In this document: positions 1 through 64,000 of the stretch, piece by piece | Numbering within the stretch: position 1 is the first letter of the stretch | Layout of the letters: each line of letters starts with the position of its first letter | Source of the DNA: Flexistipes sinusarabici DSM 4947 | GTDB taxonomy: Bacteria; Chrysiogenota; Deferribacteres; Deferribacterales; Flexistipitaceae | Reading direction: 5' to 3' | Assembly: GCF_000218625.1 (NCBI RefSeq) | Contig: NC_015672.1 | Span: 124,001 to 188,000 of the forward strand | DNA length: 64,000 nt | Notes under the pieces: generated by a model | What the model was told of the DNA's origin: nothing | Database searches by the model: none | The model's input: the letters and a program-made list of their open reading frames with translations, nothing else | Made by a program: the position numbers and the translations under genes

Positions 1-322
1 CATCAAATTCAGAAGTTTTCATCCTGATGAAAAGATTGTCTTTTGTTATTCCGGCGTTGTTAATCAAAATATCCACTTTGCCGAAATTATTTTCTATTTG
101 TTTGAACATTTCTTTAACATCATCTTCTTTTGAGATGTCTGCTCCTGCGGTCATGCAGACTCCGCCCGAAGATGCGATAGATTCAGCAACTTTGTCAGCC
201 TGTTCTTTGCTGGAGGAATAATTTATGCATACCCTGGCGCCGTGTGCTGCAAAATCTTCTGCTAAAGATTTTCCTATACCTTTGGATGAGCCGGTTACAA
301 GGACAACTTTGTCTTTAAACAT
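1..322 (-). CDS. fabG: 3-oxoacyl-ACP reductase FabG, N-terminal part (runs off the window)
   Basis: Reading the minus strand from the ATG at 322 gives a short-chain dehydrogenase start with the NADP-binding glycine motif TGSSKGIGKS near residues 10-20 and the NNAG motif further on. FabG reduces 3-oxoacyl-ACP in fatty-acid elongation in the cytoplasm. The start overlaps the fabD stop by 8 bases (ATGTTTAA), so the two are translationally coupled. A GGAGG ribosome site sits just upstream. The C-terminal half with the catalytic Tyr-x3-Lys lies outside the window. The position after fabD in the plsX-fabH-fabD order supports the name. Confidence 0.93.
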   Translation of the reverse strand, partial: MFKDKVVLVTGSSKGIGKSLAEDFAAHGARVCINYSSSKEQADKVAESIASSGGVCMTAGADISKEDDVKEMFKQIENNFGKVDILINNAGITKDNLFIRMKTSEFD

Positions 323-1250
323 TTAAATCCTCCAATTTGCCAAGATCTTCAATGCCGGATATATTTACGCAGTTTATTTTTCTGTCTATTTTTTTCATTA
401 AACCTGTAAGAACACTCCCTGCACCCACTTCAATAAAATTTTCCGTTCCGTCTGCAACCATATTTAAGACAAGATCTTCCCATAAAACAGGGCTGGCAAT
501 CTGTTTAACAAAGTTTTCACGGACGGTTTCCGCTTTCTTTTCTTTTTTTGCATCGACATTACTGTAAACGGGAATGTTTAAGTCGTTTATGGTTACATCT
601 TTTAAATAGTTTTGCATATTTTCCGCCGCAGGTTTCATGAGGCTGCAATGGAAAGGTGCGCTTACGGGCAGCTTTACCGCTCTTTTTATACCGTACTCCC
701 TGTACCTTTCAAGCGCCTTTTCAACAGCCTGGATATTACCGGCCAGGACTGTTTGTGCCGGAGAATTGAAGTTGGCAGGTTCAAGCACTGATTGGGTTTC
801 TTTGGAAATATCTCCGCACATTCTCAGGATGTCTTCTCTTTTTGCCCCCATGACTGCCAGCATGCCTCCGGCTCCAACAGGGACGGCTTCCTGCATGAAT
901 TTACCGCGGTTATGAACAGCTTTGACAACATCTTCGAAAGTCATTCCACCGGCAGCAACTACGGCAGTGTATTCGCCGAGGGAATGTCCGGCATAGCCAG
1001 TTATATCATGTATTTGTTCTTTTATTATTTCAAAAATTGCCAAGCTGGTTGTAAGCAGTGCAGGTTGAGCATTGTATGTTAATGTCAGTGTTTCCTCGGG
1101 ACCGGTAAAAATGATATCGGTTAAAGAAAAGCCCAGAGCCGAGTCGGCTTTTTCAAAAACATCTTTAGCAGATTTATAATTGATGTAAAAATCTTTGCCC
1201 ATTCCCACAAACTGGGATCCCTGACCGGGAAAAATTACACCTGTACTCAT
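315..1250 (-). CDS. fabD: malonyl-CoA:ACP transacylase FabD
   Basis: This 311-residue protein moves malonyl from CoA to acyl carrier protein, supplying the extender unit for fatty-acid synthesis. It opens with the GQGSQ motif at residues 9-13, carries the nucleophile elbow GHSLGE (Ser90) and a catalytic His201 in the stretch APFHCSLM. Length is normal for the family. It lies between fabH and fabG on the same strand, 20 bases after fabH, in the conserved plsX-fabH-fabD-fabG order. No oddities were seen. Confidence 0.97.
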   Translation of the reverse strand: MSTGVIFPGQGSQFVGMGKDFYINYKSAKDVFEKADSALGFSLTDIIFTGPEETLTLTYNAQPALLTTSLAIFEIIKEQIHDITGYAGHSLGEYTAVVAAGGMTFEDVVKAVHNRGKFMQEAVPVGAGGMLAVMGAKREDILRMCGDISKETQSVLEPANFNSPAQTVLAGNIQAVEKALERYREYGIKRAVKLPVSAPFHCSLMKPAAENMQNYLKDVTINDLNIPVYSNVDAKKEKKAETVRENFVKQIASPVLWEDLVLNMVADGTENFIEVGAGSVLTGLMKKIDRKINCVNISGIEDLGKLEDLNV

Positions 1251-1270
1251 AGTAACCTATACCTCCGAAA

Positions 1271-2248
1271 TTAAAGGGTAAAAGACATGGAGCCCCATGT
1301 CAGGCCGCCGCCGAAAGCCGCACTTACGATATTGTCCCCTTGCTTGATTCTGCCGTCTTTTACTGCAAGGTCCAAAGATGTGGGTATTGTTGCAGCGGAG
1401 GTGTTGCCGAATTTATTTAAAGTCACGATAACCCTTTCACTGCTCAGGCCGATACGTTTTGCAGCTGCATCTATTATGCGGATATTTGCCTGATGAGGGA
1501 TGAACCAGTCCACATCTTCAGATGAGAAGCCGCTCTTTTTTACTGCAGTAGCGGTAGCTTCCGCCATTGCCGTGACTGCAATCTTAAAAACCTCATTGCC
1601 TTTCATTTTAATCAGTTCTGATTCCAAATTGAGCTTGTCTCTTTGTGAAAAAAAATTGGATCCGAGTGCCGGCAATTTCAATAAATCAGCGTGCTTTCCG
1701 TTTGCATACATATTTATTGTTCTGATTCCGGGTTTATCAGACCTGGACATTACAACCGCACCTGCTCCGTCACCGAAAAGTATGCAGGTATTCCTGTCTT
1801 TCCAATCCACAAAGGATGAAAGTTTTTCAGCCCCAACAACAAGTATGTTGTCAGCCATGCGGTTTTTGATTAATGAATCGGCCACGCCTGCAGCATATAT
1901 GAAGCCGGTACATGCTGCACTCACATCAAATGCAAATCCTTTCTTTATGCCAAGCATATGCTGAAGTCTGCATGCTCCGGACGGCATCACCGTATCAGGA
2001 GTAAATGTTGCCATAATTATGCCGTCGATATCGGCGGCATTTATATTAGCGCTTTTTAATGCCTCTTTGGCTGCTTTTGCAGCCATTTCGCAGCATGTTT
2101 CATTCTCGGCAATTCTCCGCTCCTGGATTCCCGTACGCGTGACTATCCAGTCGCTTGATGTATCCACCATCTTTTCAAGGTCTTCGTTTGTTAAAATTTT
2201 ATCGGGGAAAAAAGAGCCCGTACCGGATATGCATGAATAACTGTTCAT
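1271..2248 (-). CDS. fabH: 3-oxoacyl-ACP synthase III FabH
   Basis: This 325-residue KAS III enzyme condenses an acyl-CoA primer with malonyl-ACP to start fatty-acid synthesis. The Cys-His-Asn triad is visible: Cys113 in DVSAACTGF, His252 in IPHQANIR and Asn282 in NKFGNTSAA. The length is standard. The gene sits 40 bases after plsX and 20 bases before fabD in the same transcription unit. Confidence 0.97.
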   Translation of the reverse strand: MNSYSCISGTGSFFPDKILTNEDLEKMVDTSSDWIVTRTGIQERRIAENETCCEMAAKAAKEALKSANINAADIDGIIMATFTPDTVMPSGACRLQHMLGIKKGFAFDVSAACTGFIYAAGVADSLIKNRMADNILVVGAEKLSSFVDWKDRNTCILFGDGAGAVVMSRSDKPGIRTINMYANGKHADLLKLPALGSNFFSQRDKLNLESELIKMKGNEVFKIAVTAMAEATATAVKKSGFSSEDVDWFIPHQANIRIIDAAAKRIGLSSERVIVTLNKFGNTSAATIPTSLDLAVKDGRIKQGDNIVSAAFGGGLTWGSMSFTL

Positions 2249-2288
2249 GATTCACCTTTTTTTATATGTCTTATTTTTTTGCGGGGTG

Positions 2289-3365
2289 TTAATCTTCGGG
2301 TTTAATTTTGCGTATTCTTTCTTTGATATTGTTCCAAAATGAGTCCGATTTGTCAACTTTTAAAAGTTCGTAAGCTTCACTTATATTTTCCTGGATATCT
2401 CTGTTTACGTTTTTGGAAGCCAGTTCATAAGCGGTTTTAATCCCGTTTTTTATTGCATTGGAATTTGAGCTTCCGTGACCTATTATTACAACCCCGTTCA
2501 CACCAAGCAATGGAGCGCCCCCGTATTCCGTATAATCAGAGCGTTTTTTTATTCTGGTAAATGCCCTTTTTGCTATGAGTGCTCCGATTCTTGATATTAC
2601 TGTCCGTTTCAATTCCTCTTTCAAAAGCTTTGAAATATACCATGCTGCAGACTCGCTGGCTTTAAGGGCGATGTTACCGGCAAATCCGTCGGCAACAATG
2701 ACATCTGCCGTTCCCTTGTAAATGTCTTTGCCTTCAACATTACCTTTAAAGTCAATGACTCTGCAGCTTTTTAAAAGATGAAAAACGGTTTTTGTAAGCT
2801 CATTGCCTTTCATCTCCTCTTCACCGATACTCAGCAGCCCCACCTGGGGTTTTTCTACGTTCATAACTATCTTTGCATAAGCCGAGCCCATTATGGCGAA
2901 CTGTAAATAGTGCAGCGGTTTGCAGTCAACATTTGCACCTACATCCAGAAGAATGGAAGGATTTTTGGCTGTAGGCAGAACAGCGCCGATTGCGGGTCTG
3001 TCAACCCCTTCCAAAGTTCTGAGAATCAGCTTTGAAGCTCCCATTATCGCACCGGTGTTTCCTGCGCTGAAGAATGCTGATGCCTCACCATTTTTAACCA
3101 TCTTCAGCCCGATATGAACGGAAGATTGCTTTTTTCTTCTGACTGCATTGGACGGGATATCTTCCATTGAAATGGTTTCGTCCGCATGAACGACAAAGAT
3201 ATTTTTATACTGCTGTTTGTAATCTTTGGGAAGCTCCTGTTCAACCAGACGTTTGTCGCCGACCAGTATAATGTCGGCATTGTAAAGTCGAGCGGCTTCA
3301 AGAGAGCCTTTTACCACTTCATGGGGAGCAAAATCGCCCCCCATTGCATCAACAACTATCCTCAT
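2289..3365 (-). CDS. plsX: phosphate acyltransferase PlsX
   Basis: The 358-residue protein starts MRIVVDAMGGDFAPHEVVKG, the typical PlsX N-terminus. PlsX converts acyl-ACP to acyl-phosphate for phosphatidic acid synthesis and is a peripheral membrane protein. The family motif GHGSSN is seen late in the chain (VVIIGHGSSNSNAIKNGI). The gene starts 6 bases after the rpmF stop, so it is probably cotranscribed with the ribosomal protein gene, which is a widely conserved arrangement. The C-terminal 30 residues are a charged tail, slightly longer than in many homologues. Confidence 0.96.
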   Translation of the reverse strand: MRIVVDAMGGDFAPHEVVKGSLEAARLYNADIILVGDKRLVEQELPKDYKQQYKNIFVVHADETISMEDIPSNAVRRKKQSSVHIGLKMVKNGEASAFFSAGNTGAIMGASKLILRTLEGVDRPAIGAVLPTAKNPSILLDVGANVDCKPLHYLQFAIMGSAYAKIVMNVEKPQVGLLSIGEEEMKGNELTKTVFHLLKSCRVIDFKGNVEGKDIYKGTADVIVADGFAGNIALKASESAAWYISKLLKEELKRTVISRIGALIAKRAFTRIKKRSDYTEYGGAPLLGVNGVVIIGHGSSNSNAIKNGIKTAYELASKNVNRDIQENISEAYELLKVDKSDSFWNNIKERIRKIKPED

Positions 3366-3371
3366 AGCAGT

Positions 3372-3554
3372 CTAAAGTTCTTCTGCTTCGATTACCTGTT
3401 TTTTATCGTAATAACCGCAGGCAGGACATACATTGTGCGGCAGCTTAAGCTCTCCGCAGTTGTCACATTTTACACTTTGTCTTGTTTTTGCAGAGTGATG
3501 GCTTCTTCTTGAGCCTACTTTTGATTTTGACGTTTTACCCTTAGGTACACCCAT
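3372..3554 (-). CDS. rpmF: 50S ribosomal protein L32
   Basis: A 60-residue basic protein beginning MGVPKGKTSKSK, the invariant L32 N-terminus. It has the zinc-ribbon pattern CDNC...CPAC, so this is the zinc-binding form of L32. It lies 2 bases downstream of the DUF177 gene and just upstream of plsX, the usual bacterial neighbourhood linking translation with lipid synthesis. Confidence 0.97.
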   Translation of the reverse strand: MGVPKGKTSKSKVGSRRSHHSAKTRQSVKCDNCGELKLPHNVCPACGYYDKKQVIEAEEL

Positions 3555-3556
3555 TT

Positions 3557-4075
3557 TTACACCTCGTTTCTGTTTTTATTTTCCAGCAGTTTTTTTAAAT
3601 CCGCCCATCTGTCATCTGTTTCCTGTTTACAGGAGCAGGTCTCCTCATTAAGATTGGTTCCGCAGATCGGACAGAGACCTTTACAATCTTGGCTGCACAG
3701 TCTTTTTACAGGTCTCAGCAAAACCGCTTCTTGTGAAATGATTTCTTCCATATCTATGTATTCTTCCCTTACAAAATACAGACCCATATCTTCATCTTTA
3801 AGTTCAATCTCTTCTGCTTCTGCCTCAGCGCTGCTTTCTTTGACAATTTCTATGAGTATTTTTTCATCTATATCTTCTTTAAATTTTTTAAGGCACCTGT
3901 CGCAGCTGTCTTCGATGGTGATATTTAGATTGCCTGTTAATATAAAATTCTCATTAACAGCATATATTGTACCGTTGAAGCTGTTGATATTAAAAACGCT
4001 TTCACTCGTCTCAAAATTGTCTGAAAAATTAATTTCCAAACCTTCTTCGGGGATTTTTTCAAAGTAAATACGCAT
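3557..4075 (-). CDS. DUF177 (YceD-like) protein
   Basis: A 172-residue acidic protein of the DUF177/YceD family, recognised from its place directly upstream of rpmF and from the motif CDRCLKKF at about residues 58-65, followed by a second cysteine cluster CSQDCKGLCPICGTNL near residues 127-142. In bacteria and plastids this family is linked to 23S rRNA accumulation and ribosome assembly. The four-cysteine region probably binds zinc, which is inference. It is the first gene of the minus-strand cluster. No clear promoter was identified in the 35 bases before the upstream terminator. Confidence 0.9.
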   Translation of the reverse strand: MRIYFEKIPEEGLEINFSDNFETSESVFNINSFNGTIYAVNENFILTGNLNITIEDSCDRCLKKFKEDIDEKILIEIVKESSAEAEAEEIELKDEDMGLYFVREEYIDMEEIISQEAVLLRPVKRLCSQDCKGLCPICGTNLNEETCSCKQETDDRWADLKKLLENKNRNEV

Positions 4076-4110
4076 TATTTATCCTGTACATCTCCATTCA
4101 TTGATAAATA

Positions 4111-4133
4111 GAAACAACCGTAAAACGGTTGTT
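4111..4133 (-). terminator. hairpin terminator of the aminotransferase gene
   Basis: A perfect 9-bp stem (AACAACCGT / ACGGTTGTT) with a 3-base loop lies at 4113-4133. Read on the minus strand it is followed by a T-rich run. It sits between the aminotransferase stop (4291) and the DUF177 start (4075), so it would end transcription of the former and isolate the ribosome/lipid operon. The stem is only moderately GC-rich and the gap from the stop is about 160 bases, so strength is uncertain. Confidence 0.6.
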
Positions 4134-4290
4134 AATTTTCCGGCAATATTTTATCACATATCAGCCGATACCATCGAAAAGTGCCAGATAATATAGAGAA
4201 TGGGGAACGCCTTGTCAACTACCAAAAATTTTAACAGGGGTTGTATTTAACAGCTGCCGAAGATTTTTGGCTATTTGTTTATCATAGCTG

Positions 4291-5595
4291 CTATTTGCTG
4301 GATTCTATGTAGTTTACAATATTTTCAGCTAAATGTTTTACCGTCCATTCAAATCTTTCAACATCTTTCTCAAGCAGTGTCATACGGAAACCGGGCAGAG
4401 AGGTGAAAAATGATGTCATCGGTACTACACATATACCTGAAGAAGCAAGAAGATAATATGCGAATCGTTTGTCCATTTCGATATTGCCGCCGGTGAGTTT
4501 TTCCACATAACTTTTTATTTCCGGTATATTTATGGGCAGTGTCTGTTTATTGTTCAACACGGCTTCATTAAATACAATTGACATGTAAAAAGCACCGTTT
4601 GTTCTGCTGGTAACTATGTAAGGCACGTCTTTAAGGATATTGTATGCAATGTTTGAAAGTTTTTCATAATGTCTAACCCTGTCTTTCAGGTATTTGTCGT
4701 ATTCAGGGTGCTCCAGAAGCTTGGGGATTGCCATTTGGGGGAATGTGGTGGAGCAGACTTCGGACATTTTCTGCTGCAGAATTGCGTCGACATATCTGCA
4801 GAATTTTTCATCTTTGTCAATATTATAAACTTCCATCCAGCCGCATCTGGCACCCGGCCACGGATATTCCTTGGAGATACCCTTCATGCTTATTCCCGGA
4901 ACATCTCCTATAATATCAGATAGCTGAACAGTTTTATGTCCGTTGTATGTTATGTTGTGATATATTTCATCAAATATTAAAAACAGGTCGTATTCTTTTG
5001 CTATTCTGACTATCTCTTTTAATGTCTCTTCCGAATAAACGAAACCTGTCGGATTGTCAGGATTGATTACCAGTATCCCGACAATTGAGTTATGGCTTTT
5101 TACTTTTCTCTCAAGTTCGTTTATATCGGGTTTCCAGTTATTGTAAGGGTTAAGTCTGTATGTATTCGGAGGAAACGAAGCATGCAGAACTTCCGCCATG
5201 AAATGGGTGGAATAGGTTGGTTCCGGCATTATAATCCTTGCATCCACCCTTATGGAACTGTATGCCCTTGCAATTGCGTCGCCAAGACCGTTAAAGAAGA
5301 TAATATCTTCAGGTGTTATCTTTATCTTTCCCCTTTTGTTCACCTTTTCGGCCAGGTATTCCCTTGTGCTTAGAACTCCTTTTGTCGGGGAGTAGGCGAA
5401 ACTCAAATCGTCTTCCATAATTTCGGAAAGGATGCTTTTCATCCATTCAGGAATTTTTTCCCCTTTTACCACCGGATCACCGATATTCTCCCAAATTACA
5501 TCCATGCCTCTTTTCTTTAGCTCATTTGCGACATTCACTATATTTCTTATTTCATAAGTGAGCCCGCTGCCGCTTTTTGCTATATCAAAACGCAT
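4291..5595 (-). CDS. PLP-dependent class I/II aminotransferase
   Basis: A fold-type I aminotransferase of about 434 residues. Features seen are YSPTKGVLSTREYLA near the N-terminus, the substrate/PLP region INPDNPTGFVY, the aspartate motif FDEIYHN, and the Schiff-base lysine in GISKEYPWPGARCGW. It resembles the alanine/aspartate-type subgroup, but the amino-acid substrate cannot be read from sequence. An upstream in-frame ATG at 5634 would add 13 residues. I prefer the ATG at 5595 because GGAGAGG lies a few bases ahead of it. It is transcribed away from the SRPBCC gene at 5801 across a 205-bp AT-rich gap. Confidence 0.88.
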   Translation of the reverse strand: MRFDIAKSGSGLTYEIRNIVNVANELKKRGMDVIWENIGDPVVKGEKIPEWMKSILSEIMEDDLSFAYSPTKGVLSTREYLAEKVNKRGKIKITPEDIIFFNGLGDAIARAYSSIRVDARIIMPEPTYSTHFMAEVLHASFPPNTYRLNPYNNWKPDINELERKVKSHNSIVGILVINPDNPTGFVYSEETLKEIVRIAKEYDLFLIFDEIYHNITYNGHKTVQLSDIIGDVPGISMKGISKEYPWPGARCGWMEVYNIDKDEKFCRYVDAILQQKMSEVCSTTFPQMAIPKLLEHPEYDKYLKDRVRHYEKLSNIAYNILKDVPYIVTSRTNGAFYMSIVFNEAVLNNKQTLPINIPEIKSYVEKLTGGNIEMDKRFAYYLLASSGICVVPMTSFFTSLPGFRMTLLEKDVERFEWTVKHLAENIVNYIESSK

Positions 5596-5800
5596 TTTCC
5601 TCTCCGTCAAATTGTGTTGGTAATTGAATCTCAAACCATATTACAATTTTGTGTTAATTTCTATATATAATTTGCTTATAATAGCCTGTGGATGTGTTTT
5701 TTAACATATTTGTGTGTTAAATCAAGGAAATTGTTAAATATATTTATCTTTACCGGGTTGTTTGCTATAAGGTTTGTATGAATAATTAGACGGGGCATAT

Positions 5801-6253
5801 GTGGCACTTTATCGGTTAAAGCGGATTCAGTATCTTAATTCAGATATTAAAACATGTTGGAATTTTTTCTCCGATCCGGGCAAACTTGCGGAAATTACAC
5901 GGGCATGGCTTGGCTTCCGTGTTGTTTCTGATCTTCCGGGAAATATGTTTCCCGGCCTGATTATAGAGTATAAAATTACTCCCTTTGCTTTTTTTGAAAC
6001 GTCCTGGGTTACTGAAATTACACACGTTTCAGAGCCTTTCTTCTTTGTTGATGAGCAGAGGCTGGGTCCTTATAAATTCTGGCATCACAAGCATTTTTTC
6101 GAAGAAAGCGGAGACGGTGTTATTATGACCGATGAGGTTCATTACAGTATGCCTTTTGGTATCATAGGTGATATTTTGAACAGGTTTGTTGTAAGGAAAA
6201 GACTTGAAAATATTTTTAATTACCGGTTTGAGACTCTTAAAAAGTTATTTTGA
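5801..6253 (+). CDS. SRPBCC-family (START-like) protein
   Basis: A 150-residue protein with the SRPBCC helix-grip layout: N-terminal LKRIQYLNSDIKTCWNFFSDPGKLAEIT, a central block of aromatic-rich strands, and a C-terminal helix with RLENIFNYRFETLKKLF. Such proteins bind hydrophobic ligands in a deep pocket; no ligand can be assigned. The start is a GTG at 5801 with a weak ACGGGG site upstream. It belongs to the same superfamily as the N-terminal half of the split gene at 55984-58984. It stands 72 bases before the glmU start and may be cotranscribed with it. Confidence 0.8.
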   Translation: MALYRLKRIQYLNSDIKTCWNFFSDPGKLAEITRAWLGFRVVSDLPGNMFPGLIIEYKITPFAFFETSWVTEITHVSEPFFFVDEQRLGPYKFWHHKHFFEESGDGVIMTDEVHYSMPFGIIGDILNRFVVRKRLENIFNYRFETLKKLF

Positions 6254-6325
6254 ATAAAATACCTCTATCCTTGATTTATAATGCTTAATGTTTTAATAAA
6301 TGATAAATTTGCAATGGGGGAAAAG

Positions 6326-7687
6326 ATGAACGTTAAAGCTCTTGTTTTGGCTGCAGGAAAAGGGACAAGGATGAAATCAAAGAAACCGAAAGTTCTTTTT
6401 GATGTTGCAGGCAAACCGATGATAGATTATGTGATGGAAGCTGCTTCTGCGGTTTGCTCAGACGGGACTGTCGTTGTTCTGGGAGAGGGGGCTGAGGATA
6501 TTCAGTCTCATCTGCAGGGTTATAATTCAGAGTTTGTTTTTCAAAAAGAGCAGAAAGGAACGGCGGATGCTGTTTTGGCTGCGAAGGACACCCTTAAAAA
6601 TTATAACGGTAAGATTCTTATCCTCTGCGGGGATATGCCGTTGGTGAGCAGGGAGAGTTTAAAAGCTTTTATTGAAAACTCGGATTCTCCTGTAAATTTT
6701 ATGAGTGTAAAAAAGAAAAATCCCGAAGGTTACGGAAGAGTAGTCAGAGGAGCAGACGGATCTGTAATCAGAATAGTTGAAGAAAGGGATGCAAATTTAA
6801 ATGAAAAGAAATTAAAGGAAATTAATACAGGTATTTATCTCGCCGAGTCAAAGGAACTCTTCAGGAGACTGGAATATATTAACAATAATAACGCACAGGA
6901 GGAATACTACCTGACCGATATTGTCAAAGATGGTGCCGGTATTTTTGTTGCTGAAGCAGAAGAGGAATTTCTCGGGATAAACGACAGAGCTGCGCTGGCA
7001 GAAGCTTCAAAATTAATCTGGCGTAAGCGTGCTTGTGAATATATGAAAAACGGCGTCAGTATAATAGATCCGGACAGCTTTTACTGCGATAATTCGGTTG
7101 AGATTGAAAACGATGTTACGATACATCCAAATGTAACCTTAAAAGGCACAACCAAAATTGGAGAAGGCAGTGTTGTTTATCCGGGATGCAGGATAGCCGA
7201 CAGTGTGGTGGAAGATTATTGTGAAATAAAAGATAATTGTGTTATAACAGAATCTTTTATGGGCAGAGAATCTTCAGTGGGGCCTATGGCACATTTGAGA
7301 CCGGGAAGCAAACTGTACGGGAAAAATAAAATCGGCAATTTTGTGGAAGTGAAAAAAACGGAAATTCATGAAAACTCAAAAGCCAGCCACCTGACTTATC
7401 TGGGTGATGCATATATAGGTAAAGATGTGAATATAGGATGCGGCACAATTACATGTAATTATGATGGTATCAGTAAACATAAAACTATTATTAACGACGG
7501 TGTTTTTGTGGGAAGTGATGTTCAGTTTGTTGCCCCTGTGGAAATAGGTAAAGATGCTTTGATTGCAGCCGGCTCAACTGTTACAAAAGATGTCCCTGAT
7601 GAATCACTCGCCATTTCCCGGAGTGAGCAGGTTAATAAAGAAGGCTGGGTGAGAAAACGCAAACAAATTTATTCAAGGGAGAAATAG
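6326..7687 (+). CDS. glmU: bifunctional N-acetylglucosamine-1-phosphate uridyltransferase / glucosamine-1-phosphate acetyltransferase
   Basis: GlmU makes UDP-GlcNAc, the precursor of peptidoglycan and lipopolysaccharide. The N-terminal uridyltransferase half has LAAGKGTRMKSKKPK (residues 8-22) and the metal-site GDMPL. The C-terminal half is a left-handed beta helix of hexapeptide repeats with GPMAHLRPG, HLTYLGDAYIG and GCGTITCNYDG, matching the acetyltransferase active site. The reading frame is open from 6281, but GGGGGA just before the ATG at 6326 and the family N-terminus MNVKALVLAAG make 6326 the likely start (453 residues). It is 2 bases ahead of glmS, so the two successive-pathway enzymes are coupled. 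Confidence 0.97.
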   Translation: MNVKALVLAAGKGTRMKSKKPKVLFDVAGKPMIDYVMEAASAVCSDGTVVVLGEGAEDIQSHLQGYNSEFVFQKEQKGTADAVLAAKDTLKNYNGKILILCGDMPLVSRESLKAFIENSDSPVNFMSVKKKNPEGYGRVVRGADGSVIRIVEERDANLNEKKLKEINTGIYLAESKELFRRLEYINNNNAQEEYYLTDIVKDGAGIFVAEAEEEFLGINDRAALAEASKLIWRKRACEYMKNGVSIIDPDSFYCDNSVEIENDVTIHPNVTLKGTTKIGEGSVVYPGCRIADSVVEDYCEIKDNCVITESFMGRESSVGPMAHLRPGSKLYGKNKIGNFVEVKKTEIHENSKASHLTYLGDAYIGKDVNIGCGTITCNYDGISKHKTIINDGVFVGSDVQFVAPVEIGKDALIAAGSTVTKDVPDESLAISRSEQVNKEGWVRKRKQIYSREK

Positions 7688-7689
7688 AT

Positions 7690-9519
7690 ATGTGCGGTAT
7701 TGTGGCTTATATAGGTGAAAAGAATGCTTACGATATCCTTTTGGAAGGGCTTGAGAGGCTTGAGTACAGAGGTTATGACTCCGCCGGGCTGGCGCTGCTT
7801 GATAAATCCGAAAATATCATAAAAACGGTAAGAAGTGTTGGTAAACTGAAGAATCTTAGAGAAAAAACCAGCAGCACTGATTTTAACAGCAAAGCAGGTA
7901 TCGGTCACACCCGGTGGGCAACGCACGGGAAACCGACATCCTACAACGCCCATCCCCATGTTTCCAAAGGCCTGGCTTTGGTTCACAACGGTATTATTGA
8001 AAATTACCTTCAGCTGAAAAAAGAGCTGACTGACAAGGGGTATGTCTTTCAATCTGAAACGGACTCGGAAGTTATTGCCCATCTGATACACAGCTATCTG
8101 AACGGCGATATTCTTGAGGCGGTAAGGAAAGCTACAAACAAGCTGAACGGAGCATTCTCCGTTGCAGTGATATCAGAAGATAACCCGGACAGGATTATTG
8201 CAGCCAGAAATGACAGCCCTCTTGTTTTGGGGGCAGGAGATGGTGAGAATTTTGCTGCAAGCGATATTCCCGCCGTTTTGAGTCACACGAGGAATTTTAT
8301 CTTTATGGAAGATGGTGATATTGCAGTTTTGCGGAAAGACTCCATAGAGATTTATGATAAAAATCACAAAAAAGTTGAAAGGGATAAAAAATATATTGAC
8401 TGGAATCCGGTCATGGCTGAAAAAGCCGGATTCAGGCATTTTATGCAGAAAGAGATTTATGAGCAGCCCAGGGCAGTTACAGATACTCTGAGGGGTAAGT
8501 ACTCCCTTGAAGAGTCGTTAATCAGACTGCCTGAACTGGATGAGATAAGCGGAGCACTGAAGGATGCAAGCAGAATTCACATCGTCGCCTGTGGAACAAG
8601 CTGGCACGCGGGTCTTGTGGGCAAATTCCTTCTTGAAAAATTTGCCGGTGTACCTGTGGAGGTGGATATAGCATCCGAGTACAGATACAGGGATACAATT
8701 CTGGATGAAAATGTGATTTTTCTTGCCATTACCCAGTCCGGAGAAACAGCCGATACACTGGCAGCCATGAGAATGGCAAAGAAAAAAGGGTGCAGTACTT
8801 TGGCTATTTGCAATGTTTTGGGCTCTTCAGTGTCAAGGGAAGCCGACGGCGTGATATATACCCATGCCGGACCTGAGATCGGTGTTGCCTCAACAAAAGC
8901 GTTTACAACACAGATAACCTGCCTGTATATGCTTGGCATTTATTTAGGTCAGATCAGAAATACGATGAACGAAAAATCAAGAAGTGAGTATATACACAGC
9001 CTTCTCGGTGTCCCCGAGCAAATGGAGTATGTGTTGAATAAAGATAGTGAAATTGAAAATATTGCAAAGGATTTTAAAGATTATAAAGATTTTCTTTTTT
9101 TAGGAAGGCACCTTAATTATCCTGTTGCACTCGAAGGGGCTCTTAAACTTAAAGAAATATCATACATACATGCAGAGGGCTATCCTGCCGGCGAAATGAA
9201 GCACGGTCCTATTGCACTTATAGATGAAAATATGCCTGTTTTTACTTTGGCAACCAAATCCCGGGTGTATGATAAGATTGTTTCTAATATCGAAGAGGTA
9301 AAGGCCCGTGACGGTATCGTTATTGCAACTGTTACGGAAAATGATACCCATCTTGCGGACAAATGTGACGCTGTTATCAGTATTCCTGGAACATCCGAAG
9401 AGGTCAGTGTCTTTTTAAATACAGTTGTTACACAATTCTTCGCCTATCATTGTGCCCGTTTGCTGGGTAATGATGTTGATCAGCCGAGAAATTTGGCAAA
9501 AAGCGTGACAGTGGAGTGA
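7690..9519 (+). CDS. glmS: glutamine-fructose-6-phosphate aminotransferase (isomerizing)
   Basis: The 609-residue enzyme makes glucosamine-6-phosphate from fructose-6-phosphate and glutamine. It begins MCGIVAYIG, so after Met removal the N-terminal Cys is the glutaminase nucleophile. HTRWATHGKP near residue 75-84 is the class II amidotransferase motif. Two SIS domains follow, with ACGTSWHAG and TQSGETADT in the first, and the end DQPRNLAKSVTVE is typical. It follows glmU by 2 bases and its stop overlaps or touches the CLC gene, so the three form one operon. Confidence 0.98.
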   Translation: MCGIVAYIGEKNAYDILLEGLERLEYRGYDSAGLALLDKSENIIKTVRSVGKLKNLREKTSSTDFNSKAGIGHTRWATHGKPTSYNAHPHVSKGLALVHNGIIENYLQLKKELTDKGYVFQSETDSEVIAHLIHSYLNGDILEAVRKATNKLNGAFSVAVISEDNPDRIIAARNDSPLVLGAGDGENFAASDIPAVLSHTRNFIFMEDGDIAVLRKDSIEIYDKNHKKVERDKKYIDWNPVMAEKAGFRHFMQKEIYEQPRAVTDTLRGKYSLEESLIRLPELDEISGALKDASRIHIVACGTSWHAGLVGKFLLEKFAGVPVEVDIASEYRYRDTILDENVIFLAITQSGETADTLAAMRMAKKKGCSTLAICNVLGSSVSREADGVIYTHAGPEIGVASTKAFTTQITCLYMLGIYLGQIRNTMNEKSRSEYIHSLLGVPEQMEYVLNKDSEIENIAKDFKDYKDFLFLGRHLNYPVALEGALKLKEISYIHAEGYPAGEMKHGPIALIDENMPVFTLATKSRVYDKIVSNIEEVKARDGIVIATVTENDTHLADKCDAVISIPGTSEEVSVFLNTVVTQFFAYHCARLLGNDVDQPRNLAKSVTVE

Positions 9520-9521
9520 TA

Positions 9522-11264
9522 ATGATACAAAAAGCCAAAGGGTGGTTGAACAGCTTTTTTGGCGAACACGAAGATATGTATATGGCCGGTGTTGCTGTAC
9601 TTATCGGTGTAGCTGCCGGTTACGGTAACATTATTTTCAGGTATTTAATAGGTATTGTTCAGGATTTTTTCTACGGGACAAAAGAGGAGTTTCTTTTAGA
9701 AACGCTCATTCACACCCCTGTATATAAGATTGTTCTTATTCCGGCTGTGGGCGGATTGATAGTTGGTATGGCCGGCCTAATTTTTAAATCTGCAAAGGGG
9801 CACGGTGTGCCGGATGTTATAAAGGCAATAGCCCTCAATTTAAAAATCAGTCCTTTTGTAGCTGTTGTGAAAAGTTTCACTTCTGCCATTACACTTGGCA
9901 CCGGAGGTTCCGCAGGAAGAGAGGGACCCATTATACATATAGGTTCGGCACTGGGCTCCGGTGTGGGAAAAATATTCGGTTTTTCCACCAGAAGGATGAA
10001 AACGGCTGTTGCTTGCGGAGCGGCAGGCGGACTGGCGGCAACCTTTAATGCACCTATCGGCGGGGCGATGTTTGCAGCGGAAGTGTTGCTTGGCGAATTC
10101 GGTATCAGAACATTCAGCCCGATTATCATTTCTTCCGTTATTGCAACTGTCGTTTCAAGGGGACACCTGGGCAATGTGGTAACTTTTGAAGCGCCGGAAT
10201 ATCATCTGAGACATTTTATGGAGCTGCCCCTTTATATGGTGTTGGGTTTTGCCTGTGCCGTAGTCGGTGTTTTTTTTATACGTTTTTTTTACAAAACCGA
10301 AGAAACCTTTGACAATCTGAGCATACCTTCTTTTCTAAAGCCTGCTTTGGGCGGGCTGCTGCTCGGCATACTGGCCATATACTCACGTGAAATTATGGGT
10401 GTCGGTTATGACACAATAAATCAAATTCTTGCTTCGAATCAGGTGGGACTTTTTCTCATTGTTATTGTGTTTCTTAAAATCCTTGCAACATCTCTGACTC
10501 TGGGATCCGGCGGATCCGGTGGTTTGTTTGTCCCTGCACTTTTTATAGGAACCGCAACCGGCGGAGCTTTGGGGGGGATTTTTAATGCTGCCTTTCCCGG
10601 TATTACGTCTTCCAGCGGTGCCTATGCCCTGGTGGCAATGAGCGCTATGCTCGGTGCCACCATAAAAGCCCCTTTAACTGCCATACTTATAATTTTTGAG
10701 ATTACCCAGAGTTATGAAATCATTTTGCCGTTAATGTTTGCAACGATTATTGCAAATGTTGCTGCCAACTGGCTGGAAAAAGAATCTATTTTTTCCTGGA
10801 TTCTTACTAAGGAAGGTATCAATATCAGAAAGGGTACTGAAGAAAGAGTATTATCTGAAATAAGAGTTGAAGATGTAATGCTCAGGGATATTGTTACTTT
10901 TAAAGAAAGCTCCAATTTCAAAGAGATCACCGAGGGTATAAAGAAAGCCGATCATATTTATTATCCGGTGTTAAACGATAAAGGATATCTGACAGGCATT
11001 ATGTCGTTAGATAATATAAAAAATGTGATGTTTGAAAAGGGGCTGGAGGAAATTGTTGTGGCAGGTGAGATTTGCACAAAAGATGACCTGATATACGTTT
11101 ACCCTGAGGACAGTCTTGCCACAGCTCTAAAAAAGCTGGGAATTAAAGATCTGGGGGCACTGCCCGTTGTGGAAAATATAAACGGCAATCTTAAGGTAGA
11201 AGGATTGCTGAGAAGAAGTGATATAATTTTAGCATATAATAAAGCTCTTGCAACGAGTGTTTAA
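9522..11264 (+). CDS. CLC-family chloride channel/transporter with C-terminal CBS pair
   Basis: An integral membrane protein of about 580 residues. The CLC selectivity-filter motifs are present: GSAGREGP near residue 130 and GSGGSGGLFVPALFIG near 340. The last 130 residues carry two CBS domains (starting at VEDVMLRDIVTF and GEICTKDDLIYV), which usually bind adenine nucleotides. It moves chloride, or exchanges chloride or fluoride for protons; the sequence does not decide which. A GTG at 9516 inside the glmS stop is possible, but the ATG at 9522 is spaced better from GGAG. It is cotranscribed with glmUS; the functional reason is not clear. Confidence 0.93.
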   Translation: MIQKAKGWLNSFFGEHEDMYMAGVAVLIGVAAGYGNIIFRYLIGIVQDFFYGTKEEFLLETLIHTPVYKIVLIPAVGGLIVGMAGLIFKSAKGHGVPDVIKAIALNLKISPFVAVVKSFTSAITLGTGGSAGREGPIIHIGSALGSGVGKIFGFSTRRMKTAVACGAAGGLAATFNAPIGGAMFAAEVLLGEFGIRTFSPIIISSVIATVVSRGHLGNVVTFEAPEYHLRHFMELPLYMVLGFACAVVGVFFIRFFYKTEETFDNLSIPSFLKPALGGLLLGILAIYSREIMGVGYDTINQILASNQVGLFLIVIVFLKILATSLTLGSGGSGGLFVPALFIGTATGGALGGIFNAAFPGITSSSGAYALVAMSAMLGATIKAPLTAILIIFEITQSYEIILPLMFATIIANVAANWLEKESIFSWILTKEGINIRKGTEERVLSEIRVEDVMLRDIVTFKESSNFKEITEGIKKADHIYYPVLNDKGYLTGIMSLDNIKNVMFEKGLEEIVVAGEICTKDDLIYVYPEDSLATALKKLGIKDLGALPVVENINGNLKVEGLLRRSDIILAYNKALATSV

Positions 11265-11296
11265 GGAGATTCGCAGAAATTAATAATATATAAAGG

Positions 11297-11393
11297 GAGA
11301 TCCCTCGACTCCATTTCGTTTTGCTCGGGATGTCAATGTTACGATAAAGCGATATATTGTGTCATTTCGGACGAAGTGAGAAATCTCTAAGGG
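11297..11393. repeat. dispersed intergenic repeat, GAGATCCCTCG...GAAATCTC type
   Basis: The gap between the CLC gene and the helicase holds a repeat that begins GGGAGATCCCTCGACTCC and ends GACGAAGTGAGAAATCTCTAAGG. A related shorter copy is at 35239-35308. The two ends are complementary (GAGAT / ATCTC), so it can fold. Its right end abuts the GGGAGATAT ribosome site of the helicase gene at 11400. Repeats of this general type are common between genes in many bacteria; their origin is not shown by this window. Confidence 0.6.
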
Positions 11394-11399
11394 AGATAT

Positions 11400-13457
11400 A
11401 TGGCTCATACAGCTGAAAGACTTAATAAAGAACAAAAAGCTGCCGTTGAATATACGGGCTCACCCCTGCTTGTGATAGCCGGAGCCGGAACGGGGAAAAC
11501 AAAGGTAATTGTCCATAAGATTGCTTATCTGATTGATAATATCGGTGTTAACCCGAACAATATCCTGTCGGTTACTTTTACCAATAAAGCAGCCTGGGAA
11601 ATGAAATCCCGTCTTAAAAACCTTGTGGGAGAAAGAGCTGAAGGAGTGTGGATGGGCACATTCCATTCCATATGTTTGAGAATTCTGCGCCGGGAGACGC
11701 ATAAAACTGAGCTTAAAAAAGGCTTTGGAGTTATTGATCAGGACGACAGGCTTTCAGCCCTCAGAAGTATTGTGAAAGAACTGAATATCGACAGTAAAAA
11801 ATATCCCCCGAAACAGTATCTCTGGCTGATAAGCAGTTTTAAAAACACTATTGAATATGTGGAGGATAAAGAGCCGGAAGAATTCATCCACAGATTTCCT
11901 GATGTTTTTAAAGCCTACCAGCAGTATCTTTCTTTTGCAAATCTTGTGGATTTTGATGACATGCTTGCTCTTGTTATCAGGATTTTTCAGGAAAATGATG
12001 AAGTGCTCGAACTTTACAGAAATATTTTCCGGTATATCATGGTGGATGAATATCAGGATACAAACTATATACAGTTTTTCTTTTTAAAGCTGCTTTCAGG
12101 TGAATATGGCAATATTTGTGTAGTGGGGGACGATGATCAGTCCATTTACGGATGGCGCGGTGCAGAAATAAGGAATATCCTCGATTTCGAAAAACATTTC
12201 TCTGATGTTAAAACAATAAAGCTTACCGAGAATTACAGGAGTTCACCCAATATCCTGTTTACAGCCAATACACTTATTGCAAACAATAATTACAGAAAAG
12301 GCAAGAATCTTTCCCCGGTGATCGATAAGATGGGAAATATCATGGTTAAAGAATGTCATGATGAGCAGGACGAATCAAATTTTGTTATTAATGAGATTGA
12401 GCTTATGCTGGATCAGGGAATATCTCCTGCCGAAATAGCTGTTCTTTACAGAACAAATGCTCAGTCGAGGGCTTTTGAGGTGGAGCTTAACAGAAGGGGG
12501 ATACCTTATAAAGTTATCGGGGGTATCAGTTTTTACTCCAGAAGGGAGATAAAAGATATTCTGGCATATTTAAAGCTTTCGGACAATCCATATGATATAG
12601 ATGCTCTGAAGCGTTCTGCCAAAAATCCGCCCAAGGGAATAGGCAACGTAGTTATTCAGAGAATTATCGATTATGCAACCGGCAACGGTTCGGATCTTAT
12701 ATCAGCAGCAAAAGAAATTGCCTCTGTTTCAAAGGGGAAGACCGCCGCCAGTTTAAAATTTTATACCAATATCCTTGATGAGATGCAGCTGTTTGAAAAT
12801 ATAGCGGACAAGATTAAGGTTATTTTGAACGAAAGCTCCTATGGGAATTATCTGAAACAGTTTGAAGAACAGAATGATGCGAACAAACGCATAAACAATA
12901 TCGATGAGCTTATTAATGCAGCTGCAATTTTTGATGAAAGTTATGACGAACCGGACTTGTCTGAGTTTCTTGCCACAACAACACTGACAACTTCCACAGA
13001 TGAAAGTGCCGGTGATTCCGTAAGTCTCATGACCCTTCATTCGGCAAAAGGGCTGGAATTTGAATCAGTATTTCTGACGGGCCTTGAAGAGGGTTTGTTT
13101 CCCTTGTTCCGCTCCATGGATAATGAGTGGGAGCTGGAAGAGGAAAGGCGGCTTTGCTATGTGGGGATTACCAGAGCCAAAAGCAATCTTGTTTTCACTC
13201 ATACCAACACCCGTATGGTCTACGGTAGAAGACAGTTTTGCAGACCTTCGATGTTTTTGGATGAGCTGAAGTCTGACATCAGTTCTCCGGGAGATTACGG
13301 AAAAAAGCTAAAAGCCAATACAAGAGTATTCCACAGCAAATACGGTGAAGGGGTTGTCCTTAATGTTAAAGGAGCGGGGGACAAGGTAAAGGCGGATGTT
13401 TTTTTCCAGAACTCAGGGCTTAAAAAAATGCTTGCTGAAAGTCTGGAAATATTTTAG
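11400..13457 (+). CDS. pcrA: UvrD/PcrA-type DNA helicase
   Basis: A 685-residue superfamily 1A 3'-5' helicase. Seen in order: Q motif LNKEQKAAVE, Walker A GAGTGKT (residues 28-34), motif Ia SVTFTNKAAWEMKSR, Walker B VDEYQDTNYIQ, motif III VVGDDDQSIYGWRGA, motif IV LTENYRSS, motif V LMTLHSAKGLEFESVFL and motif VI YVGITRAKSNL. The C-terminal 50 residues (KYGEGVVLNV...) match the small beta domain of PcrA/UvrD that binds RNA polymerase. It acts in nucleotide excision repair and removal of replication blocks. The ribosome site GGGAG lies at the edge of the repeat described upstream. Confidence 0.93.
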   Translation: MAHTAERLNKEQKAAVEYTGSPLLVIAGAGTGKTKVIVHKIAYLIDNIGVNPNNILSVTFTNKAAWEMKSRLKNLVGERAEGVWMGTFHSICLRILRRETHKTELKKGFGVIDQDDRLSALRSIVKELNIDSKKYPPKQYLWLISSFKNTIEYVEDKEPEEFIHRFPDVFKAYQQYLSFANLVDFDDMLALVIRIFQENDEVLELYRNIFRYIMVDEYQDTNYIQFFFLKLLSGEYGNICVVGDDDQSIYGWRGAEIRNILDFEKHFSDVKTIKLTENYRSSPNILFTANTLIANNNYRKGKNLSPVIDKMGNIMVKECHDEQDESNFVINEIELMLDQGISPAEIAVLYRTNAQSRAFEVELNRRGIPYKVIGGISFYSRREIKDILAYLKLSDNPYDIDALKRSAKNPPKGIGNVVIQRIIDYATGNGSDLISAAKEIASVSKGKTAASLKFYTNILDEMQLFENIADKIKVILNESSYGNYLKQFEEQNDANKRINNIDELINAAAIFDESYDEPDLSEFLATTTLTTSTDESAGDSVSLMTLHSAKGLEFESVFLTGLEEGLFPLFRSMDNEWELEEERRLCYVGITRAKSNLVFTHTNTRMVYGRRQFCRPSMFLDELKSDISSPGDYGKKLKANTRVFHSKYGEGVVLNVKGAGDKVKADVFFQNSGLKKMLAESLEIF

Positions 13458-13532
13458 GAACTTATTGGTTTACACCCTGTAAATTTTGCGTAAAATAGAT
13501 TTTTCTGATGATCAATAAAGCGGAGGATGAGG

Positions 13533-13829
13533 ATGTCAAAAGTTATTGATAAAAAAGATGTGCTGCATATTGCGGATCTTGCCAGACTGCAATTTTCCGA
13601 AGAGGAAGCTGAGCGCTTTACCAATGAGCTCAACAATATTCTCGATTATATACATAAGCTGGACGAGCTGGATACTTCCAGTGTTGAGCCCACTTCGCAT
13701 GCCCTTGATATCTCTAATGTTTTCAGGGAAGATGAGCAAAAAGAGCAGCTTAACAATGAGCAGGCGCTCAAGAATGCTCCGGATAAAGAACAGGGGCACT
13801 TCAAGGTACCCAGAGTTATTGAAAATTAA
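13533..13829 (+). CDS. gatC: Asp-tRNA(Asn)/Glu-tRNA(Gln) amidotransferase subunit C
   Basis: A protein of about 98 residues with the GatC signature VLHIADLARLQFSEEEAERFTNELNNILDYIHKL. GatC stabilises the GatA-GatB complex that converts misacylated Glu-tRNA(Gln) or Asp-tRNA(Asn) to the correct aminoacyl-tRNA. The ATG at 13533 is preferred over that at 13527 because GGAGG sits about 6 bases ahead of it. It is followed by gatA after 21 bases and, after an intervening small gene, by gatB. Confidence 0.95.
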   Translation: MSKVIDKKDVLHIADLARLQFSEEEAERFTNELNNILDYIHKLDELDTSSVEPTSHALDISNVFREDEQKEQLNNEQALKNAPDKEQGHFKVPRVIEN

Positions 13830-13850
13830 TAAAATCTACAGGAGTTGTTG

Positions 13851-15311
13851 ATGAATCTACTGAATGCAGATCTGAAGATATTGAGGTCTTATCTGGAGGA
13901 CGGCAGAATTTCTGCAAAGGAACTTGTACAGTTTTATCTTGATAGAATTAATAAATATGATGACAAACTTAAATCTTTTGTTTCCATAAATGAGGATGCA
14001 CTGTCCCAAGCGGAAAAAATTGACGTGAAAAGACGTAACGGTGAGAAACTGCCGCCGATGGCGGGAATACCGATAGCTTTGAAAGACAATATGGTGACTA
14101 AGGGGCTGAGAACCACCTGTTCGTCGCATATCCTGGAAAATTTCGACCCCGTTTACGACGGAACTGTTGCAAAGCAGCTGAAAGAAGAAGGTTTTATTAT
14201 ACTCGGAAAACTTAATATGGATGAATTTGCCATGGGTTCATCCTGTGAATCCTCCTACTTTGGTAAAACAAAAAATCCGTGGGATACTGAGAGGGTGCCG
14301 GGCGGCTCGAGCGGTGGTGCCGCAGCTGCAGTGAGTGCTCGTTTGATTCCCGCATCCCTGGGAAGTGATACGGGTGGCTCGATAAGACAGCCGGCTTCTT
14401 TTTGCGGTATTGCCGGCTTTAAACCGACATATGGCAGAGTTTCAAGGTTCGGCCTGGTTGCTTTTGCTTCAAGTCTTGATCAGATTGGCCCAATGACATG
14501 GAATGTTCAGGACAGTGTGGAACTGATGAAAATTATTGGAAAACATGACCATCACGATTCCACCTCGGCTTCCAAAAATTCATTCGAACCTTATGATAAA
14601 AAACTTGATAATTTGAAAGGAATAAAAATCGGCGTCCCCGAGGAATATTTCAAAGAGGGTCTGAGTCCGGAAGTTGAAGCATCTGTAAAAGACGCCATAA
14701 AACATCTTGAATCCCTTGGTGCTGAAATTATCAACATACGTATGCCCCATACAGATTACGCAGTGGCTGTTTATTATATACTTGCCACGGCCGAGGCTTC
14801 GAGTAACCTGGCCCGTTATGACGGTGTCAGATACGGATACAGAGCTGAGGCTGAAAATTTGTCTGAAATGTATGTGAAAACCCGTTCTGAAGGATTCGGT
14901 GACGAAGTTAAAAGGCGGATAATGCTCGGTACATATGTGTTAAGTGCCGGCTACTATGATGCTTATTATTTGAAGGCTCAGAGAGTCAGAACACTTATCA
15001 AAAATGATTTCCTTGATGCTTTTGCAAAAGTTGATGCAATAGTTGCGCCTACTTCTCCGACAACTGCTTTTAAAATTGGCGAGAAGGTGGAAGATCCTTT
15101 GAGTATGTATTTGAGTGATATTTTTACCCTTTCACTGAACCTTTTCGGTGGATGCGGCATTTCAGTACCATGCGGTTTTGACAGCAATAATCTTCCCATA
15201 GGTCTGCAGATTCTCGGTAACTATTTTGATGAGGCTAAGATTCTCGAAATTGCAGATTGTTACCAGAAAAATACGGCTTGGCACACAAAAATACCTCCGG
15301 AATTTGAATAA
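13851..15311 (+). CDS. gatA: Asp/Glu-tRNA amidotransferase subunit A
   Basis: The 486-residue catalytic amidase subunit, which releases ammonia from glutamine. The Ser-cisSer-Lys triad is visible as Lys78 (PIALKDN), Ser153 (PGGSSGG) and Ser177 (GSDTGGS). The amidase signature runs from about residue 150 to 195 and ends IAGFKPTYGRVSRFG. The ATG at 13851 follows AGGAG by 6 bases; an in-frame TTG at 13845 is too close to that site to be the start. Confidence 0.97.
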   Translation: MNLLNADLKILRSYLEDGRISAKELVQFYLDRINKYDDKLKSFVSINEDALSQAEKIDVKRRNGEKLPPMAGIPIALKDNMVTKGLRTTCSSHILENFDPVYDGTVAKQLKEEGFIILGKLNMDEFAMGSSCESSYFGKTKNPWDTERVPGGSSGGAAAAVSARLIPASLGSDTGGSIRQPASFCGIAGFKPTYGRVSRFGLVAFASSLDQIGPMTWNVQDSVELMKIIGKHDHHDSTSASKNSFEPYDKKLDNLKGIKIGVPEEYFKEGLSPEVEASVKDAIKHLESLGAEIINIRMPHTDYAVAVYYILATAEASSNLARYDGVRYGYRAEAENLSEMYVKTRSEGFGDEVKRRIMLGTYVLSAGYYDAYYLKAQRVRTLIKNDFLDAFAKVDAIVAPTSPTTAFKIGEKVEDPLSMYLSDIFTLSLNLFGGCGISVPCGFDSNNLPIGLQILGNYFDEAKILEIADCYQKNTAWHTKIPPEFE

Positions 15312-15325
15312 AAAATTGATGCTCA

Positions 15326-15748
15326 ATGGGGAATCAGCGGATGAATTTTATCGATAAGATATTCTTTTACGGTTCATTGAAATCGGACGGACCGTTTTAC
15401 AGTATGTATGCAAAGAATGTTCTTTTTAAGAACAGGGCTTATTCTTACGGCAGAATGGCTATGTATAAAGGAACTTTTCCGGCGCTGCTGGAGGATAAAG
15501 ATTCAGTGGTATACGGTGAGCTGGTTACCGTTTTTAATGTGAGAGATGTTCTGCTGGTGCTGGATAATGTTGAAAAATATTTGGATAGAGTTAGTCAGAC
15601 AGTGTGGGTTTTGCCGTCCAACGGCGATGATTCTGTTAATAAGGAGCCCAAAGAAGTTACTGCCTGGGTGTATATTTATAAGGGGGATATGAGTTACATC
15701 TCCTATTTGGATATGCAGGAGTGGGATAACAAACAATTAAAACTGTAG
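15326..15748 (+). CDS. gamma-glutamylcyclotransferase-like (AIG2/GGCT fold) protein
   Basis: A 140-residue protein with the GGCT signature FFYGSLKSDGP near residues 13-23, followed by the barrel strands RAYSYGRMAMYKGTFPAL and VYGELVTVF. The glutamate expected for catalysis could be in ELVTVFNVRDVLLVLDNVEKY, but I cannot place it firmly. Members act on gamma-glutamyl peptides or amines, or have no known reaction. It lies between gatA and gatB, 14 and 11 bases apart, which suggests cotranscription rather than a role in tRNA amidation. The start could be 15326 or the ATG five codons later. Confidence 0.75.
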   Translation: MGNQRMNFIDKIFFYGSLKSDGPFYSMYAKNVLFKNRAYSYGRMAMYKGTFPALLEDKDSVVYGELVTVFNVRDVLLVLDNVEKYLDRVSQTVWVLPSNGDDSVNKEPKEVTAWVYIYKGDMSYISYLDMQEWDNKQLKL

Positions 15749-15759
15749 TGAGGTTATAG

Positions 15760-17196
15760 ATGAATTATGAGGCTGTGATAGGACTGGAAGTACATGTTCA
15801 GATGGGAACGAATACAAAAATATTCTGCTCATGTTCCACCAACTTTGGAGCAGAGCCGAACAGCAATGTATGTCCGGTTTGCCTGGGAATGCCGGGTGTA
15901 CTGCCGGTGCTTAACAAGAGGGCTCTGGAATATGCAATGACAGCCGGACTGGCTCTCAACTGTGAAATTCAGGAATACAGTGTTTTCGCAAGGAAAAACT
16001 ATTTTTATCCGGATTTGCCAAAAGGTTATCAGATATCGCAGTATGAGCTTCCCTTGTGCCTGAATGGTAAAATGAAAATCAATCTTGAGGAATATTCCAA
16101 GGAAATTGGTATCACCAGAATTCACATGGAGGAAGATGCAGGCAAATCTATTCACGGTGAAAATCTCGGCGATTATTCCGCTTCCTATGTGGATTTAAAC
16201 AGAACAGGGGTCCCGCTTATTGAGATTGTTAGTGAGCCTGATATGAGAACAGGTGAGGAAGCAAAAGCTTATTTGCAGAAGCTGAAAGCTATACTGCAAT
16301 ATGCCGGAGTTTCCGAATGTAATATGGAGGAAGGCTCATTAAGATGCGATGCCAATATTTCCATACGTCCTGAAGGACAAAAGGAGTTCGGGGTAAAAAC
16401 AGAAATCAAAAATATGAATTCTTTTAAAAACGTACAAAAAGCAATAGAATATGAAATTAAGCGTCAGACCAAGGTTTTAAACGAAGGCGGTCATATCATT
16501 CAGGAAACGAGGTTGTGGAATCCTGACAAAAATATAACGGTTGCAATGAGAAGCAAGGAAGAAGCACATGATTACAGGTATTTTCCGGACCCCGACCTCA
16601 TACCTGTCAAAGTTGATGATGGCTGGATTGAGCGGGTCAGGGAGAGCCTGCCTGAACTACCGGATGAAAAGAAAGCCCGTTTTAAAAAGGAATACAGCCT
16701 GCCGGAGTATGATGCGGAAGTACTGACCTCTTTTAAAACATATGCCGATTATTTTGAAGAGTGTATAAAAAGCCACAACAATCCCAAGATAATAGCCAAC
16801 TGGATTATGTCGGAAATTTTAAGAGTTGTTAACGAAAGGAACTGCGATATTTTTGATATCGGAGTAGATCCTTCCATGCTTGCCGGTCTTGTAAAGTTAA
16901 TAGACGATAACACAATCAGCGGTAAAATAGCTAAAGATGTTTTTGAAATCATGCTTGAGAGCGGAAAAGCACCCGCTGAAATTGTTAAAGAGAAAAACCT
17001 TGCCCAAATATCCGACAGTTCCGAGCTGGAAAATATTGTAAAACAGGTGTTTGAAGAAAACCCCGATGAGCTGGAGCGTTTTAAAAACGGAGAGAAAAAG
17101 CTGCAGGGTTTCTTTGTGGGGCAGGTGATGAAGAAAACAAAAGGCCAGGCAAATCCGAAGCTGGTTAATCAGCTGATAGCAAAATTAAGCAATTAG
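15760..17196 (+). CDS. gatB: Asp/Glu-tRNA amidotransferase subunit B
   Basis: The 478-residue tRNA-binding and kinase subunit of GatCAB. It begins MNYEAVIGLEVHVQMGTNTKIFC and has the zinc site CSCSTNFG...NVCPVCLGMPG typical of GatB. SVFARKNYFYPDLPKGYQISQ and ETRLWNPDKNITVAMRSKEEAHDYRYFPDPDL are conserved blocks of the cradle domain, and the tail is the YqeY-like helical domain. With gatC and gatA nearby, the organism probably lacks GlnRS or AsnRS, which is inference. Confidence 0.97.
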   Translation: MNYEAVIGLEVHVQMGTNTKIFCSCSTNFGAEPNSNVCPVCLGMPGVLPVLNKRALEYAMTAGLALNCEIQEYSVFARKNYFYPDLPKGYQISQYELPLCLNGKMKINLEEYSKEIGITRIHMEEDAGKSIHGENLGDYSASYVDLNRTGVPLIEIVSEPDMRTGEEAKAYLQKLKAILQYAGVSECNMEEGSLRCDANISIRPEGQKEFGVKTEIKNMNSFKNVQKAIEYEIKRQTKVLNEGGHIIQETRLWNPDKNITVAMRSKEEAHDYRYFPDPDLIPVKVDDGWIERVRESLPELPDEKKARFKKEYSLPEYDAEVLTSFKTYADYFEECIKSHNNPKIIANWIMSEILRVVNERNCDIFDIGVDPSMLAGLVKLIDDNTISGKIAKDVFEIMLESGKAPAEIVKEKNLAQISDSSELENIVKQVFEENPDELERFKNGEKKLQGFFVGQVMKKTKGQANPKLVNQLIAKLSN

Positions 17197-17205
17197 GGGT
17201 TTGAT

Positions 17206-17607
17206 ATGCTGAAAAAGATTGATCATATCGGGATAGCGGTAAAGTCGCTGGAAGAAGCAGTTAGGTTTTATGAGACTTTGGGTGTTAGTGTGGAATCTTA
17301 TGAAGAAGTTACGTCTCAAAAAGTGAAGGTCGCATTTATCAAGCTGGGAGACTCCAACGTTGAGCTGCTTGAGCCCACAAGCGAAGACAGCCCTGTTGCC
17401 AAATTCCTGGAAAAGAAAGGTGAAGGCATTCATCACTTATGTTATGAAGTAAACGACGTTTCTGAGTCCCTTGATATTATGAAAAAGGATGGAATGAAGC
17501 TGATAAATGAAGAGCCGATAAAAGGGGCACATGGCAAGCTGGTGGCATTTGTTCATCCGAAATCTGCCAATGGCGTCCTTACCGAACTTTCACAACCAGC
17601 AGGTTAA
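17206..17607 (+). CDS. mce: methylmalonyl-CoA epimerase
   Basis: A 133-residue vicinal-oxygen-chelate protein. The metal ligands are visible as His in KIDHIGIAV (residue 6), Glu in SNVELLEPTS, His in GIHHLCYEV and Glu in LTELSQPAG, the spacing of methylmalonyl-CoA epimerase rather than glyoxalase I. It interconverts (R)- and (S)-methylmalonyl-CoA in the propionate/succinate route. It follows gatB by 9 bases. Its partner mutase is not in this window. Confidence 0.87.
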   Translation: MLKKIDHIGIAVKSLEEAVRFYETLGVSVESYEEVTSQKVKVAFIKLGDSNVELLEPTSEDSPVAKFLEKKGEGIHHLCYEVNDVSESLDIMKKDGMKLINEEPIKGAHGKLVAFVHPKSANGVLTELSQPAG

Positions 17608-17629
17608 TCTTATAAGTCAAATTTTGTTA

Positions 17630-17785
17630 CTTGTCCCTGTTACAAGTCTTTGCGAGGATCCGCCCATAGCGAATGCTATGCAAAAAAACTGTCACCTCTT
17701 GCCAGGTTAAATGCCGCGGGCAATCAGCGAAGCTGATATTTAACGGGGGCGACCGAAGCGGAGAGGTCTCTAATCAAATAACACT
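17630..17785. repeat. degenerate hairpin repeat downstream of mce
   Basis: This stretch contains TTAAATGCCGCGGGCAATCAGCGAAGCTGATATTTAA-like inverted sequence, related to the CCCTGTTAAAT...ATTTAACAGGG hairpin module of the elements at 19430, 34934 and 39833. Fragments such as CATAGCGAATGCTATGCAAAA also recall those elements. It looks like a decayed or partial member; no clean terminal repeat or target duplication was found. Confidence 0.5.
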
Positions 17786-17790
17786 ATGAT

Positions 17791-17920
17791 AGCTTTGAAT
17801 AAATACCCCACCCAGCCTCCCCTAATTTAGGGGAGGAGCTTTATCTTTGCTCCTATTAAAAAATTAGGAGGGGATTAAGGGGTGGTAAAATTTATAAGAA
17901 TACATTATTCAAAAATCCCG
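17791..17920. repeat. small element with TTTGAATAA / TTATTCAAA ends
   Basis: The segment starts near CTTTGAATAAATACCCCACCC and ends near GAATACATTATTCAAA. Inside are inverted blocks CCTCCCCTAATTTAGGGGAGG and TTAGGAGGGGATTAAGGGG. The right half is nearly identical to 28550-28610, and the ends match those of the element at 54242-54372. It is a member of a small-element family; a target duplication was not evident for this copy. Confidence 0.55.
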
Positions 17921-17940
17921 CATAAGCTTTTTATAATAAA

Positions 17941-17968
17941 AAAGGCAGCCGAATGGCTGCCTTTTTTT
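17941..17968 (-). terminator. bidirectional intrinsic terminator
   Basis: Stem AAAGGCAGCC / GGCTGCCTTT with loop GAAT (17941-17964), flanked by an A-run on the left and a T-run on the right. It lies 25 bases beyond the stop of the minus-strand rhodanese gene and can also stop plus-strand readthrough from the gat-mce operon. Confidence 0.85.
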
Positions 17969-17992
17969 GGTATATAGTTTGATATAGTGTGT

Positions 17993-19201
17993 CTATTTGA
18001 TTGTGCATTTACCGCTTTCGTAGTTAACATGTGCATCCAGATAGTACAGTCTGTCCATCTGTTTGTAGCCGCACATGTCCTGCAAGGCGTAGTACAGTTC
18101 ACTTGATCTGCCGCCTGCAGAACACATAAATACCACATATCCGTCTTCAGGCAGCTGATTGATTACGTAATCACAACCTTTTTTGTAAACTTCATTCACA
18201 TGAATATTGATTGCTCCTTTGACGTGTCCCTGTTTGAACTCCTCGGGGCTTCTCACATCAACGATATGAATGTTTTCAGGTCTGTCGTCAATTAAGGTTT
18301 TAAAGTATTCTTTGTCAATGGTGCCTTCTTCTTTTCCTTCTTTCAGTGCTTCCGCTTCATCTTTTTTCTCTGCCTTTTCAATTGTACCGCCGGTTTTTGT
18401 AGTGGGGTGTCCATTCTTTTTCCAGCCGGGAAGTCCCCCTGAGTAATTATAAACATTTTCATATCCGTATTCACTAACCAGTATTCCTGAAACGGTGTGA
18501 GACTTTACACATTCCCAACCGCCGCAAAAAACAACTATAGCAGCTTTCTTGTCAGCTGGAAGCTTATCTAAGTATTTTTGCCTCTGGTCTTTCATGAACT
18601 TGAATTTTGTGTCAGGAATGCTTACTGCACCGGGAATTGTTTCAGCTTCAAATTTTCTTGCAGGTCTTGCATCGACAAATGTGACGTTTTCTTTATAAAG
18701 CTTTACGGCATAGTCATCGGAAATCTCAACATAAGATTTTTTCGACCAATCGGGCATTCCCGCCAAATATACTTTGACATCCTTGTAGCCTTTTTCCTTG
18801 AGCATTTTCGCTACGTGGTAACTTTTTACACATTTAAATCCGCCGCAGTATACTATTATTTCTGTGGACTTTGTAACACCAGTCAAAGATTTCAGTCTCG
18901 GGTAATGGTCCTTGAACTGATTGTCATGAATGTTTATGGCGCTGGGAATGTGGCCGGCCTCGTATTTTCTGCCGGGTCTGGCATCGACGATGACCACTTC
19001 ATCGAAATTCCTGAGTCCTTTGCCCACTTTTTTGTTAACATATTCATAATCAACCAGCTGAAATCCTGCAGTTTCAACCTTTTCTTTGACGCTCATTGTT
19101 TTTGCAGGTTCTGCAGCTTTTTGGGGAACTGCACAGCCTGCTATCAATAAAACAAATAGCAAGGTTGGTAAAATAAAAAGTTTCTTGAAATTCTTAAACA
19201 T
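17993..19201 (-). CDS. lipoprotein with three rhodanese domains
   Basis: A protein of about 402 residues with a lipoprotein signal peptide (hydrophobic stretch, lipobox LIAGC with Cys23), so it is probably anchored in the envelope. Three rhodanese-like domains follow: about residues 45-155 with active loop CGGFKCVKS, about 160-270 with CGGWECVKS, and about 305-395 with CSAGGRSSE. A charged Lys/Glu linker lies between the second and third. Each domain keeps a catalytic-type cysteine, so sulfane-sulfur transfer is possible; the donor and acceptor are unknown. Start: the ATG at 19201 has GGGAGG upstream at good spacing, unlike the in-frame ATG at 19216. Confidence 0.88.
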   Translation of the reverse strand: MFKNFKKLFILPTLLFVLLIAGCAVPQKAAEPAKTMSVKEKVETAGFQLVDYEYVNKKVGKGLRNFDEVVIVDARPGRKYEAGHIPSAINIHDNQFKDHYPRLKSLTGVTKSTEIIVYCGGFKCVKSYHVAKMLKEKGYKDVKVYLAGMPDWSKKSYVEISDDYAVKLYKENVTFVDARPARKFEAETIPGAVSIPDTKFKFMKDQRQKYLDKLPADKKAAIVVFCGGWECVKSHTVSGILVSEYGYENVYNYSGGLPGWKKNGHPTTKTGGTIEKAEKKDEAEALKEGKEEGTIDKEYFKTLIDDRPENIHIVDVRSPEEFKQGHVKGAINIHVNEVYKKGCDYVINQLPEDGYVVFMCSAGGRSSELYYALQDMCGYKQMDRLYYLDAHVNYESGKCTIK

Positions 19202-19230
19202 ACATGTACCTCCCATTATTTTTGTATAAT

Positions 19231-19259
19231 AATTATGTCAAAAGAATAAAATCTGTCAA
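19231..19259 (-). promoter_or_regulatory. candidate promoter of the rhodanese lipoprotein gene
   Basis: On the minus strand TTGACA (19254-19259) is followed after 17 bases by ATAATT (19231-19236). A second TTGACA lies between them. The -10 element is only a fair match, so the exact promoter is unsure. Confidence 0.4.
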
Positions 19260-19429
19260 TACTATTTTTGGGCTAAAAATCATTTGATATCAAAATATTA
19301 TATGAATATGCATATATTTATATACAAAAAAGGCAATATTCTGAACCTATGATATAGAAAAATCCTATAGACTTGCTATGGTTTGAAGTGGTAAACAAAT
19401 ATCTAAAAAACTAATGAGATCACTTATAA

Positions 19430-19712
19430 TTCAAGTTTCGCACTTCGTTTTGTCTAGCATTCGCTTTTAGCGAACATATAGAATGTTAAACATATTTACC
19501 AGTCTAAAAGACTGGTGCTAGCCATAGGCATCCTTGCGACTGAGCACTTAAGAATTTAAGTGCTCGGTTGTGGCAATCTCAAGACAAGAAAAGTAGAGAG
19601 ATTGCTTCGTCGTTTTCACTCCCTGCCCTGTTAAATGCCACAGGCAATCAGCGAAGCTGATATTTAACAGGGTGAACAAAGACGTGAAAACAGTGCAAGG
19701 GCAAAACTTGAA
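19430..19712. mobile_element. MITE-like element, family with 6-bp target duplication (copy 1)
   Basis: The 283-bp element has ends TTCAAGTTTCGCACTT and (reverse complement of the right end) TTCAAGTTTTGCCCTT. It is flanked by a perfect 6-bp direct repeat TTATAA at 19424-19429 and 19713-19718. Inside are hairpin modules: CTAAAAGACTGG-type, GAGCACTTAAG / CTTAAGTGCTC, and the CCCTGTTAAAT...ATTTAACAGGG stem. No coding region is present. It is in the opposite orientation to the copy at 39833-40196, to which its interior is nearly identical except for one insertion. The rest of the gap (19217-19429, 19719-19907) is AT-rich without recognised features. Confidence 0.8.
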
Positions 19713-19907
19713 TTATAATTTTTTCCTGTCTGCATTCATGGCTATGTAAAGGTTTTTAGTAACAGTTTCTGCGATTCTGCTTAGCATTAGACGTATTCTG
19801 GTAAATATATTATTTTCACAAACTTATCGATTTTTGGAGGATGCTAGTGAAACACATTTGACATCAATCTCTTCATTTGTGGAAATTATATTTATTGATC
19901 TAAAGTA

Positions 19908-19935
19908 TTGGCAAAAGAATTGAATATTGTATAAT
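19908..19935 (+). promoter_or_regulatory. sigma-70-type promoter of the truncated binding-protein gene
   Basis: TTGGCA at 19908-19913, a 16-base spacer and a perfect TATAAT at 19930-19935, 18 bases ahead of the ATG at 19954. The gene it drives is cut by the insertion element at 20498. Confidence 0.65.
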
Positions 19936-19953
19936 ATTTACAGGAGTGTAATT

Positions 19954-20497
19954 ATGAAAAAGTTTTTTTTATTTTTATTTGTGTCTTTATACTTTTTAAG
20001 TTTTAATTCTCAGGCGCAGCTGAAGTTCGGTATCGCTTCCATGATTTCTCCCGAGGAAACATTTATACTTTATAAAGACCTAAACGATTACATAGCTGAA
20101 AAACTTGATATGCGGATAGAAACGGTGCTTAAAAAGGATTACAGCGATATGAATAAACTTATTGTAGATAATAAGGTTGATTTTGCACTTGTATGTACTG
20201 GGTCTTTCTTTTTTTTGCAGGATAATGAATACAAACTTATGGTAACACCGGTTATCGACGGTAAAAGTACATACAGATCATATATTATTGCTAACAGTAA
20301 CAGTGGTATAGACGAACTGGTCGATTTAAAGGGTAAAACATTTGCTTTTGCCGACAGGCTGTCCAATTCAGGTTCCATTTATCCTAAATATATAATAATT
20401 AAACGTTTTAATATTTCCTATGAAAATTTTTTCCAGGAGACTTTTTATACGCATTCACATGATAAATCGATATATCTGGTAAATAAAGGTGTAATAG
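19954..20497 (+). pseudogene. PhnD-like periplasmic phosphate/phosphonate-binding protein, truncated by IS1380-type copy A
   Basis: The ATG at 19954 has AGGAG upstream. The product starts with a signal peptide (MKKFFLFLFVSLYFLSFNSQ) and continues LKFGIASMISPEETFILYKDLNDYIAEKL, then VDFALVCTGSFF and DLKGKTFAFADRLSNSGSIYPKY, the layout of PhnD-type binding proteins of ABC importers or of sensor proteins with that domain. About 180 residues remain before the insertion element begins at 20498; a few element-encoded codons follow to a stop at 20514. The sequence on the other side of the element does not continue this protein, so the 3' part was lost or moved. Confidence 0.8.
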
Positions 20498-22116
20498 CTT
20501 TAATTTTGCATTAGAAAATAACAAACTCCGATTTTGATATTTTTCCTGTTGTTTTTAAAATACAAGAAAAGATTTTCCAAATATTACTTCATTCATACTT
20601 TACTAAAGCATAAATTTTCTCCATTTACACCGTTTTTAGACACAGCAATACTGCCTATTGCCTGAATTGTCCACAAAGTTAACATAAGTAAAGAAAAAAG
20701 GTCACAACGTTAAACATTCTGTCCTCCACTGTTCCATTTTTTTGAACATATCCACACTGCAGCACAACTTCAGTTTATTACCGCCGTGGGACACAAGTTT
20801 CCCCGCTATAGATATGACCTGATAACGTATACTACCCATCTCTTTATTTTTATAGACACCTCCCATTATGATTCGTTTGAGGTACATAATCAGATTATAT
20901 GCCAGTATTCCTGTCTTAAACCATAAGCCGTTACCCGCAAGATTACCCGAAGGAAAGCTTTTTAAATTAAAACCATACTTTGCTTCTTTTATATTGTATT
21001 CACAAACACCGCGCAAATTATAAAAATGTACCACCTTTTCTGCATCCAGTTTTGAATTAGTTGCAATAACACGATATTCATATTTATCACCAAGAAGCTC
21101 CGGAACTGTGGGGTTGTCTGACTCAATTTTCTTACGAACAACTATTATACGGAAACTCTCCTTAGTGTTTTCCATACAGTGAATAAACTCTGCTATTTCC
21201 TCATTATCGCTTTCATCTCCATACCTATTTCTATATCTTTTCCATGAATCAGATGGTATATGATTTATTCCTTTACGAACTGAACTATCAAGGTCACCTC
21301 CTATAAAAAACGTTAAATCGTTATCAAAACAGTAATTCAATACTTTAGATTGGTAACCGGCAGAATCATTACGAACATTGGATACTTCTATACCACAAGA
21401 TTCAAGATATTTATGGACTCTCTGAAGCTGTTCAAGTATGCCAACCTGGGCACTTACATTGCCTTCCCGAAATTCCTCGTCTATACAATAACCGCTCTCT
21501 CCTATAAAACACGTCATAGAACTGTATGCTTTAAATTTCTTATAACAATACTTGGCATCCCTTTTATACACCTTTGCATAAGTGGCGTCCTGATCCAGAG
21601 TAACTGAAAATAAATTTTCTCTTTTTAAAGCATCTTTCACTATTTTATAGTTGAGACTGCCCAGTTTGCTGATTGTTTTATTAACTGCTACTTCATCCAA
21701 CATGCTTTCTGTTTTTGAAAAATACCTACTGATGCTGGAACTATCCGGGATATCTTCAATACCGCTGATATAGCTTAAAACCTTATCAAAAGAAAGTTTG
21801 TCGATATCACTGAAACTCCTGCCACCGCATATCATCGATAGAATAACAGGAATTATTTTAGAAGATGGCGGTTTGCCTCTGTTAGAGCCTGGATGATCAA
21901 GTTCTTTATCAAGGAAATCTCGGATGCCCATCTTATCTAACAGTGGGATTAACAAAGATATTCCACCAAATGGGGTAATTTTATCATTGCTTCTTTCTAA
22001 TTTGTAGTTTAGTTTGCTCATTGTAAGTCACCTTTTTGGTTGTGGTTTTTGTTTTCTTAAAACCTTAATCTACAACATCTTAAAGGTGGCTTGCAACTCC
22101 TAATGCAATCTTAAAG
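20498..22116 (-). mobile_element. IS1380-type insertion sequence, copy A
   Basis: A 1,619-bp element bounded by a 17-bp imperfect inverted repeat (CTTTAATTTTGCATTAG left, CTTTAAGATTGCATTAG right). It carries one transposase gene on the minus strand. The other two copies (37020-38638 and 56128-57746) have 5-bp target duplications; this one does not (left flank ends AATAG, right flank begins GTAAA). Its flanks encode fragments of two unrelated proteins. It therefore probably marks a recombination junction rather than a simple insertion. Confidence 0.88.
20702..22021 (-). CDS. IS1380-type transposase (copy A)
   Basis: A 439-residue DDE transposase. It begins MSKLNYKLERSNDKITPFGG, the N-terminal layout of IS1380-family enzymes, with candidate catalytic residues in SVTLDQDATY, VRNDSAGYQSK and CEYNIKEAKYGF. 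It is intact and its protein is identical to those of the copies at 37115 and 56332. The family call rests on recognition of the motifs and the element organisation, not on a search. Confidence 0.85.
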   Translation of the reverse strand: MSKLNYKLERSNDKITPFGGISLLIPLLDKMGIRDFLDKELDHPGSNRGKPPSSKIIPVILSMICGGRSFSDIDKLSFDKVLSYISGIEDIPDSSSISRYFSKTESMLDEVAVNKTISKLGSLNYKIVKDALKRENLFSVTLDQDATYAKVYKRDAKYCYKKFKAYSSMTCFIGESGYCIDEEFREGNVSAQVGILEQLQRVHKYLESCGIEVSNVRNDSAGYQSKVLNYCFDNDLTFFIGGDLDSSVRKGINHIPSDSWKRYRNRYGDESDNEEIAEFIHCMENTKESFRIIVVRKKIESDNPTVPELLGDKYEYRVIATNSKLDAEKVVHFYNLRGVCEYNIKEAKYGFNLKSFPSGNLAGNGLWFKTGILAYNLIMYLKRIIMGGVYKNKEMGSIRYQVISIAGKLVSHGGNKLKLCCSVDMFKKMEQWRTECLTL

Positions 22117-22241
22117 GTAAAGCGTGTGCAGATAATTACGGGGTTGCGGATAATCTTGAAAATCTGGGAGTGGAAGTCAAGTATATGGGGCAGCCATTGA
22201 CCGATTATATCAAAGAAGGTTACTGTGTTCTGAGTTTTTAA
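22117..22241 (+). pseudogene. C-terminal fragment of a DsrE-like protein
   Basis: Directly after the insertion element an open frame of about 40 codons reads KACADNYGVADNLENLGVEV, then KYMGQPLTDYIKEGYCVLSF and a stop at 22241. This resembles the end of small DsrE/DsrF-type sulfur-relay proteins. The N-terminal part is missing. It is in no sense the continuation of the PhnD-like fragment on the other side of the element. The family call is tentative because only the tail remains. Confidence 0.55.
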
Positions 22242-22278
22242 AGTTGAAATATTTTGAAAATTCTTATTGAGGTGAAAC

Positions 22279-22485
22279 ATGGAAATTATTAAAAAGTCTG
22301 TAATAACATGCCCGGAATGCGGATACGAAAAAGAAGAAACGATGCCTACAGATGCCTGCCAGTATTTTTACAGATGTGATAACTGTAAAAGTATATTAAA
22401 ATCCAAAGAGGGGGACTGCTGTGTTTTCTGCAGCTACGGTTCGGTTAAATGTCCCCCAGTACAGCAGAAAAAAAGCTGCTGCTGA
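22279..22485 (+). CDS. small GDCCVxC-domain protein
   Basis: A 68-residue cysteine-rich protein: CPECGYEKEE at the start, YFYRCDNC in the middle, then GDCCVFCSYGSVKCPP, the block that defines the GDCCVxC family. It has 11 cysteines, ending KKSCC, which suggests metal or redox chemistry; the function is not known. AGGTGA precedes the ATG. It follows the DsrE-like fragment by 37 bases and was probably in its operon before the rearrangement. Confidence 0.8.
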   Translation: MEIIKKSVITCPECGYEKEETMPTDACQYFYRCDNCKSILKSKEGDCCVFCSYGSVKCPPVQQKKSCC

Positions 22486-22500
22486 TTCGGTTGTCTAAAT

Positions 22501-23739
22501 CTAAACAATACTTATATCGTTTTCGTATGCGCGCTTGAAATTGGTTTCTGAGATAATTTTGTTATATTTTTCAATCAGATCCTTTTCATCTAAAGCCGGG
22601 ATGTAAATATTCGCCAATTCGTAACTGTAACTGTCCTGGTAAGTCAACTGAGATAGTCTTGTTCCTTCCTTTACCAGAGGTTTGATTATAATATCTTTAT
22701 TTTCTTTGTTGATTTTTTTCAGTTCCCGGTAAGTAGGCACTTTTGTAATAAATCCATCTTCAAATGTTCTGGTCATAAATTTGGCAGCCTTTTTATATTT
22801 TCCGCTGAATTTTTCCGGCAATTCAGGCTTTTTCCCAAGGGCCAGATCCAACTGGATTTTATGATTAGCCACACCGTCAACGCTGTCAAAAAGAAATGCA
22901 TGTGACTGTGAGTGTCTTGGATTTATCTCAAGCAGAGTAATTTTGCCGCTGGTCTGATTGTAGAAAAATTTTATGTTAAAGGTATTGTTGTTATAGCCTA
23001 TGTGTTTCATTATTTTCCGGGTAATTTTTTCCATCTCCTCTTGTATAGTCTGTGGGATTTTTGAGGGGTACTCATATCTGGAAAATGAGGAACTGTCTGT
23101 TTCCCTTACAGAATCGACAATCCCGTATACAAAAACTTCGTTGTTATATACATAACCTTCCAGTGTACACATACTCCCGGAAAGCAAGCTTTCAGCTATA
23201 CACGTTTTGCCTTTATTTTTCGTCAGTTCTTCCGGCAGATTAAGCTGGTGAATAAAATCCTCGAAAGGTTCGGTTACTTTCCCTATATATCTTCTGATTT
23301 CTTCTCTGGCATCGATAAAATCCAGGTCACTGTTTATCCGATATGCCAGGTAGGAGCTGAATGATTTTATCGGTTTAATCCAGTATGGCGGCAGCATTTT
23401 TACATCTGACATATAGTTGTCGTTAAAGGGGTCGAAAACTTCAAAAAGTGGAATATGCTCCGGAATGACTTTTGCCTGCTCGAGTCTGCTGAGATATTTG
23501 TGCTCACATTTTAATATGCTTTCAACGGGAACACCGGGCAGTCCGTATTTTTCTGTGAGAATAGAAGCAAGAAGGGTAACGGGATAGTCCCAATAGCCCA
23601 TTATCGCATCGACGCTGCCGTCAAAAGATTCAATCCGTGAAACAGCTTTTTCCAGCAGTGATTTGATGGGTTTTCCGTCACCGTCTCTTATTTCCTTGAA
23701 AGATAATAAAGAGGTAAAATTGTACTCTTTGGATTCAGG
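22501..23739 (-). pseudogene. ATP-grasp domain protein, main 3' part (gene split by IS1634-type copy 1)
   Basis: From 23739 downward the minus strand encodes PESKEYNFTSLLSFKEIRDG and then a long ATP-grasp-like protein (MGYWDYPVTLLASIL..., IKPIKSFSSYLAYRINSDLDF, NIKFFYNQTSGKITLLEINPRHSQS). The last block, with Glu and Asn before PRHSQSH, is the metal-binding end of an ATP-grasp active site. The missing first 21 residues lie at 25663-25727 beyond the insertion. Joined, the gene would encode about 433 residues. An internal ATG at 23601 could allow a shortened product. Such proteins ligate carboxylates to amines or thiols; the substrate is not known. Confidence 0.82.
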
Positions 23740-23745
23740 TAATGA

Positions 23746-25662
23746 CTTGACTTTATCAGCAGTGTTATAAAAAGATACAGCATATAAGCATTTTAGCTTA
23801 ACTTGCTTAAAAAATTATTTACTACAAATGTCCCAATTTAGGTTTTGGACACCCCACAGCTCTGAATAATTTTTCCTGCTGCTTACTAATCTCATTAATA
23901 GCATGACCATAAATACCTGACTTTGTCCTGTAATCTATAACTTTAATTTTTCGCATTTCATGCAAGCATTTCTCCCAACTCATATCAATCCCGGAATCTT
24001 TTAGCCTCTTCTCTATTACACTCGTTGCTACCATACCTATGAAACAAAGAAATACATGCGCCCTAATGCGCCTTTCTGTCCAATGATACATAGGACGGAT
24101 ATCAAATGAATGCTTTAACTCACGAAAACCATGCTCCACTTTCCATAAGGTCTTATAACCTGATACAAGCTCTTCTTTGTTCCACTCCCAGGATAAGTTG
24201 GACTTTATTAAAAACCAGCCAAAACCGGCTTGAACTGAAGACAGAACCGAATCCTTGGATTTAGAAATAACAACGTCACCCTGGATAGACAAATCAAACC
24301 ACTTAACCATACCGTGTGATTTTAGCCAGGATTTAAGTTGACTATACTTATCTGCTGAATCTATATCCTTAACATTTATCTCCGAAAGCTTTTCTTCATA
24401 ATCAGCAAGCTTTACCTTGAATTTTTCAGCATTCAAGCGATACGTCTCAGGATTAAAACTGCAAACATAACGTAAATTGCAAAGTCTTTTAATACCGTCA
24501 ACTTCATATTTATACGGTACAACTTTTTCATATGTAAAACCGCTCTCTTTGTCCTCCTGCTCAGTATTAGCTTCTGATAATATCTCTCTGGATATCTTTT
24601 TAGTCTTGGATTCTCCAACTATAAATGAATGATCACCGGATAGTAAATAATCTATATTCTTGTCACTTGTCATCCCCTTGTCCGTTACTATCGAAACTTC
24701 ACGAAAGTCTCCAAATCTATCCTTTATATCTTTTACCACTTCCTACAAGGTACTCACATCTGCTGTGTTGCCCGGGAACACATAATGAGCTATCGGAATA
24801 CCTTCCTCTGTCATTACTACACCTATAGTCACCTGTACCCTGTCTGAACGGTTGTCCCTTGAATAACCATAACAACGTATATCTGAATCACTTAAATTGT
24901 TCGTCTCAAAATAACTCGAAGTCATGTCATAAAAACACATGCGCAGGCTTAAATCAAAAATACTCAGCACGCTCTCTGCAAGACGATCTTCAAGACGTTT
25001 CTTATGCTTTATTAAAAAATCCATCGATCTTAATAGGTTATTATAGTTGATTCCGCTTGATTTTAATTCCGGCAAATATACTAACTCAAGCCAGCTTAAT
25101 AACTTTAGTTTACTCGAAGGGTCATTAATTCTATTTGAGATCAATGCGTTAATATGGCCTACCAGATCAAACTCTATACGGGTTTCACTCTCCTTAATCT
25201 TTTCTATTTCCTGGAAAAACTTTAGCTCCTTTAATATACGGAATATGGTAAACAAATCTCCAAAGTTTTTAGCTGAACCAAATTTTTCCAAATGATCAAG
25301 AAATACCTCGCCCTTCATCTTCAATACACTGTCTACAAGCTTGTCAGCATCAGCCTGAAGAAATTTATCCAATGGACCGAAATGATAAAGAATTCTTGTT
25401 CTGCTCTTACCCTCTTCATTTCTGTATGATTCCACCAGCTGCACGGTTGTATGCGTATACCCTGATTTTCTTTTGGACTCTACTTTTCTCAAAAACATAC
25501 TTATGTATAAACCACAATAACATATATGTCAACAATAAATGCATATATACACGTACTACAAATCAGCCCGCATGGAAAAAATTAAATCCCGATTTGACGC
25601 CATTCTTCAAAAAACTAAGTCAGTTTAGGACTACATTTTTGATTATAACTGATAAACTCCTG
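23746..25662 (-). mobile_element. IS1634-type insertion sequence, copy 1
   Basis: A 1,917-bp element with short imperfect inverted ends that share TTTATCAG (CAGGAGTTTATCAG and CTTGACTTTATCAG). It is flanked by a perfect 6-bp direct repeat (TAATGA on the plus strand, 23740-23745 and 25663-25668). Removal of the element and one repeat rejoins the ATP-grasp gene in frame. Its transposase gene has a premature stop. The second copy is at 40451-42367 in the opposite orientation. Confidence 0.88.
23822..25498 (-). pseudogene. IS1634-type transposase (copy 1), interrupted by an amber codon
   Basis: Compared with the intact 558-residue copy at 40615-42291, codon 252 reads TAG (24743-24745) instead of CAG, after GNTADVSTL. 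The remaining frame is open to 23822. Three amino-acid differences from the other copy were noticed (Val/Ala, Lys/Asn, His/Tyr). The N-terminal fragment is 251 residues and ends before the second catalytic region VTDKGM, so this copy should be inactive unless the stop is suppressed. Confidence 0.88.
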
Positions 25663-25727
25663 TAATGATTCAAGCATATTGATGTTAAAATCGTCATAGC
25701 CGACAATAAAAATATTCTTTTTTTCAT
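25663..25727 (-). pseudogene. ATP-grasp domain protein, 5' fragment
   Basis: The ATG at 25727, with AGGAG upstream, begins MKKRIFIVGYDDFNINMLES followed by a Leu at the insertion junction. This matches the N-terminus expected of the ATP-grasp protein whose remainder is at 22501-23739. The TCATTA hexamer on the minus strand is duplicated at the two junctions. Confidence 0.8.
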
Positions 25728-25846
25728 ATAATGCTCCTTTTAAGCAGAAGATGCACTTTTATTATATTAATTTTGGTATAAAGGAACGCAAAAATAAGCT
25801 TAAATATAAAATAATAAAGTTTAAATCAATCGGGGAACTGTACTGA

Positions 25847-26038
25847 TTAGTCTTCCCAGTAGATGCAATCAGTAGGGCAGGAATCGATAGCTTCCTGAAT
25901 TTCTTCTTCAGGTCCGCCTTCCGGTTTGATCACATATGCCTTTTCCTCGTCTTCATTAAAGCCGAAAACTTCTTCGCAGATTTCCACACAAGCTCTGTAG
26001 CCTATACATTCTTCCTGGTCCAATGCTACTTTTGCCAT
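25847..26038 (-). CDS. small ferredoxin with an altered cysteine motif
   Basis: A 63-residue acidic ferredoxin of the single-cluster type. The usual pattern C-x2-C-x2-C-x3-C...CP appears as Cys11-x2-Tyr14-x2-Cys17-x3-Cys21...Cys54-Pro, so the second ligand is Tyr. In known [3Fe-4S] ferredoxins the same ligand is replaced, so a [3Fe-4S] or labile [4Fe-4S] cluster is likely; that is inference. It could pass electrons to a partner oxidoreductase that is not identifiable here. A GGAG site precedes the ATG, and a MITE lies 80 bases upstream. Confidence 0.85.
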   Translation of the reverse strand: MAKVALDQEECIGYRACVEICEEVFGFNEDEEKAYVIKPEGGPEEEIQEAIDSCPTDCIYWED

Positions 26039-26119
26039 AACAGACTCCTTTGTGGGAAATTATAAAACCATTTTATATATTTTGCTTGTTATGTTATAAA
26101 AAGTCAAGGTTGTTTTTTA

Positions 26120-26410
26120 CTGGCATCACCCCAAAAATCATATAAAAGTATTGTTTTATATATACTTAGCTAACATGACACTGATTTCAATGTAATTTGC
26201 ACAAATGAAGCAGCCGATGTTTGAGAAACGTACTGCCGGTTAGCGGTCACACCCTGTGTTGGAAGGTAAAGTGAATAAATATTTGCAAATAAAAACAATT
26301 ATGAGAGGAGGGTGTAGACGGTTAGCGGCAGTAGTTTCGAGTTTCGGCTGCGAAATGCGTGCAAATTACATTGAAAAATATTTGCACTGCGAAAAATGGG
26401 GTGACGTCAG
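26120..26410. mobile_element. MITE-like element, family with 9-bp target duplication (copy 1)
   Basis: A 291-bp non-coding element with outer ends CTGGCATCACCCC and (reverse complement) CTGACGTCACCCC. It is flanked by a perfect 9-bp direct repeat TGTTTTTTA at 26111-26119 and 26411-26419. Inside is a second, longer imperfect palindrome of about 75 bp per arm that starts TTCAATGTAATTTGCAC on both arms and contains ACTGCCG and TCTACACCC blocks. CTG ends with 9-bp duplications are typical of IS4-type (IS10/IS50) transposition. It fills most of the gap between the ferredoxin and the flavoprotein gene. A 63-codon frame inside it is not considered real. Confidence 0.85.
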
Positions 26411-26471
26411 TGTTTTTTATAAAATAATACTACTTGGGAGCATATAAAATCCATTTTTTAGGAGGCGATTA

Positions 26472-35734: not shown

Positions 35735-36967
35735 ATGAAAGAGATTGTCATAATCGGTGCAGGATTTGGCGGTCTGAATGCTGCCAAAATTTTAGCCGGT
35801 AACAAAGATTTCAACATTACAATACTTGATAAGGAGAATCACCACCTTTTCAAACCTCTCCTTTATCAGGTAGCTTCAGCGGGATTAAATGAATCCGATA
35901 TCGCTTATCCAATTCGCAGCATTTTTGCAAAATATAAGAATGTAAAAGTATTCAAAGAGAATGTGGTGGATATTGACGGCGAGTCAAAAAAGGTTATTAC
36001 CGACTCTAAAATTCATCAGTATGACTACCTTATTATTGCCTGCGGTGCTGTGGAAAATTATTTCAAAAATACCAATTGGGTCAATTTTGCTCCTCCCCTT
36101 CAAAAATTGTCCCATGCCCAACATTTGAGAAATAAAATTTTGAATGCCTTTGAAATGGCTGAAAAATCTAAAGACGAGGAGGAAAGGAAAAAGCATCTGA
36201 CTTTTGTTATAGTGGGTGGCGGTCCCACCGGTGTGGAATTAGCTGGCGCAATTGGAGAAATTACACGTATTACTCTCACCAAAGAGTTCCGGAATATTGA
36301 TCCGTCTTTGTCCAGAATTATTTTAATTGAAGCAAATAACACAATTTTGCGCAGTTTTGATAAAAAACTTATTAAAAAGGCATTAAGGGATTTGGAGTCA
36401 CTGGGTGTTCAGGTATGGACTAACAGCAGGGTTACGGACATATCGGGTGATTATATAAATATTGCTAATGAGACCATCAAAACATCAACAATAATGTGGG
36501 CTGCCGGGACAATGGCAAACAGTTTAGCTGAAAAGATTAATTGTGATAAAGACCAAATGGGGAAAATACTGGTTGAAAATGACCTCAGCTTAAATCAGTT
36601 TCCGGATGTTTATGCTGTAGGTGATATTGTTCATTTTGAGCAAAACGGTCGCGTTTTGCCGGGCTTAGCTCCTGTGGCAATGCAGCAGGGAAAATATGCG
36701 GCAAAAGTAATTTTAAAAAGAGAAGCCGGGAAACCTTATAAACCATTTAAATACAGAGATAAAGGGCAACTGGCTACAATAGGCAGGAGCAAGGCAATTG
36801 CCGAAATAAAACGTTTTAAAGTTTCCGGAACATTGGCATGGATTACATGGCTTTTTGTACATATCTTATACTTGACCGGATTTAAGAACAGGATGCTTGT
36901 AATGCTGCAATGGGCGTGGTCGTATTTTACATTTAAAAAAGGCGCCAGAATAATTATCGATAAATAA
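35735..36967 (+). CDS. ndh: type II NADH:quinone oxidoreductase
   Basis: A 410-residue membrane-attached flavoprotein. It has the FAD-binding start EIVIIGAGFGGLNAAKIL (residues 3-20), HHLFKPLLYQVASAGLNESDIA typical of NDH-2, the NAD-binding FVIVGGGPTGVELAGAIGEI near 155-175, and VYAVGDI for FAD. A C-terminal amphipathic region (TWLFVHILYLTGFKNRMLVMLQWAWSYFTF) matches the quinone/membrane anchoring end. It oxidises NADH without pumping protons. An IS1380-type element sits 52 bases after the stop. Confidence 0.92.
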   Translation: MKEIVIIGAGFGGLNAAKILAGNKDFNITILDKENHHLFKPLLYQVASAGLNESDIAYPIRSIFAKYKNVKVFKENVVDIDGESKKVITDSKIHQYDYLIIACGAVENYFKNTNWVNFAPPLQKLSHAQHLRNKILNAFEMAEKSKDEEERKKHLTFVIVGGGPTGVELAGAIGEITRITLTKEFRNIDPSLSRIILIEANNTILRSFDKKLIKKALRDLESLGVQVWTNSRVTDISGDYINIANETIKTSTIMWAAGTMANSLAEKINCDKDQMGKILVENDLSLNQFPDVYAVGDIVHFEQNGRVLPGLAPVAMQQGKYAAKVILKREAGKPYKPFKYRDKGQLATIGRSKAIAEIKRFKVSGTLAWITWLFVHILYLTGFKNRMLVMLQWAWSYFTFKKGARIIIDK

Positions 36968-37019
36968 TGTCAGGGCAATGAATATCCAATCAATTGGATG
37001 TCTCCCAAGTATTTAATCT

Positions 37020-38638
37020 CTTTAAGATTGCATTAGGAGTTGCAAGCCACCTTTAAGATGTTGTAGATTAAGGTTTTAAGAAAACAAAAACCACAACCAA
37101 AAAGGTGACTTACAATGAGCAAACTAAACTACAAATTAGAAAGAAGCAATGATAAAATTACCCCATTTGGTGGAATATCTTTGTTAATCCCACTGTTAGA
37201 TAAGATGGGCATCCGAGATTTCCTTGATAAAGAACTTGATCATCCAGGCTCTAACAGAGGCAAACCGCCATCTTCTAAAATAATTCCTGTTATTCTATCG
37301 ATGATATGCGGTGGCAGGAGTTTCAGTGATATCGACAAACTTTCTTTTGATAAGGTTTTAAGCTATATCAGCGGTATTGAAGATATCCCGGATAGTTCCA
37401 GCATCAGTAGGTATTTTTCAAAAACAGAAAGCATGTTGGATGAAGTAGCAGTTAATAAAACAATCAGCAAACTGGGCAGTCTCAACTATAAAATAGTGAA
37501 AGATGCTTTAAAAAGAGAAAATTTATTTTCAGTTACTCTGGATCAGGACGCCACTTATGCAAAGGTGTATAAAAGGGATGCCAAGTATTGTTATAAGAAA
37601 TTTAAAGCATACAGTTCTATGACGTGTTTTATAGGAGAGAGCGGTTATTGTATAGACGAGGAATTTCGGGAAGGCAATGTAAGTGCCCAGGTTGGCATAC
37701 TTGAACAGCTTCAGAGAGTCCATAAATATCTTGAATCTTGTGGTATAGAAGTATCCAATGTTCGTAATGATTCTGCCGGTTACCAATCTAAAGTATTGAA
37801 TTACTGTTTTGATAACGATTTAACGTTTTTTATAGGAGGTGACCTTGATAGTTCAGTTCGTAAAGGAATAAATCATATACCATCTGATTCATGGAAAAGA
37901 TATAGAAATAGGTATGGAGATGAAAGTGATAATGAGGAAATAGCAGAGTTTATTCACTGTATGGAAAACACTAAGGAGAGTTTCCGTATAATAGTTGTTC
38001 GTAAGAAAATTGAGTCAGACAACCCCACAGTTCCGGAGCTTCTTGGTGATAAATATGAATATCGTGTTATTGCAACTAATTCAAAACTGGATGCAGAAAA
38101 GGTGGTACATTTTTATAATTTGCGCGGTGTTTGTGAATACAATATAAAAGAAGCAAAGTATGGTTTTAATTTAAAAAGCTTTCCTTCGGGTAATCTTGCG
38201 GGTAACGGCTTATGGTTTAAGACAGGAATACTGGCATATAATCTGATTATGTACCTCAAACGAATCATAATGGGAGGTGTCTATAAAAATAAAGAGATGG
38301 GTAGTATACGTTATCAGGTCATATCTATAGCGGGGAAACTTGTGTCCCACGGCGGTAATAAACTGAAGTTGTGCTGCAGTGTGGATATGTTCAAAAAAAT
38401 GGAACAGTGGAGGACAGAATGTTTAACGTTGTGACCTTTTTTCTTTACTTATGTTAACTTTGTGGACAATTCAGGCAATAGGCAGTATTGCTGTGTCTAA
38501 AAACGGTGTAAATGGAGAAAATTTATGCTTTAGTAAAGTATGAATGAAGTAATATTTGGAAAATCTTTTCTTGTATTTTAAAAACAACAGGAAAAATATC
38601 AAAATCGGAGTTTGTTATTTTCTAATGCAAAATTAAAG
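37020..38638 (+). mobile_element. IS1380-type insertion sequence, copy B
   Basis: The same 1,619-bp element as copy A, in the other orientation. It is flanked by a perfect 5-bp direct repeat AATCT at 37015-37019 and 38639-38643, so this is a simple insertion between ndh and the EamA gene. The 17-bp imperfect terminal repeats are present. Confidence 0.92.
37115..38434 (+). CDS. IS1380-type transposase (copy B)
   Basis: Intact 439-residue DDE transposase, identical in protein sequence to the copies at 20702 and 56332. Candidate catalytic blocks are LDQDATY, RNDSAGY and EYNIKEAK. Confidence 0.87.
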   Translation: MSKLNYKLERSNDKITPFGGISLLIPLLDKMGIRDFLDKELDHPGSNRGKPPSSKIIPVILSMICGGRSFSDIDKLSFDKVLSYISGIEDIPDSSSISRYFSKTESMLDEVAVNKTISKLGSLNYKIVKDALKRENLFSVTLDQDATYAKVYKRDAKYCYKKFKAYSSMTCFIGESGYCIDEEFREGNVSAQVGILEQLQRVHKYLESCGIEVSNVRNDSAGYQSKVLNYCFDNDLTFFIGGDLDSSVRKGINHIPSDSWKRYRNRYGDESDNEEIAEFIHCMENTKESFRIIVVRKKIESDNPTVPELLGDKYEYRVIATNSKLDAEKVVHFYNLRGVCEYNIKEAKYGFNLKSFPSGNLAGNGLWFKTGILAYNLIMYLKRIIMGGVYKNKEMGSIRYQVISIAGKLVSHGGNKLKLCCSVDMFKKMEQWRTECLTL

Positions 38639-38853
38639 AATCTGGTTTTTTTTGACTTTTAAAATCAAGTAATTATGGTACTGTAAGGGTATTTTTAATT
38701 ATTTAATAATTTTTTGGCAACACATGGATCGTTTATTCATTAAGTTGAGTATTCAAAACGGATGATATTTATTTACAAAATCCGTGGCTTTGACCGATTG
38801 AATAGAATCCGTCACTGTCGACAGAATTAATTTCATTTTCAAGAAGGAGAAAG

Positions 38854-39753
38854 ATGCCGGGTTTAAATACGATTTTTGTGATATTAGCTGCGCTGTGCTG
38901 GGGACTGTCAGGGGGGATTGGCGGTGTTTTAATGGCAGACGGCTGGGATCCATTCGTGGTCTCGTTCTATCGGGGTGGCATCGGTCTGTTGTTTGTTGTT
39001 GGCTGGCTGGTGCTGCGTCCTCAAAAGAGCGGTTTGACAAGCTGCCGTTTGTGGATTTGGTCGGCTGTTGCCGGGCTCGGTGTAGCCGGTAACTTTTCTT
39101 TCTATTTCGTAAGCATCTCTGAGGGCAGTGTTGCAGTTGCAGCCACTCTTATGTACTGTGCCCCGGTTTTTGTTTATCTCATATCCTTTTTTCTTAAAAT
39201 TGAGCGTCCCACTTTGGTTAAATGGATTGCAATTATTATGGTAATGATTGGAGTTGTGCTGCTTACCCGTATTTACCAGACCGGAACGGGAGGTGTAACG
39301 GTTATCGGCGCCGGGGCTGGGCTGCTTTCCGGACTGTCTTATGCTGTATTTATTTTCGGATTCAAATATGCGGCGCCTCACGGCAGCCCGCAGGCAATTC
39401 TCGTCATTGCGTTCACTGTTCTCGCCGCCGTGCTTATTTTGCCCGGTGATAACGAACAGGTTCTTGCGGTACTGAATACGCCGAGTTGGCCGCTGTTTGT
39501 AACTCTGGGTGTACTTGGAGCCGGATTATCATTCATTCTTTATATAATTGGGCTGAATCATACCGCCCCTGCCGTGGCATCAATTGTGGCAATGGTGGAG
39601 CCTGTTACTGCTTCGCTGTTTGGTGTTGTGGCTTTGGATGAAAGCCTTGTCGGTGTTCAGGTTGTGGGAATGGGACTGATATTGTTTACTGTCACTGCAT
39701 TAAGTGTGCATGGTGCCCAGAGGAAATCGTACGATTTGCCGGTTGCTGAGTAG
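38854..39753 (+). CDS. EamA/DMT-family transporter
   Basis: A 299-residue polytopic membrane protein with about ten hydrophobic segments in two EamA repeats (first about residues 5-140, second about 150-285). The second repeat ends ASIVAMVEPVTASLFGVVALDESL, a hallmark block of the family. It exports or exchanges small metabolites such as amino acids; the substrate is unknown. The coding sequence looks richer in G and C than its neighbours, and it stands alone between two mobile elements, so acquisition by transfer is possible. GAAGGAG precedes the ATG. Confidence 0.87.
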   Translation: MPGLNTIFVILAALCWGLSGGIGGVLMADGWDPFVVSFYRGGIGLLFVVGWLVLRPQKSGLTSCRLWIWSAVAGLGVAGNFSFYFVSISEGSVAVAATLMYCAPVFVYLISFFLKIERPTLVKWIAIIMVMIGVVLLTRIYQTGTGGVTVIGAGAGLLSGLSYAVFIFGFKYAAPHGSPQAILVIAFTVLAAVLILPGDNEQVLAVLNTPSWPLFVTLGVLGAGLSFILYIIGLNHTAPAVASIVAMVEPVTASLFGVVALDESLVGVQVVGMGLILFTVTALSVHGAQRKSYDLPVAE

Positions 39754-39832
39754 TGCTTACTCCGGATATCTCCTGTAATTTAACTGTTTTTAGTCAATAG
39801 TAAAAAAGAACCCATGTAAATTATACTTCTAA

Positions 39833-40196
39833 CACAAATTTCGCACTTGCACTTATTGCACGTCTTTGTTCACCCTGTTAAATATCAGCTTCGCTGATTG
39901 CCTGTGGCATTTAACAGGGCAGGGAGTGATAACGACGAAGCAAAATCTAATACCTATACGAGATTGCTTCGCTACGCTCGCAATGACGGACAAACCACGT
40001 AATTACGAGGAACGGAGTCCCGAAGTAATCTCATGTCTCTTACGGGAGATTGCCACAACCGAGCACTTAAATTCTTAAGTGCTCGGTCGCAAGGATGCCT
40101 ATGGCTAACACCAGTCTTTTAGACTGGTAAATATATTTAACATTCTATATGTTCGCTAAAAGCGAATGCTATACAAAACAAAGTGCGAAACTTGAG
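39833..40196. mobile_element. MITE-like element, family with 6-bp target duplication (copy 3)
   Basis: A 364-bp element with ends CACAAATTTCGCACTT and AAGTGCGAAACTTGAG and a perfect 6-bp flanking repeat TTCTAA (39827-39832, 40197-40202). It shares nearly its whole interior with copy 1 but carries an extra segment of about 85 bp (roughly 39957-40040) of the GAGATTGCTTCGCTACGCTCGCAATGACG type, which looks like a nested repeat insertion. It fills most of the gap between the EamA gene and the nitroreductase fragment. Confidence 0.82.
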
Positions 40197-40295
40197 TTCT
40201 AAGTATTTTTTAAAATTTTTATTGGTATCTGATTGTGCAGGTATTATACTTAAACATAAGTCTGGATACAAACTTTTCCACACAAAGGGGGCTTT

Positions 40296-40450
40296 ATGAG
40301 TGTCAGGAACACAATCACAGACAGAAGAGCATACAGGTCATTGGAGCCTTTTAATGTAACCGATGATTTAATCTATGATCTGGCCGAATGTGCCGGGCTC
40401 AGCTCTTCATGCTTTAACAATCAGCCATGGAGATATGTTTTTGTTTATGA
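40296..40450 (+). pseudogene. nitroreductase-family protein, N-terminal fragment cut by IS1634-type copy 2
   Basis: The 52 codons before the insertion read MSVRNTITDRRAYRSLEPFN..., then LIYDLAECAGLSSSCFNNQPWRYVFVYD. RRAYRSL and SSSCFNNQPWRYVFV are the FMN-binding N-terminal signature of nitroreductases. The frame then runs into the element and stops at 40493. The right-hand flank of the element does not continue a nitroreductase, so the C-terminal part is missing from this site. Confidence 0.82.
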
Positions 40451-42367
40451 CAGGAGTTTATCAGTTATAATCAAAAATGTAGTCCTAAACTGACTTAGTT
40501 TTTTGAAGAATGGCGTCAAATCGGGATTTAATTTTTTCCATGCGGGCTGATTTGTAGTACGTGTATATATGCATTTATTGTTGACATATATGTTATTGTG
40601 GTTTATACATAAGTATGTTTTTGAGAAAAGTAGAGTCCAAAAGAAAATCAGGGTATACGCATACAACCGTGCAGCTGGTGGAATCATACAGAAATGAAGA
40701 GGGTAAGAGCAGAACAAGAATTCTTTATCATTTCGGTCCATTGGATAAATTTCTTCAGGCTGATGCTGACAAGCTTGTAGACAGTGTATTGAAGATGAAG
40801 GGCGAGGTATTTCTTGATCATTTGGAAAAATTTGGTTCAGCTAAAAACTTTGGAGATTTGTTTACCATATTCCGTATATTAAAGGAGCTAAAGTTTTTCC
40901 AGGAAATAGAAAAGATTAAGGAGAGTGAAACCCGTATAGAGTTTGATCTGGTAGGCCATATTAACGCATTGATCTCAAATAGAATTAATGACCCTTCGAG
41001 TAAACTAAAGTTATTAAGCTGGCTTGAGTTAGTATATTTGCCGGAATTAAAATCAAGCGGAATCAACTATAATAACCTATTAAGATCGATGGATTTTTTA
41101 ATAAAGCATAAGAAACGTCTTGAAGATCGTCTTGCAGAGAGCGTGCTGAGTATTTTTGATTTAAGCCTGCGCATGTGTTTTTATGACATGACTTCGAGTT
41201 ATTTTGAGACGAACAATTTAAGTGATTCAGATATACGTTGTTATGGTTATTCAAGGGACAACCGTTCAGACAGGGTACAGGTGACTATAGGTGTAGTAAT
41301 GACAGAGGAAGGTATTCCGATAGCTCATTATGTGTTCCCGGGCAACACAGCAGATGTGAGTACATTGCAGGAAGTGGTAAAAGATATAAAGGATAGATTT
41401 GGAGACTTTCGTGAAGTTTCGATAGTAACGGACAAGGGGATGACAAGTGACAAGAATATAGATTATTTACTATCCGGTGATCATTCATTTATAGTTGGAG
41501 AATCCAAGACTAAAAAGATATCCAGAGAGATATTATCAGAAGCTAATACTGAGCAAGAGGACAAAGAGAGCGGTTTTACATATGAAAAGGTTGTGCCGTA
41601 TAAATATGAAGTTGACGGTATTAAAAGACTTTGCAATTTACGTTATGTTTGCAGTTTTAATCCTGAGACGTATCGCTTGAATGCTGAAAAATTCAAGGTA
41701 AAGCTTGCTGATTATGAAGAAAAGCTTTCGGAGATAAATGCTAAGGATATAGATTCAGCAGATAAGTATAGTCAACTTAAATCCTGGCTAAAATCACACG
41801 GTATGGTTAAGTGGTTTGATTTGTCTATTCAGGGAGACGTTGTTATTTCTAAATCCAATGATTCGGTTCTGTCTTCAGTTCAAGCCGGTTTTGGCTGGTT
41901 TTTAATAAAGTCCAACTTATCCTGGGAGTGGAACAAAGAAGAGCTTGTGTCAGGTTATAAGACATTATGGAAAGTGGAGCATGGTTTTCGTGAGTTAAAG
42001 CATTCATTTGATATCCGTCCTATGTATCATTGGACAGAAAGGCGCATTAGGGCGCATGTATTTCTTTGTTTCATAGGTATGGTAGCAACGAGTGTAATAG
42101 AGAAGAGGCTAAAAGATTCCGGGATTGATATGAGTTGGGAGAAGTGCTTGTATGAAATGCGAAAAATTAAAGTTATAGATTACAGGACAAAGTCTGGTAT
42201 TTATGGTCATGCTATTAATGAGATTAGTAAGCAGCAGGAAAAATTATTCAGAGCTGTGGGGTGTCCAAAACCTAAATTGGGACATTTGTAGTAAATAATT
42301 TTTTAAGCAAGTTAAGCTAAAATGCTTATATGCGGTATCTTTTTATATCACTGCTGATAAAGTCAAG
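40451..42367 (+). mobile_element. IS1634-type insertion sequence, copy 2
   Basis: The same 1,917-bp element as at 23746-25662, in the opposite orientation. Ends are CAGGAGTTTATCAG and CTTGACTTTATCAG. Unlike copy 1 no target duplication is seen: the left flank ends TTTATGA and the right flank begins ATAGATG. The left flank is a nitroreductase fragment; the right flank has an open tail IDEYRKKFLR and a stop, perhaps the end of another gene. Confidence 0.86.
40615..42291 (+). CDS. IS1634-type transposase (copy 2, intact)
   Basis: A 558-residue DDE transposase. The N-terminus FLRKVESKRKSGYTHTTVQLVESYRNEEGK is the IS1634-type start. Candidate catalytic blocks are CFYDMTSSYFE, SIVTDKGMTSD and VEHGFRELKHSFDIRPMYHW. 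It has Gln at codon 252 where copy 1 has a stop. It could act in trans on copy 1. Confidence 0.87.
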   Translation: MFLRKVESKRKSGYTHTTVQLVESYRNEEGKSRTRILYHFGPLDKFLQADADKLVDSVLKMKGEVFLDHLEKFGSAKNFGDLFTIFRILKELKFFQEIEKIKESETRIEFDLVGHINALISNRINDPSSKLKLLSWLELVYLPELKSSGINYNNLLRSMDFLIKHKKRLEDRLAESVLSIFDLSLRMCFYDMTSSYFETNNLSDSDIRCYGYSRDNRSDRVQVTIGVVMTEEGIPIAHYVFPGNTADVSTLQEVVKDIKDRFGDFREVSIVTDKGMTSDKNIDYLLSGDHSFIVGESKTKKISREILSEANTEQEDKESGFTYEKVVPYKYEVDGIKRLCNLRYVCSFNPETYRLNAEKFKVKLADYEEKLSEINAKDIDSADKYSQLKSWLKSHGMVKWFDLSIQGDVVISKSNDSVLSSVQAGFGWFLIKSNLSWEWNKEELVSGYKTLWKVEHGFRELKHSFDIRPMYHWTERRIRAHVFLCFIGMVATSVIEKRLKDSGIDMSWEKCLYEMRKIKVIDYRTKSGIYGHAINEISKQQEKLFRAVGCPKPKLGHL

Positions 42368-42413
42368 ATAGATGAATACAGAAAGAAATTTCTAAGATAA
42401 ACAGGCAGCAAAT

Positions 42414-42782
42414 ATGGGTGTTCAGATTAAAAGGGTATACGACACTGTGTCCCAGAGCGACGGTGTAAGAATTTTGGTGGACGGCATCTGGCCAAGAGGA
42501 ATTAAGAAAGAGGATTTGTCTCTGGATTTTTGGTTTAAGGATGCCGCACCCAGTATTAGTTTACGCAAATGGTTTTCTCATGATAAAGACAAATGGGAGG
42601 AGTTTAAAAAACTGTATTTTGCAGAACTGAAAACAAAAGCTGAGATTTTGGATAAATTGACTGATATTGCAAAAAATAATAATAAATTAACTCTCCTGTA
42701 TTCGGCAAGAAATCGCCGGTATAACCAGGCAGCAGCATTAAAAGAATTTTTAGAGAATGAGTTTGATATTTCTGAAAAGTGA
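42414..42782 (+). CDS. DUF488-family protein
   Basis: A 122-residue protein matching the DUF488 pattern: IKRVYDTVSQSDGVRILVDG, IWPRGIKKEDL, WFKDAAPSISLRKWFSHD, KWEEFKKLYFAEL and LTLLYSARNRRYNQAAALKEFL. The function of the family is not established. It starts 46 bases after the insertion element, and only a weak ribosome site is visible. The usual VDRLWPRG reads VDGIWPRG here. Confidence 0.85.
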   Translation: MGVQIKRVYDTVSQSDGVRILVDGIWPRGIKKEDLSLDFWFKDAAPSISLRKWFSHDKDKWEEFKKLYFAELKTKAEILDKLTDIAKNNNKLTLLYSARNRRYNQAAALKEFLENEFDISEK

Positions 42783-42830
42783 GGAATGGGGGAGATTGTG
42801 AGATAGTGAGATGGGGAAGTTGGAAGTTGA

Positions 42831-42910
42831 GGTTTACCCTGCTAAATATCAGCTTCGCCACGTCCGCCGGGAGGGCTGGTTGCCTACGGCATACAACAGG
42901 GTAAAGGTTA
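42831..42910. repeat. hairpin repeat TTTACCCTG...CAGGGTAAA
   Basis: The ends GGTTTACCCTG and CAGGGTAAAGG are complementary and enclose TAAATATCAGCTTCGCC and TTGCCTACGGCATA, a diverged form of the hairpin module in the 6-bp-duplication MITE family. It may be a decayed solitary module. The rest of 42783-43054 shows nothing recognisable. Confidence 0.5.
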
Positions 42911-43054
42911 AAGAAGTTGATAAAGTTGTGTACTCGGTTGGTATCCCACTGCCTTAACCACCTCAAGTATCTCAAATAAGTTTAATTACCTCCGTGTTAT
43001 TAGTCATGCCTTTTTAACTGTGTATATTTTAGTAGCTTGCCGATGAAAAAAGTC

Positions 43055-43083
43055 TTGATTTTAAGTGTTTTTGTCATTATACA
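43055..43083 (+). promoter_or_regulatory. sigma-70-type promoter of the tig-clpP operon
   Basis: TTGATT (43055-43060), a 17-base spacer and TATACA (43078-43083). It would give a leader of about 105 bases before tig. No heat-shock inverted repeat (CIRCE) was seen in the leader. Confidence 0.6.
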
Positions 43084-43195
43084 TATTCATCTTGAGTAAA
43101 GGCACAGTTATGTCTGGAATAAAATTGTATGAGAGCTTCAGGTCTCGTCACCTGTTTCTAAATAAAAAATCACAAATTTTAAAGGGGACAAAATT

Positions 43196-44575
43196 ATGAA
43201 GGTTGAAGTAAAAGATGTTGAAAATTCTCAGAAGGAACTGACTGTTGAAGTTCCTGCCGAGAAATATAATGAAAGATTTGAAGCGGAAGTCAAAAAGCTT
43301 GCTCCGACTGTAAAAATACCCGGATTCAGGAAAGGTAAAGCTCCTAAAAATATTATTATCAGGGAGCATAATCACAAGCTGAGGGTTAACGCTTTGGAGA
43401 ATCTTATTAATGATTCAGTTTATGAGGCTATAACTTCAGAGGGAATAAATCCGTTGAATACTCCGGTTATTAAGGATGTGAATTTTGAAGAGAACGAACC
43501 TATTAAATTCAAGGTTTATGTCGATGTATTTCCAGAGGTAAATATAGAAAATTATAAAGGCTATTCGTTTGAGAAGGAGATTGCCGAGGTCAGAGAGAAT
43601 GACGTGGAAAAAGTTCTTGAAGATCTTCGTGAGAAAAACAGTTCTTTTGAGCCTGTGGAAGATAAGGCTGTTGAAAAGGATGATATGGTTGTAATCGATT
43701 TTGTCGGCACAATTGACGGAGAGAAGTTTGAAGGCGGTTCGGCGAATGATTACAGCATTGTTGTGGGTTCAAATACGTTTCTGGAAGATTTTGAAGACGG
43801 ACTCATCGGGATGAAACCAGGGGAAACAAAAAATATTAAAGTGACATTCCCTGAAAACTATGCGAAAGACCTTGCCGGTAAAGAGGCAAATTTCGAGGTT
43901 ACGTTAAAAGAAGTTAAGCAGAAAGATGTACCTGAGCTTAATGACGATTTCGCAAAGGATATCGACGAAAACTGTGAAACACTGGATGATTTGAAAAAAC
44001 TTGTCAGAGAGGATCTTGAGAAAGAGGCCGCACAGATGGCTAAGGACAGGTTGTATGACAAAATTATCGAAAAACTGATAGAGGAAAATCCTTTTGAAGT
44101 TCCTGAAACTATAGTGGATGAGCAGGCCGGCAGGCTTGCTGACCAGACGCTGCAACAGTACATGTATATGTACGGCGTTAATCCGGAGCAGCTGGGGCTG
44201 AATAAAGACAATATAAAAGACGAGTTTAAGGCAAGGGCAGCAACTCAGGTTAAGAGTGCAATAATTCTTAACAAACTTGCCGAAATGCACAGCATAGAAG
44301 TAAGTGAAGAAGAAATGGAAAATAAAATTGAAGAACTTGCTGAAGAGATGAAAAAAGATGTAGAGGAATACAAAAAAGAAATTGAACAACAAGGCGGTAA
44401 AGAGAGTCTAAAGAATAACATCATGACAGATAAAATATTCGATTTTCTCGGCGAACATAATGAAATTGCCGAAAAATACGTTGATCCGGATGAGCTTGCT
44501 GAAAAGCAGAAAGCTGAAGAAGCAGCAGAGCAGGAAGAACCGGAAGAAAATAAAGAGAAAAGCGGGGAAGAATAA
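43196..44575 (+). CDS. tig: trigger factor
   Basis: A 459-residue ribosome-bound chaperone and peptidyl-prolyl isomerase. The N-terminal ribosome-binding signature is [15 protein letters not shown] (about residues 39-53), the FKBP domain begins near [21 protein letters not shown] and ends about residue 240, and a long helical C-terminal domain follows with a very acidic Glu-rich tail. AAAGGGGA precedes the ATG. The stop overlaps the clpP start by one base (TAATG), a coupled chaperone-protease arrangement. Confidence 0.96.
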
Positions 44576-45162
44576 TGAGTTTTTATGTACCATATGTGAT
44601 AGAACAGACAGGCAGAGGGGAAAGAGCCTACGATATATATTCAAGGCTTCTTAAGGACAGAATTATTTTCATGGGAACACCTATTGAGGATAATCTGGCT
44701 AATACAATAATTGCACAGCTTTTATTCCTGGAGGCTGATGACCCTGACAAGGATATCCACCTTTATATAAACAGCCCCGGTGGAGTTATTACAAGCGGCT
44801 TAGCTATTCTGGATACAATTAATTATATAAAACCCGATGTTTCCACAATCTGTCTCGGTCAGGCTGCGAGCATGGCTGCTGTTCTTTTGGCATGCGGAGC
44901 CAGTGGAAAAAGATATTCTGTACCCAATGCCAGAATAATGATTCATCAACCTCTTGGCGGATTTCAGGGCCAGGCGAAGGATATAGAAATTCATGCGAAG
45001 GAAATATTAAGGATGAAAGCCAGGATAAACGAAATACTGGCTGAAAAAACGGGAAAACCTCTGGAACAGATTGAGGCTGACAGCGACAGAGATTTTTTCA
45101 TGAGCAGTGAGGAAGCTCTCCAATACGGCTTGATTGATGAGGTCATCTCAAAAAGGTCTTGA
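44575..45162 (+). CDS. clpP: ATP-dependent Clp protease proteolytic subunit
   Basis: A 195-residue serine peptidase with catalytic Ser99 (GQAASMA), His124 (MIHQPLGG) and Asp173 (DSDRDFFM). It forms a double-heptamer chamber and works with ClpX encoded downstream. Length and the start [17 protein letters not shown] are standard. Confidence 0.98.
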
Positions 45163-45226
45163 TAAAATTAATCAATACCGTATCTTGAATAACTGATAAA
45201 TTACGATTTAGTTGAAGAGGTGCCTA

Positions 45227-46468
45227 ATGGCGAAAAAGAAAAATGAAGAGCTTTTCTGCTCTTTTTGCGGAAAACATCAGGAAGAGGTTAAAAAACTTAT
45301 AGCCGGTCCAACTGATGTGTATATCTGCGATGAATGTATATATTTATGTAATGATATACTAGAAGAGGATCTTGAAGCAAAAGAAGCACAAGGTGATGTG
45401 AAGCTTTTAAGTCCGAAAGAGATAAAAGCCAAGCTGGATGATTATGTGATTGGTCAGGATAGTGCCAAGAAGATATTGAGTGTTGCCGTGTATAACCATT
45501 TTAAACGTGTACTGTACGGTAATAAATCTGAAGTTGAATTGGAAAAATCCAATATCCTTCTGTTAGGTTCCACTGGGACAGGGAAGACATTGCTGGCAAG
45601 GACTCTTGCCAGGATACTGAATGTTCCTTTTGCTATAGCGGATGCAACAACACTTACAGAAGCCGGCTATGTCGGTGAGGATGTTGAAAATGTTGTTTTG
45701 AAACTTCTTCAATCCGCTGACTTTGATGTGGATAAAACGGAAAAAGGTATCATTTTTATAGACGAAATTGACAAAATCACACGTAAAACAGACAGCCCTT
45801 CCATTACCAGGGATGTCAGCGGTGAGGGAGTGCAGCAGGCACTGTTGAAAATAATCGAGGGTACTGTTGCCAATATACCGCCTCAGGGAGGCAGAAAACA
45901 TCCAAATCAGGATTACGTTCAGGTGGATACTTCCAATATACTGTTTGTATGCGGCGGTGCTTTTGAACATCTTGACGGCATTATAAAAGAGCGTATAGGC
46001 AAGAAAGCAGTTGGTTTTAAATCAAACACTAAGAATGTCAACGATTATGAGAGAGCAGATATACTGAAACTTTTGCAGCCTGAGGATCTTATAAAGTATG
46101 GACTGATACCGGAATTTGTCGGACGTGTACCGGTTGCAGCTGTTCTGGATGATCTGGATGAAGATGCACTTGTTTCTATACTTACAGAACCGAAGAATTC
46201 ATTGGTAAAACAGTATGAGGAAATTTTTAAATTTGATAATGTGAAATTGTCTTTTACCGATGGTGCTCTCAGGGGAATTGCCAGACAGGCTATTAACAGA
46301 AAAACAGGAGCCAGAGGTTTGAGGGGCATTTTAGAGGAAACAATGATGGATATTATGTATAAGATACCATCCCACAAAGATATCAAAGAATGTATCATTA
46401 ATGAGGATACGGTCAGTTCAGGGGCTGACCCGGTGATAATAAATGAGGATGAAAAAGAATCAGCATAA
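45227..46468 (+). CDS. clpX: ATP-dependent Clp protease ATPase subunit ClpX
   Basis: About 413 residues. It starts with the zinc-binding domain ([11 protein letters not shown]...CDECIYLC), then the AAA+ module with Walker A GSTGTGKT and Walker [11 protein letters not shown], and the ClpP-docking IGF-type loop region near RIGKKAVGF. It unfolds substrates for ClpP. The ATG at 45227 follows GAAGAGGTG; the upstream in-frame TTG at 45212 is unlikely. A terminator follows. Confidence 0.97.
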
Positions 46469-46474
46469 GTTATC

Positions 46475-46498
46475 AGGCGCCTGAAGGCGCCTTTTTTA
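46475..46498 (+). terminator. intrinsic terminator after clpX
   Basis: Stem AGGCGCC / GGCGCCT with loop TGAA (46475-46492) followed by a T-run. It separates tig-clpP-clpX from lon. Confidence 0.88.
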
Positions 46499-46537
46499 TT
46501 CGTTTAATTCAGATAATAAATAAAGGAGTTATATATA

Positions 46538-48871
46538 ATGGCAGATAAAACTGAGCAGTTTTCTCTGATACCGCTTAGGGATATAGTTATATTTCCCACA
46601 ATGGTTACACCCGTTTTTGTGGGAAGAAAAAAATCCATAAACGCCCTTGATGTTGCAGGGGACACAGATAAAAAAATATTTCTGGTTTTACAAAAGGATT
46701 CAGGTGTCAATGATCCCGGTATTGAGGATTTATACAATGTTGGTTTAGTAGCTGATATCCTTCAGGTACTCAAACTTCCTGACGGGAGTATTAAAGTTCT
46801 TGTTGAAGGGGCATATCGGGCTGAGATTAAGGATCTGTTTGTTGAAGAAGAGTGTACTTATGTGAATGTAAAACCTTTTGAAGATAAAAATGAAGATGAA
46901 ACATTTTATAAATACCTTAGAGAATCACTAATGCAGCACTTTAAGGAATTCGCACAAACAGAGAATAAAATTCCCAAAGAAATTTATGATTCAATCGTCA
47001 AAATGGATGACTTGAATAACCTTTCCTATATGATTGCCTCCAACCTAAGTATTCGGGTTAGTGAACAGCAGGAGATCCTTGAAATAGCAAGTTTAAGTGA
47101 AAGAATTGAAAAAATTATTGAATTTATTGAAATGGAAACTGAAATCAAGAAAATTGACAAAAAGATAAAGCAGCGAGTCAAATCTCAGATGACCAAGACC
47201 CAGCGGGAGTATTATTTGAATGAGCAAATAAAAGCTATTAATAAAGAGCTGGGAAGAGATGAAGATATAAAGGCTGATATTGAAGAGCTACAGACAGCGA
47301 TTAATGAGAAAAAAATGCCGAAAATTGTCAGGGAAAAAGCAGAGAAAGAGCTTAAAAAACTGAGAATTATGCCGCCGATGAGTGCAGAAACAACGGTAGT
47401 CCGAAATTACCTTGACTGGATAGTCAGTTTACCCTGGGGCGAATATACCGAGGATATTCTAGACTTAGAAAAGGCTGAAAACATATTAAACAGGGATCAT
47501 TACGGTTTGGAAAAGCCCAAGGAAAGAATTTTGGAGTTTCTTGCGGTTAAAAAGTTTTCCGAAAGAATAAAAGGCCCTATACTCTGTTTCGTTGGTCCGC
47601 CAGGAGTGGGCAAAACCTCACTGGCTAAATCCATTGCTGAGTCGATGAATAGAAATTTTGTCCGGCTAAGCCTCGGCGGAGTAAGGGACGAGGCTGAAAT
47701 CAGAGGGCACAGAAGAACATATATAGGCTCGATGCCCGGCAAGATTATTCAGTCTGTCAGAAGGGCTGAGAGTATGAATCCGGTGTTTCTGCTTGATGAA
47801 ATAGATAAACTAGGTATGGATTTTAGAGGTGATCCTTCCTCAGCACTGCTGGAGGCTTTGGATCCGGAGCAGAATAACAGCTTTTCTGACCATTATCTGG
47901 AAGTGGACTTTGATCTTTCGAAAGTATTTTTTATTACAACTGCCAATACAGTGGAATCCATTCCCCATGCTCTTCTGGACAGAATGGAAGTTATACGTAT
48001 CCCGGGTTATACGGAACGCGAGAAGCTTAATATTGCCGAAAAGTATCTTTTTCCAAAGCAGCTGTCAGAGCATAATATTCCGGCTGAGAAAGTTGACATT
48101 GCAGAAAATGCTATTCTGGATGTAATCAGATATTATACCAAAGAAGCTGGTGTGAGAAATCTTGAGAGAGAACTGGCATCGGTTATCAGAAAGGCAGCAA
48201 AAAAGCTTGTAACAGAAAACAATGTTACTTCAGTCAAGGTTACAAGAAAAAATCTTGAAAATCTTCTCGGTGTGAAGCGATTTCGACTTGAGCACGTTGA
48301 AGAATCCGAAGATGTGGGAGTTGCCACTGGTCTTGCCTGGACGCCGTACGGTGGAGACATCTTGCAGACGGAAGTCGCCGCCTATGAGGGTAACGGTCAG
48401 CTGCAGATTACGGGTCATATCGGGGATGTGATGCAGGAATCTGCCCGGACAGCACTTTCTGTTGTAAAAAGCAGAGCAAGAAGATTCCAGGTTCCAGCAT
48501 ATAAGTTTAAAGATTTTGACATTCATCTGCATGTACCGGAAGGAGCTGTACCAAAAGACGGGCCGTCAGCTGGCATTACCATGGCCACAGCTATATTATC
48601 TGCCTTGTCAGGTATTTATGTGGATTGCAATATTGCAATGAGTGGTGAGATTAATCTCAGAGGGAAGGTGCTTCCGGTGGGAGGTATAAAAGAGAAAGTA
48701 CTTGCGGCTCATCGGGCAGGTGTAAAAAAGGTTATTTTGCCGGAGGATAACAGGAAGGACTTGACAGAGGTCCCATCGGATGTTAAAAAACAAATCTCGG
48801 TAGTGTTTGCTAAAACTATCGATGATGTTTTTGATATTGTTTTAAAAACAAAAACTAAAGAAATGGGGTGA
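46538..48871 (+). CDS. lon: ATP-dependent protease La (Lon)
   Basis: A 777-residue LonA protease. The N-terminal substrate domain (SLIPLRDIVIFPTMVTPVFVGR), a coiled coil, the AAA+ module with GPPGVGKTS and VFLLDEIDKLG, and the C-terminal protease domain with Ser in KDGPSAGITMA and Lys in the region GGIKEKVLAAHRAG are all visible. It degrades misfolded and regulatory proteins in the cytoplasm. AAAGGAG precedes the ATG. The stop overlaps the start region of rpsU. Confidence 0.97.
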   Translation: MADKTEQFSLIPLRDIVIFPTMVTPVFVGRKKSINALDVAGDTDKKIFLVLQKDSGVNDPGIEDLYNVGLVADILQVLKLPDGSIKVLVEGAYRAEIKDLFVEEECTYVNVKPFEDKNEDETFYKYLRESLMQHFKEFAQTENKIPKEIYDSIVKMDDLNNLSYMIASNLSIRVSEQQEILEIASLSERIEKIIEFIEMETEIKKIDKKIKQRVKSQMTKTQREYYLNEQIKAINKELGRDEDIKADIEELQTAINEKKMPKIVREKAEKELKKLRIMPPMSAETTVVRNYLDWIVSLPWGEYTEDILDLEKAENILNRDHYGLEKPKERILEFLAVKKFSERIKGPILCFVGPPGVGKTSLAKSIAESMNRNFVRLSLGGVRDEAEIRGHRRTYIGSMPGKIIQSVRRAESMNPVFLLDEIDKLGMDFRGDPSSALLEALDPEQNNSFSDHYLEVDFDLSKVFFITTANTVESIPHALLDRMEVIRIPGYTEREKLNIAEKYLFPKQLSEHNIPAEKVDIAENAILDVIRYYTKEAGVRNLERELASVIRKAAKKLVTENNVTSVKVTRKNLENLLGVKRFRLEHVEESEDVGVATGLAWTPYGGDILQTEVAAYEGNGQLQITGHIGDVMQESARTALSVVKSRARRFQVPAYKFKDFDIHLHVPEGAVPKDGPSAGITMATAILSALSGIYVDCNIAMSGEINLRGKVLPVGGIKEKVLAAHRAGVKKVILPEDNRKDLTEVPSDVKKQISVVFAKTIDDVFDIVLKTKTKEMG

Positions 48872-48876
48872 TGAAC

Positions 48877-49095
48877 TTGGCAGTAAACGCTGTAGTAAAG
48901 GTTGACGGAGAAAACGTCGATTTCGCTTTAAGGCTTCTCAAGAAAAAAATTGAAAGAGAAGGTCTTATCAGGGAAATTAAAAAGCATACTTACTATGAAA
49001 AGCCTACTGAGGTGCGAAGAAAGAAAGTACTCAAGGCTAAAAGAAAGCAGCAGAAGTTAGTCAGAAAGCTGCAGGAAAAGTACAAATATTATTAA
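48877..49095 (+). CDS. rpsU: 30S ribosomal protein S21
   Basis: A basic protein of about 72 residues: AVNAVVKVDGENVDFALRLLKKKIEREGL followed by a Lys/Arg-rich helix ending EKYKYY, the S21 layout. The open frame starts at 48868 inside the lon stop, and an ATG lies at 48871. The TTG at 48877 gives the family-like start MAVNAVVKV at good spacing from GGGGTG, so I prefer it, though ATG 48871 remains possible. A terminator follows within 10 bases. Confidence 0.92.
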   Translation: MAVNAVVKVDGENVDFALRLLKKKIEREGLIREIKKHTYYEKPTEVRRKKVLKAKRKQQKLVRKLQEKYKYY

Positions 49096-49100
49096 GTTAA

Positions 49101-49128
49101 AAAAAAACCGCCGTAAGGCGGTTTTTTT
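49101..49128 (+). terminator. bidirectional intrinsic terminator between rpsU and larC
   Basis: Stem AAACCGCC / GGCGGTTT with loop GTAA (49105-49124), an A-run before and a T-run after. It serves rpsU on the plus strand and larC on the minus strand, whose stop is directly beside it. Confidence 0.88.
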
Positions 49129-50287
49129 ATTCTAAACTTCTCAGTATTTCTCTGTAAACGGTGCCGAAGGGAGTGCCTGTTTGGCTGGAAATTTCAGCAA
49201 CACTTTCGTATTCAGGATATATTTTAACAAAATTATCACCGGAAAATTTCTTGAGAGTAACTGTGTATCCTTTGAATTCCAACGAGGTGAACTCCCTGTC
49301 CAGAATTGTCCTCTGTCGTTCGCTGAATCTGATGCCTGCAGTGGAACTTTCCCTGAGGAGTTTCTCAGATAAAAACTCAGCTTTATCGGGTGAGCAAAGG
49401 ATACTGATTTTATACCCCGGTCTGTTTTTTTTCATATAAACCGGTGTGAAGAATATATCCAAAGCACCTGATTTTAAGATGCTGTCCATGAGAAAACCCA
49501 TCTCTTCACCGGTCATGTCGTCAACGTTAGCTTCGATTTCAATAATATTATGTGCCTGGTTGTTTTGTTTCAGGAGGAGGATTCGGAGTATATTGGGTAG
49601 TTTTTCGAATGATTTGGTGCCAGTTGAATATGCTGTCTCAACGATTCTCCCGCTGAAAGATATATTTGTATTGTTACAGTAATATTTTATAATTGCTGCA
49701 CCTGTTGGTGTGGTGAGTTCATCGCCTGCGTCAATGCGTTTTATATCTAATCCTTTTAAAATTTCCATCGTTGCCGGAGAAGGTACTGGAATAGCCCCGT
49801 GTTCAGATTTTAATATTCCGGAGCCAGTGAGAGGGGTGGAAAATACTATTTTGTCTGGGGATATTTTTTCCAACAGGTAGGCTGTGGAAATAATGTCTAT
49901 TATGGAATCAACAGCTCCTACTTCGTGAAAATGTACATTGTCGATATTTTGTCCATGAATTTTTGATTCTGCTTCTGCAATGATTCTGAAAATTTCTATT
50001 GAATCCTTTTTCACTTTTTCACTGATAAGAGAGCTTGATAAAATCATTTCTTTTATTTTTAAGAAATTCCTGCTTTTAGCTGCTGCCTTGTCAAAATCGA
50101 TAAATAAACGATTGCATTTAATCCCATTGACAAAACAAGTCTCTAACACTATTTCCACTTTGCTTTTGAAAAATTCTGAAAACAGTTCGGAGAGTGTTCG
50201 GACTTTTATGCCGCTAATATGCAGGAGCCCGGCAACAGTCATGTCGCCGGCAAGACCGGATGTCATATCAAAATATAGAGTATTCAT
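49127..50287 (-). CDS. larC: nickel-pincer cofactor biosynthesis protein LarC
   Basis: A protein of about 386 residues beginning MNTLYFDMTSGLAGDMTVAGLL, the LarC N-terminus. Other family blocks are NVHFHEVGAVDSIIDI, GAIPVPSPATMEILKG, ELTTPTGAAIIKYY and IEANVDDMTGEEMGF. LarC inserts nickel into the pyridinium pincer cofactor used by lactate racemase and related enzymes. In some bacteria the gene is split as larC1/larC2 with a programmed frameshift; here it is one continuous frame. larB, larE and larA are not in the window. The frame is open to 50323, and no strong ribosome site was seen for either start. Confidence 0.9.
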   Translation of the reverse strand: MNTLYFDMTSGLAGDMTVAGLLHISGIKVRTLSELFSEFFKSKVEIVLETCFVNGIKCNRLFIDFDKAAAKSRNFLKIKEMILSSSLISEKVKKDSIEIFRIIAEAESKIHGQNIDNVHFHEVGAVDSIIDIISTAYLLEKISPDKIVFSTPLTGSGILKSEHGAIPVPSPATMEILKGLDIKRIDAGDELTTPTGAAIIKYYCNNTNISFSGRIVETAYSTGTKSFEKLPNILRILLLKQNNQAHNIIEIEANVDDMTGEEMGFLMDSILKSGALDIFFTPVYMKKNRPGYKISILCSPDKAEFLSEKLLRESSTAGIRFSERQRTILDREFTSLEFKGYTVTLKKFSGDNFVKIYPEYESVAEISSQTGTPFGTVYREILRSLE

Positions 50288-50396
50288 AATTAAAGTGATA
50301 ATACAGCCGGCATTATTTTGCAATATATTCTCTTTGACAACAGAGGAGAAAACATTAATTTTATGTATGTAAGCATAAATTCATGGAGGTGCAATA

Positions 50397-50927
50397 ATGA
50401 AAAAGCAAATAAGCGGGGTTACTTTAGAGACTGTTCAGGGTGATATTGCATCCCAAGAGGATATTGATGCTGTAGTTAACGCCGCCAATGCCAGGCTTAT
50501 GCCCGGAGGGGGTGTTGCAGGTGCGATTCACAGAGCCGCAGGCAGGGGGCTTGCTGAAGAGTGTAAACCCTTAGTTCCCATAAAGCCGGGCGATGCTGTG
50601 ATCACCGGAGCACATAATTTGCCTAATTCTCATGTAATACACTGTCTGGGACCTGTCTATGGAGTGGACAAACCGGAAGATAAACTGTTGAGAAACTGTT
50701 ATAAGAAAGCTTTGGATCTGGCTGAAGATAATAATATTGAATCCATAGCTTTTCCGGCTATTTCCACCGGTGCATTTGGTTATCCTTTAAAAGAAGCTAC
50801 AGAGATAGCTGTGGATACAGTGGCAGCTGAAATACCAGCCTTGAAAAAAGTAAAACTGATTAGGTTTGTTCTTTTTGGGAAGAAGGAATTAGATGTGTAC
50901 GAGGAAATCATCAGCAAAAAATTATAA
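50397..50927 (+). CDS. macrodomain protein (ADP-ribose / O-acetyl-ADP-ribose binding)
   Basis: A 176-residue single macrodomain. LETVQGDIASQEDIDAVVNAANARLMPGGGVAGAIHRAAG contains the ribose-binding NAAN and glycine-rich loop, and IESIAFPAISTGAFGYPL the second conserved loop. Members remove acetyl or ADP-ribose groups. Its reading direction is opposite to larC, with a gap of about 110 bases. A GGAGG site precedes the ATG. Beyond it, 50928-51128 shows no feature. Confidence 0.9.
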   Translation: MKKQISGVTLETVQGDIASQEDIDAVVNAANARLMPGGGVAGAIHRAAGRGLAEECKPLVPIKPGDAVITGAHNLPNSHVIHCLGPVYGVDKPEDKLLRNCYKKALDLAEDNNIESIAFPAISTGAFGYPLKEATEIAVDTVAAEIPALKKVKLIRFVLFGKKELDVYEEIISKKL

Positions 50928-51128
50928 AAGCCGTGATGTATGATGTGTAATGCGTTAAGAGTGAAGAGTGGGGCGTAAGAGGCAGGATGGGTTGAACGTT
51001 TAAAGTTCAATACCATAATACACCAATACGCCACTCAGCAAATTACTACTTCTCTACTTCCCATCTTACCATATCACTCTTCCACCGGTTATTTGACACA
51101 GCTCTTTAAAAAATGGGAGGGTGTCAGG

Positions 51129-52052
51129 TTATTTTGCAAAAGTATTACGTAAAACTTCAGCTGCAGGTTCTCCGTCTACCGTTTTCACACCTTTCAGCCA
51201 TTTTTCAACTATATCTAAATTTCCTCCAATCCACTCTTTTGCCACATCTTCAGGAGCTCTTTTTTTATAACCAAATTCATAAATCCATTTACTCTGTAAT
51301 TCAGAGTTGACTTTAATCTGATCGAGGAATTTGTAAACCTCTGGATAATCTTCTTTTAGTCCCTTTCGTACAATTGTATAGACAACACTTTTACTGACAA
51401 ACTTTTCTGTGCCCGGTACCCCTTCCAGATATTTGACATCAAGAATGACATTCATCCAGTGAGGTTTCCAGCATCCAAAAGTGACCCACTTATTTTGTCT
51501 CATCTGGGCCCTTACTGTAGCAAGCATGGCTGGTGTGGAGCTTTCCACCTGTGTCCAGTCACCGAGTCCGGCTACATCGTTTGCTATTATCTCTGTCATT
51601 TGATTGTTCATTCCTGTTCCAGGCTGAAGGTTATATATTTTGTGTTCAAATTTTTCCGCATATTTGTCTAAATCTGCAAATGATTTTACGCCGGCTTCCC
51701 AAACATATGTGGGTACACAGAGACTGATTCGACCTTCATCCAAATTTGTACCGAGTAGTTTTATTTCACCCTTTTCTTTTAAGGGATTAATCATAGTGTC
51801 TTCCTGCGGGCTCCATCCAGCCAGATATGCATCAAGATTATTTGTTTTTAAACTTTCAAAAACAGCCGGTGCGCTTAAAACACTTTGTTCTGTTTCGTAT
51901 CCCATTGTTTTAAGTATCTGGGCAGCTACTTCTGATTTTACAGTAACTCCAGGCCACGCAGGTACCCCAAATTTGACAACCGGTTTGGCAAAAGCTGATA
52001 CGGCCGCTGTCAAAAACAGAATCAAAAAAAACACTCTAAAAAAAATCTTCAT
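51129..52052 (-). CDS. glycine betaine/proline ABC transporter substrate-binding protein (ProX/OpuAC type)
   Basis: A 307-residue periplasmic binding protein with a signal peptide (MKIFFRVFFLILFLTAAVSA, cut near AFA). The mature part begins KPVVKFGVPAWPGVTVKSEVAAQIL, and several tryptophans typical of the quaternary-amine cage are kept (AWPG, YLAGWSPQED, FGCWKPHWMN). It would deliver betaine-like osmolytes to an ABC importer, but no permease or ATPase gene is adjacent, so it is an orphan here. The start follows a GGAGG site. Confidence 0.87.
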   Translation of the reverse strand: MKIFFRVFFLILFLTAAVSAFAKPVVKFGVPAWPGVTVKSEVAAQILKTMGYETEQSVLSAPAVFESLKTNNLDAYLAGWSPQEDTMINPLKEKGEIKLLGTNLDEGRISLCVPTYVWEAGVKSFADLDKYAEKFEHKIYNLQPGTGMNNQMTEIIANDVAGLGDWTQVESSTPAMLATVRAQMRQNKWVTFGCWKPHWMNVILDVKYLEGVPGTEKFVSKSVVYTIVRKGLKEDYPEVYKFLDQIKVNSELQSKWIYEFGYKKRAPEDVAKEWIGGNLDIVEKWLKGVKTVDGEPAAEVLRNTFAK

Positions 52053-52135
52053 TATCGACCTCCATTGTATATTTTATGCTTGATTATTATACACATGAAA
52101 TATTAGCTTGTCAAATATGTATACTGAAAAATTAT

Positions 52136-52502
52136 CTGAAGTCACCCCATTTTTTATTGTGTACACAAATTGATTGACATCGTCAAATTTAGCTATTTAC
52201 ATAGCTGCCAATCGGTTTTCGACCGATGCTAGCAGTGCAAATATTTTTCAATGTAATTTGCACGCATTTCGCAACCGAAACTCGAAACTACTGCCGCTAA
52301 CCGTCTACACCCTTCTCTCATAATTGTTTTTATTTGCAAATATTTATCCATTTTACATTCCAACACAGGGTGTGACCGCTAACCGGCAGTACGTTTCTCA
52401 AACATCGGCTGCTTCATTTGTGCAAATTACATTGAAATCAGTGTCATGTTAGCTAAGTATATGTAAAACAATACTTTTATATGATTTTTGGGGTGATGCC
52501 AG
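52136..52502. mobile_element. MITE-like element, family with 9-bp target duplication (copy 2)
   Basis: A 367-bp element in the opposite orientation to the copy at 26120-26410. Ends are CTGAAGTCACCCC and (reverse complement) CTGGCATCACCCC, with a perfect 9-bp flanking repeat AAAAATTAT at 52127-52135 and 52503-52511. The shared interior (about 52230-52500) is nearly identical to copy 1. About 78 extra bases near the left end include an ATCGGT / ACCGAT hairpin. No coding region is inside. Confidence 0.86.
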
Positions 52503-52511
52503 AAAAATTAT

Positions 52512-52728
52512 GTCTTGCTCGTCAAATACTAAATAGAAATACTTAAATCATTATAAAAGAGATTAATACGTCATTTGGATACAGGTTTATATTTTAGGTG
52601 AGTTAACCGTTTAATGGGTAAATAATTGATTGCAAATCCATAAGGGGGTTTGCCACTTTCTTGATGCAAAAAGCAACGCTTATTATTCAAATAACAATAT
52701 TGAAACCGCAATGCTAAAGAGAATAAGA
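52512..52728. other. intergenic stretch with inverted sequence, function unknown
   Basis: Within this gap GCAAATCC and GGGTTTGC (about 52632-52653) can pair, followed by GATGCAAAAAGC. Nothing else was recognised. No gene lies downstream on the plus strand, so a riboswitch role is unlikely. Confidence 0.3.
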
Positions 52729-52748
52729 GCCGGCACAATTAAGCCGGT
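52729..52748 (-). terminator. weak terminator after ahcY
   Basis: GCCGGC and GCCGGT (52729-52734, 52743-52748) form a 6-bp stem with an 8-base loop. On the minus strand, about 18 bases beyond the ahcY stop, it is followed by a pyrimidine-rich but interrupted T-tract. Confidence 0.5.
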
Positions 52749-52765
52749 CTCCTTTTTGATAACAC

Positions 52766-54184
52766 CTAATATCTGTAATATTCCGGTTTATAAGGCCCTT
52801 CAACTTTCACACCGATGTAATCAGCCTGTTCTTTTGTCAATGTTGTCAGCTTTACACCAATTTTTTCCAGATGCAGTCTTGCAACTTCCTCGTCAAGTTT
52901 TTTAGCCAGCATGTAAACCCCAGGTTTATATGTATCTTTATTTTTCCACAAATCAATTTGAGCCAGGACTTGATTAGCAAAAGAGTTGGACATCACAAAG
53001 GAAGGGTGGCCTGTTGCACAGCCTAAATTTACAAGTCTTCCTTCAGCAAGCATGAAAATTTCGTGTCCGTCCGGAAAACGGTATTTATCCACCTGAGGTT
53101 TAATATTTTCCTTTTTTATACCCGGGATACCGTTGAGCTGGGATACCTGTATCTCGTTATCAAAATGCCCTATATTACATACGATTGCCTGATCCTTCAT
53201 TTGCTCCATGTGCCCGGCTTTTATCACATCCCTGTTTCCTGTAGCCGTTATGTATATATCCCCTGTTCCGAGAGTGTCTTCCAGTGTTTTAACTTCATAG
53301 CCTTCCATGGATGCCTGAAGTGCACAGATGGGGTCGATTTCCGTGACAATTACTCTAGCCCCCATTCCTCTGAGAGCCTGAGCGCATCCCTTCCCAACAT
53401 CCCCATAACCGCAAATAACGGCTGTCTTGCCAGCTATCATGACATCGGTTGCGCGTTTTATGCCGTCTATAAGTGATTCTCTGCACCCGTAAAGGTTGTC
53501 AAACTTGGATTTTGTTACAGAATCATTTACATTGATAGCGGGTATGAGAAGTTCTCCAGTTTGCCTCATCTGATATAACCTGTGAACACCGGTTGTTGTT
53601 TCCTCGGATACTCCTTTTAAATTTTTTACAAGTTTCTCCCAAAAACTGTTGTCCCTCTGACTTATAAGTTTGAGTCGTGCTAACAATTCTTTTTCATCCT
53701 CACCATCAGGTGTCTTATCAAGTAGTGACGGATCCTGTTCGGATTGATATCCTAAATGAACCATTAACGTCGCGTCCCCTCCGTCATCTACAATCAGATT
53801 AGGACCGCCGTCTTCAAATGAAAGAGCCTGCTCTGTGCACCACCAGTATTCTTCCAAAGTTTCCCCTTTCCAGGCAAATACCGGAATCCCGGCTTCTGCA
53901 ATAGCTGCTGCAGCGTGATCCTGTGTGGAGAAGATATTGCAGCTTGCCCATCTAACATTTGCACCGAGCTCAACGAGCGTTTCTATCAAGACAGCTGTTT
54001 GAATTGTCATGTGGAGGCTTCCGGATATCTTTACGCCTTTCAAAGGTTTCTCGTCTGCATATTTTTCTCTGATCGCTATCAAGCCGGGCATTTCCTTTTC
54101 GGCTATTTTTATCTCTTTTCTACCCCAGTCAGCGAGGGTTATATCTTTAATTTTATAGTTCTCTTTTTGCACCTTCATATTCAC
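52766..54184 (-). CDS. ahcY: adenosylhomocysteinase
   Basis: A 472-residue NAD-dependent enzyme that splits S-adenosylhomocysteine to adenosine and homocysteine, recycling the product of methyl transfer. Seen are [18 protein letters not shown] near the N-terminus, the NAD-binding loop [28 protein letters not shown] and the C-terminal [22 protein letters not shown] with the Lys and Tyr that close the cofactor site. The long insert typical of many bacterial enzymes is present. No SAH-riboswitch-like sequence was found upstream. Confidence 0.96.
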
Positions 54185-54241
54185 TCCTCAGTCATATTTT
54201 TGAATGAAGTATAATGATTAATAATAAAATTTTCAAGATTT

Positions 54242-54372
54242 AAGACCTTTGAATAATTTGTTTTTCCATGTTTTAGGAAGTGGGACTTTAGTCCCGCAGG
54301 CCTGTGAATACTGAATTTCAAAAGAAAGCTTGCCCGGCTAAAGCCGCGCTTCCTGAGTTATTCAAAGGTCTT
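54242..54372. mobile_element. small element with AAGACCTTTGAATAA inverted ends and 5-bp duplication
   Basis: A 131-bp element with perfect 15-bp terminal inverted repeats AAGACCTTTGAATAA / TTATTCAAAGGTCTT and a 5-bp direct repeat GATTT at 54237-54241 and 54373-54377. The interior has a second inverted pair, GGAAGTGGGACTTTAG and CTAAAGCCGCGCTTCC. It lies between ahcY and the thiolase gene. The rest of 54378-54518 shows nothing recognisable. Confidence 0.75.
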
Positions 54373-54518
54373 GATTTTAAGGACTTTTACCCAATTCCAT
54401 TTTTTAATAGCTTTGCCAACTTGTTGGTTATAGAGTAAAGTAGTAATGTGGTGAAGTGGTTATTGGTTGAGCGGAGCAGCGGTTGATCAGCGCCTAAAAA
54501 CAAAAAACTAATACCTGT

Positions 54519-54547
54519 TTGACACTATTTGGCGGCGGGACTATACT
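54519..54547 (+). promoter_or_regulatory. near-consensus sigma-70 promoter for a leaderless thiolase mRNA
   Basis: TTGACA (54519-54524), exactly 17 bases, then TATACT (54542-54547). The thiolase ATG is at 54555, 7 bases after the -10 element, where transcription would be expected to begin. No Shine-Dalgarno sequence fits between, so the mRNA should be leaderless or nearly so. Confidence 0.75.
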
Positions 54548-54554
54548 TAAAATT

Positions 54555-55979
54555 ATGAAAAGAGTTTTTATTAGAGATGTTTCATTATCTGACTTTGGAA
54601 AGCTTAAAACCAGCCTTATCGGTATAATTCAGGAGACTTTTGAGAAACTTAATATGGATTCTGATGATGTTGATGGAGTATTTATCGGCCTTATGAATCC
54701 TGAAGGTTTCACAGGTGTGGGCAACATTGCTTCCTATATTACGGATAAACTGGGAATATATGGTAAACCGGCTGTTCGTATTGAAACGGCTTCTTCAACA
54801 GGTGCAGCTGTTTTTTACAGTGCATATGCAGCAGTAAAAGCAGGTTTATATAAAAATGTACTTGTCATAGGCGCTGAGAAGATGACGAGTCTTTCCACGC
54901 ATGAAGTTACCGGTTTGATTTCTCAGGTAATTGATCCATATGAACGCAAAACAGGTCTGACGATGCCTGCACTGGCTGCGATCGTGGCTAATCGTTTCCG
55001 TTATGAAAGCCGCATCAGACCTTCAAAATTTCAAAATCTCTTAGCAGAAGTTGCAATAAAAAATCATTTTTACGGAAGCAAAAATCCTACTGCTCACTTT
55101 AAAAAAGAAATAAACAGGGAAAAATATTTCAGCAGCAAATATATATCCGAACCTTTGAGACTTTTTGACTGTTCACCTGTCAGTGATGGTGCAGCGGCAA
55201 TTGTTCTTTCTTCTGAAAAAGGCGGTGTGGAGATCATCGGTATTGGTCAGGGTACCGACAGGCAGTCTTTGAGCAAAAGGGAGACGATAACTTCTTTTGA
55301 TGCAACGATAAAAGCTGCTACTCAGGCTTACCAAATGGCAGGTATTGCTCCTGAATCTATAGATTTTGCAGAAATACACGATGCGTTTACTCCTTTTGAG
55401 ATTTTAGGGCTCCTGGATACAGGGCTTTTAAAACGTAGTGAAATAGAAAATTTTTATCTTTCAAAAGAAGGATATCACAACGGGAGACTACCCGTGAATA
55501 TTTCAGGCGGTTTAAAATCCAGAGGACACCCCCTTGGCGCTTCCGGACTTGCTCAGATTGCAGAAGCTTTTAAAATTATGACTGATAAGTATCCTCCGGA
55601 AATAACCCCTGAAAAAAAAGATGTATGCCTCACCCAGAGTGTGGGAGGGTTGGCAACAAACAATTTTGTAACAATTTTACGGCTAAGGGGAGCTGTACTG
55701 AAGCCTGCTAAAAAAGATACAGAAGAATTTTTCAGCAAACCGCCAAGGTTTAAAAGTGATTCCAATCTCAGGGTTTACTCGCATACCAGGCTTTACTCCA
55801 CAGCCGAAGGAGTGGAATCCCCTTTAGATCTTGTAATTTGTGAGCATAATTATAAAAAATTTTTTGCACGTTATTCGGATAGAGACAAACCCCGAATAAA
55901 AAGCAGAGTTAAAATAACGAAAAAAGAGAACGGTATAGTTTATGTTAAACAACTGCGGCGGTTTTCGATAAAAGGGTAG
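54555..55979 (+). CDS. SCP2-type thiolase homologue with C-terminal OB-fold (DUF35-like) extension
   Basis: A 474-residue protein. Residues 1-380 resemble SCP2-type thiolases: VLVIGAEKMTS, FAEIHDAFTPFEILGLLD, NISGGLKSRGHPLGASGLAQ and TQSVGGLATNNFVTIL. The nucleophile position, normally Cys in a block like EAACASGAA, reads ETASSTGAA, so Ser80 replaces it and ordinary thiolase chemistry is doubtful. Residues about 390-474 (VYSHTRLYSTAEGVESPLDL...KKFFARY) look like the OB-fold half of DUF35 proteins, which usually partner such thiolases as a separate chain. A role in acyl-CoA or lipid chemistry is inferred. The start is the ATG at 54555, not the TTG at 54519 that overlaps the promoter. Confidence 0.82.
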   Translation: MKRVFIRDVSLSDFGKLKTSLIGIIQETFEKLNMDSDDVDGVFIGLMNPEGFTGVGNIASYITDKLGIYGKPAVRIETASSTGAAVFYSAYAAVKAGLYKNVLVIGAEKMTSLSTHEVTGLISQVIDPYERKTGLTMPALAAIVANRFRYESRIRPSKFQNLLAEVAIKNHFYGSKNPTAHFKKEINREKYFSSKYISEPLRLFDCSPVSDGAAAIVLSSEKGGVEIIGIGQGTDRQSLSKRETITSFDATIKAATQAYQMAGIAPESIDFAEIHDAFTPFEILGLLDTGLLKRSEIENFYLSKEGYHNGRLPVNISGGLKSRGHPLGASGLAQIAEAFKIMTDKYPPEITPEKKDVCLTQSVGGLATNNFVTILRLRGAVLKPAKKDTEEFFSKPPRFKSDSNLRVYSHTRLYSTAEGVESPLDLVICEHNYKKFFARYSDRDKPRIKSRVKITKKENGIVYVKQLRRFSIKG

Positions 55980-55983
55980 ATTT

Positions 55984-56127
55984 TTGATAAATACATTTAA
56001 AAAAGAGCTTGTTGTTGATTATGAGGTGGATAAGCTTTTCGGATACCATGAAAGACCGGGAGTCTTAAGGCGTCTGACGCCTCCGTGGGTTAATGCTGAA
56101 GTCCTTAGAGAGCCGGACAATCTATAT
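55984..56127 (+). pseudogene. 5' fragment of a SRPBCC-epimerase fusion gene (split by IS1380-type copy C)
   Basis: Forty-eight codons from a TTG at 55984 read LINTFKKELVVDYEVDKLFG, then YHERPGVLRRLTPPWVNAEV and LREPDNLY, the N-terminal part of an SRPBCC domain. The element starts directly afterwards, and the frame stops a few codons into it. The continuation is at 57752. It begins 4 bases after the thiolase stop, so the gene belongs to that operon. Confidence 0.8.
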
Positions 56128-57746
56128 CTTTAATTTTGCATTAGAAAATAACAAACTCCGATTTTGATATTTTTCCTGTTGTTTTTAAAATACAAGAAAA
56201 GATTTTCCAAATATTACTTCATTCATACTTTACTAAAGCATAAATTTTCTCTATTTACACCGTTTTTAGACACAGCAATACTGCCTATTGCCTGAATTGT
56301 CCACAAAGTTAACATAAGTAAAGAAAAAAGGTCACAACGTTAAACATTCTGTCCTCCACTGTTCCATTTTTTTGAACATATCCACACTGCAGCACAACTT
56401 CAGTTTATTACCGCCGTGGGACACAAGTTTCCCCGCTATAGATATGACCTGATAACGTATACTACCCATCTCTTTATTTTTATAGACACCTCCCATTATG
56501 ATTCGTTTGAGGTACATAATCAGATTATATGCCAGTATTCCTGTCTTAAACCATAAGCCGTTACCCGCAAGATTACCCGAAGGAAAGCTTTTTAAATTAA
56601 AACCATACTTTGCTTCTTTTATATTGTATTCACAAACACCGCGCAAATTATAAAAATGTACCACCTTTTCTGCATCCAGTTTTGAATTAGTTGCAATAAC
56701 ACGATATTCATATTTATCACCAAGAAGCTCCGGAACTGTGGGGTTGTCTGACTCAATTTTCTTACGAACAACTATTATACGGAAACTCTCCTTAGTGTTT
56801 TCCATACAGTGAATAAACTCTGCTATTTCCTCATTATCGCTTTCATCTCCATACCTATTTCTATATCTTTTCCATGAATCAGATGGTATATGATTTATTC
56901 CTTTACGAACTGAACTATCAAGGTCACCTCCTATAAAAAACGTTAAATCGTTATCAAAACAGTAATTCAATACTTTAGATTGGTAACCGGCAGAATCATT
57001 ACGAACATTGGATACTTCTATACCACAAGATTCAAGATATTTATGGACTCTCTGAAGCTGTTCAAGTATGCCAACCTGGGCACTTACATTGCCTTCCCGA
57101 AATTCCTCGTCTATACAATAACCGCTCTCTCCTATAAAACACGTCATAGAACTGTATGCTTTAAATTTCTTATAACAATACTTGGCATCCCTTTTATACA
57201 CCTTTGCATAAGTGGCGTCCTGATCCAGAGTAACTGAAAATAAATTTTCTCTTTTTAAAGCATCTTTCACTATTTTATAGTTGAGACTGCCCAGTTTGCT
57301 GATTGTTTTATTAACTGCTACTTCATCCAACATGCTTTCTGTTTTTGAAAAATACCTACTGATGCTGGAACTATCCGGGATATCTTCAATACCGCTGATA
57401 TAGCTTAAAACCTTATCAAAAGAAAGTTTGTCGATATCACTGAAACTCCTGCCACCGCATATCATCGATAGAATAACAGGAATTATTTTAGAAGATGGCG
57501 GTTTGCCTCTGTTAGAGCCTGGATGATCAAGTTCTTTATCAAGGAAATCTCGGATGCCCATCTTATCTAACAGTGGGATTAACAAAGATATTCCACCAAA
57601 TGGGGTAATTTTATCATTGCTTCTTTCTAATTTGTAGTTTAGTTTGCTCATTGTAAGTCACCTTTTTGGTTGTGGTTTTTGTTTTCTTAAAACCTTAATC
57701 TACAACATCTTAAAGGTGGCTTGCAACTCCTAATGCAATCTTAAAG
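56128..57746 (-). mobile_element. IS1380-type insertion sequence, copy C
   Basis: The same 1,619-bp element, with a perfect 5-bp target duplication TATAT at 56123-56127 and 57747-57751. One base differs from copies A and B outside the coding region (T at 56252). It interrupts the SRPBCC-epimerase gene. Confidence 0.93.
56332..57651 (-). CDS. IS1380-type transposase (copy C)
   Basis: Intact 439-residue transposase with the same protein sequence as the copies at 20702 and 37115. It reads against the host gene, so transcription from it would be antisense to the thiolase operon. Confidence 0.87.
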   Translation of the reverse strand: MSKLNYKLERSNDKITPFGGISLLIPLLDKMGIRDFLDKELDHPGSNRGKPPSSKIIPVILSMICGGRSFSDIDKLSFDKVLSYISGIEDIPDSSSISRYFSKTESMLDEVAVNKTISKLGSLNYKIVKDALKRENLFSVTLDQDATYAKVYKRDAKYCYKKFKAYSSMTCFIGESGYCIDEEFREGNVSAQVGILEQLQRVHKYLESCGIEVSNVRNDSAGYQSKVLNYCFDNDLTFFIGGDLDSSVRKGINHIPSDSWKRYRNRYGDESDNEEIAEFIHCMENTKESFRIIVVRKKIESDNPTVPELLGDKYEYRVIATNSKLDAEKVVHFYNLRGVCEYNIKEAKYGFNLKSFPSGNLAGNGLWFKTGILAYNLIMYLKRIIMGGVYKNKEMGSIRYQVISIAGKLVSHGGNKLKLCCSVDMFKKMEQWRTECLTL

Positions 57747-57751
57747 TATAT

Positions 57752-58984
57752 GCCGGGAGTTCTGCATTTATAAGACTTAAAAAATGCGGGATTAAATTAA
57801 ATTGGGAAGCCAGCCACACTGAATATGATAAAAACAAATTCTTTAAAGATATCCAGATTAAGGGACCTTTCAGATTTTGGCAGCACAGCCATTGTTTTAA
57901 AAATATTTCAGAACGCAGTTCAAAACTGACCGATTTCGTGGAGTATGAACTGCCCTTTTCAGCTTTGCTTGACATTGCTGTCGGAAGATCGGTTAGAAAA
58001 GAGCTCGAGAGAATGTTTTGCTACAGGCATTCCGTTATTAAAAATGACTTATCTGTAATAGAAAAATACGACGTACCTGTGAAAAAAATTCTTATTTCAG
58101 GTTCCAGTGGGGTTATTGGAAGGGAATTGACAACTTTACTGAAAATGATGGGTCATAAAGTTTATAAACTAATCAGAAAAAAAAGCAACAGAACAGACGA
58201 AATTGTTTATGAACCCTACTCCGGTTATATTTCTGATTCTTTGGAAGGTTTTGACATTGTCATTCATCTAACCGGAGACCCTATAGGTAAAGGCAGATGG
58301 ACTGACAATAAAAAGAAAGCTATTAGGGAAAGCCGTATTAATACAACAAGATTTTTGGTTGAGCGAATCAAACAGCTTGAAAACCCTCCAGAGGTTTTTT
58401 TCTCAGCTTCTGCAATCGGTTATTATGGTGACAAAGGGGAAACAGTAGCGGACGAAGAATGTGAAAAAGGTACAAATTTTATTTCAGATTTGTGCTGGGA
58501 CTGGGAAGAAGAGGCTTTGAAACTGAAAGATACATGCCGGATTGTTAAGGGAAGGTTTGGCGTTGTTTTAACCCTTAAAGGCGGGGCATTGAAAGAGTAT
58601 TTTAATTTCTACAGATTTGGACTTGGCTTTAAGATTGACAGAGGTGAGCAGTGGGTCAGTTGGATTTCTCTTGATGATGCTCTGTATTCAGTACTTGAGT
58701 GTATCTTCAATAAAAAAATCCAAGGTGCTGTGAATATTGTTTCGGATTTGCCAGTCAAACAGAAGGACTTTGCCGAAACACTGGCAAATTTTATGAAGCG
58801 ACCGGTTCCTTTGAAGTTGCCGCCATCCCTTGTTTGTGGTTTGTTCGGACAAAAGGGTAAAGAGATTCTGCTTGAAGGCTGCAAAGTGACATCATCGAAG
58901 CTGAAAGAACAAAAATTCAGTTTTTTCTACAATGATTTAAGTTCCGCTTTGCTTCATCTTATGGGAGGAAAACATGATGCCTAA
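57752..58984 (+). pseudogene. SRPBCC-epimerase fusion (TIGR01777-type NAD-dependent oxidoreductase), main 3' part
   Basis: After the insertion the frame continues AGSSAFIRLKKCGIKLNWEA through the rest of an SRPBCC domain (FRFWQHSHCFKNISERSSKLTDFVEYELPF) to about 58060. An extended short-chain dehydrogenase of the TIGR01777 type follows: ILISGSSGVIGRELTTLL, FDIVIHLTGDPI, FFSASAIGYYGDKGE, RFGVVLTLKGG, WISLDDALYSVLECI. Joined to the 5' fragment, without the element and one TATAT, it gives about 458 residues in frame. A start inside the remaining part (for example 57938) could still yield the epimerase domain. Its substrate is unknown. Confidence 0.85.
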
Positions 58985-60092
58985 GCCAGTTAAAATTATT
59001 TTTCTGCTGACAATGACTTCTGCGCTCAGTTTTGGTTTTATGCATCTTTTTTTCCCGCAGATTAATTTTGAGCGTCTTCACATATTCCTTTTCAACTTAT
59101 GCAGCGGCGGGACAATAATTTTATATTTCTCTGAAAATTTTGAACATCTTAGTAAAAGAGTATGGTTGTTTTTCATCCTTTCAATATGTTATGCGCTGAC
59201 GGCATTTTTTGAGTTATATGTATTTTCTATTATTCTTGCCTTGATTATGGCTTTTATTGTTGAAAAAGTGCGTGTAGATGTTTTTAGATTTTTCCCATCA
59301 GATTTTTTCCGTATGGATGTACCCACGGCATCTAAATTTCACCATGCATCTCTCCTTTGTTTGTCCATAGGGCTTATTTTTTCAGCTTTTGCTGTTCTTA
59401 ACCATCAGTATATTCATATGCTCCCTTTTAGGAAACTAACGCTTAATACTTTTTTTCTGGGGTTTTCGTTTCCTGTTTCTCTGATTACTCTTTCTGTAAT
59501 GTTCAGCATGATGCACAGGGCAAGAAATTTATTCAAAAAACGCATGAAAGTATTATGTTTCTGGACGATAACACTTGGTGTTATTATCTTTTTCGGATTC
59601 ATTCTTTTTGAATCGCTCATTCTCGAACTAATAATTTCCATAATCCTATTTATAGCTGTAGGCACGGTTCTTTATCTGTATGTATTTCTGGGAATAAAAG
59701 AACAAAGGAAAAGTTTTCTGACATCGGGAATTATATTCCTTCTGTTAACCGCTGTAACAGGCATTTTATACATAGCACTATATTTCTTTCTTGGCTCCGG
59801 AAGTAAAGAAGGGGAAATTGTTTTAAATCTTCACAGAATAATTTCTCTTTATGGGTGGAATATGAGCGGGCTTGCTGTAATATCAAGATTTCATAATTTT
59901 CCAATAAAACTGCATTCGGGTTATGTGATTATACTTCACTGGATTATTGTATGCATCTTTATTCCTATCGGATATTACAATGTTAGCTTTGCAATCATTT
60001 CTATTGCTGCCTTTTTTATCTTTCTCCTGCTTTTGTTTTTCAGTAAAGGCAGTGAAGTTATGCCTTCCACCAGAATAGAAGTTGTTCCATAA
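58974..60092 (+). CDS. polytopic membrane protein of unknown function
   Basis: A 372-residue protein made almost entirely of hydrophobic segments, about ten by eye, with short polar loops (VEKVRVDVFRFFPSDFFRMD, HRARNLFKKRMKV). I do not recognise the family. A conserved-looking histidine-bearing block MSGLAVISRFHNFPIKLHSG lies near residue 300. GGGAGG precedes the ATG at 58974, which overlaps the epimerase gene by 11 bases, so it is the last member of the thiolase-epimerase operon and probably acts in the same membrane or lipid pathway. Confidence 0.7.
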   Translation: MMPKPVKIIFLLTMTSALSFGFMHLFFPQINFERLHIFLFNLCSGGTIILYFSENFEHLSKRVWLFFILSICYALTAFFELYVFSIILALIMAFIVEKVRVDVFRFFPSDFFRMDVPTASKFHHASLLCLSIGLIFSAFAVLNHQYIHMLPFRKLTLNTFFLGFSFPVSLITLSVMFSMMHRARNLFKKRMKVLCFWTITLGVIIFFGFILFESLILELIISIILFIAVGTVLYLYVFLGIKEQRKSFLTSGIIFLLLTAVTGILYIALYFFLGSGSKEGEIVLNLHRIISLYGWNMSGLAVISRFHNFPIKLHSGYVIILHWIIVCIFIPIGYYNVSFAIISIAAFFIFLLLLFFSKGSEVMPSTRIEVVP

Positions 60093-60148
60093 AGTCAGTG
60101 CTGAATGTGAAGTGTTAAGAATTAAATTGAAGGCTGAGATAGGGATTT

Positions 60149-60189
60149 AACCTGTTGAATGCCGTGAGTAAAATGACATCCAACAGGTT
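60149..60189. repeat. inverted repeat AACCTGTTG / CAACAGGTT
   Basis: A 9-bp perfect stem with a 23-base loop lies between the convergent membrane-protein and aroF genes. It may act as a weak terminator for either strand; no strong T-run is present. Confidence 0.45.
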
Positions 60190-60196
60190 ATTAAAG

Positions 60197-61207
60197 TTAC
60201 ATATGTTTACCTACAGACAGAGCAACTGTTCTTATCTGTCCCATCATTTTTATAAACTCATCAGGATTTAGTGACTGTGCCCCGTCGCTTAGAGCATTCT
60301 CCGGGTCAGGGTGCACTTCTACTATCAAACCGTCTGCTCCAACTGCTATGGCAGCTTTTGACAGAGCGGGAACATAGTGCCAGTGACCGGCAGCATGACT
60401 GGGATCGATAATTATTGGAAGATGTGAGCGTTCTTTGACAACAGGTATACAACTGATATCCAAAGTATTTCTGGTTGCCGTTTCAAAAGTTCTTATGCCT
60501 CTCTCGCAAAGCACAACATTTTTGTTCCCTTCTGATAGAATATATTCTGCTGCCATGAGAAATTCATCTATTGTTGTTGCCATCCCTCTTTTAAGGAGAA
60601 CAGGCTTATCTGTTTGCCCCAAGAGTGTGAGGAGAGCAAAATTCTGAATATTTCTTGCACCCACCTGAAACATATCCGTATATTTGTAAACGAGGTCGAC
60701 ATCCCTTGGGTTAACCACTTCCGTGGTGAAGGGGAGACCTGTTTCTTCTCTCGCCTGAGATAAGTATTTAAGACCTTCTTCACCCAGCCCCTGGAAAGAG
60801 TAAGGACTTGTACGTGGTTTAAATGCTCCTCCCCGCAGCATTTTTGCTCCGGCAGCTTTGACGTATTGGGCCGATTTGACAATTTGTTCCTCGCTTTCCA
60901 CTGCACAAGGGCCGGCAATTACCGTGATTTCTTCCCCTCCAAACTGGACGCCGCTGACATCAACAGTTGTATACTCTTTTTTAACTTCCTTGCTGGCAAG
61001 TTTGTAGGGCTTAGTGATTGGCAAAACCCTGTCAACACCTTCCATATCTTCGATTATACCCATTTCACTTTTGCCGAGTCCTACAAGCCCCACTACGTTT
61101 CTTTCTTTTCCGTAGATCACATGGGGCTTGAATCCCATTTCTTCACCTTTGCTGCAAACCTGATTAAGTTGAGCATCTGATGCTCCGATTTTCATTACTA
61201 CAATCAT
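60197..61207 (-). CDS. aroF: 3-deoxy-7-phosphoheptulonate synthase (DAHP synthase, beta type)
   Basis: A 336-residue enzyme that condenses erythrose-4-phosphate and phosphoenolpyruvate, the first step of aromatic amino-acid synthesis. The first 70 or so residues ([30 protein letters not shown]) are the ferredoxin-like regulatory domain; the barrel follows with [50 protein letters not shown] and [12 protein letters not shown]. The N-terminal domain gives feedback inhibition in homologues. GGAGG precedes the ATG. Transcription appears to be controlled by the leader upstream. Confidence 0.95.
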
Positions 61208-61229
61208 GACAACCTCCGTTTTTAGATAT

Positions 61230-61264
61230 AAAAAAAGGCCGCAAGCGGTATACCGCCTGCGGCC
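61230..61264 (-). terminator. attenuator terminator in the aroF leader
   Basis: On the minus strand a long hairpin (GGCCGCA / TGCGGCC, a mismatch, then GCGG-TATA-CCGC; 61237-61264) is followed by a run of T at 61230-61236. It lies about 25 bases before aroF. Its GCGGTATACC part (61247-61256) can instead pair with GGTGTGCCGC at 61298-61307, over the last codons of the leader peptide, forming a 10-bp antiterminator with two G-U pairs. Confidence 0.87.
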
Positions 61265-61293
61265 TTGGTTTACTTGGTATTATACTACCCGAC

Positions 61294-61413
61294 CTACGCG
61301 GCACACCCCGAATCTCTGTTATAAAAAAAGAAAAAATAGAAAGAAAAATATTGAGAAACAAAAGAACTTGACGTGCCTAAAAAATTGAGTGCGGGTAAAC
61401 TATTTTTAATCAT
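61294..61413 (-). CDS. Phe/Tyr-rich leader peptide of aroF
   Basis: A 39-codon frame from ATG 61413 to TAG 61294. Residues 18-31 read FVSQYFSFYFFFFY, with six Phe and three Tyr in the last ten, then NRDSGCAA and stop. The stop lies just before the attenuator stems. Stalling at Phe/Tyr codons when these charged tRNAs are scarce would free the GGTGTGCCGC segment to form the antiterminator; completing the peptide would cover it and let the terminator form. No ribosome site precedes the ATG. The mechanism is inferred from the established pheA-type model. Confidence 0.85.
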   Translation of the reverse strand: MIKNSLPALNFLGTSSSFVSQYFSFYFFFFYNRDSGCAA

Positions 61414-61419
61414 GTTAAA

Positions 61420-61448
61420 TTAATATAGTGCGATAAAAATTATGTCAA
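61420..61448 (-). promoter_or_regulatory. promoter of the aroF leader transcript
   Basis: On the minus strand TTGACA (61443-61448), a 17-base spacer and TATTAA (61420-61425); TATATT at 61422-61427 is an alternative -10 with a 15-base spacer. Either places the transcript start within a few bases of the leader-peptide ATG at 61413, so the leader may be translated from a leaderless end. Confidence 0.65.
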
Positions 61449-61470
61449 CAGTTTTTTTACTAGAGATAAA

Positions 61471-61498
61471 AAAAGCGGAGGTAAACCTCCGCTTTTTT
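61471..61498 (-). terminator. intrinsic terminator after hcp
   Basis: Stem GCGGAGG / CCTCCGC with loop TAAA (61475-61492), an A-run before and T-run after; it works on either strand. It sits at the hcp stop and just upstream of the aroF promoter. Confidence 0.88.
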
Positions 61499-61501
61499 GG
61501 T

Positions 61502-63172
61502 TTATTTACCAGCCATCATTGCTTCAATGTCTGTTTCAGGATCTTCAATCGGTTTAATTCCGAAATTTTCAACCAGCACATTTACCACATTAGGTGATAA
61601 AAATGCCGGAACTGTAGGTCCTAACCTTATTCCTTTTACTCCGAGAGCAAGTAATGCAAGTAACACACAAACAGCTTTCTGCTCGTACCATGCGATGTCG
61701 TAGGAAATGGGTAAATCATTAATATCATCCAGACCGAATGCATCCTTTAGCTGTAATGCTATGTAAGCCAGGGAATATGAGTCATTGCACTGACCTGCAT
61801 CAAGGATTCTTGGTATTCCTCCGATATCTCCAAGATCAAGCATGTTATAGCGGTATTTTGCACAACCGGCTGTAAGTATTACAGTATCTTCAGGAAGATC
61901 TTTTGCAACTTCAGTATAATATTCTCTGCTCTTATGCCTTCCGTCACAGCCTCCCATTACAACAAACCGCTTGATTGCACCACTTTTTACAGCGTCAATT
62001 ACTTTATCGGCCAGTTCCATAACCTGATCTTTTGCAAAACCTATTGTCAATTCTTTGTTTTCCTGAGGCTGCAAGCTTCCAAGTTGTTTGGCATGCTCTA
62101 TTAACGAAGAAAAATCTTTTTGCTCGCCGGTTTTTGCATTAGGGATGTGCTTACATCCCGGCCAACCAACAAGCCCAGTGGTGTAAATTCTGTCTTTGTA
62201 AGAGTCTTTTGGCGGAACTATACAGTTTGTGGTGAAAAGAATGGGACCGTTAAATTCCTCAAATTCGGACCTTTGATTGTACCAGGCTGTTCCGAAGTTT
62301 CCAACTAAATGGTCAAATTTTTTCAATTCCGGATATGCGTTTGCGGGCAGCATTTCCCCGTGAGTGTAAATGTTGATCCCTGTTCCTTCTGTCTGTTTAA
62401 GCAGCTCTTCGAGATCCAGAAGATCGTGCCCTGAAACCAGAATGCCTGGCCCTTCTTTCAGACTTGTGTTTACTGATGTTATTTCCTGTTTGCCGTATCT
62501 GCCGGTATTGGCTTTGTCAAGGATTTCCATGGCTTTGACAGCTGTGTCTCCGGCTTGCATAACGAGAGAGATAAGTTCTTCGGATGTAATATTTTCTCTT
62601 GTAGTCTCAGCAAGAGCTGTTTCAGCAAAAGAAAAAATATTATCACTCTTCTCATTCAGGACATAGGCATGATCAGCATATGCTGCAATACCTTTAAGGC
62701 CGTAAATTAAAAGTTCTTTCAAAGATCTTATATCTTCATTCTCTTCAGCCAGGACTCCGTCTTCTTCAGCTTTTGCAAGATAATCCTCTTTTGTTTTAGC
62801 GGGCTCCCATGCAGCCTCTCTTGGTATTTCTTCGCTGAAATCACTGTCTTCTTTTTGTTTATAAGCATTGAGGAATTTGTCTCTGATTTTTGATTTTAAA
62901 TCAGCTGCTTTGTTGCAGTACTCAACAAAACGTTCTGCGTCAAAATTTACGTTTGTAACGGTTGCAAAAAGTCCTTCAAGAATAAAAAGGTCAACCTCTT
63001 CATCTGTTACTCCGTATTGACGGGCTTTTTTTGCCCAGAATCCTGTTCCTTTCAAGAGGTATACAAGCGCATCCTGCAGCTTTGCCACCTCTTCATCTTT
63101 TCCACAAACACCTTTTACGGTGCAGCCTTCATTTTTTGCCGCTTCCTGGCACTGAAAACAAAACATACTCAT
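61502..63172 (-). CDS. hcp: hydroxylamine reductase / hybrid cluster protein
   Basis: A 556-residue hybrid cluster protein. The N-terminal cluster ligands are Cys5, Cys8, Cys17 and Cys23 ([25 protein letters not shown]), the spacing of Hcp from strict anaerobes. Hybrid-cluster residues are visible in [12 protein letters not shown] (His), TTNCIVPP (Cys), WPGCKHI (Cys) and [10 protein letters not shown] (Cys). The enzyme reduces hydroxylamine in vitro and protects against nitric oxide and nitrosative stress. AAAGGAGG precedes the ATG. It is divergent from a Crp/Fnr gene with an FNR-type box between. Confidence 0.95.
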
Positions 63173-63202
63173 TTGAACCTCCTTTTGTTATTTATATCAT
63201 AT

Positions 63203-63244
63203 TACATAATGGCTTGTTAAAAATATTTATTTGATGTATGTCAA
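63203..63244 (-). promoter_or_regulatory. FNR-type box and -10 element for hcp
   Basis: TTGATGTATGTCAA (63231-63244) is a near-perfect TTGAY-N4-RTCAA palindrome. On the minus strand TATGTA lies at 63203-63208. A start about 63196 would place the box centre 41.5 bases upstream, the class II activator position. It also lies 33 bases before the regulator gene on the other strand. Confidence 0.7.
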
Positions 63245-63276
63245 AAAAATACAAAAAAATATTGTAAGGATTTGTA

Positions 63277-63936
63277 ATGAATAAAGATGCCGCAGTTAAA
63301 ATGTTTTTAAACATATTTACAGGCTCCCGGGATGAGGATGTTTATAAAACATTATATCAGATTAGCAGTGTTGTTAGCAAAGAGAAGAAAGAAATTTTTT
63401 TTCTGGAAGATGAGGAAGGCAGTCATATATACTTTTTGCTTTCAGGGGTTGTAAAGCTTTCCAAAACCAATGACGAAGGCAAAGAAGCCGTTATACACTT
63501 TGTAAAGAGCGGCGAAATTTTTGCGGAGATACTTCTTTATCTTAAAAACAGATATCCTGTTACTGCCACGGCACTGGAGGATTGTGAAGCTCTTGCAATC
63601 GATTCGAAAAAACTTTTTGACGAGATAAAAAGACAGCCAGAATTTTCAATGAAGCTTATAGGTGTGTTAGCGGGAAGGATTAAATACTTTGTCAATATGA
63701 TAGAAAATCTCACTCTGGCGGATACAAGAAAGAGATTTTTATCGTATCTCAATAATATTGCAGAAAAGCAAAATTCAAAAGTTGTAACCCTCCCAGTGAA
63801 TAAAGGTGAGCTTGCACTTCTTCTTGGAAGCACGCCGGAAACCTTTTCAAGATTGCTTAAAAAGCTGGCAGAAGAAGAGGTTATTGTGGTCAGAGGCAAA
63901 GAGATAACTCTGATTGATCTCGGTGAACTGCAATGA
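63277..63936 (+). CDS. Crp/Fnr-family transcriptional regulator (probable regulator of hcp)
   Basis: A 219-residue regulator: N-terminal cyclic-nucleotide-like sensor domain (FFLEDEEGSHIYFLLSGVVKLSKTNDEGKEAVIHFVKSGEIFAEIL), dimer helix, and C-terminal helix-turn-helix KGELALLLGSTPETFSRLLKKLAEEEVI. The recognition helix holds E-x-x-S-R, the combination that in FNR reads TTGAT half-sites. Only one Cys is present, so no FNR iron-sulfur cluster; a haem or other NO/redox sensor is possible. Divergence from hcp suggests an HcpR-like role. The stop overlaps the next gene (ATGA). Confidence 0.88.
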   Translation: MNKDAAVKMFLNIFTGSRDEDVYKTLYQISSVVSKEKKEIFFLEDEEGSHIYFLLSGVVKLSKTNDEGKEAVIHFVKSGEIFAEILLYLKNRYPVTATALEDCEALAIDSKKLFDEIKRQPEFSMKLIGVLAGRIKYFVNMIENLTLADTRKRFLSYLNNIAEKQNSKVVTLPVNKGELALLLGSTPETFSRLLKKLAEEEVIVVRGKEITLIDLGELQ

Positions 63937-64000
63937 AACATTTTGTTGCGATTTTTCTGCTTATTCTTTTTGTTTCGCCAAATCTGAATGCTTCTGAAAG
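63933..64000 (+). CDS. start of an exported protein (runs off the window)
   Basis: The ATG at 63933 overlaps the regulator stop (ATGA). The 22 visible codons read MKHFVAIFLLILFVSPNLNA followed by SE, a signal peptide. Nothing of the mature protein is visible, so no function can be given. Confidence 0.7.
   Translation, partial: MKHFVAIFLLILFVSPNLNASE

Follow-up and report, generated by a model that had tools for sequence, protein, structure and literature searches.

Flexistipes, a heat- and salt-loving bacterium, carries a genuine MITE family of a known kind in which the hairpin modules turn over unusually fast: ends and insertion site are kept, but at most of the sites shared by two genomes the internal hairpins have changed. 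The usual view of MITEs is that of frozen deletion derivatives. What seems less usual here, for a family whose parent type can be identified, is that unlike hairpins are replaced at fixed sites, and the family thereby offers a countable system for measuring the recombination of bacterial hairpin repeats. The explanation that we favour as a whole, and consider probably right, is a MITE mobilised by an IS4_4-type transposase, followed by exchange of hairpin modules between copies.

The window, that is, the whole stretch of 64,000 nucleotides that was analysed, corresponds to positions 124001-188000 of a single-contig genome of 2,526,590 bases (genome label G000). The original prediction described copy 1 as a 283-bp non-coding element between TTATAA duplications, with further copies at 34934 and 39833, and all three were found as described (window coordinates):

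19424..19429, no strand: left target duplication TTATAA of copy 1, read from the sequence
19430..19712, forward strand: copy 1, a 283-bp MITE between exact TTATAA duplications
19430..19445, forward strand: left terminal repeat of copy 1, TTCAAGTTTCGCACTT
19454..19533, forward strand: hairpin module M2 of copy 1, long form, beginning CTAGCATTCGC (boundaries by eye)
19540..19569, forward strand: tip hairpin of copy 1, type T2 (CTGAGCACTTAAGAATTTAAGTGCTCGG; boundaries by eye)
19626..19672, forward strand: hairpin module M1 of copy 1 (CCCTGTTAAAT...ATTTAACAGGG)
19697..19712, reverse strand: right terminal repeat of copy 1, degenerate (2 mismatches in 14)
19713..19718, no strand: right target duplication TTATAA of copy 1
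34928..34933, no strand: left duplication AAATCA of copy 2
34934..35127, forward strand: copy 2, 194 bp, with tip T1 and M1 (G000 position 158933)
35128..35133, no strand: right duplication AAATCA of copy 2
39827..39832, no strand: left duplication TTCTAA of copy 3
39833..40196, forward strand: copy 3, 364 bp, with M1, S block, T2 and M2 (G000 position 163832)
40197..40202, no strand: right duplication TTCTAA of copy 3

The 14-bp end was found six times in the window with at most 2 mismatches, against 0.64 expected, a count reached in 0 of 100 shuffles. No overlap of more than 30 bp between copies 1-3 and any ORF of at least 100 aa was found in the window ORF list, and the RNA folds of the three copies lie well below those of dinucleotide shuffles (z about -8 each).

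Across G000, the end CAAGTTTCGCACTT is present 33 times in forward and 32 times in reverse orientation with at most 1 mismatch (65 in all), while the reversed control yields 1 + 0 matches; the congener G001 holds 105. The constant ends announced from three copies thus hold genome-wide. Pairing was done within fetched stretches and gave 28 pairs to test, one of them spanning the record start, with the 2 bases past CAAG counted as element. Exact duplications flank 15 of these 28 pairs (nine of 6 bp and six of 7 bp), against an expectation from mispaired left and right flanks of 0.15 and 0.07, respectively, or about 0.2 together. Among the 41 distinct paired elements of G001, 25 are duplicated (13 of 6 bp, 11 of 7 bp and 1 of 8 bp) and 16 are not; in the mispaired control, 34 of 1640 combinations give a duplication of 6-9 bp. 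The predicted 6-bp duplications are hence real, but their length is 6 or 7 bp (7 bp in 6 of the 15 exact cases), and the remaining 13 G000 pairs have no exact duplication at the standard position. Copies of the kind held to speak against the prediction, those lacking a 6-bp duplication, do therefore exist, although one of the 13 unmatched pairs is explained by an empty site that shows its duplication to be decayed (see below). Two minor observations concern single copies: the genome record begins inside a copy of the family (G000:C1:2526505-2526590 + 1-48), and in the congener another MITE (TTGGCACCCTCCCA.../...TGGGAGGTTGCTAA) is inserted in a family copy, apparently duplicating AAAAGACT (L274 900-1386).

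That this is a real MITE family follows from comparison with G001, a same-genus draft assembly in 30 contigs: sites filled in one genome are empty in the other, with a single target copy, and this holds in either direction. One of the sites empty in G000 lies in the window:

about 11278..11289, no strand: empty site AATTAATAATAT in G000, with a single TTAATAA

At this site G001 holds a copy of 140 bp (end to end) between duplicated TTAATAA. G000 is likewise empty at 1877762, with one TTAATA where G001 has an element; at 2408043, with one TAATTA and 218 bp between the flanks but no element inside; and at a fourth site, 1176281, where the target has diverged. In the reverse direction, 677379 is filled in G000 and empty in G001. 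The G000 flanks of this element, TTGGGA and TTGAGC, seem unmatched, and the TTGAGA of the empty G001 site identifies them as a decayed duplication. Copy 1 itself is missing from G001, yet the region is otherwise diverged and so leaves no clean empty-site footprint.

These sites bear on the possibility that the repeats are immobile, being conserved RNA or terminator elements of intergenic regions that recombination has spread. The strong folds would fit such elements, as would their location: 25 of 27 G000 pairs are clear of ORFs of at least 100 aa (overlap threshold 30 bp), the remaining two overlapping ORFs of 145 and 106 aa. As a full explanation, immobility is nevertheless refuted by the empty sites with one target copy, together with the 6-7-bp duplications, and no Rfam match was found in the window. 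Furthermore, 10 of the 27 elements have divergent neighbouring genes and 15 co-directional ones, with a single convergent case and one undefined (counts for which no expectation was computed), a context that argues against terminators and favours entry into AT-rich DNA upstream of genes. We regard immobility as very improbable; a regulatory side effect of the MITE is possible.

Elements of the family have in common some 30 bp at either end as well as the GAGATTGC/GCAATCTC arms. The variable modules are the tip (T1, T2 or T3), the 47-bp hairpin M1, the hairpin pair M2 (in a long and a short form) and the S block, and they were called from matches over at least 80% of the length with at least 75% identity. 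At least two further G000 element types, whose ends are different (TAAGCA...; TTAGCAACCTCCCA...), also contain the hairpins M1, M2 and T2, for example at 992687, 1759621, 2436101 and 2454265.

Nine orthologous sites from the fetched stretches of G000 and G001 have both ends intact in both genomes (G000 158933, 163832, 53768, 2406884, 2199172, 2166671, 1755048, 240535 and 872186). Left out were 1144782 and 1680020, where one end is lost in G000, and 1173216, which is truncated in G000; 677379 and 2408043 were scored as empty sites. The flanks of the nine are about 89-98.5% identical. Modules differ at seven of them, the same architecture being kept at 240535 and 872186, which bears out the proposal that internal hairpins are gained or lost. 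At the site of copy 2, G001 has a 143-bp version in which M1 is replaced by CGAG and the rest of the element is identical. At that of copy 3, G001 has 272 bp, with T1 present and the S block absent. The tip is T3 in G000 and T1 in G001 at 2166671, with one other base differing within the element, and T2 and T1, respectively, at 1755048. Differences in M1 run both ways: it is gained in G000 at 158933 and in G001 at 2406884 and at 53768, where only G001 has it. At three sites the change concerns M1 alone or is an exchange of the tip while the element is otherwise short; re-insertion at the same spot is unlikely there, since the terminal bases and the flanks are the same.

A draft assembly could produce such differences artificially if repeats in G001 had been filled with the commonest variant, T1. 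Indeed, G001 is in 30 contigs, and its 41 elements carry T1 in 34 cases, T2 in 2, T3 in 1 and no tip in 4, against 8, 10, 4 and 5, respectively, in the 27 elements of finished G000, an excess of T1 that collapse would also give. However, next to the swapped modules G001 preserves arms and loops that are peculiar to the individual copy and agree with the orthologue in G000 (at 2166674, for example), the M1 differences occur in both directions, and rare T2 and T3 copies are retained in G001. An artefact of this kind therefore appears unlikely as the whole cause, although the draft state of G001 is the chief reservation about the module differences, some of which could come from misassembled repeats.

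We favour instead a real exchange, in which an inserted element would stay in place while its modules (tip T1/T2/T3, M1, M2 and S block) are swapped with those of other copies. Both states of each module can be found in further copies within one genome, and the exchanged blocks are bordered by short sequences that every copy shares. For these reasons the simplest route would be recombination over short tracts, or template switching during replication, with the shared stems as anchors; we give it about an even chance.

Alternatively, the modules could be independently mobile REP-like units that enter and leave the stem tips by means of Y1/HUH transposases of the RAYT kind. In G000, M1 and M2 are also found inside elements with other ends and M1 occurs alone in intergenic DNA; Y1_Tnp genes are present in G000 and G001, and one G001 Y1 region (the overlapping L298 and L300) has M1-like and T2-like sequences downstream. 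At the other six of the eight Y1 loci examined, however, there is no significant module match, and the events are replacements, such as CGAG for a 55-bp block, rather than clean insertions, with T1, T2 and T3 swapping at one position. The resemblance to REP, BIME and REPIN sequences with their RAYT lies in small palindromic modules arranged in mosaics, as far as the accessible parts of the sources describe them (PMC3733652, PMC2817692, PMC3116915); unlike them, the Flexistipes MITE has DDE-type terminal repeats and target duplications. Of the eight Y1 loci examined, two that overlap in one region have modules nearby. We consider REP-like mobility improbable. Equally doubtful is a more specific form of exchange, in which the element would be a fixed docking scaffold for a dedicated hairpin-exchange or conversion process, faster than point mutation and homogenising the tip genome by genome; if it were so, unrelated MITE families of one genome would draw on one hairpin pool.

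The absence of an autonomous parent from the window, noted in the original prediction, is confirmed, and the searches of the whole genome and of two congeners found none either. The search for an insertion sequence with the same ends, by contrast, was successful in another genus. Outside Flexistipes, only G031 (same order, other family) exceeds three such ends among the 59 relatives searched, with 9 + 9. These bound a 1522-bp insertion sequence with a 466-aa transposase that matches NCBIfam NF049925 (transpos_IS4_4; 335 bits, cut-off 250) and also Pfam DDE_5 and DDE_Tnp_1, and that has 14 full-length and 4 partial matches in its own genome. Its ends, CTCAAGTTTCGCACCTT or CTCAAGTTTCGCATCTT, have the first 14 bases in common with the 16-bp MITE end CTCAAGTTTCGCACTT. 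The duplication length is shared as well: counted from the flanks, 7 of 11 distinct copies have exact duplications of 6-7 bp (TTAATAA, TAGGTAT, TTACTCA, ACAGTAA, TTATAA, AAAATAA and TTAACTA), and an eighth (L223) pairs with an end 103 bp further out. The MITE differs from NF049925 insertion sequences in having neither a transposase nor a common interior, which makes it a derivative of the type and not a member.

With the G031 transposase as query, no match was found in G000, G001 or G002 (a Flexistipes congener genome, 88% complete), G031 serving as positive control. The NF049925 profile likewise returned nothing over its cut-off in these three genomes, G000 having 15 weak matches of up to 39 bits. 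Two kinds of candidate within G000 were rejected. The only paired ends more than 1 kb apart (G000:C1:1346347-1347604; L025 1501-2758) enclose ParE-like toxin genes and hairpins and no transposase, and three transposase families (about 473, 378 and 587-621 aa) were read for the ends, which are absent from them. The first of these candidates is a 1.26-kb relative with the same ends and no exact flank duplication, an exception among the 27 G000 elements in that it carries short ORFs; between long direct repeats lie an ORF of 69 aa and, downstream of it, one for a 90-aa ParE-like toxin (PF05016, 39 bits). As a separate observation, DDE_Tnp_1 has 115 matches in G000 and 1 in each of the two congeners, indicating a strong expansion of insertion sequences in the G000 strain.

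Mobilisation would accordingly involve an IS4_4-type (NF049925) DDE transposase that came from a past insertion sequence with CTCAAGTTTCGCAC ends and acted in trans, cutting and pasting or copying the MITE into AT-rich intergenic DNA and leaving a 6-7-bp duplication. We infer that this type did the moving and was later lost from Flexistipes or only visited it. Because insertions differ between G000 and G001, a transposase was present after the two split, or something unrecognised supplies it. Besides the pairs without an exact duplication and the missing footprint of copy 1, two further points count against this best explanation: an unrecognised G000 transposase, among the 115 DDE_Tnp_1 matches, could be the mover, the ends having been checked in three insertion-sequence families only, and the insertions post-date the split of the two genomes, yet the searches of three Flexistipes genomes, of which G002 is 88% complete and G001 a draft, turned up no present-day transposase for the MITE.

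Several known systems resemble this family in part. Bacterial MITEs derived from insertion sequences include RUP, NEMIS/Correia, Nezha and ERIC (PMC3733652, PMC3049150). As portrayed in the available portions of these reviews, they share with the Flexistipes family a size class of 70-300 bp, terminal inverted repeats, target duplication, a non-coding and intergenic nature, folding and an insertion sequence with the same ends; they differ in that Flexistipes modules are exchanged at fixed loci and that the parent-type insertion sequence was found only in another genus. In BOX elements of Streptococcus pneumoniae, too, the ends are constant, and strains differ in the internal modules that a given locus contains (PMC3049150). 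In the accessible account, however, BOX varies in the number of tandem boxB units, whereas the Flexistipes MITE swaps unlike hairpins and, unlike BOX, has exact duplications of the insertion-sequence type and an identified parent type. The genome paper of F. sinusarabici MAS10T reports 86 transposase genes, and its available text was found to hold no mention of MITEs (PMC3236037). Literature searches with the end and module strings CAAGTTTCGCA and GTCATTGCGAG found no relevant paper, and no published description of the Flexistipes MITE family was found in a search that included the accessible parts of PMC3236037, PMC3733652, PMC3049150 and PMC8147514.

The same ends recur in other phyla. A wider 15-mer scan of genome contigs gave at least 118 stretches from many phyla, most of them single 15-mers and possibly due to chance; among the matches listed, 13 of the 118 stretches have a facing pair of ends within 3.5 kb. 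Two Bacteroidetes transposases beside such ends are 27% identical to that of G031, and both pass NF049925 (361 and 304 bits). This connects a widespread end sequence with a single transposase model across several phyla and should aid the annotation of orphan MITEs. Short ORF-free pairs in Cloacimonadota, Bacteroidetes and Neomarinimicrobiota (L123, L138, L140, L144 and L184) look like further MITEs. In Singulisphaera, an element of about 1622 bp (L143, L149 and L194) is bounded by almost identical ends (TTCAAGTTTCGCA); its transposase, however, matches the NCBIfam model IS701_3 (275 bits, cut-off 170), and its duplications appear to be 5-bp CTNAG (by eye). The end motif therefore goes beyond a single transposase model. 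Finally, in the Erysipelotrichaceae MAG MI.10_11 (L100, L124, L129, L141, L154 and others), many contigs stop about 40-50 bases from a TCAAGTTTCGCACTT end, a pattern that would be expected had an insertion sequence with such ends broken the assembly.

Follow-up and report, generated by a model that had tools for sequence, protein, structure and literature searches.

The interval between hcp and aroF in this 64,000-nucleotide stretch of the Flexistipes sinusarabici genome (hereafter the window, meaning the whole stretch of DNA that was analysed; the genome is a single contig of 2,526,590 bp) raises a question about the control of aromatic amino acid synthesis; namely, whether the Phe/Tyr-rich reading frame ahead of aroF is a leader peptide that governs transcription of the gene or a by-product of U-rich RNA, and where its translation would begin. 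A sequence-only reading had proposed a complete Phe/Tyr attenuator here, composed of a promoter, a 39-codon leader with Phe/Tyr-dense codons 22–31, a strong terminator and a competing antiterminator. All of these parts are present, and their coordinates and sequences proved correct. The locus shares the following features with trpL/pheL-type systems: a leader ORF with end-product codons, a terminator, a competing antiterminator, the matching placement of stop and control codons, and a pathway gene. We consider it highly probable that the locus is a ribosome-mediated transcription attenuator, through which aroF transcription follows the supply of charged tRNA-Phe and tRNA-Tyr.

The aroF leader region and its competing hairpins

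The elements follow one another on the minus strand in the order hcp, hcp terminator, leader promoter, leader ORF, strong terminator, and the Shine–Dalgarno sequence (SD) and ATG of aroF. The hydroxylamine reductase gene hcp (63172–61502) is followed by its own terminator at 61497–61468, ahead of the leader promoter. This promoter combines a −35 element, TTGACA (61448–61443), with a −10 element, identified from sequence and promoter scoring within 61420–61427, that is either TATATT (61427–61422, spacer 15) or TATTAA (61425–61420, spacer 17). The unannotated leader ORF (61413–61294) has its ATG at the predicted +1, translates as MIKNSLPALNFLGTSSSFVSQYFSFYFFFFYNRDSGCAA* and ends with a TAG stop codon at 61296–61294; its control codons 22–31 (61321–61350) read YFSFYFFFFY, of which nine of ten are Phe or Tyr. 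A gene for a Crp/Fnr-family regulator, likely one that regulates hcp, lies at 63277–63936 and is divergent from hcp.

Three RNA regions compete downstream of the leader start. Region 2, the antiterminator strand GGTGTGCCGC (61307–61298), overlaps the last leader codons and, as had been claimed, pairs over 10 bases with a segment of the terminator; eight of these pairs are Watson–Crick and two are G–U. The partner, region 3, is GCGGTATACC in the 5′ arm and loop of the terminator (61256–61247). Pairing continues beyond the stop codon to about 61290, and in this second, post-stop part of the antiterminator GGTC pairs with GGCC at the terminator base. The intrinsic terminator itself (61230–61266, ΔG −27.7 kcal/mol) comprises a stem at 61266–61235, AAGGCCGCAGGCGG TATA CCGCTTGCGGCCTT, and then a U tract. 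Region 1 (61370–61398) consists of 61398–61392 and GGCACGTC at 61377–61370; in MFE folds of the free leader it pairs with region 2 and with the sequence after the stop to give an anti-antiterminator. The fold of the 206-nt leader is better than those of all 200 shuffled sequences (z = −3.3).

The controlled gene, aroF (61207–60197, minus strand), is preceded by the SD GGAGG (61217–61213, ΔG −10.2) and encodes a type I-beta DAHP synthase with an N-terminal ferredoxin-like regulatory domain. The beta-type assignment made from sequence agrees with NCBIfam and Pfam (PF18152 and PF00793), and the nearest solved structures are PDB 4grs and the 1rzm/3pg9 enzyme. DAHP synthase catalyses the first step of the shikimate pathway, placing the downstream gene in the pathway of the amino acids that would be sensed. 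The gene appears to stand alone, because the next gene is on the opposite strand. A second aroF, 52% identical, lies in a pheA–hisC–aroF–tyrA–aroA operon; we looked for an attenuator there and found none, and saw no Phe/Tyr leader ahead of pheA, the first gene of that operon. We also scanned 864 kb, a third of the genome (40 stretches, L065–L104, plus the window), for a short ORF with at least 7 Phe/Tyr residues in its last 18 codons followed by a terminator and a long ORF, and found no other such locus.

Conservation of the leader and the modelled effect of ribosome position

A phylum-wide search of 51 genomes identified orthologues that are 59–99% identical in families f1–f5 and f10. The genomes searched appear to include those of Deferribacter, Calditerrivibrio and Denitrovibrio, and f10 appears to correspond to Desulfurispirillum (Chrysiogenetes). 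In all 26 orthologues for which the upstream region was read, including that of the window, a Phe/Tyr-rich leader ORF ends with its stop codon beside the antiterminator strand, and a terminator follows ahead of aroF; these orthologues span six families and two classes, and L110 provides a 27th leader. Conservation of the leader frame in relatives had been set in advance as a test, and the Phe/Tyr run is indeed kept in every orthologue examined. Outside this run the leaders, which are 16 to 41 residues long, diverge widely between families. Tyr codons are enriched (9.3% of leader residues), and the leader peptides of f10 end in FWQ[FY]YF(F), thus containing all three aromatic amino acids. The terminators have ΔG values of −20 to −29 kcal/mol and a U tract in all cases (in L027 the terminator is the first hairpin, the automatic pick having taken the second). 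Because the sequences further upstream vary from family to family, we assign the element to aroF. In f6 and f7 only the operon-borne paralogue or copies of lower identity are present, with no leader among those read. In family f8, a distant DAHP synthase copy (L105:654–1004) that may lack the N-terminal regulatory domain is preceded by a leader in which Phe, Tyr and Trp all occur (NYFFYGWY), and its antiterminator is long (−25.5 kcal/mol).

The second test set in advance was conservation of the alternative pairing, which is kept with compensatory changes. Antiterminator pairings of each leader with its own partner average −20.4 kcal/mol, compared with −17.4 kcal/mol between families, a difference matched by 6 in 100,000 family permutations (P = 6 × 10−5). 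Two-sided compensatory changes occur at three positions of the region 2–region 3 helix (position 5, U–A/A–U; position 6, G–C/A–U; position 8, C–G/U–A). Across the alignment, 177 of 207 cells are paired in the proposed register compared with 25–49% in shifted registers; these pairs were counted on a hand alignment, because the MAFFT alignment misplaced region 3 in part of f5, and an alignment made by eye leans towards the proposed pairing, whereas the family permutation test is independent of any alignment. The antiterminator energy is no better than that of shuffled sequences in L012 and is only weakly better in L020, L027 and L028.

From this arrangement we infer that the leader is translated and responds to amino acid supply. 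RNA polymerase would begin on the leader ATG, give or take about one base, and a ribosome would load directly on the 5′-terminal AUG, as in leaderless initiation. If Phe- or Tyr-tRNA were short, the ribosome would stall in codons 18–31 and break the upstream 1:2 hairpin, leaving free the strand over the last codons and the stop; that strand could then pair with the 5′ arm of the terminator, so that no terminator forms and aroF is transcribed. If these tRNAs were plentiful, a ribosome at the stop codon would cover the antiterminator strand, the terminator would form and transcription would end before aroF.

To assess this geometry, we folded the leaders to the end of the terminator 5′ arm with the ribosome masked, assuming a footprint that extends 15 nt upstream and 12 nt downstream of the start of the A-site codon. 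No antiterminator formed with the ribosome at the stop codon, and one formed in nearly all species with the ribosome on the Phe/Tyr run; the pheA-type stalling geometry proposed earlier is thus borne out for most stalls within the run. When every codon was scanned with the upstream RNA masked as well, the run ended, in 26 of 26 leaders, at the edge of the zone that leaves region 2 free. This permissive zone takes in 226 of the 246 Phe/Tyr codons in the final 20 positions but 106 of the 264 other codons there, counts on which a Fisher test ignores relatedness, so that its nominal P value should not be taken literally. With a mask of the footprint alone, the 1:2 hairpin of the window’s species beats the antiterminator for stalls at codons 25–26 and does not win at codons 18, 22, 23, 28, 30 and 31; in a close relative (L004) it wins for most stalls from codon 23 on. 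The advantage of this hairpin disappears once the RNA already traversed by the ribosome is masked as well. A long 1:2 (protector) hairpin is present in the free fold in the window’s species, L004 and many f5 leaders, but not in f3 or f4. There the free leader already forms the antiterminator, and the untranslated state would therefore read through.

These observations bear on two other interpretations of the locus. The end of hcp is some 90 nt away from the leader, and the hairpin might merely terminate that gene, with the leader ORF a product of chance. We give this practically no credence, as a separate terminator for hcp precedes the leader promoter and the idea is contradicted by conservation: leader and hairpin go with aroF in genomes in which the upstream sequences differ. 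It is also very improbable that the 5′ region is controlled independently of leader translation, for instance by a riboswitch, a T-box or an RNA-binding protein, with the Phe/Tyr-rich frame a consequence of a U-rich, unstructured loop. The run is U-rich and is indeed looped out in the long leader hairpin, and U-richness alone yields Phe codons; however, it does not by itself account for the enrichment of Tyr codons. A frame, start codon and stop at the antiterminator strand are kept in all 26 leaders, and the run ends at the edge of ribosome clearance. Moreover, no Rfam family, T-box included, reached its gathering score, and permissive E-values returned sub-threshold AT-rich matches only.

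Where translation of the leader would begin

The remaining alternative accepts the attenuator and places the start of the transcript further upstream, which would make a leaderless start illusory. Longer 5′ UTRs do exist among the orthologues: the distance from TTGAC to the ATG is 50–63 nt in genus g8 (family f5) and 56–76 nt in f10, and in seven of the eight leaders of these two groups an SD scores −5.8 kcal/mol or better. The window leader, in contrast, has no SD in the 20 nt before its ATG (ΔG +1.9), in keeping with the earlier claim that it lacks a ribosome site, and the terminator of the upstream gene (61497–61468) also speaks against a more distant start. Furthermore, all 18 leaders from f1–f4 and genera g5–g7 of f5 (five families) have TTGAC starting 35 or 36 nt ahead of the ATG, despite the lack of conservation of the sequence in between. 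Because of this exact spacing the ATG lies at the predicted +1, as the sequence-only reading had expected of the transcript start. Most of these 18 leaders are without any SD; SD-like motifs in g6, L005 and L006 are located at or upstream of the predicted −10 element and would therefore lie outside the mRNA. A start further upstream is, on this evidence, unlikely.

The same spacing recurs elsewhere in the genome. Within the 864 kb, 16 long ORFs carry TTGAC[AT] at 34–36 nt upstream of their ATG and lack an SD without exception, compared with about one ORF per distance elsewhere; several of the 16 are copies of the same transposases. Given this SD-less peak, the organism seems able to use leaderless initiation generally, and the pattern suggests that leaderless mRNAs are common in the window’s genome. 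The leader of the window is apparently leaderless too, as predicted from its promoter spacing and missing SD. If so, leaderless initiation would be a working part of attenuation outside Actinobacteria.

Comparison of leaders with different start spacings points to evolutionary changes between the two modes of initiation. The promoter of L020 (g8) is almost identical to that of L025 (g5); L025 starts at the ATG, whereas L020 has an added stretch that bears an SD. In the AroF tree, g8 forms a clade (support 96/97) that groups with g5 (100/100), and f10 falls outside. With these placements, the mode of initiation would have changed at least twice, whichever was ancestral. Probably, then, the orthologous attenuator of a single phylum has moved between leaderless and SD-led translation of its leader: most families would use the leaderless form, and the SD-led form would occur in one derived genus and an outlying class. 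The same regulatory element therein offers a natural comparison of leaderless and SD-led initiation.

Relation to known attenuators

Switches of this kind are already known, as in pheL–pheA and the aroR–aroF system of Corynebacterium; the element described here would extend them across a further phylum. The leader of pheL has a normal SD and 5′ UTR. Escherichia coli pheL–pheA resembles our element in its Phe-rich leader peptide, its competing 1:2, 2:3 and 3:4 hairpins and the terminator before the structural gene, and differs in its target, chorismate mutase–prephenate dehydratase. Membership of the Rfam Phe_leader family (RF01859) was considered and rejected, as the gathering score of 55 was not reached: the coding strand has no match, and the opposite strand alone has a sub-threshold one (20.1 bits). 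Corynebacterium glutamicum aroR–aroF has a leader peptide (Phe-Tyr-Phe) ahead of a DAHP synthase gene, and ribosome stalling under Phe limitation is reported to raise expression (Neshat et al. 2014, as described in PMC11802643 and PMC4046766); one engineering paper calls this control translational (PMC7356990). It belongs to another phylum, and its three-residue Phe/Tyr motif differs from the long runs seen here.

The uORFC-13-1 motif of Acholeplasma, a predicted uORF that occurs exclusively upstream of aroF (PMC8632094), is similar by description in having a Phe-encoding U-run just before a terminator. It differs in having a ribosome-binding site and is known solely from Acholeplasma and environmental sequences. 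Leaderless attenuator leader peptides have been reported in Actinobacteria, for example trpL1, leuL2 and ilvL of Streptomyces lividans, from RNA-seq with 5′-end libraries (PMC8079986); they concern other amino acids, genes and a different phylum, whereas the start proposed here is deduced from promoter spacing. Naville and Gautheret (2010) were aware of leader peptide systems in Proteobacteria and Actinobacteria alone, to which they added a case from Firmicutes (PMC2965389). We found no report of leader-peptide attenuation in the present phylum in the open-licence literature. With the aroF element, such systems would reach one more phylum, in a fully conserved example that governs entry into aromatic amino acid synthesis. 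Some 27 small leader genes could also be annotated, together with a defined regulator of the stand-alone aroF isozyme.

Beyond this phylum, the leader is absent from most of the AroF homologues that we inspected in other phyla (L040–L064). Two homologues that are 74% identical, from MAGs labelled Nitrospirota or unclassified (L037 and L039), also have no leader, and their AroF sequences fall within the Deferribacterales part of the AroF tree; either the gene was transferred without its switch or the contigs were mis-binned. In Clostridia MAGs (L051:1227–1487, L052 and L058:2240–2500), Phe/Tyr-rich short ORFs (for example, MKAFRFASYYYYFTDSLR) and a terminator precede a DAHP synthase gene, and these candidates are possibly independent aroF attenuators.
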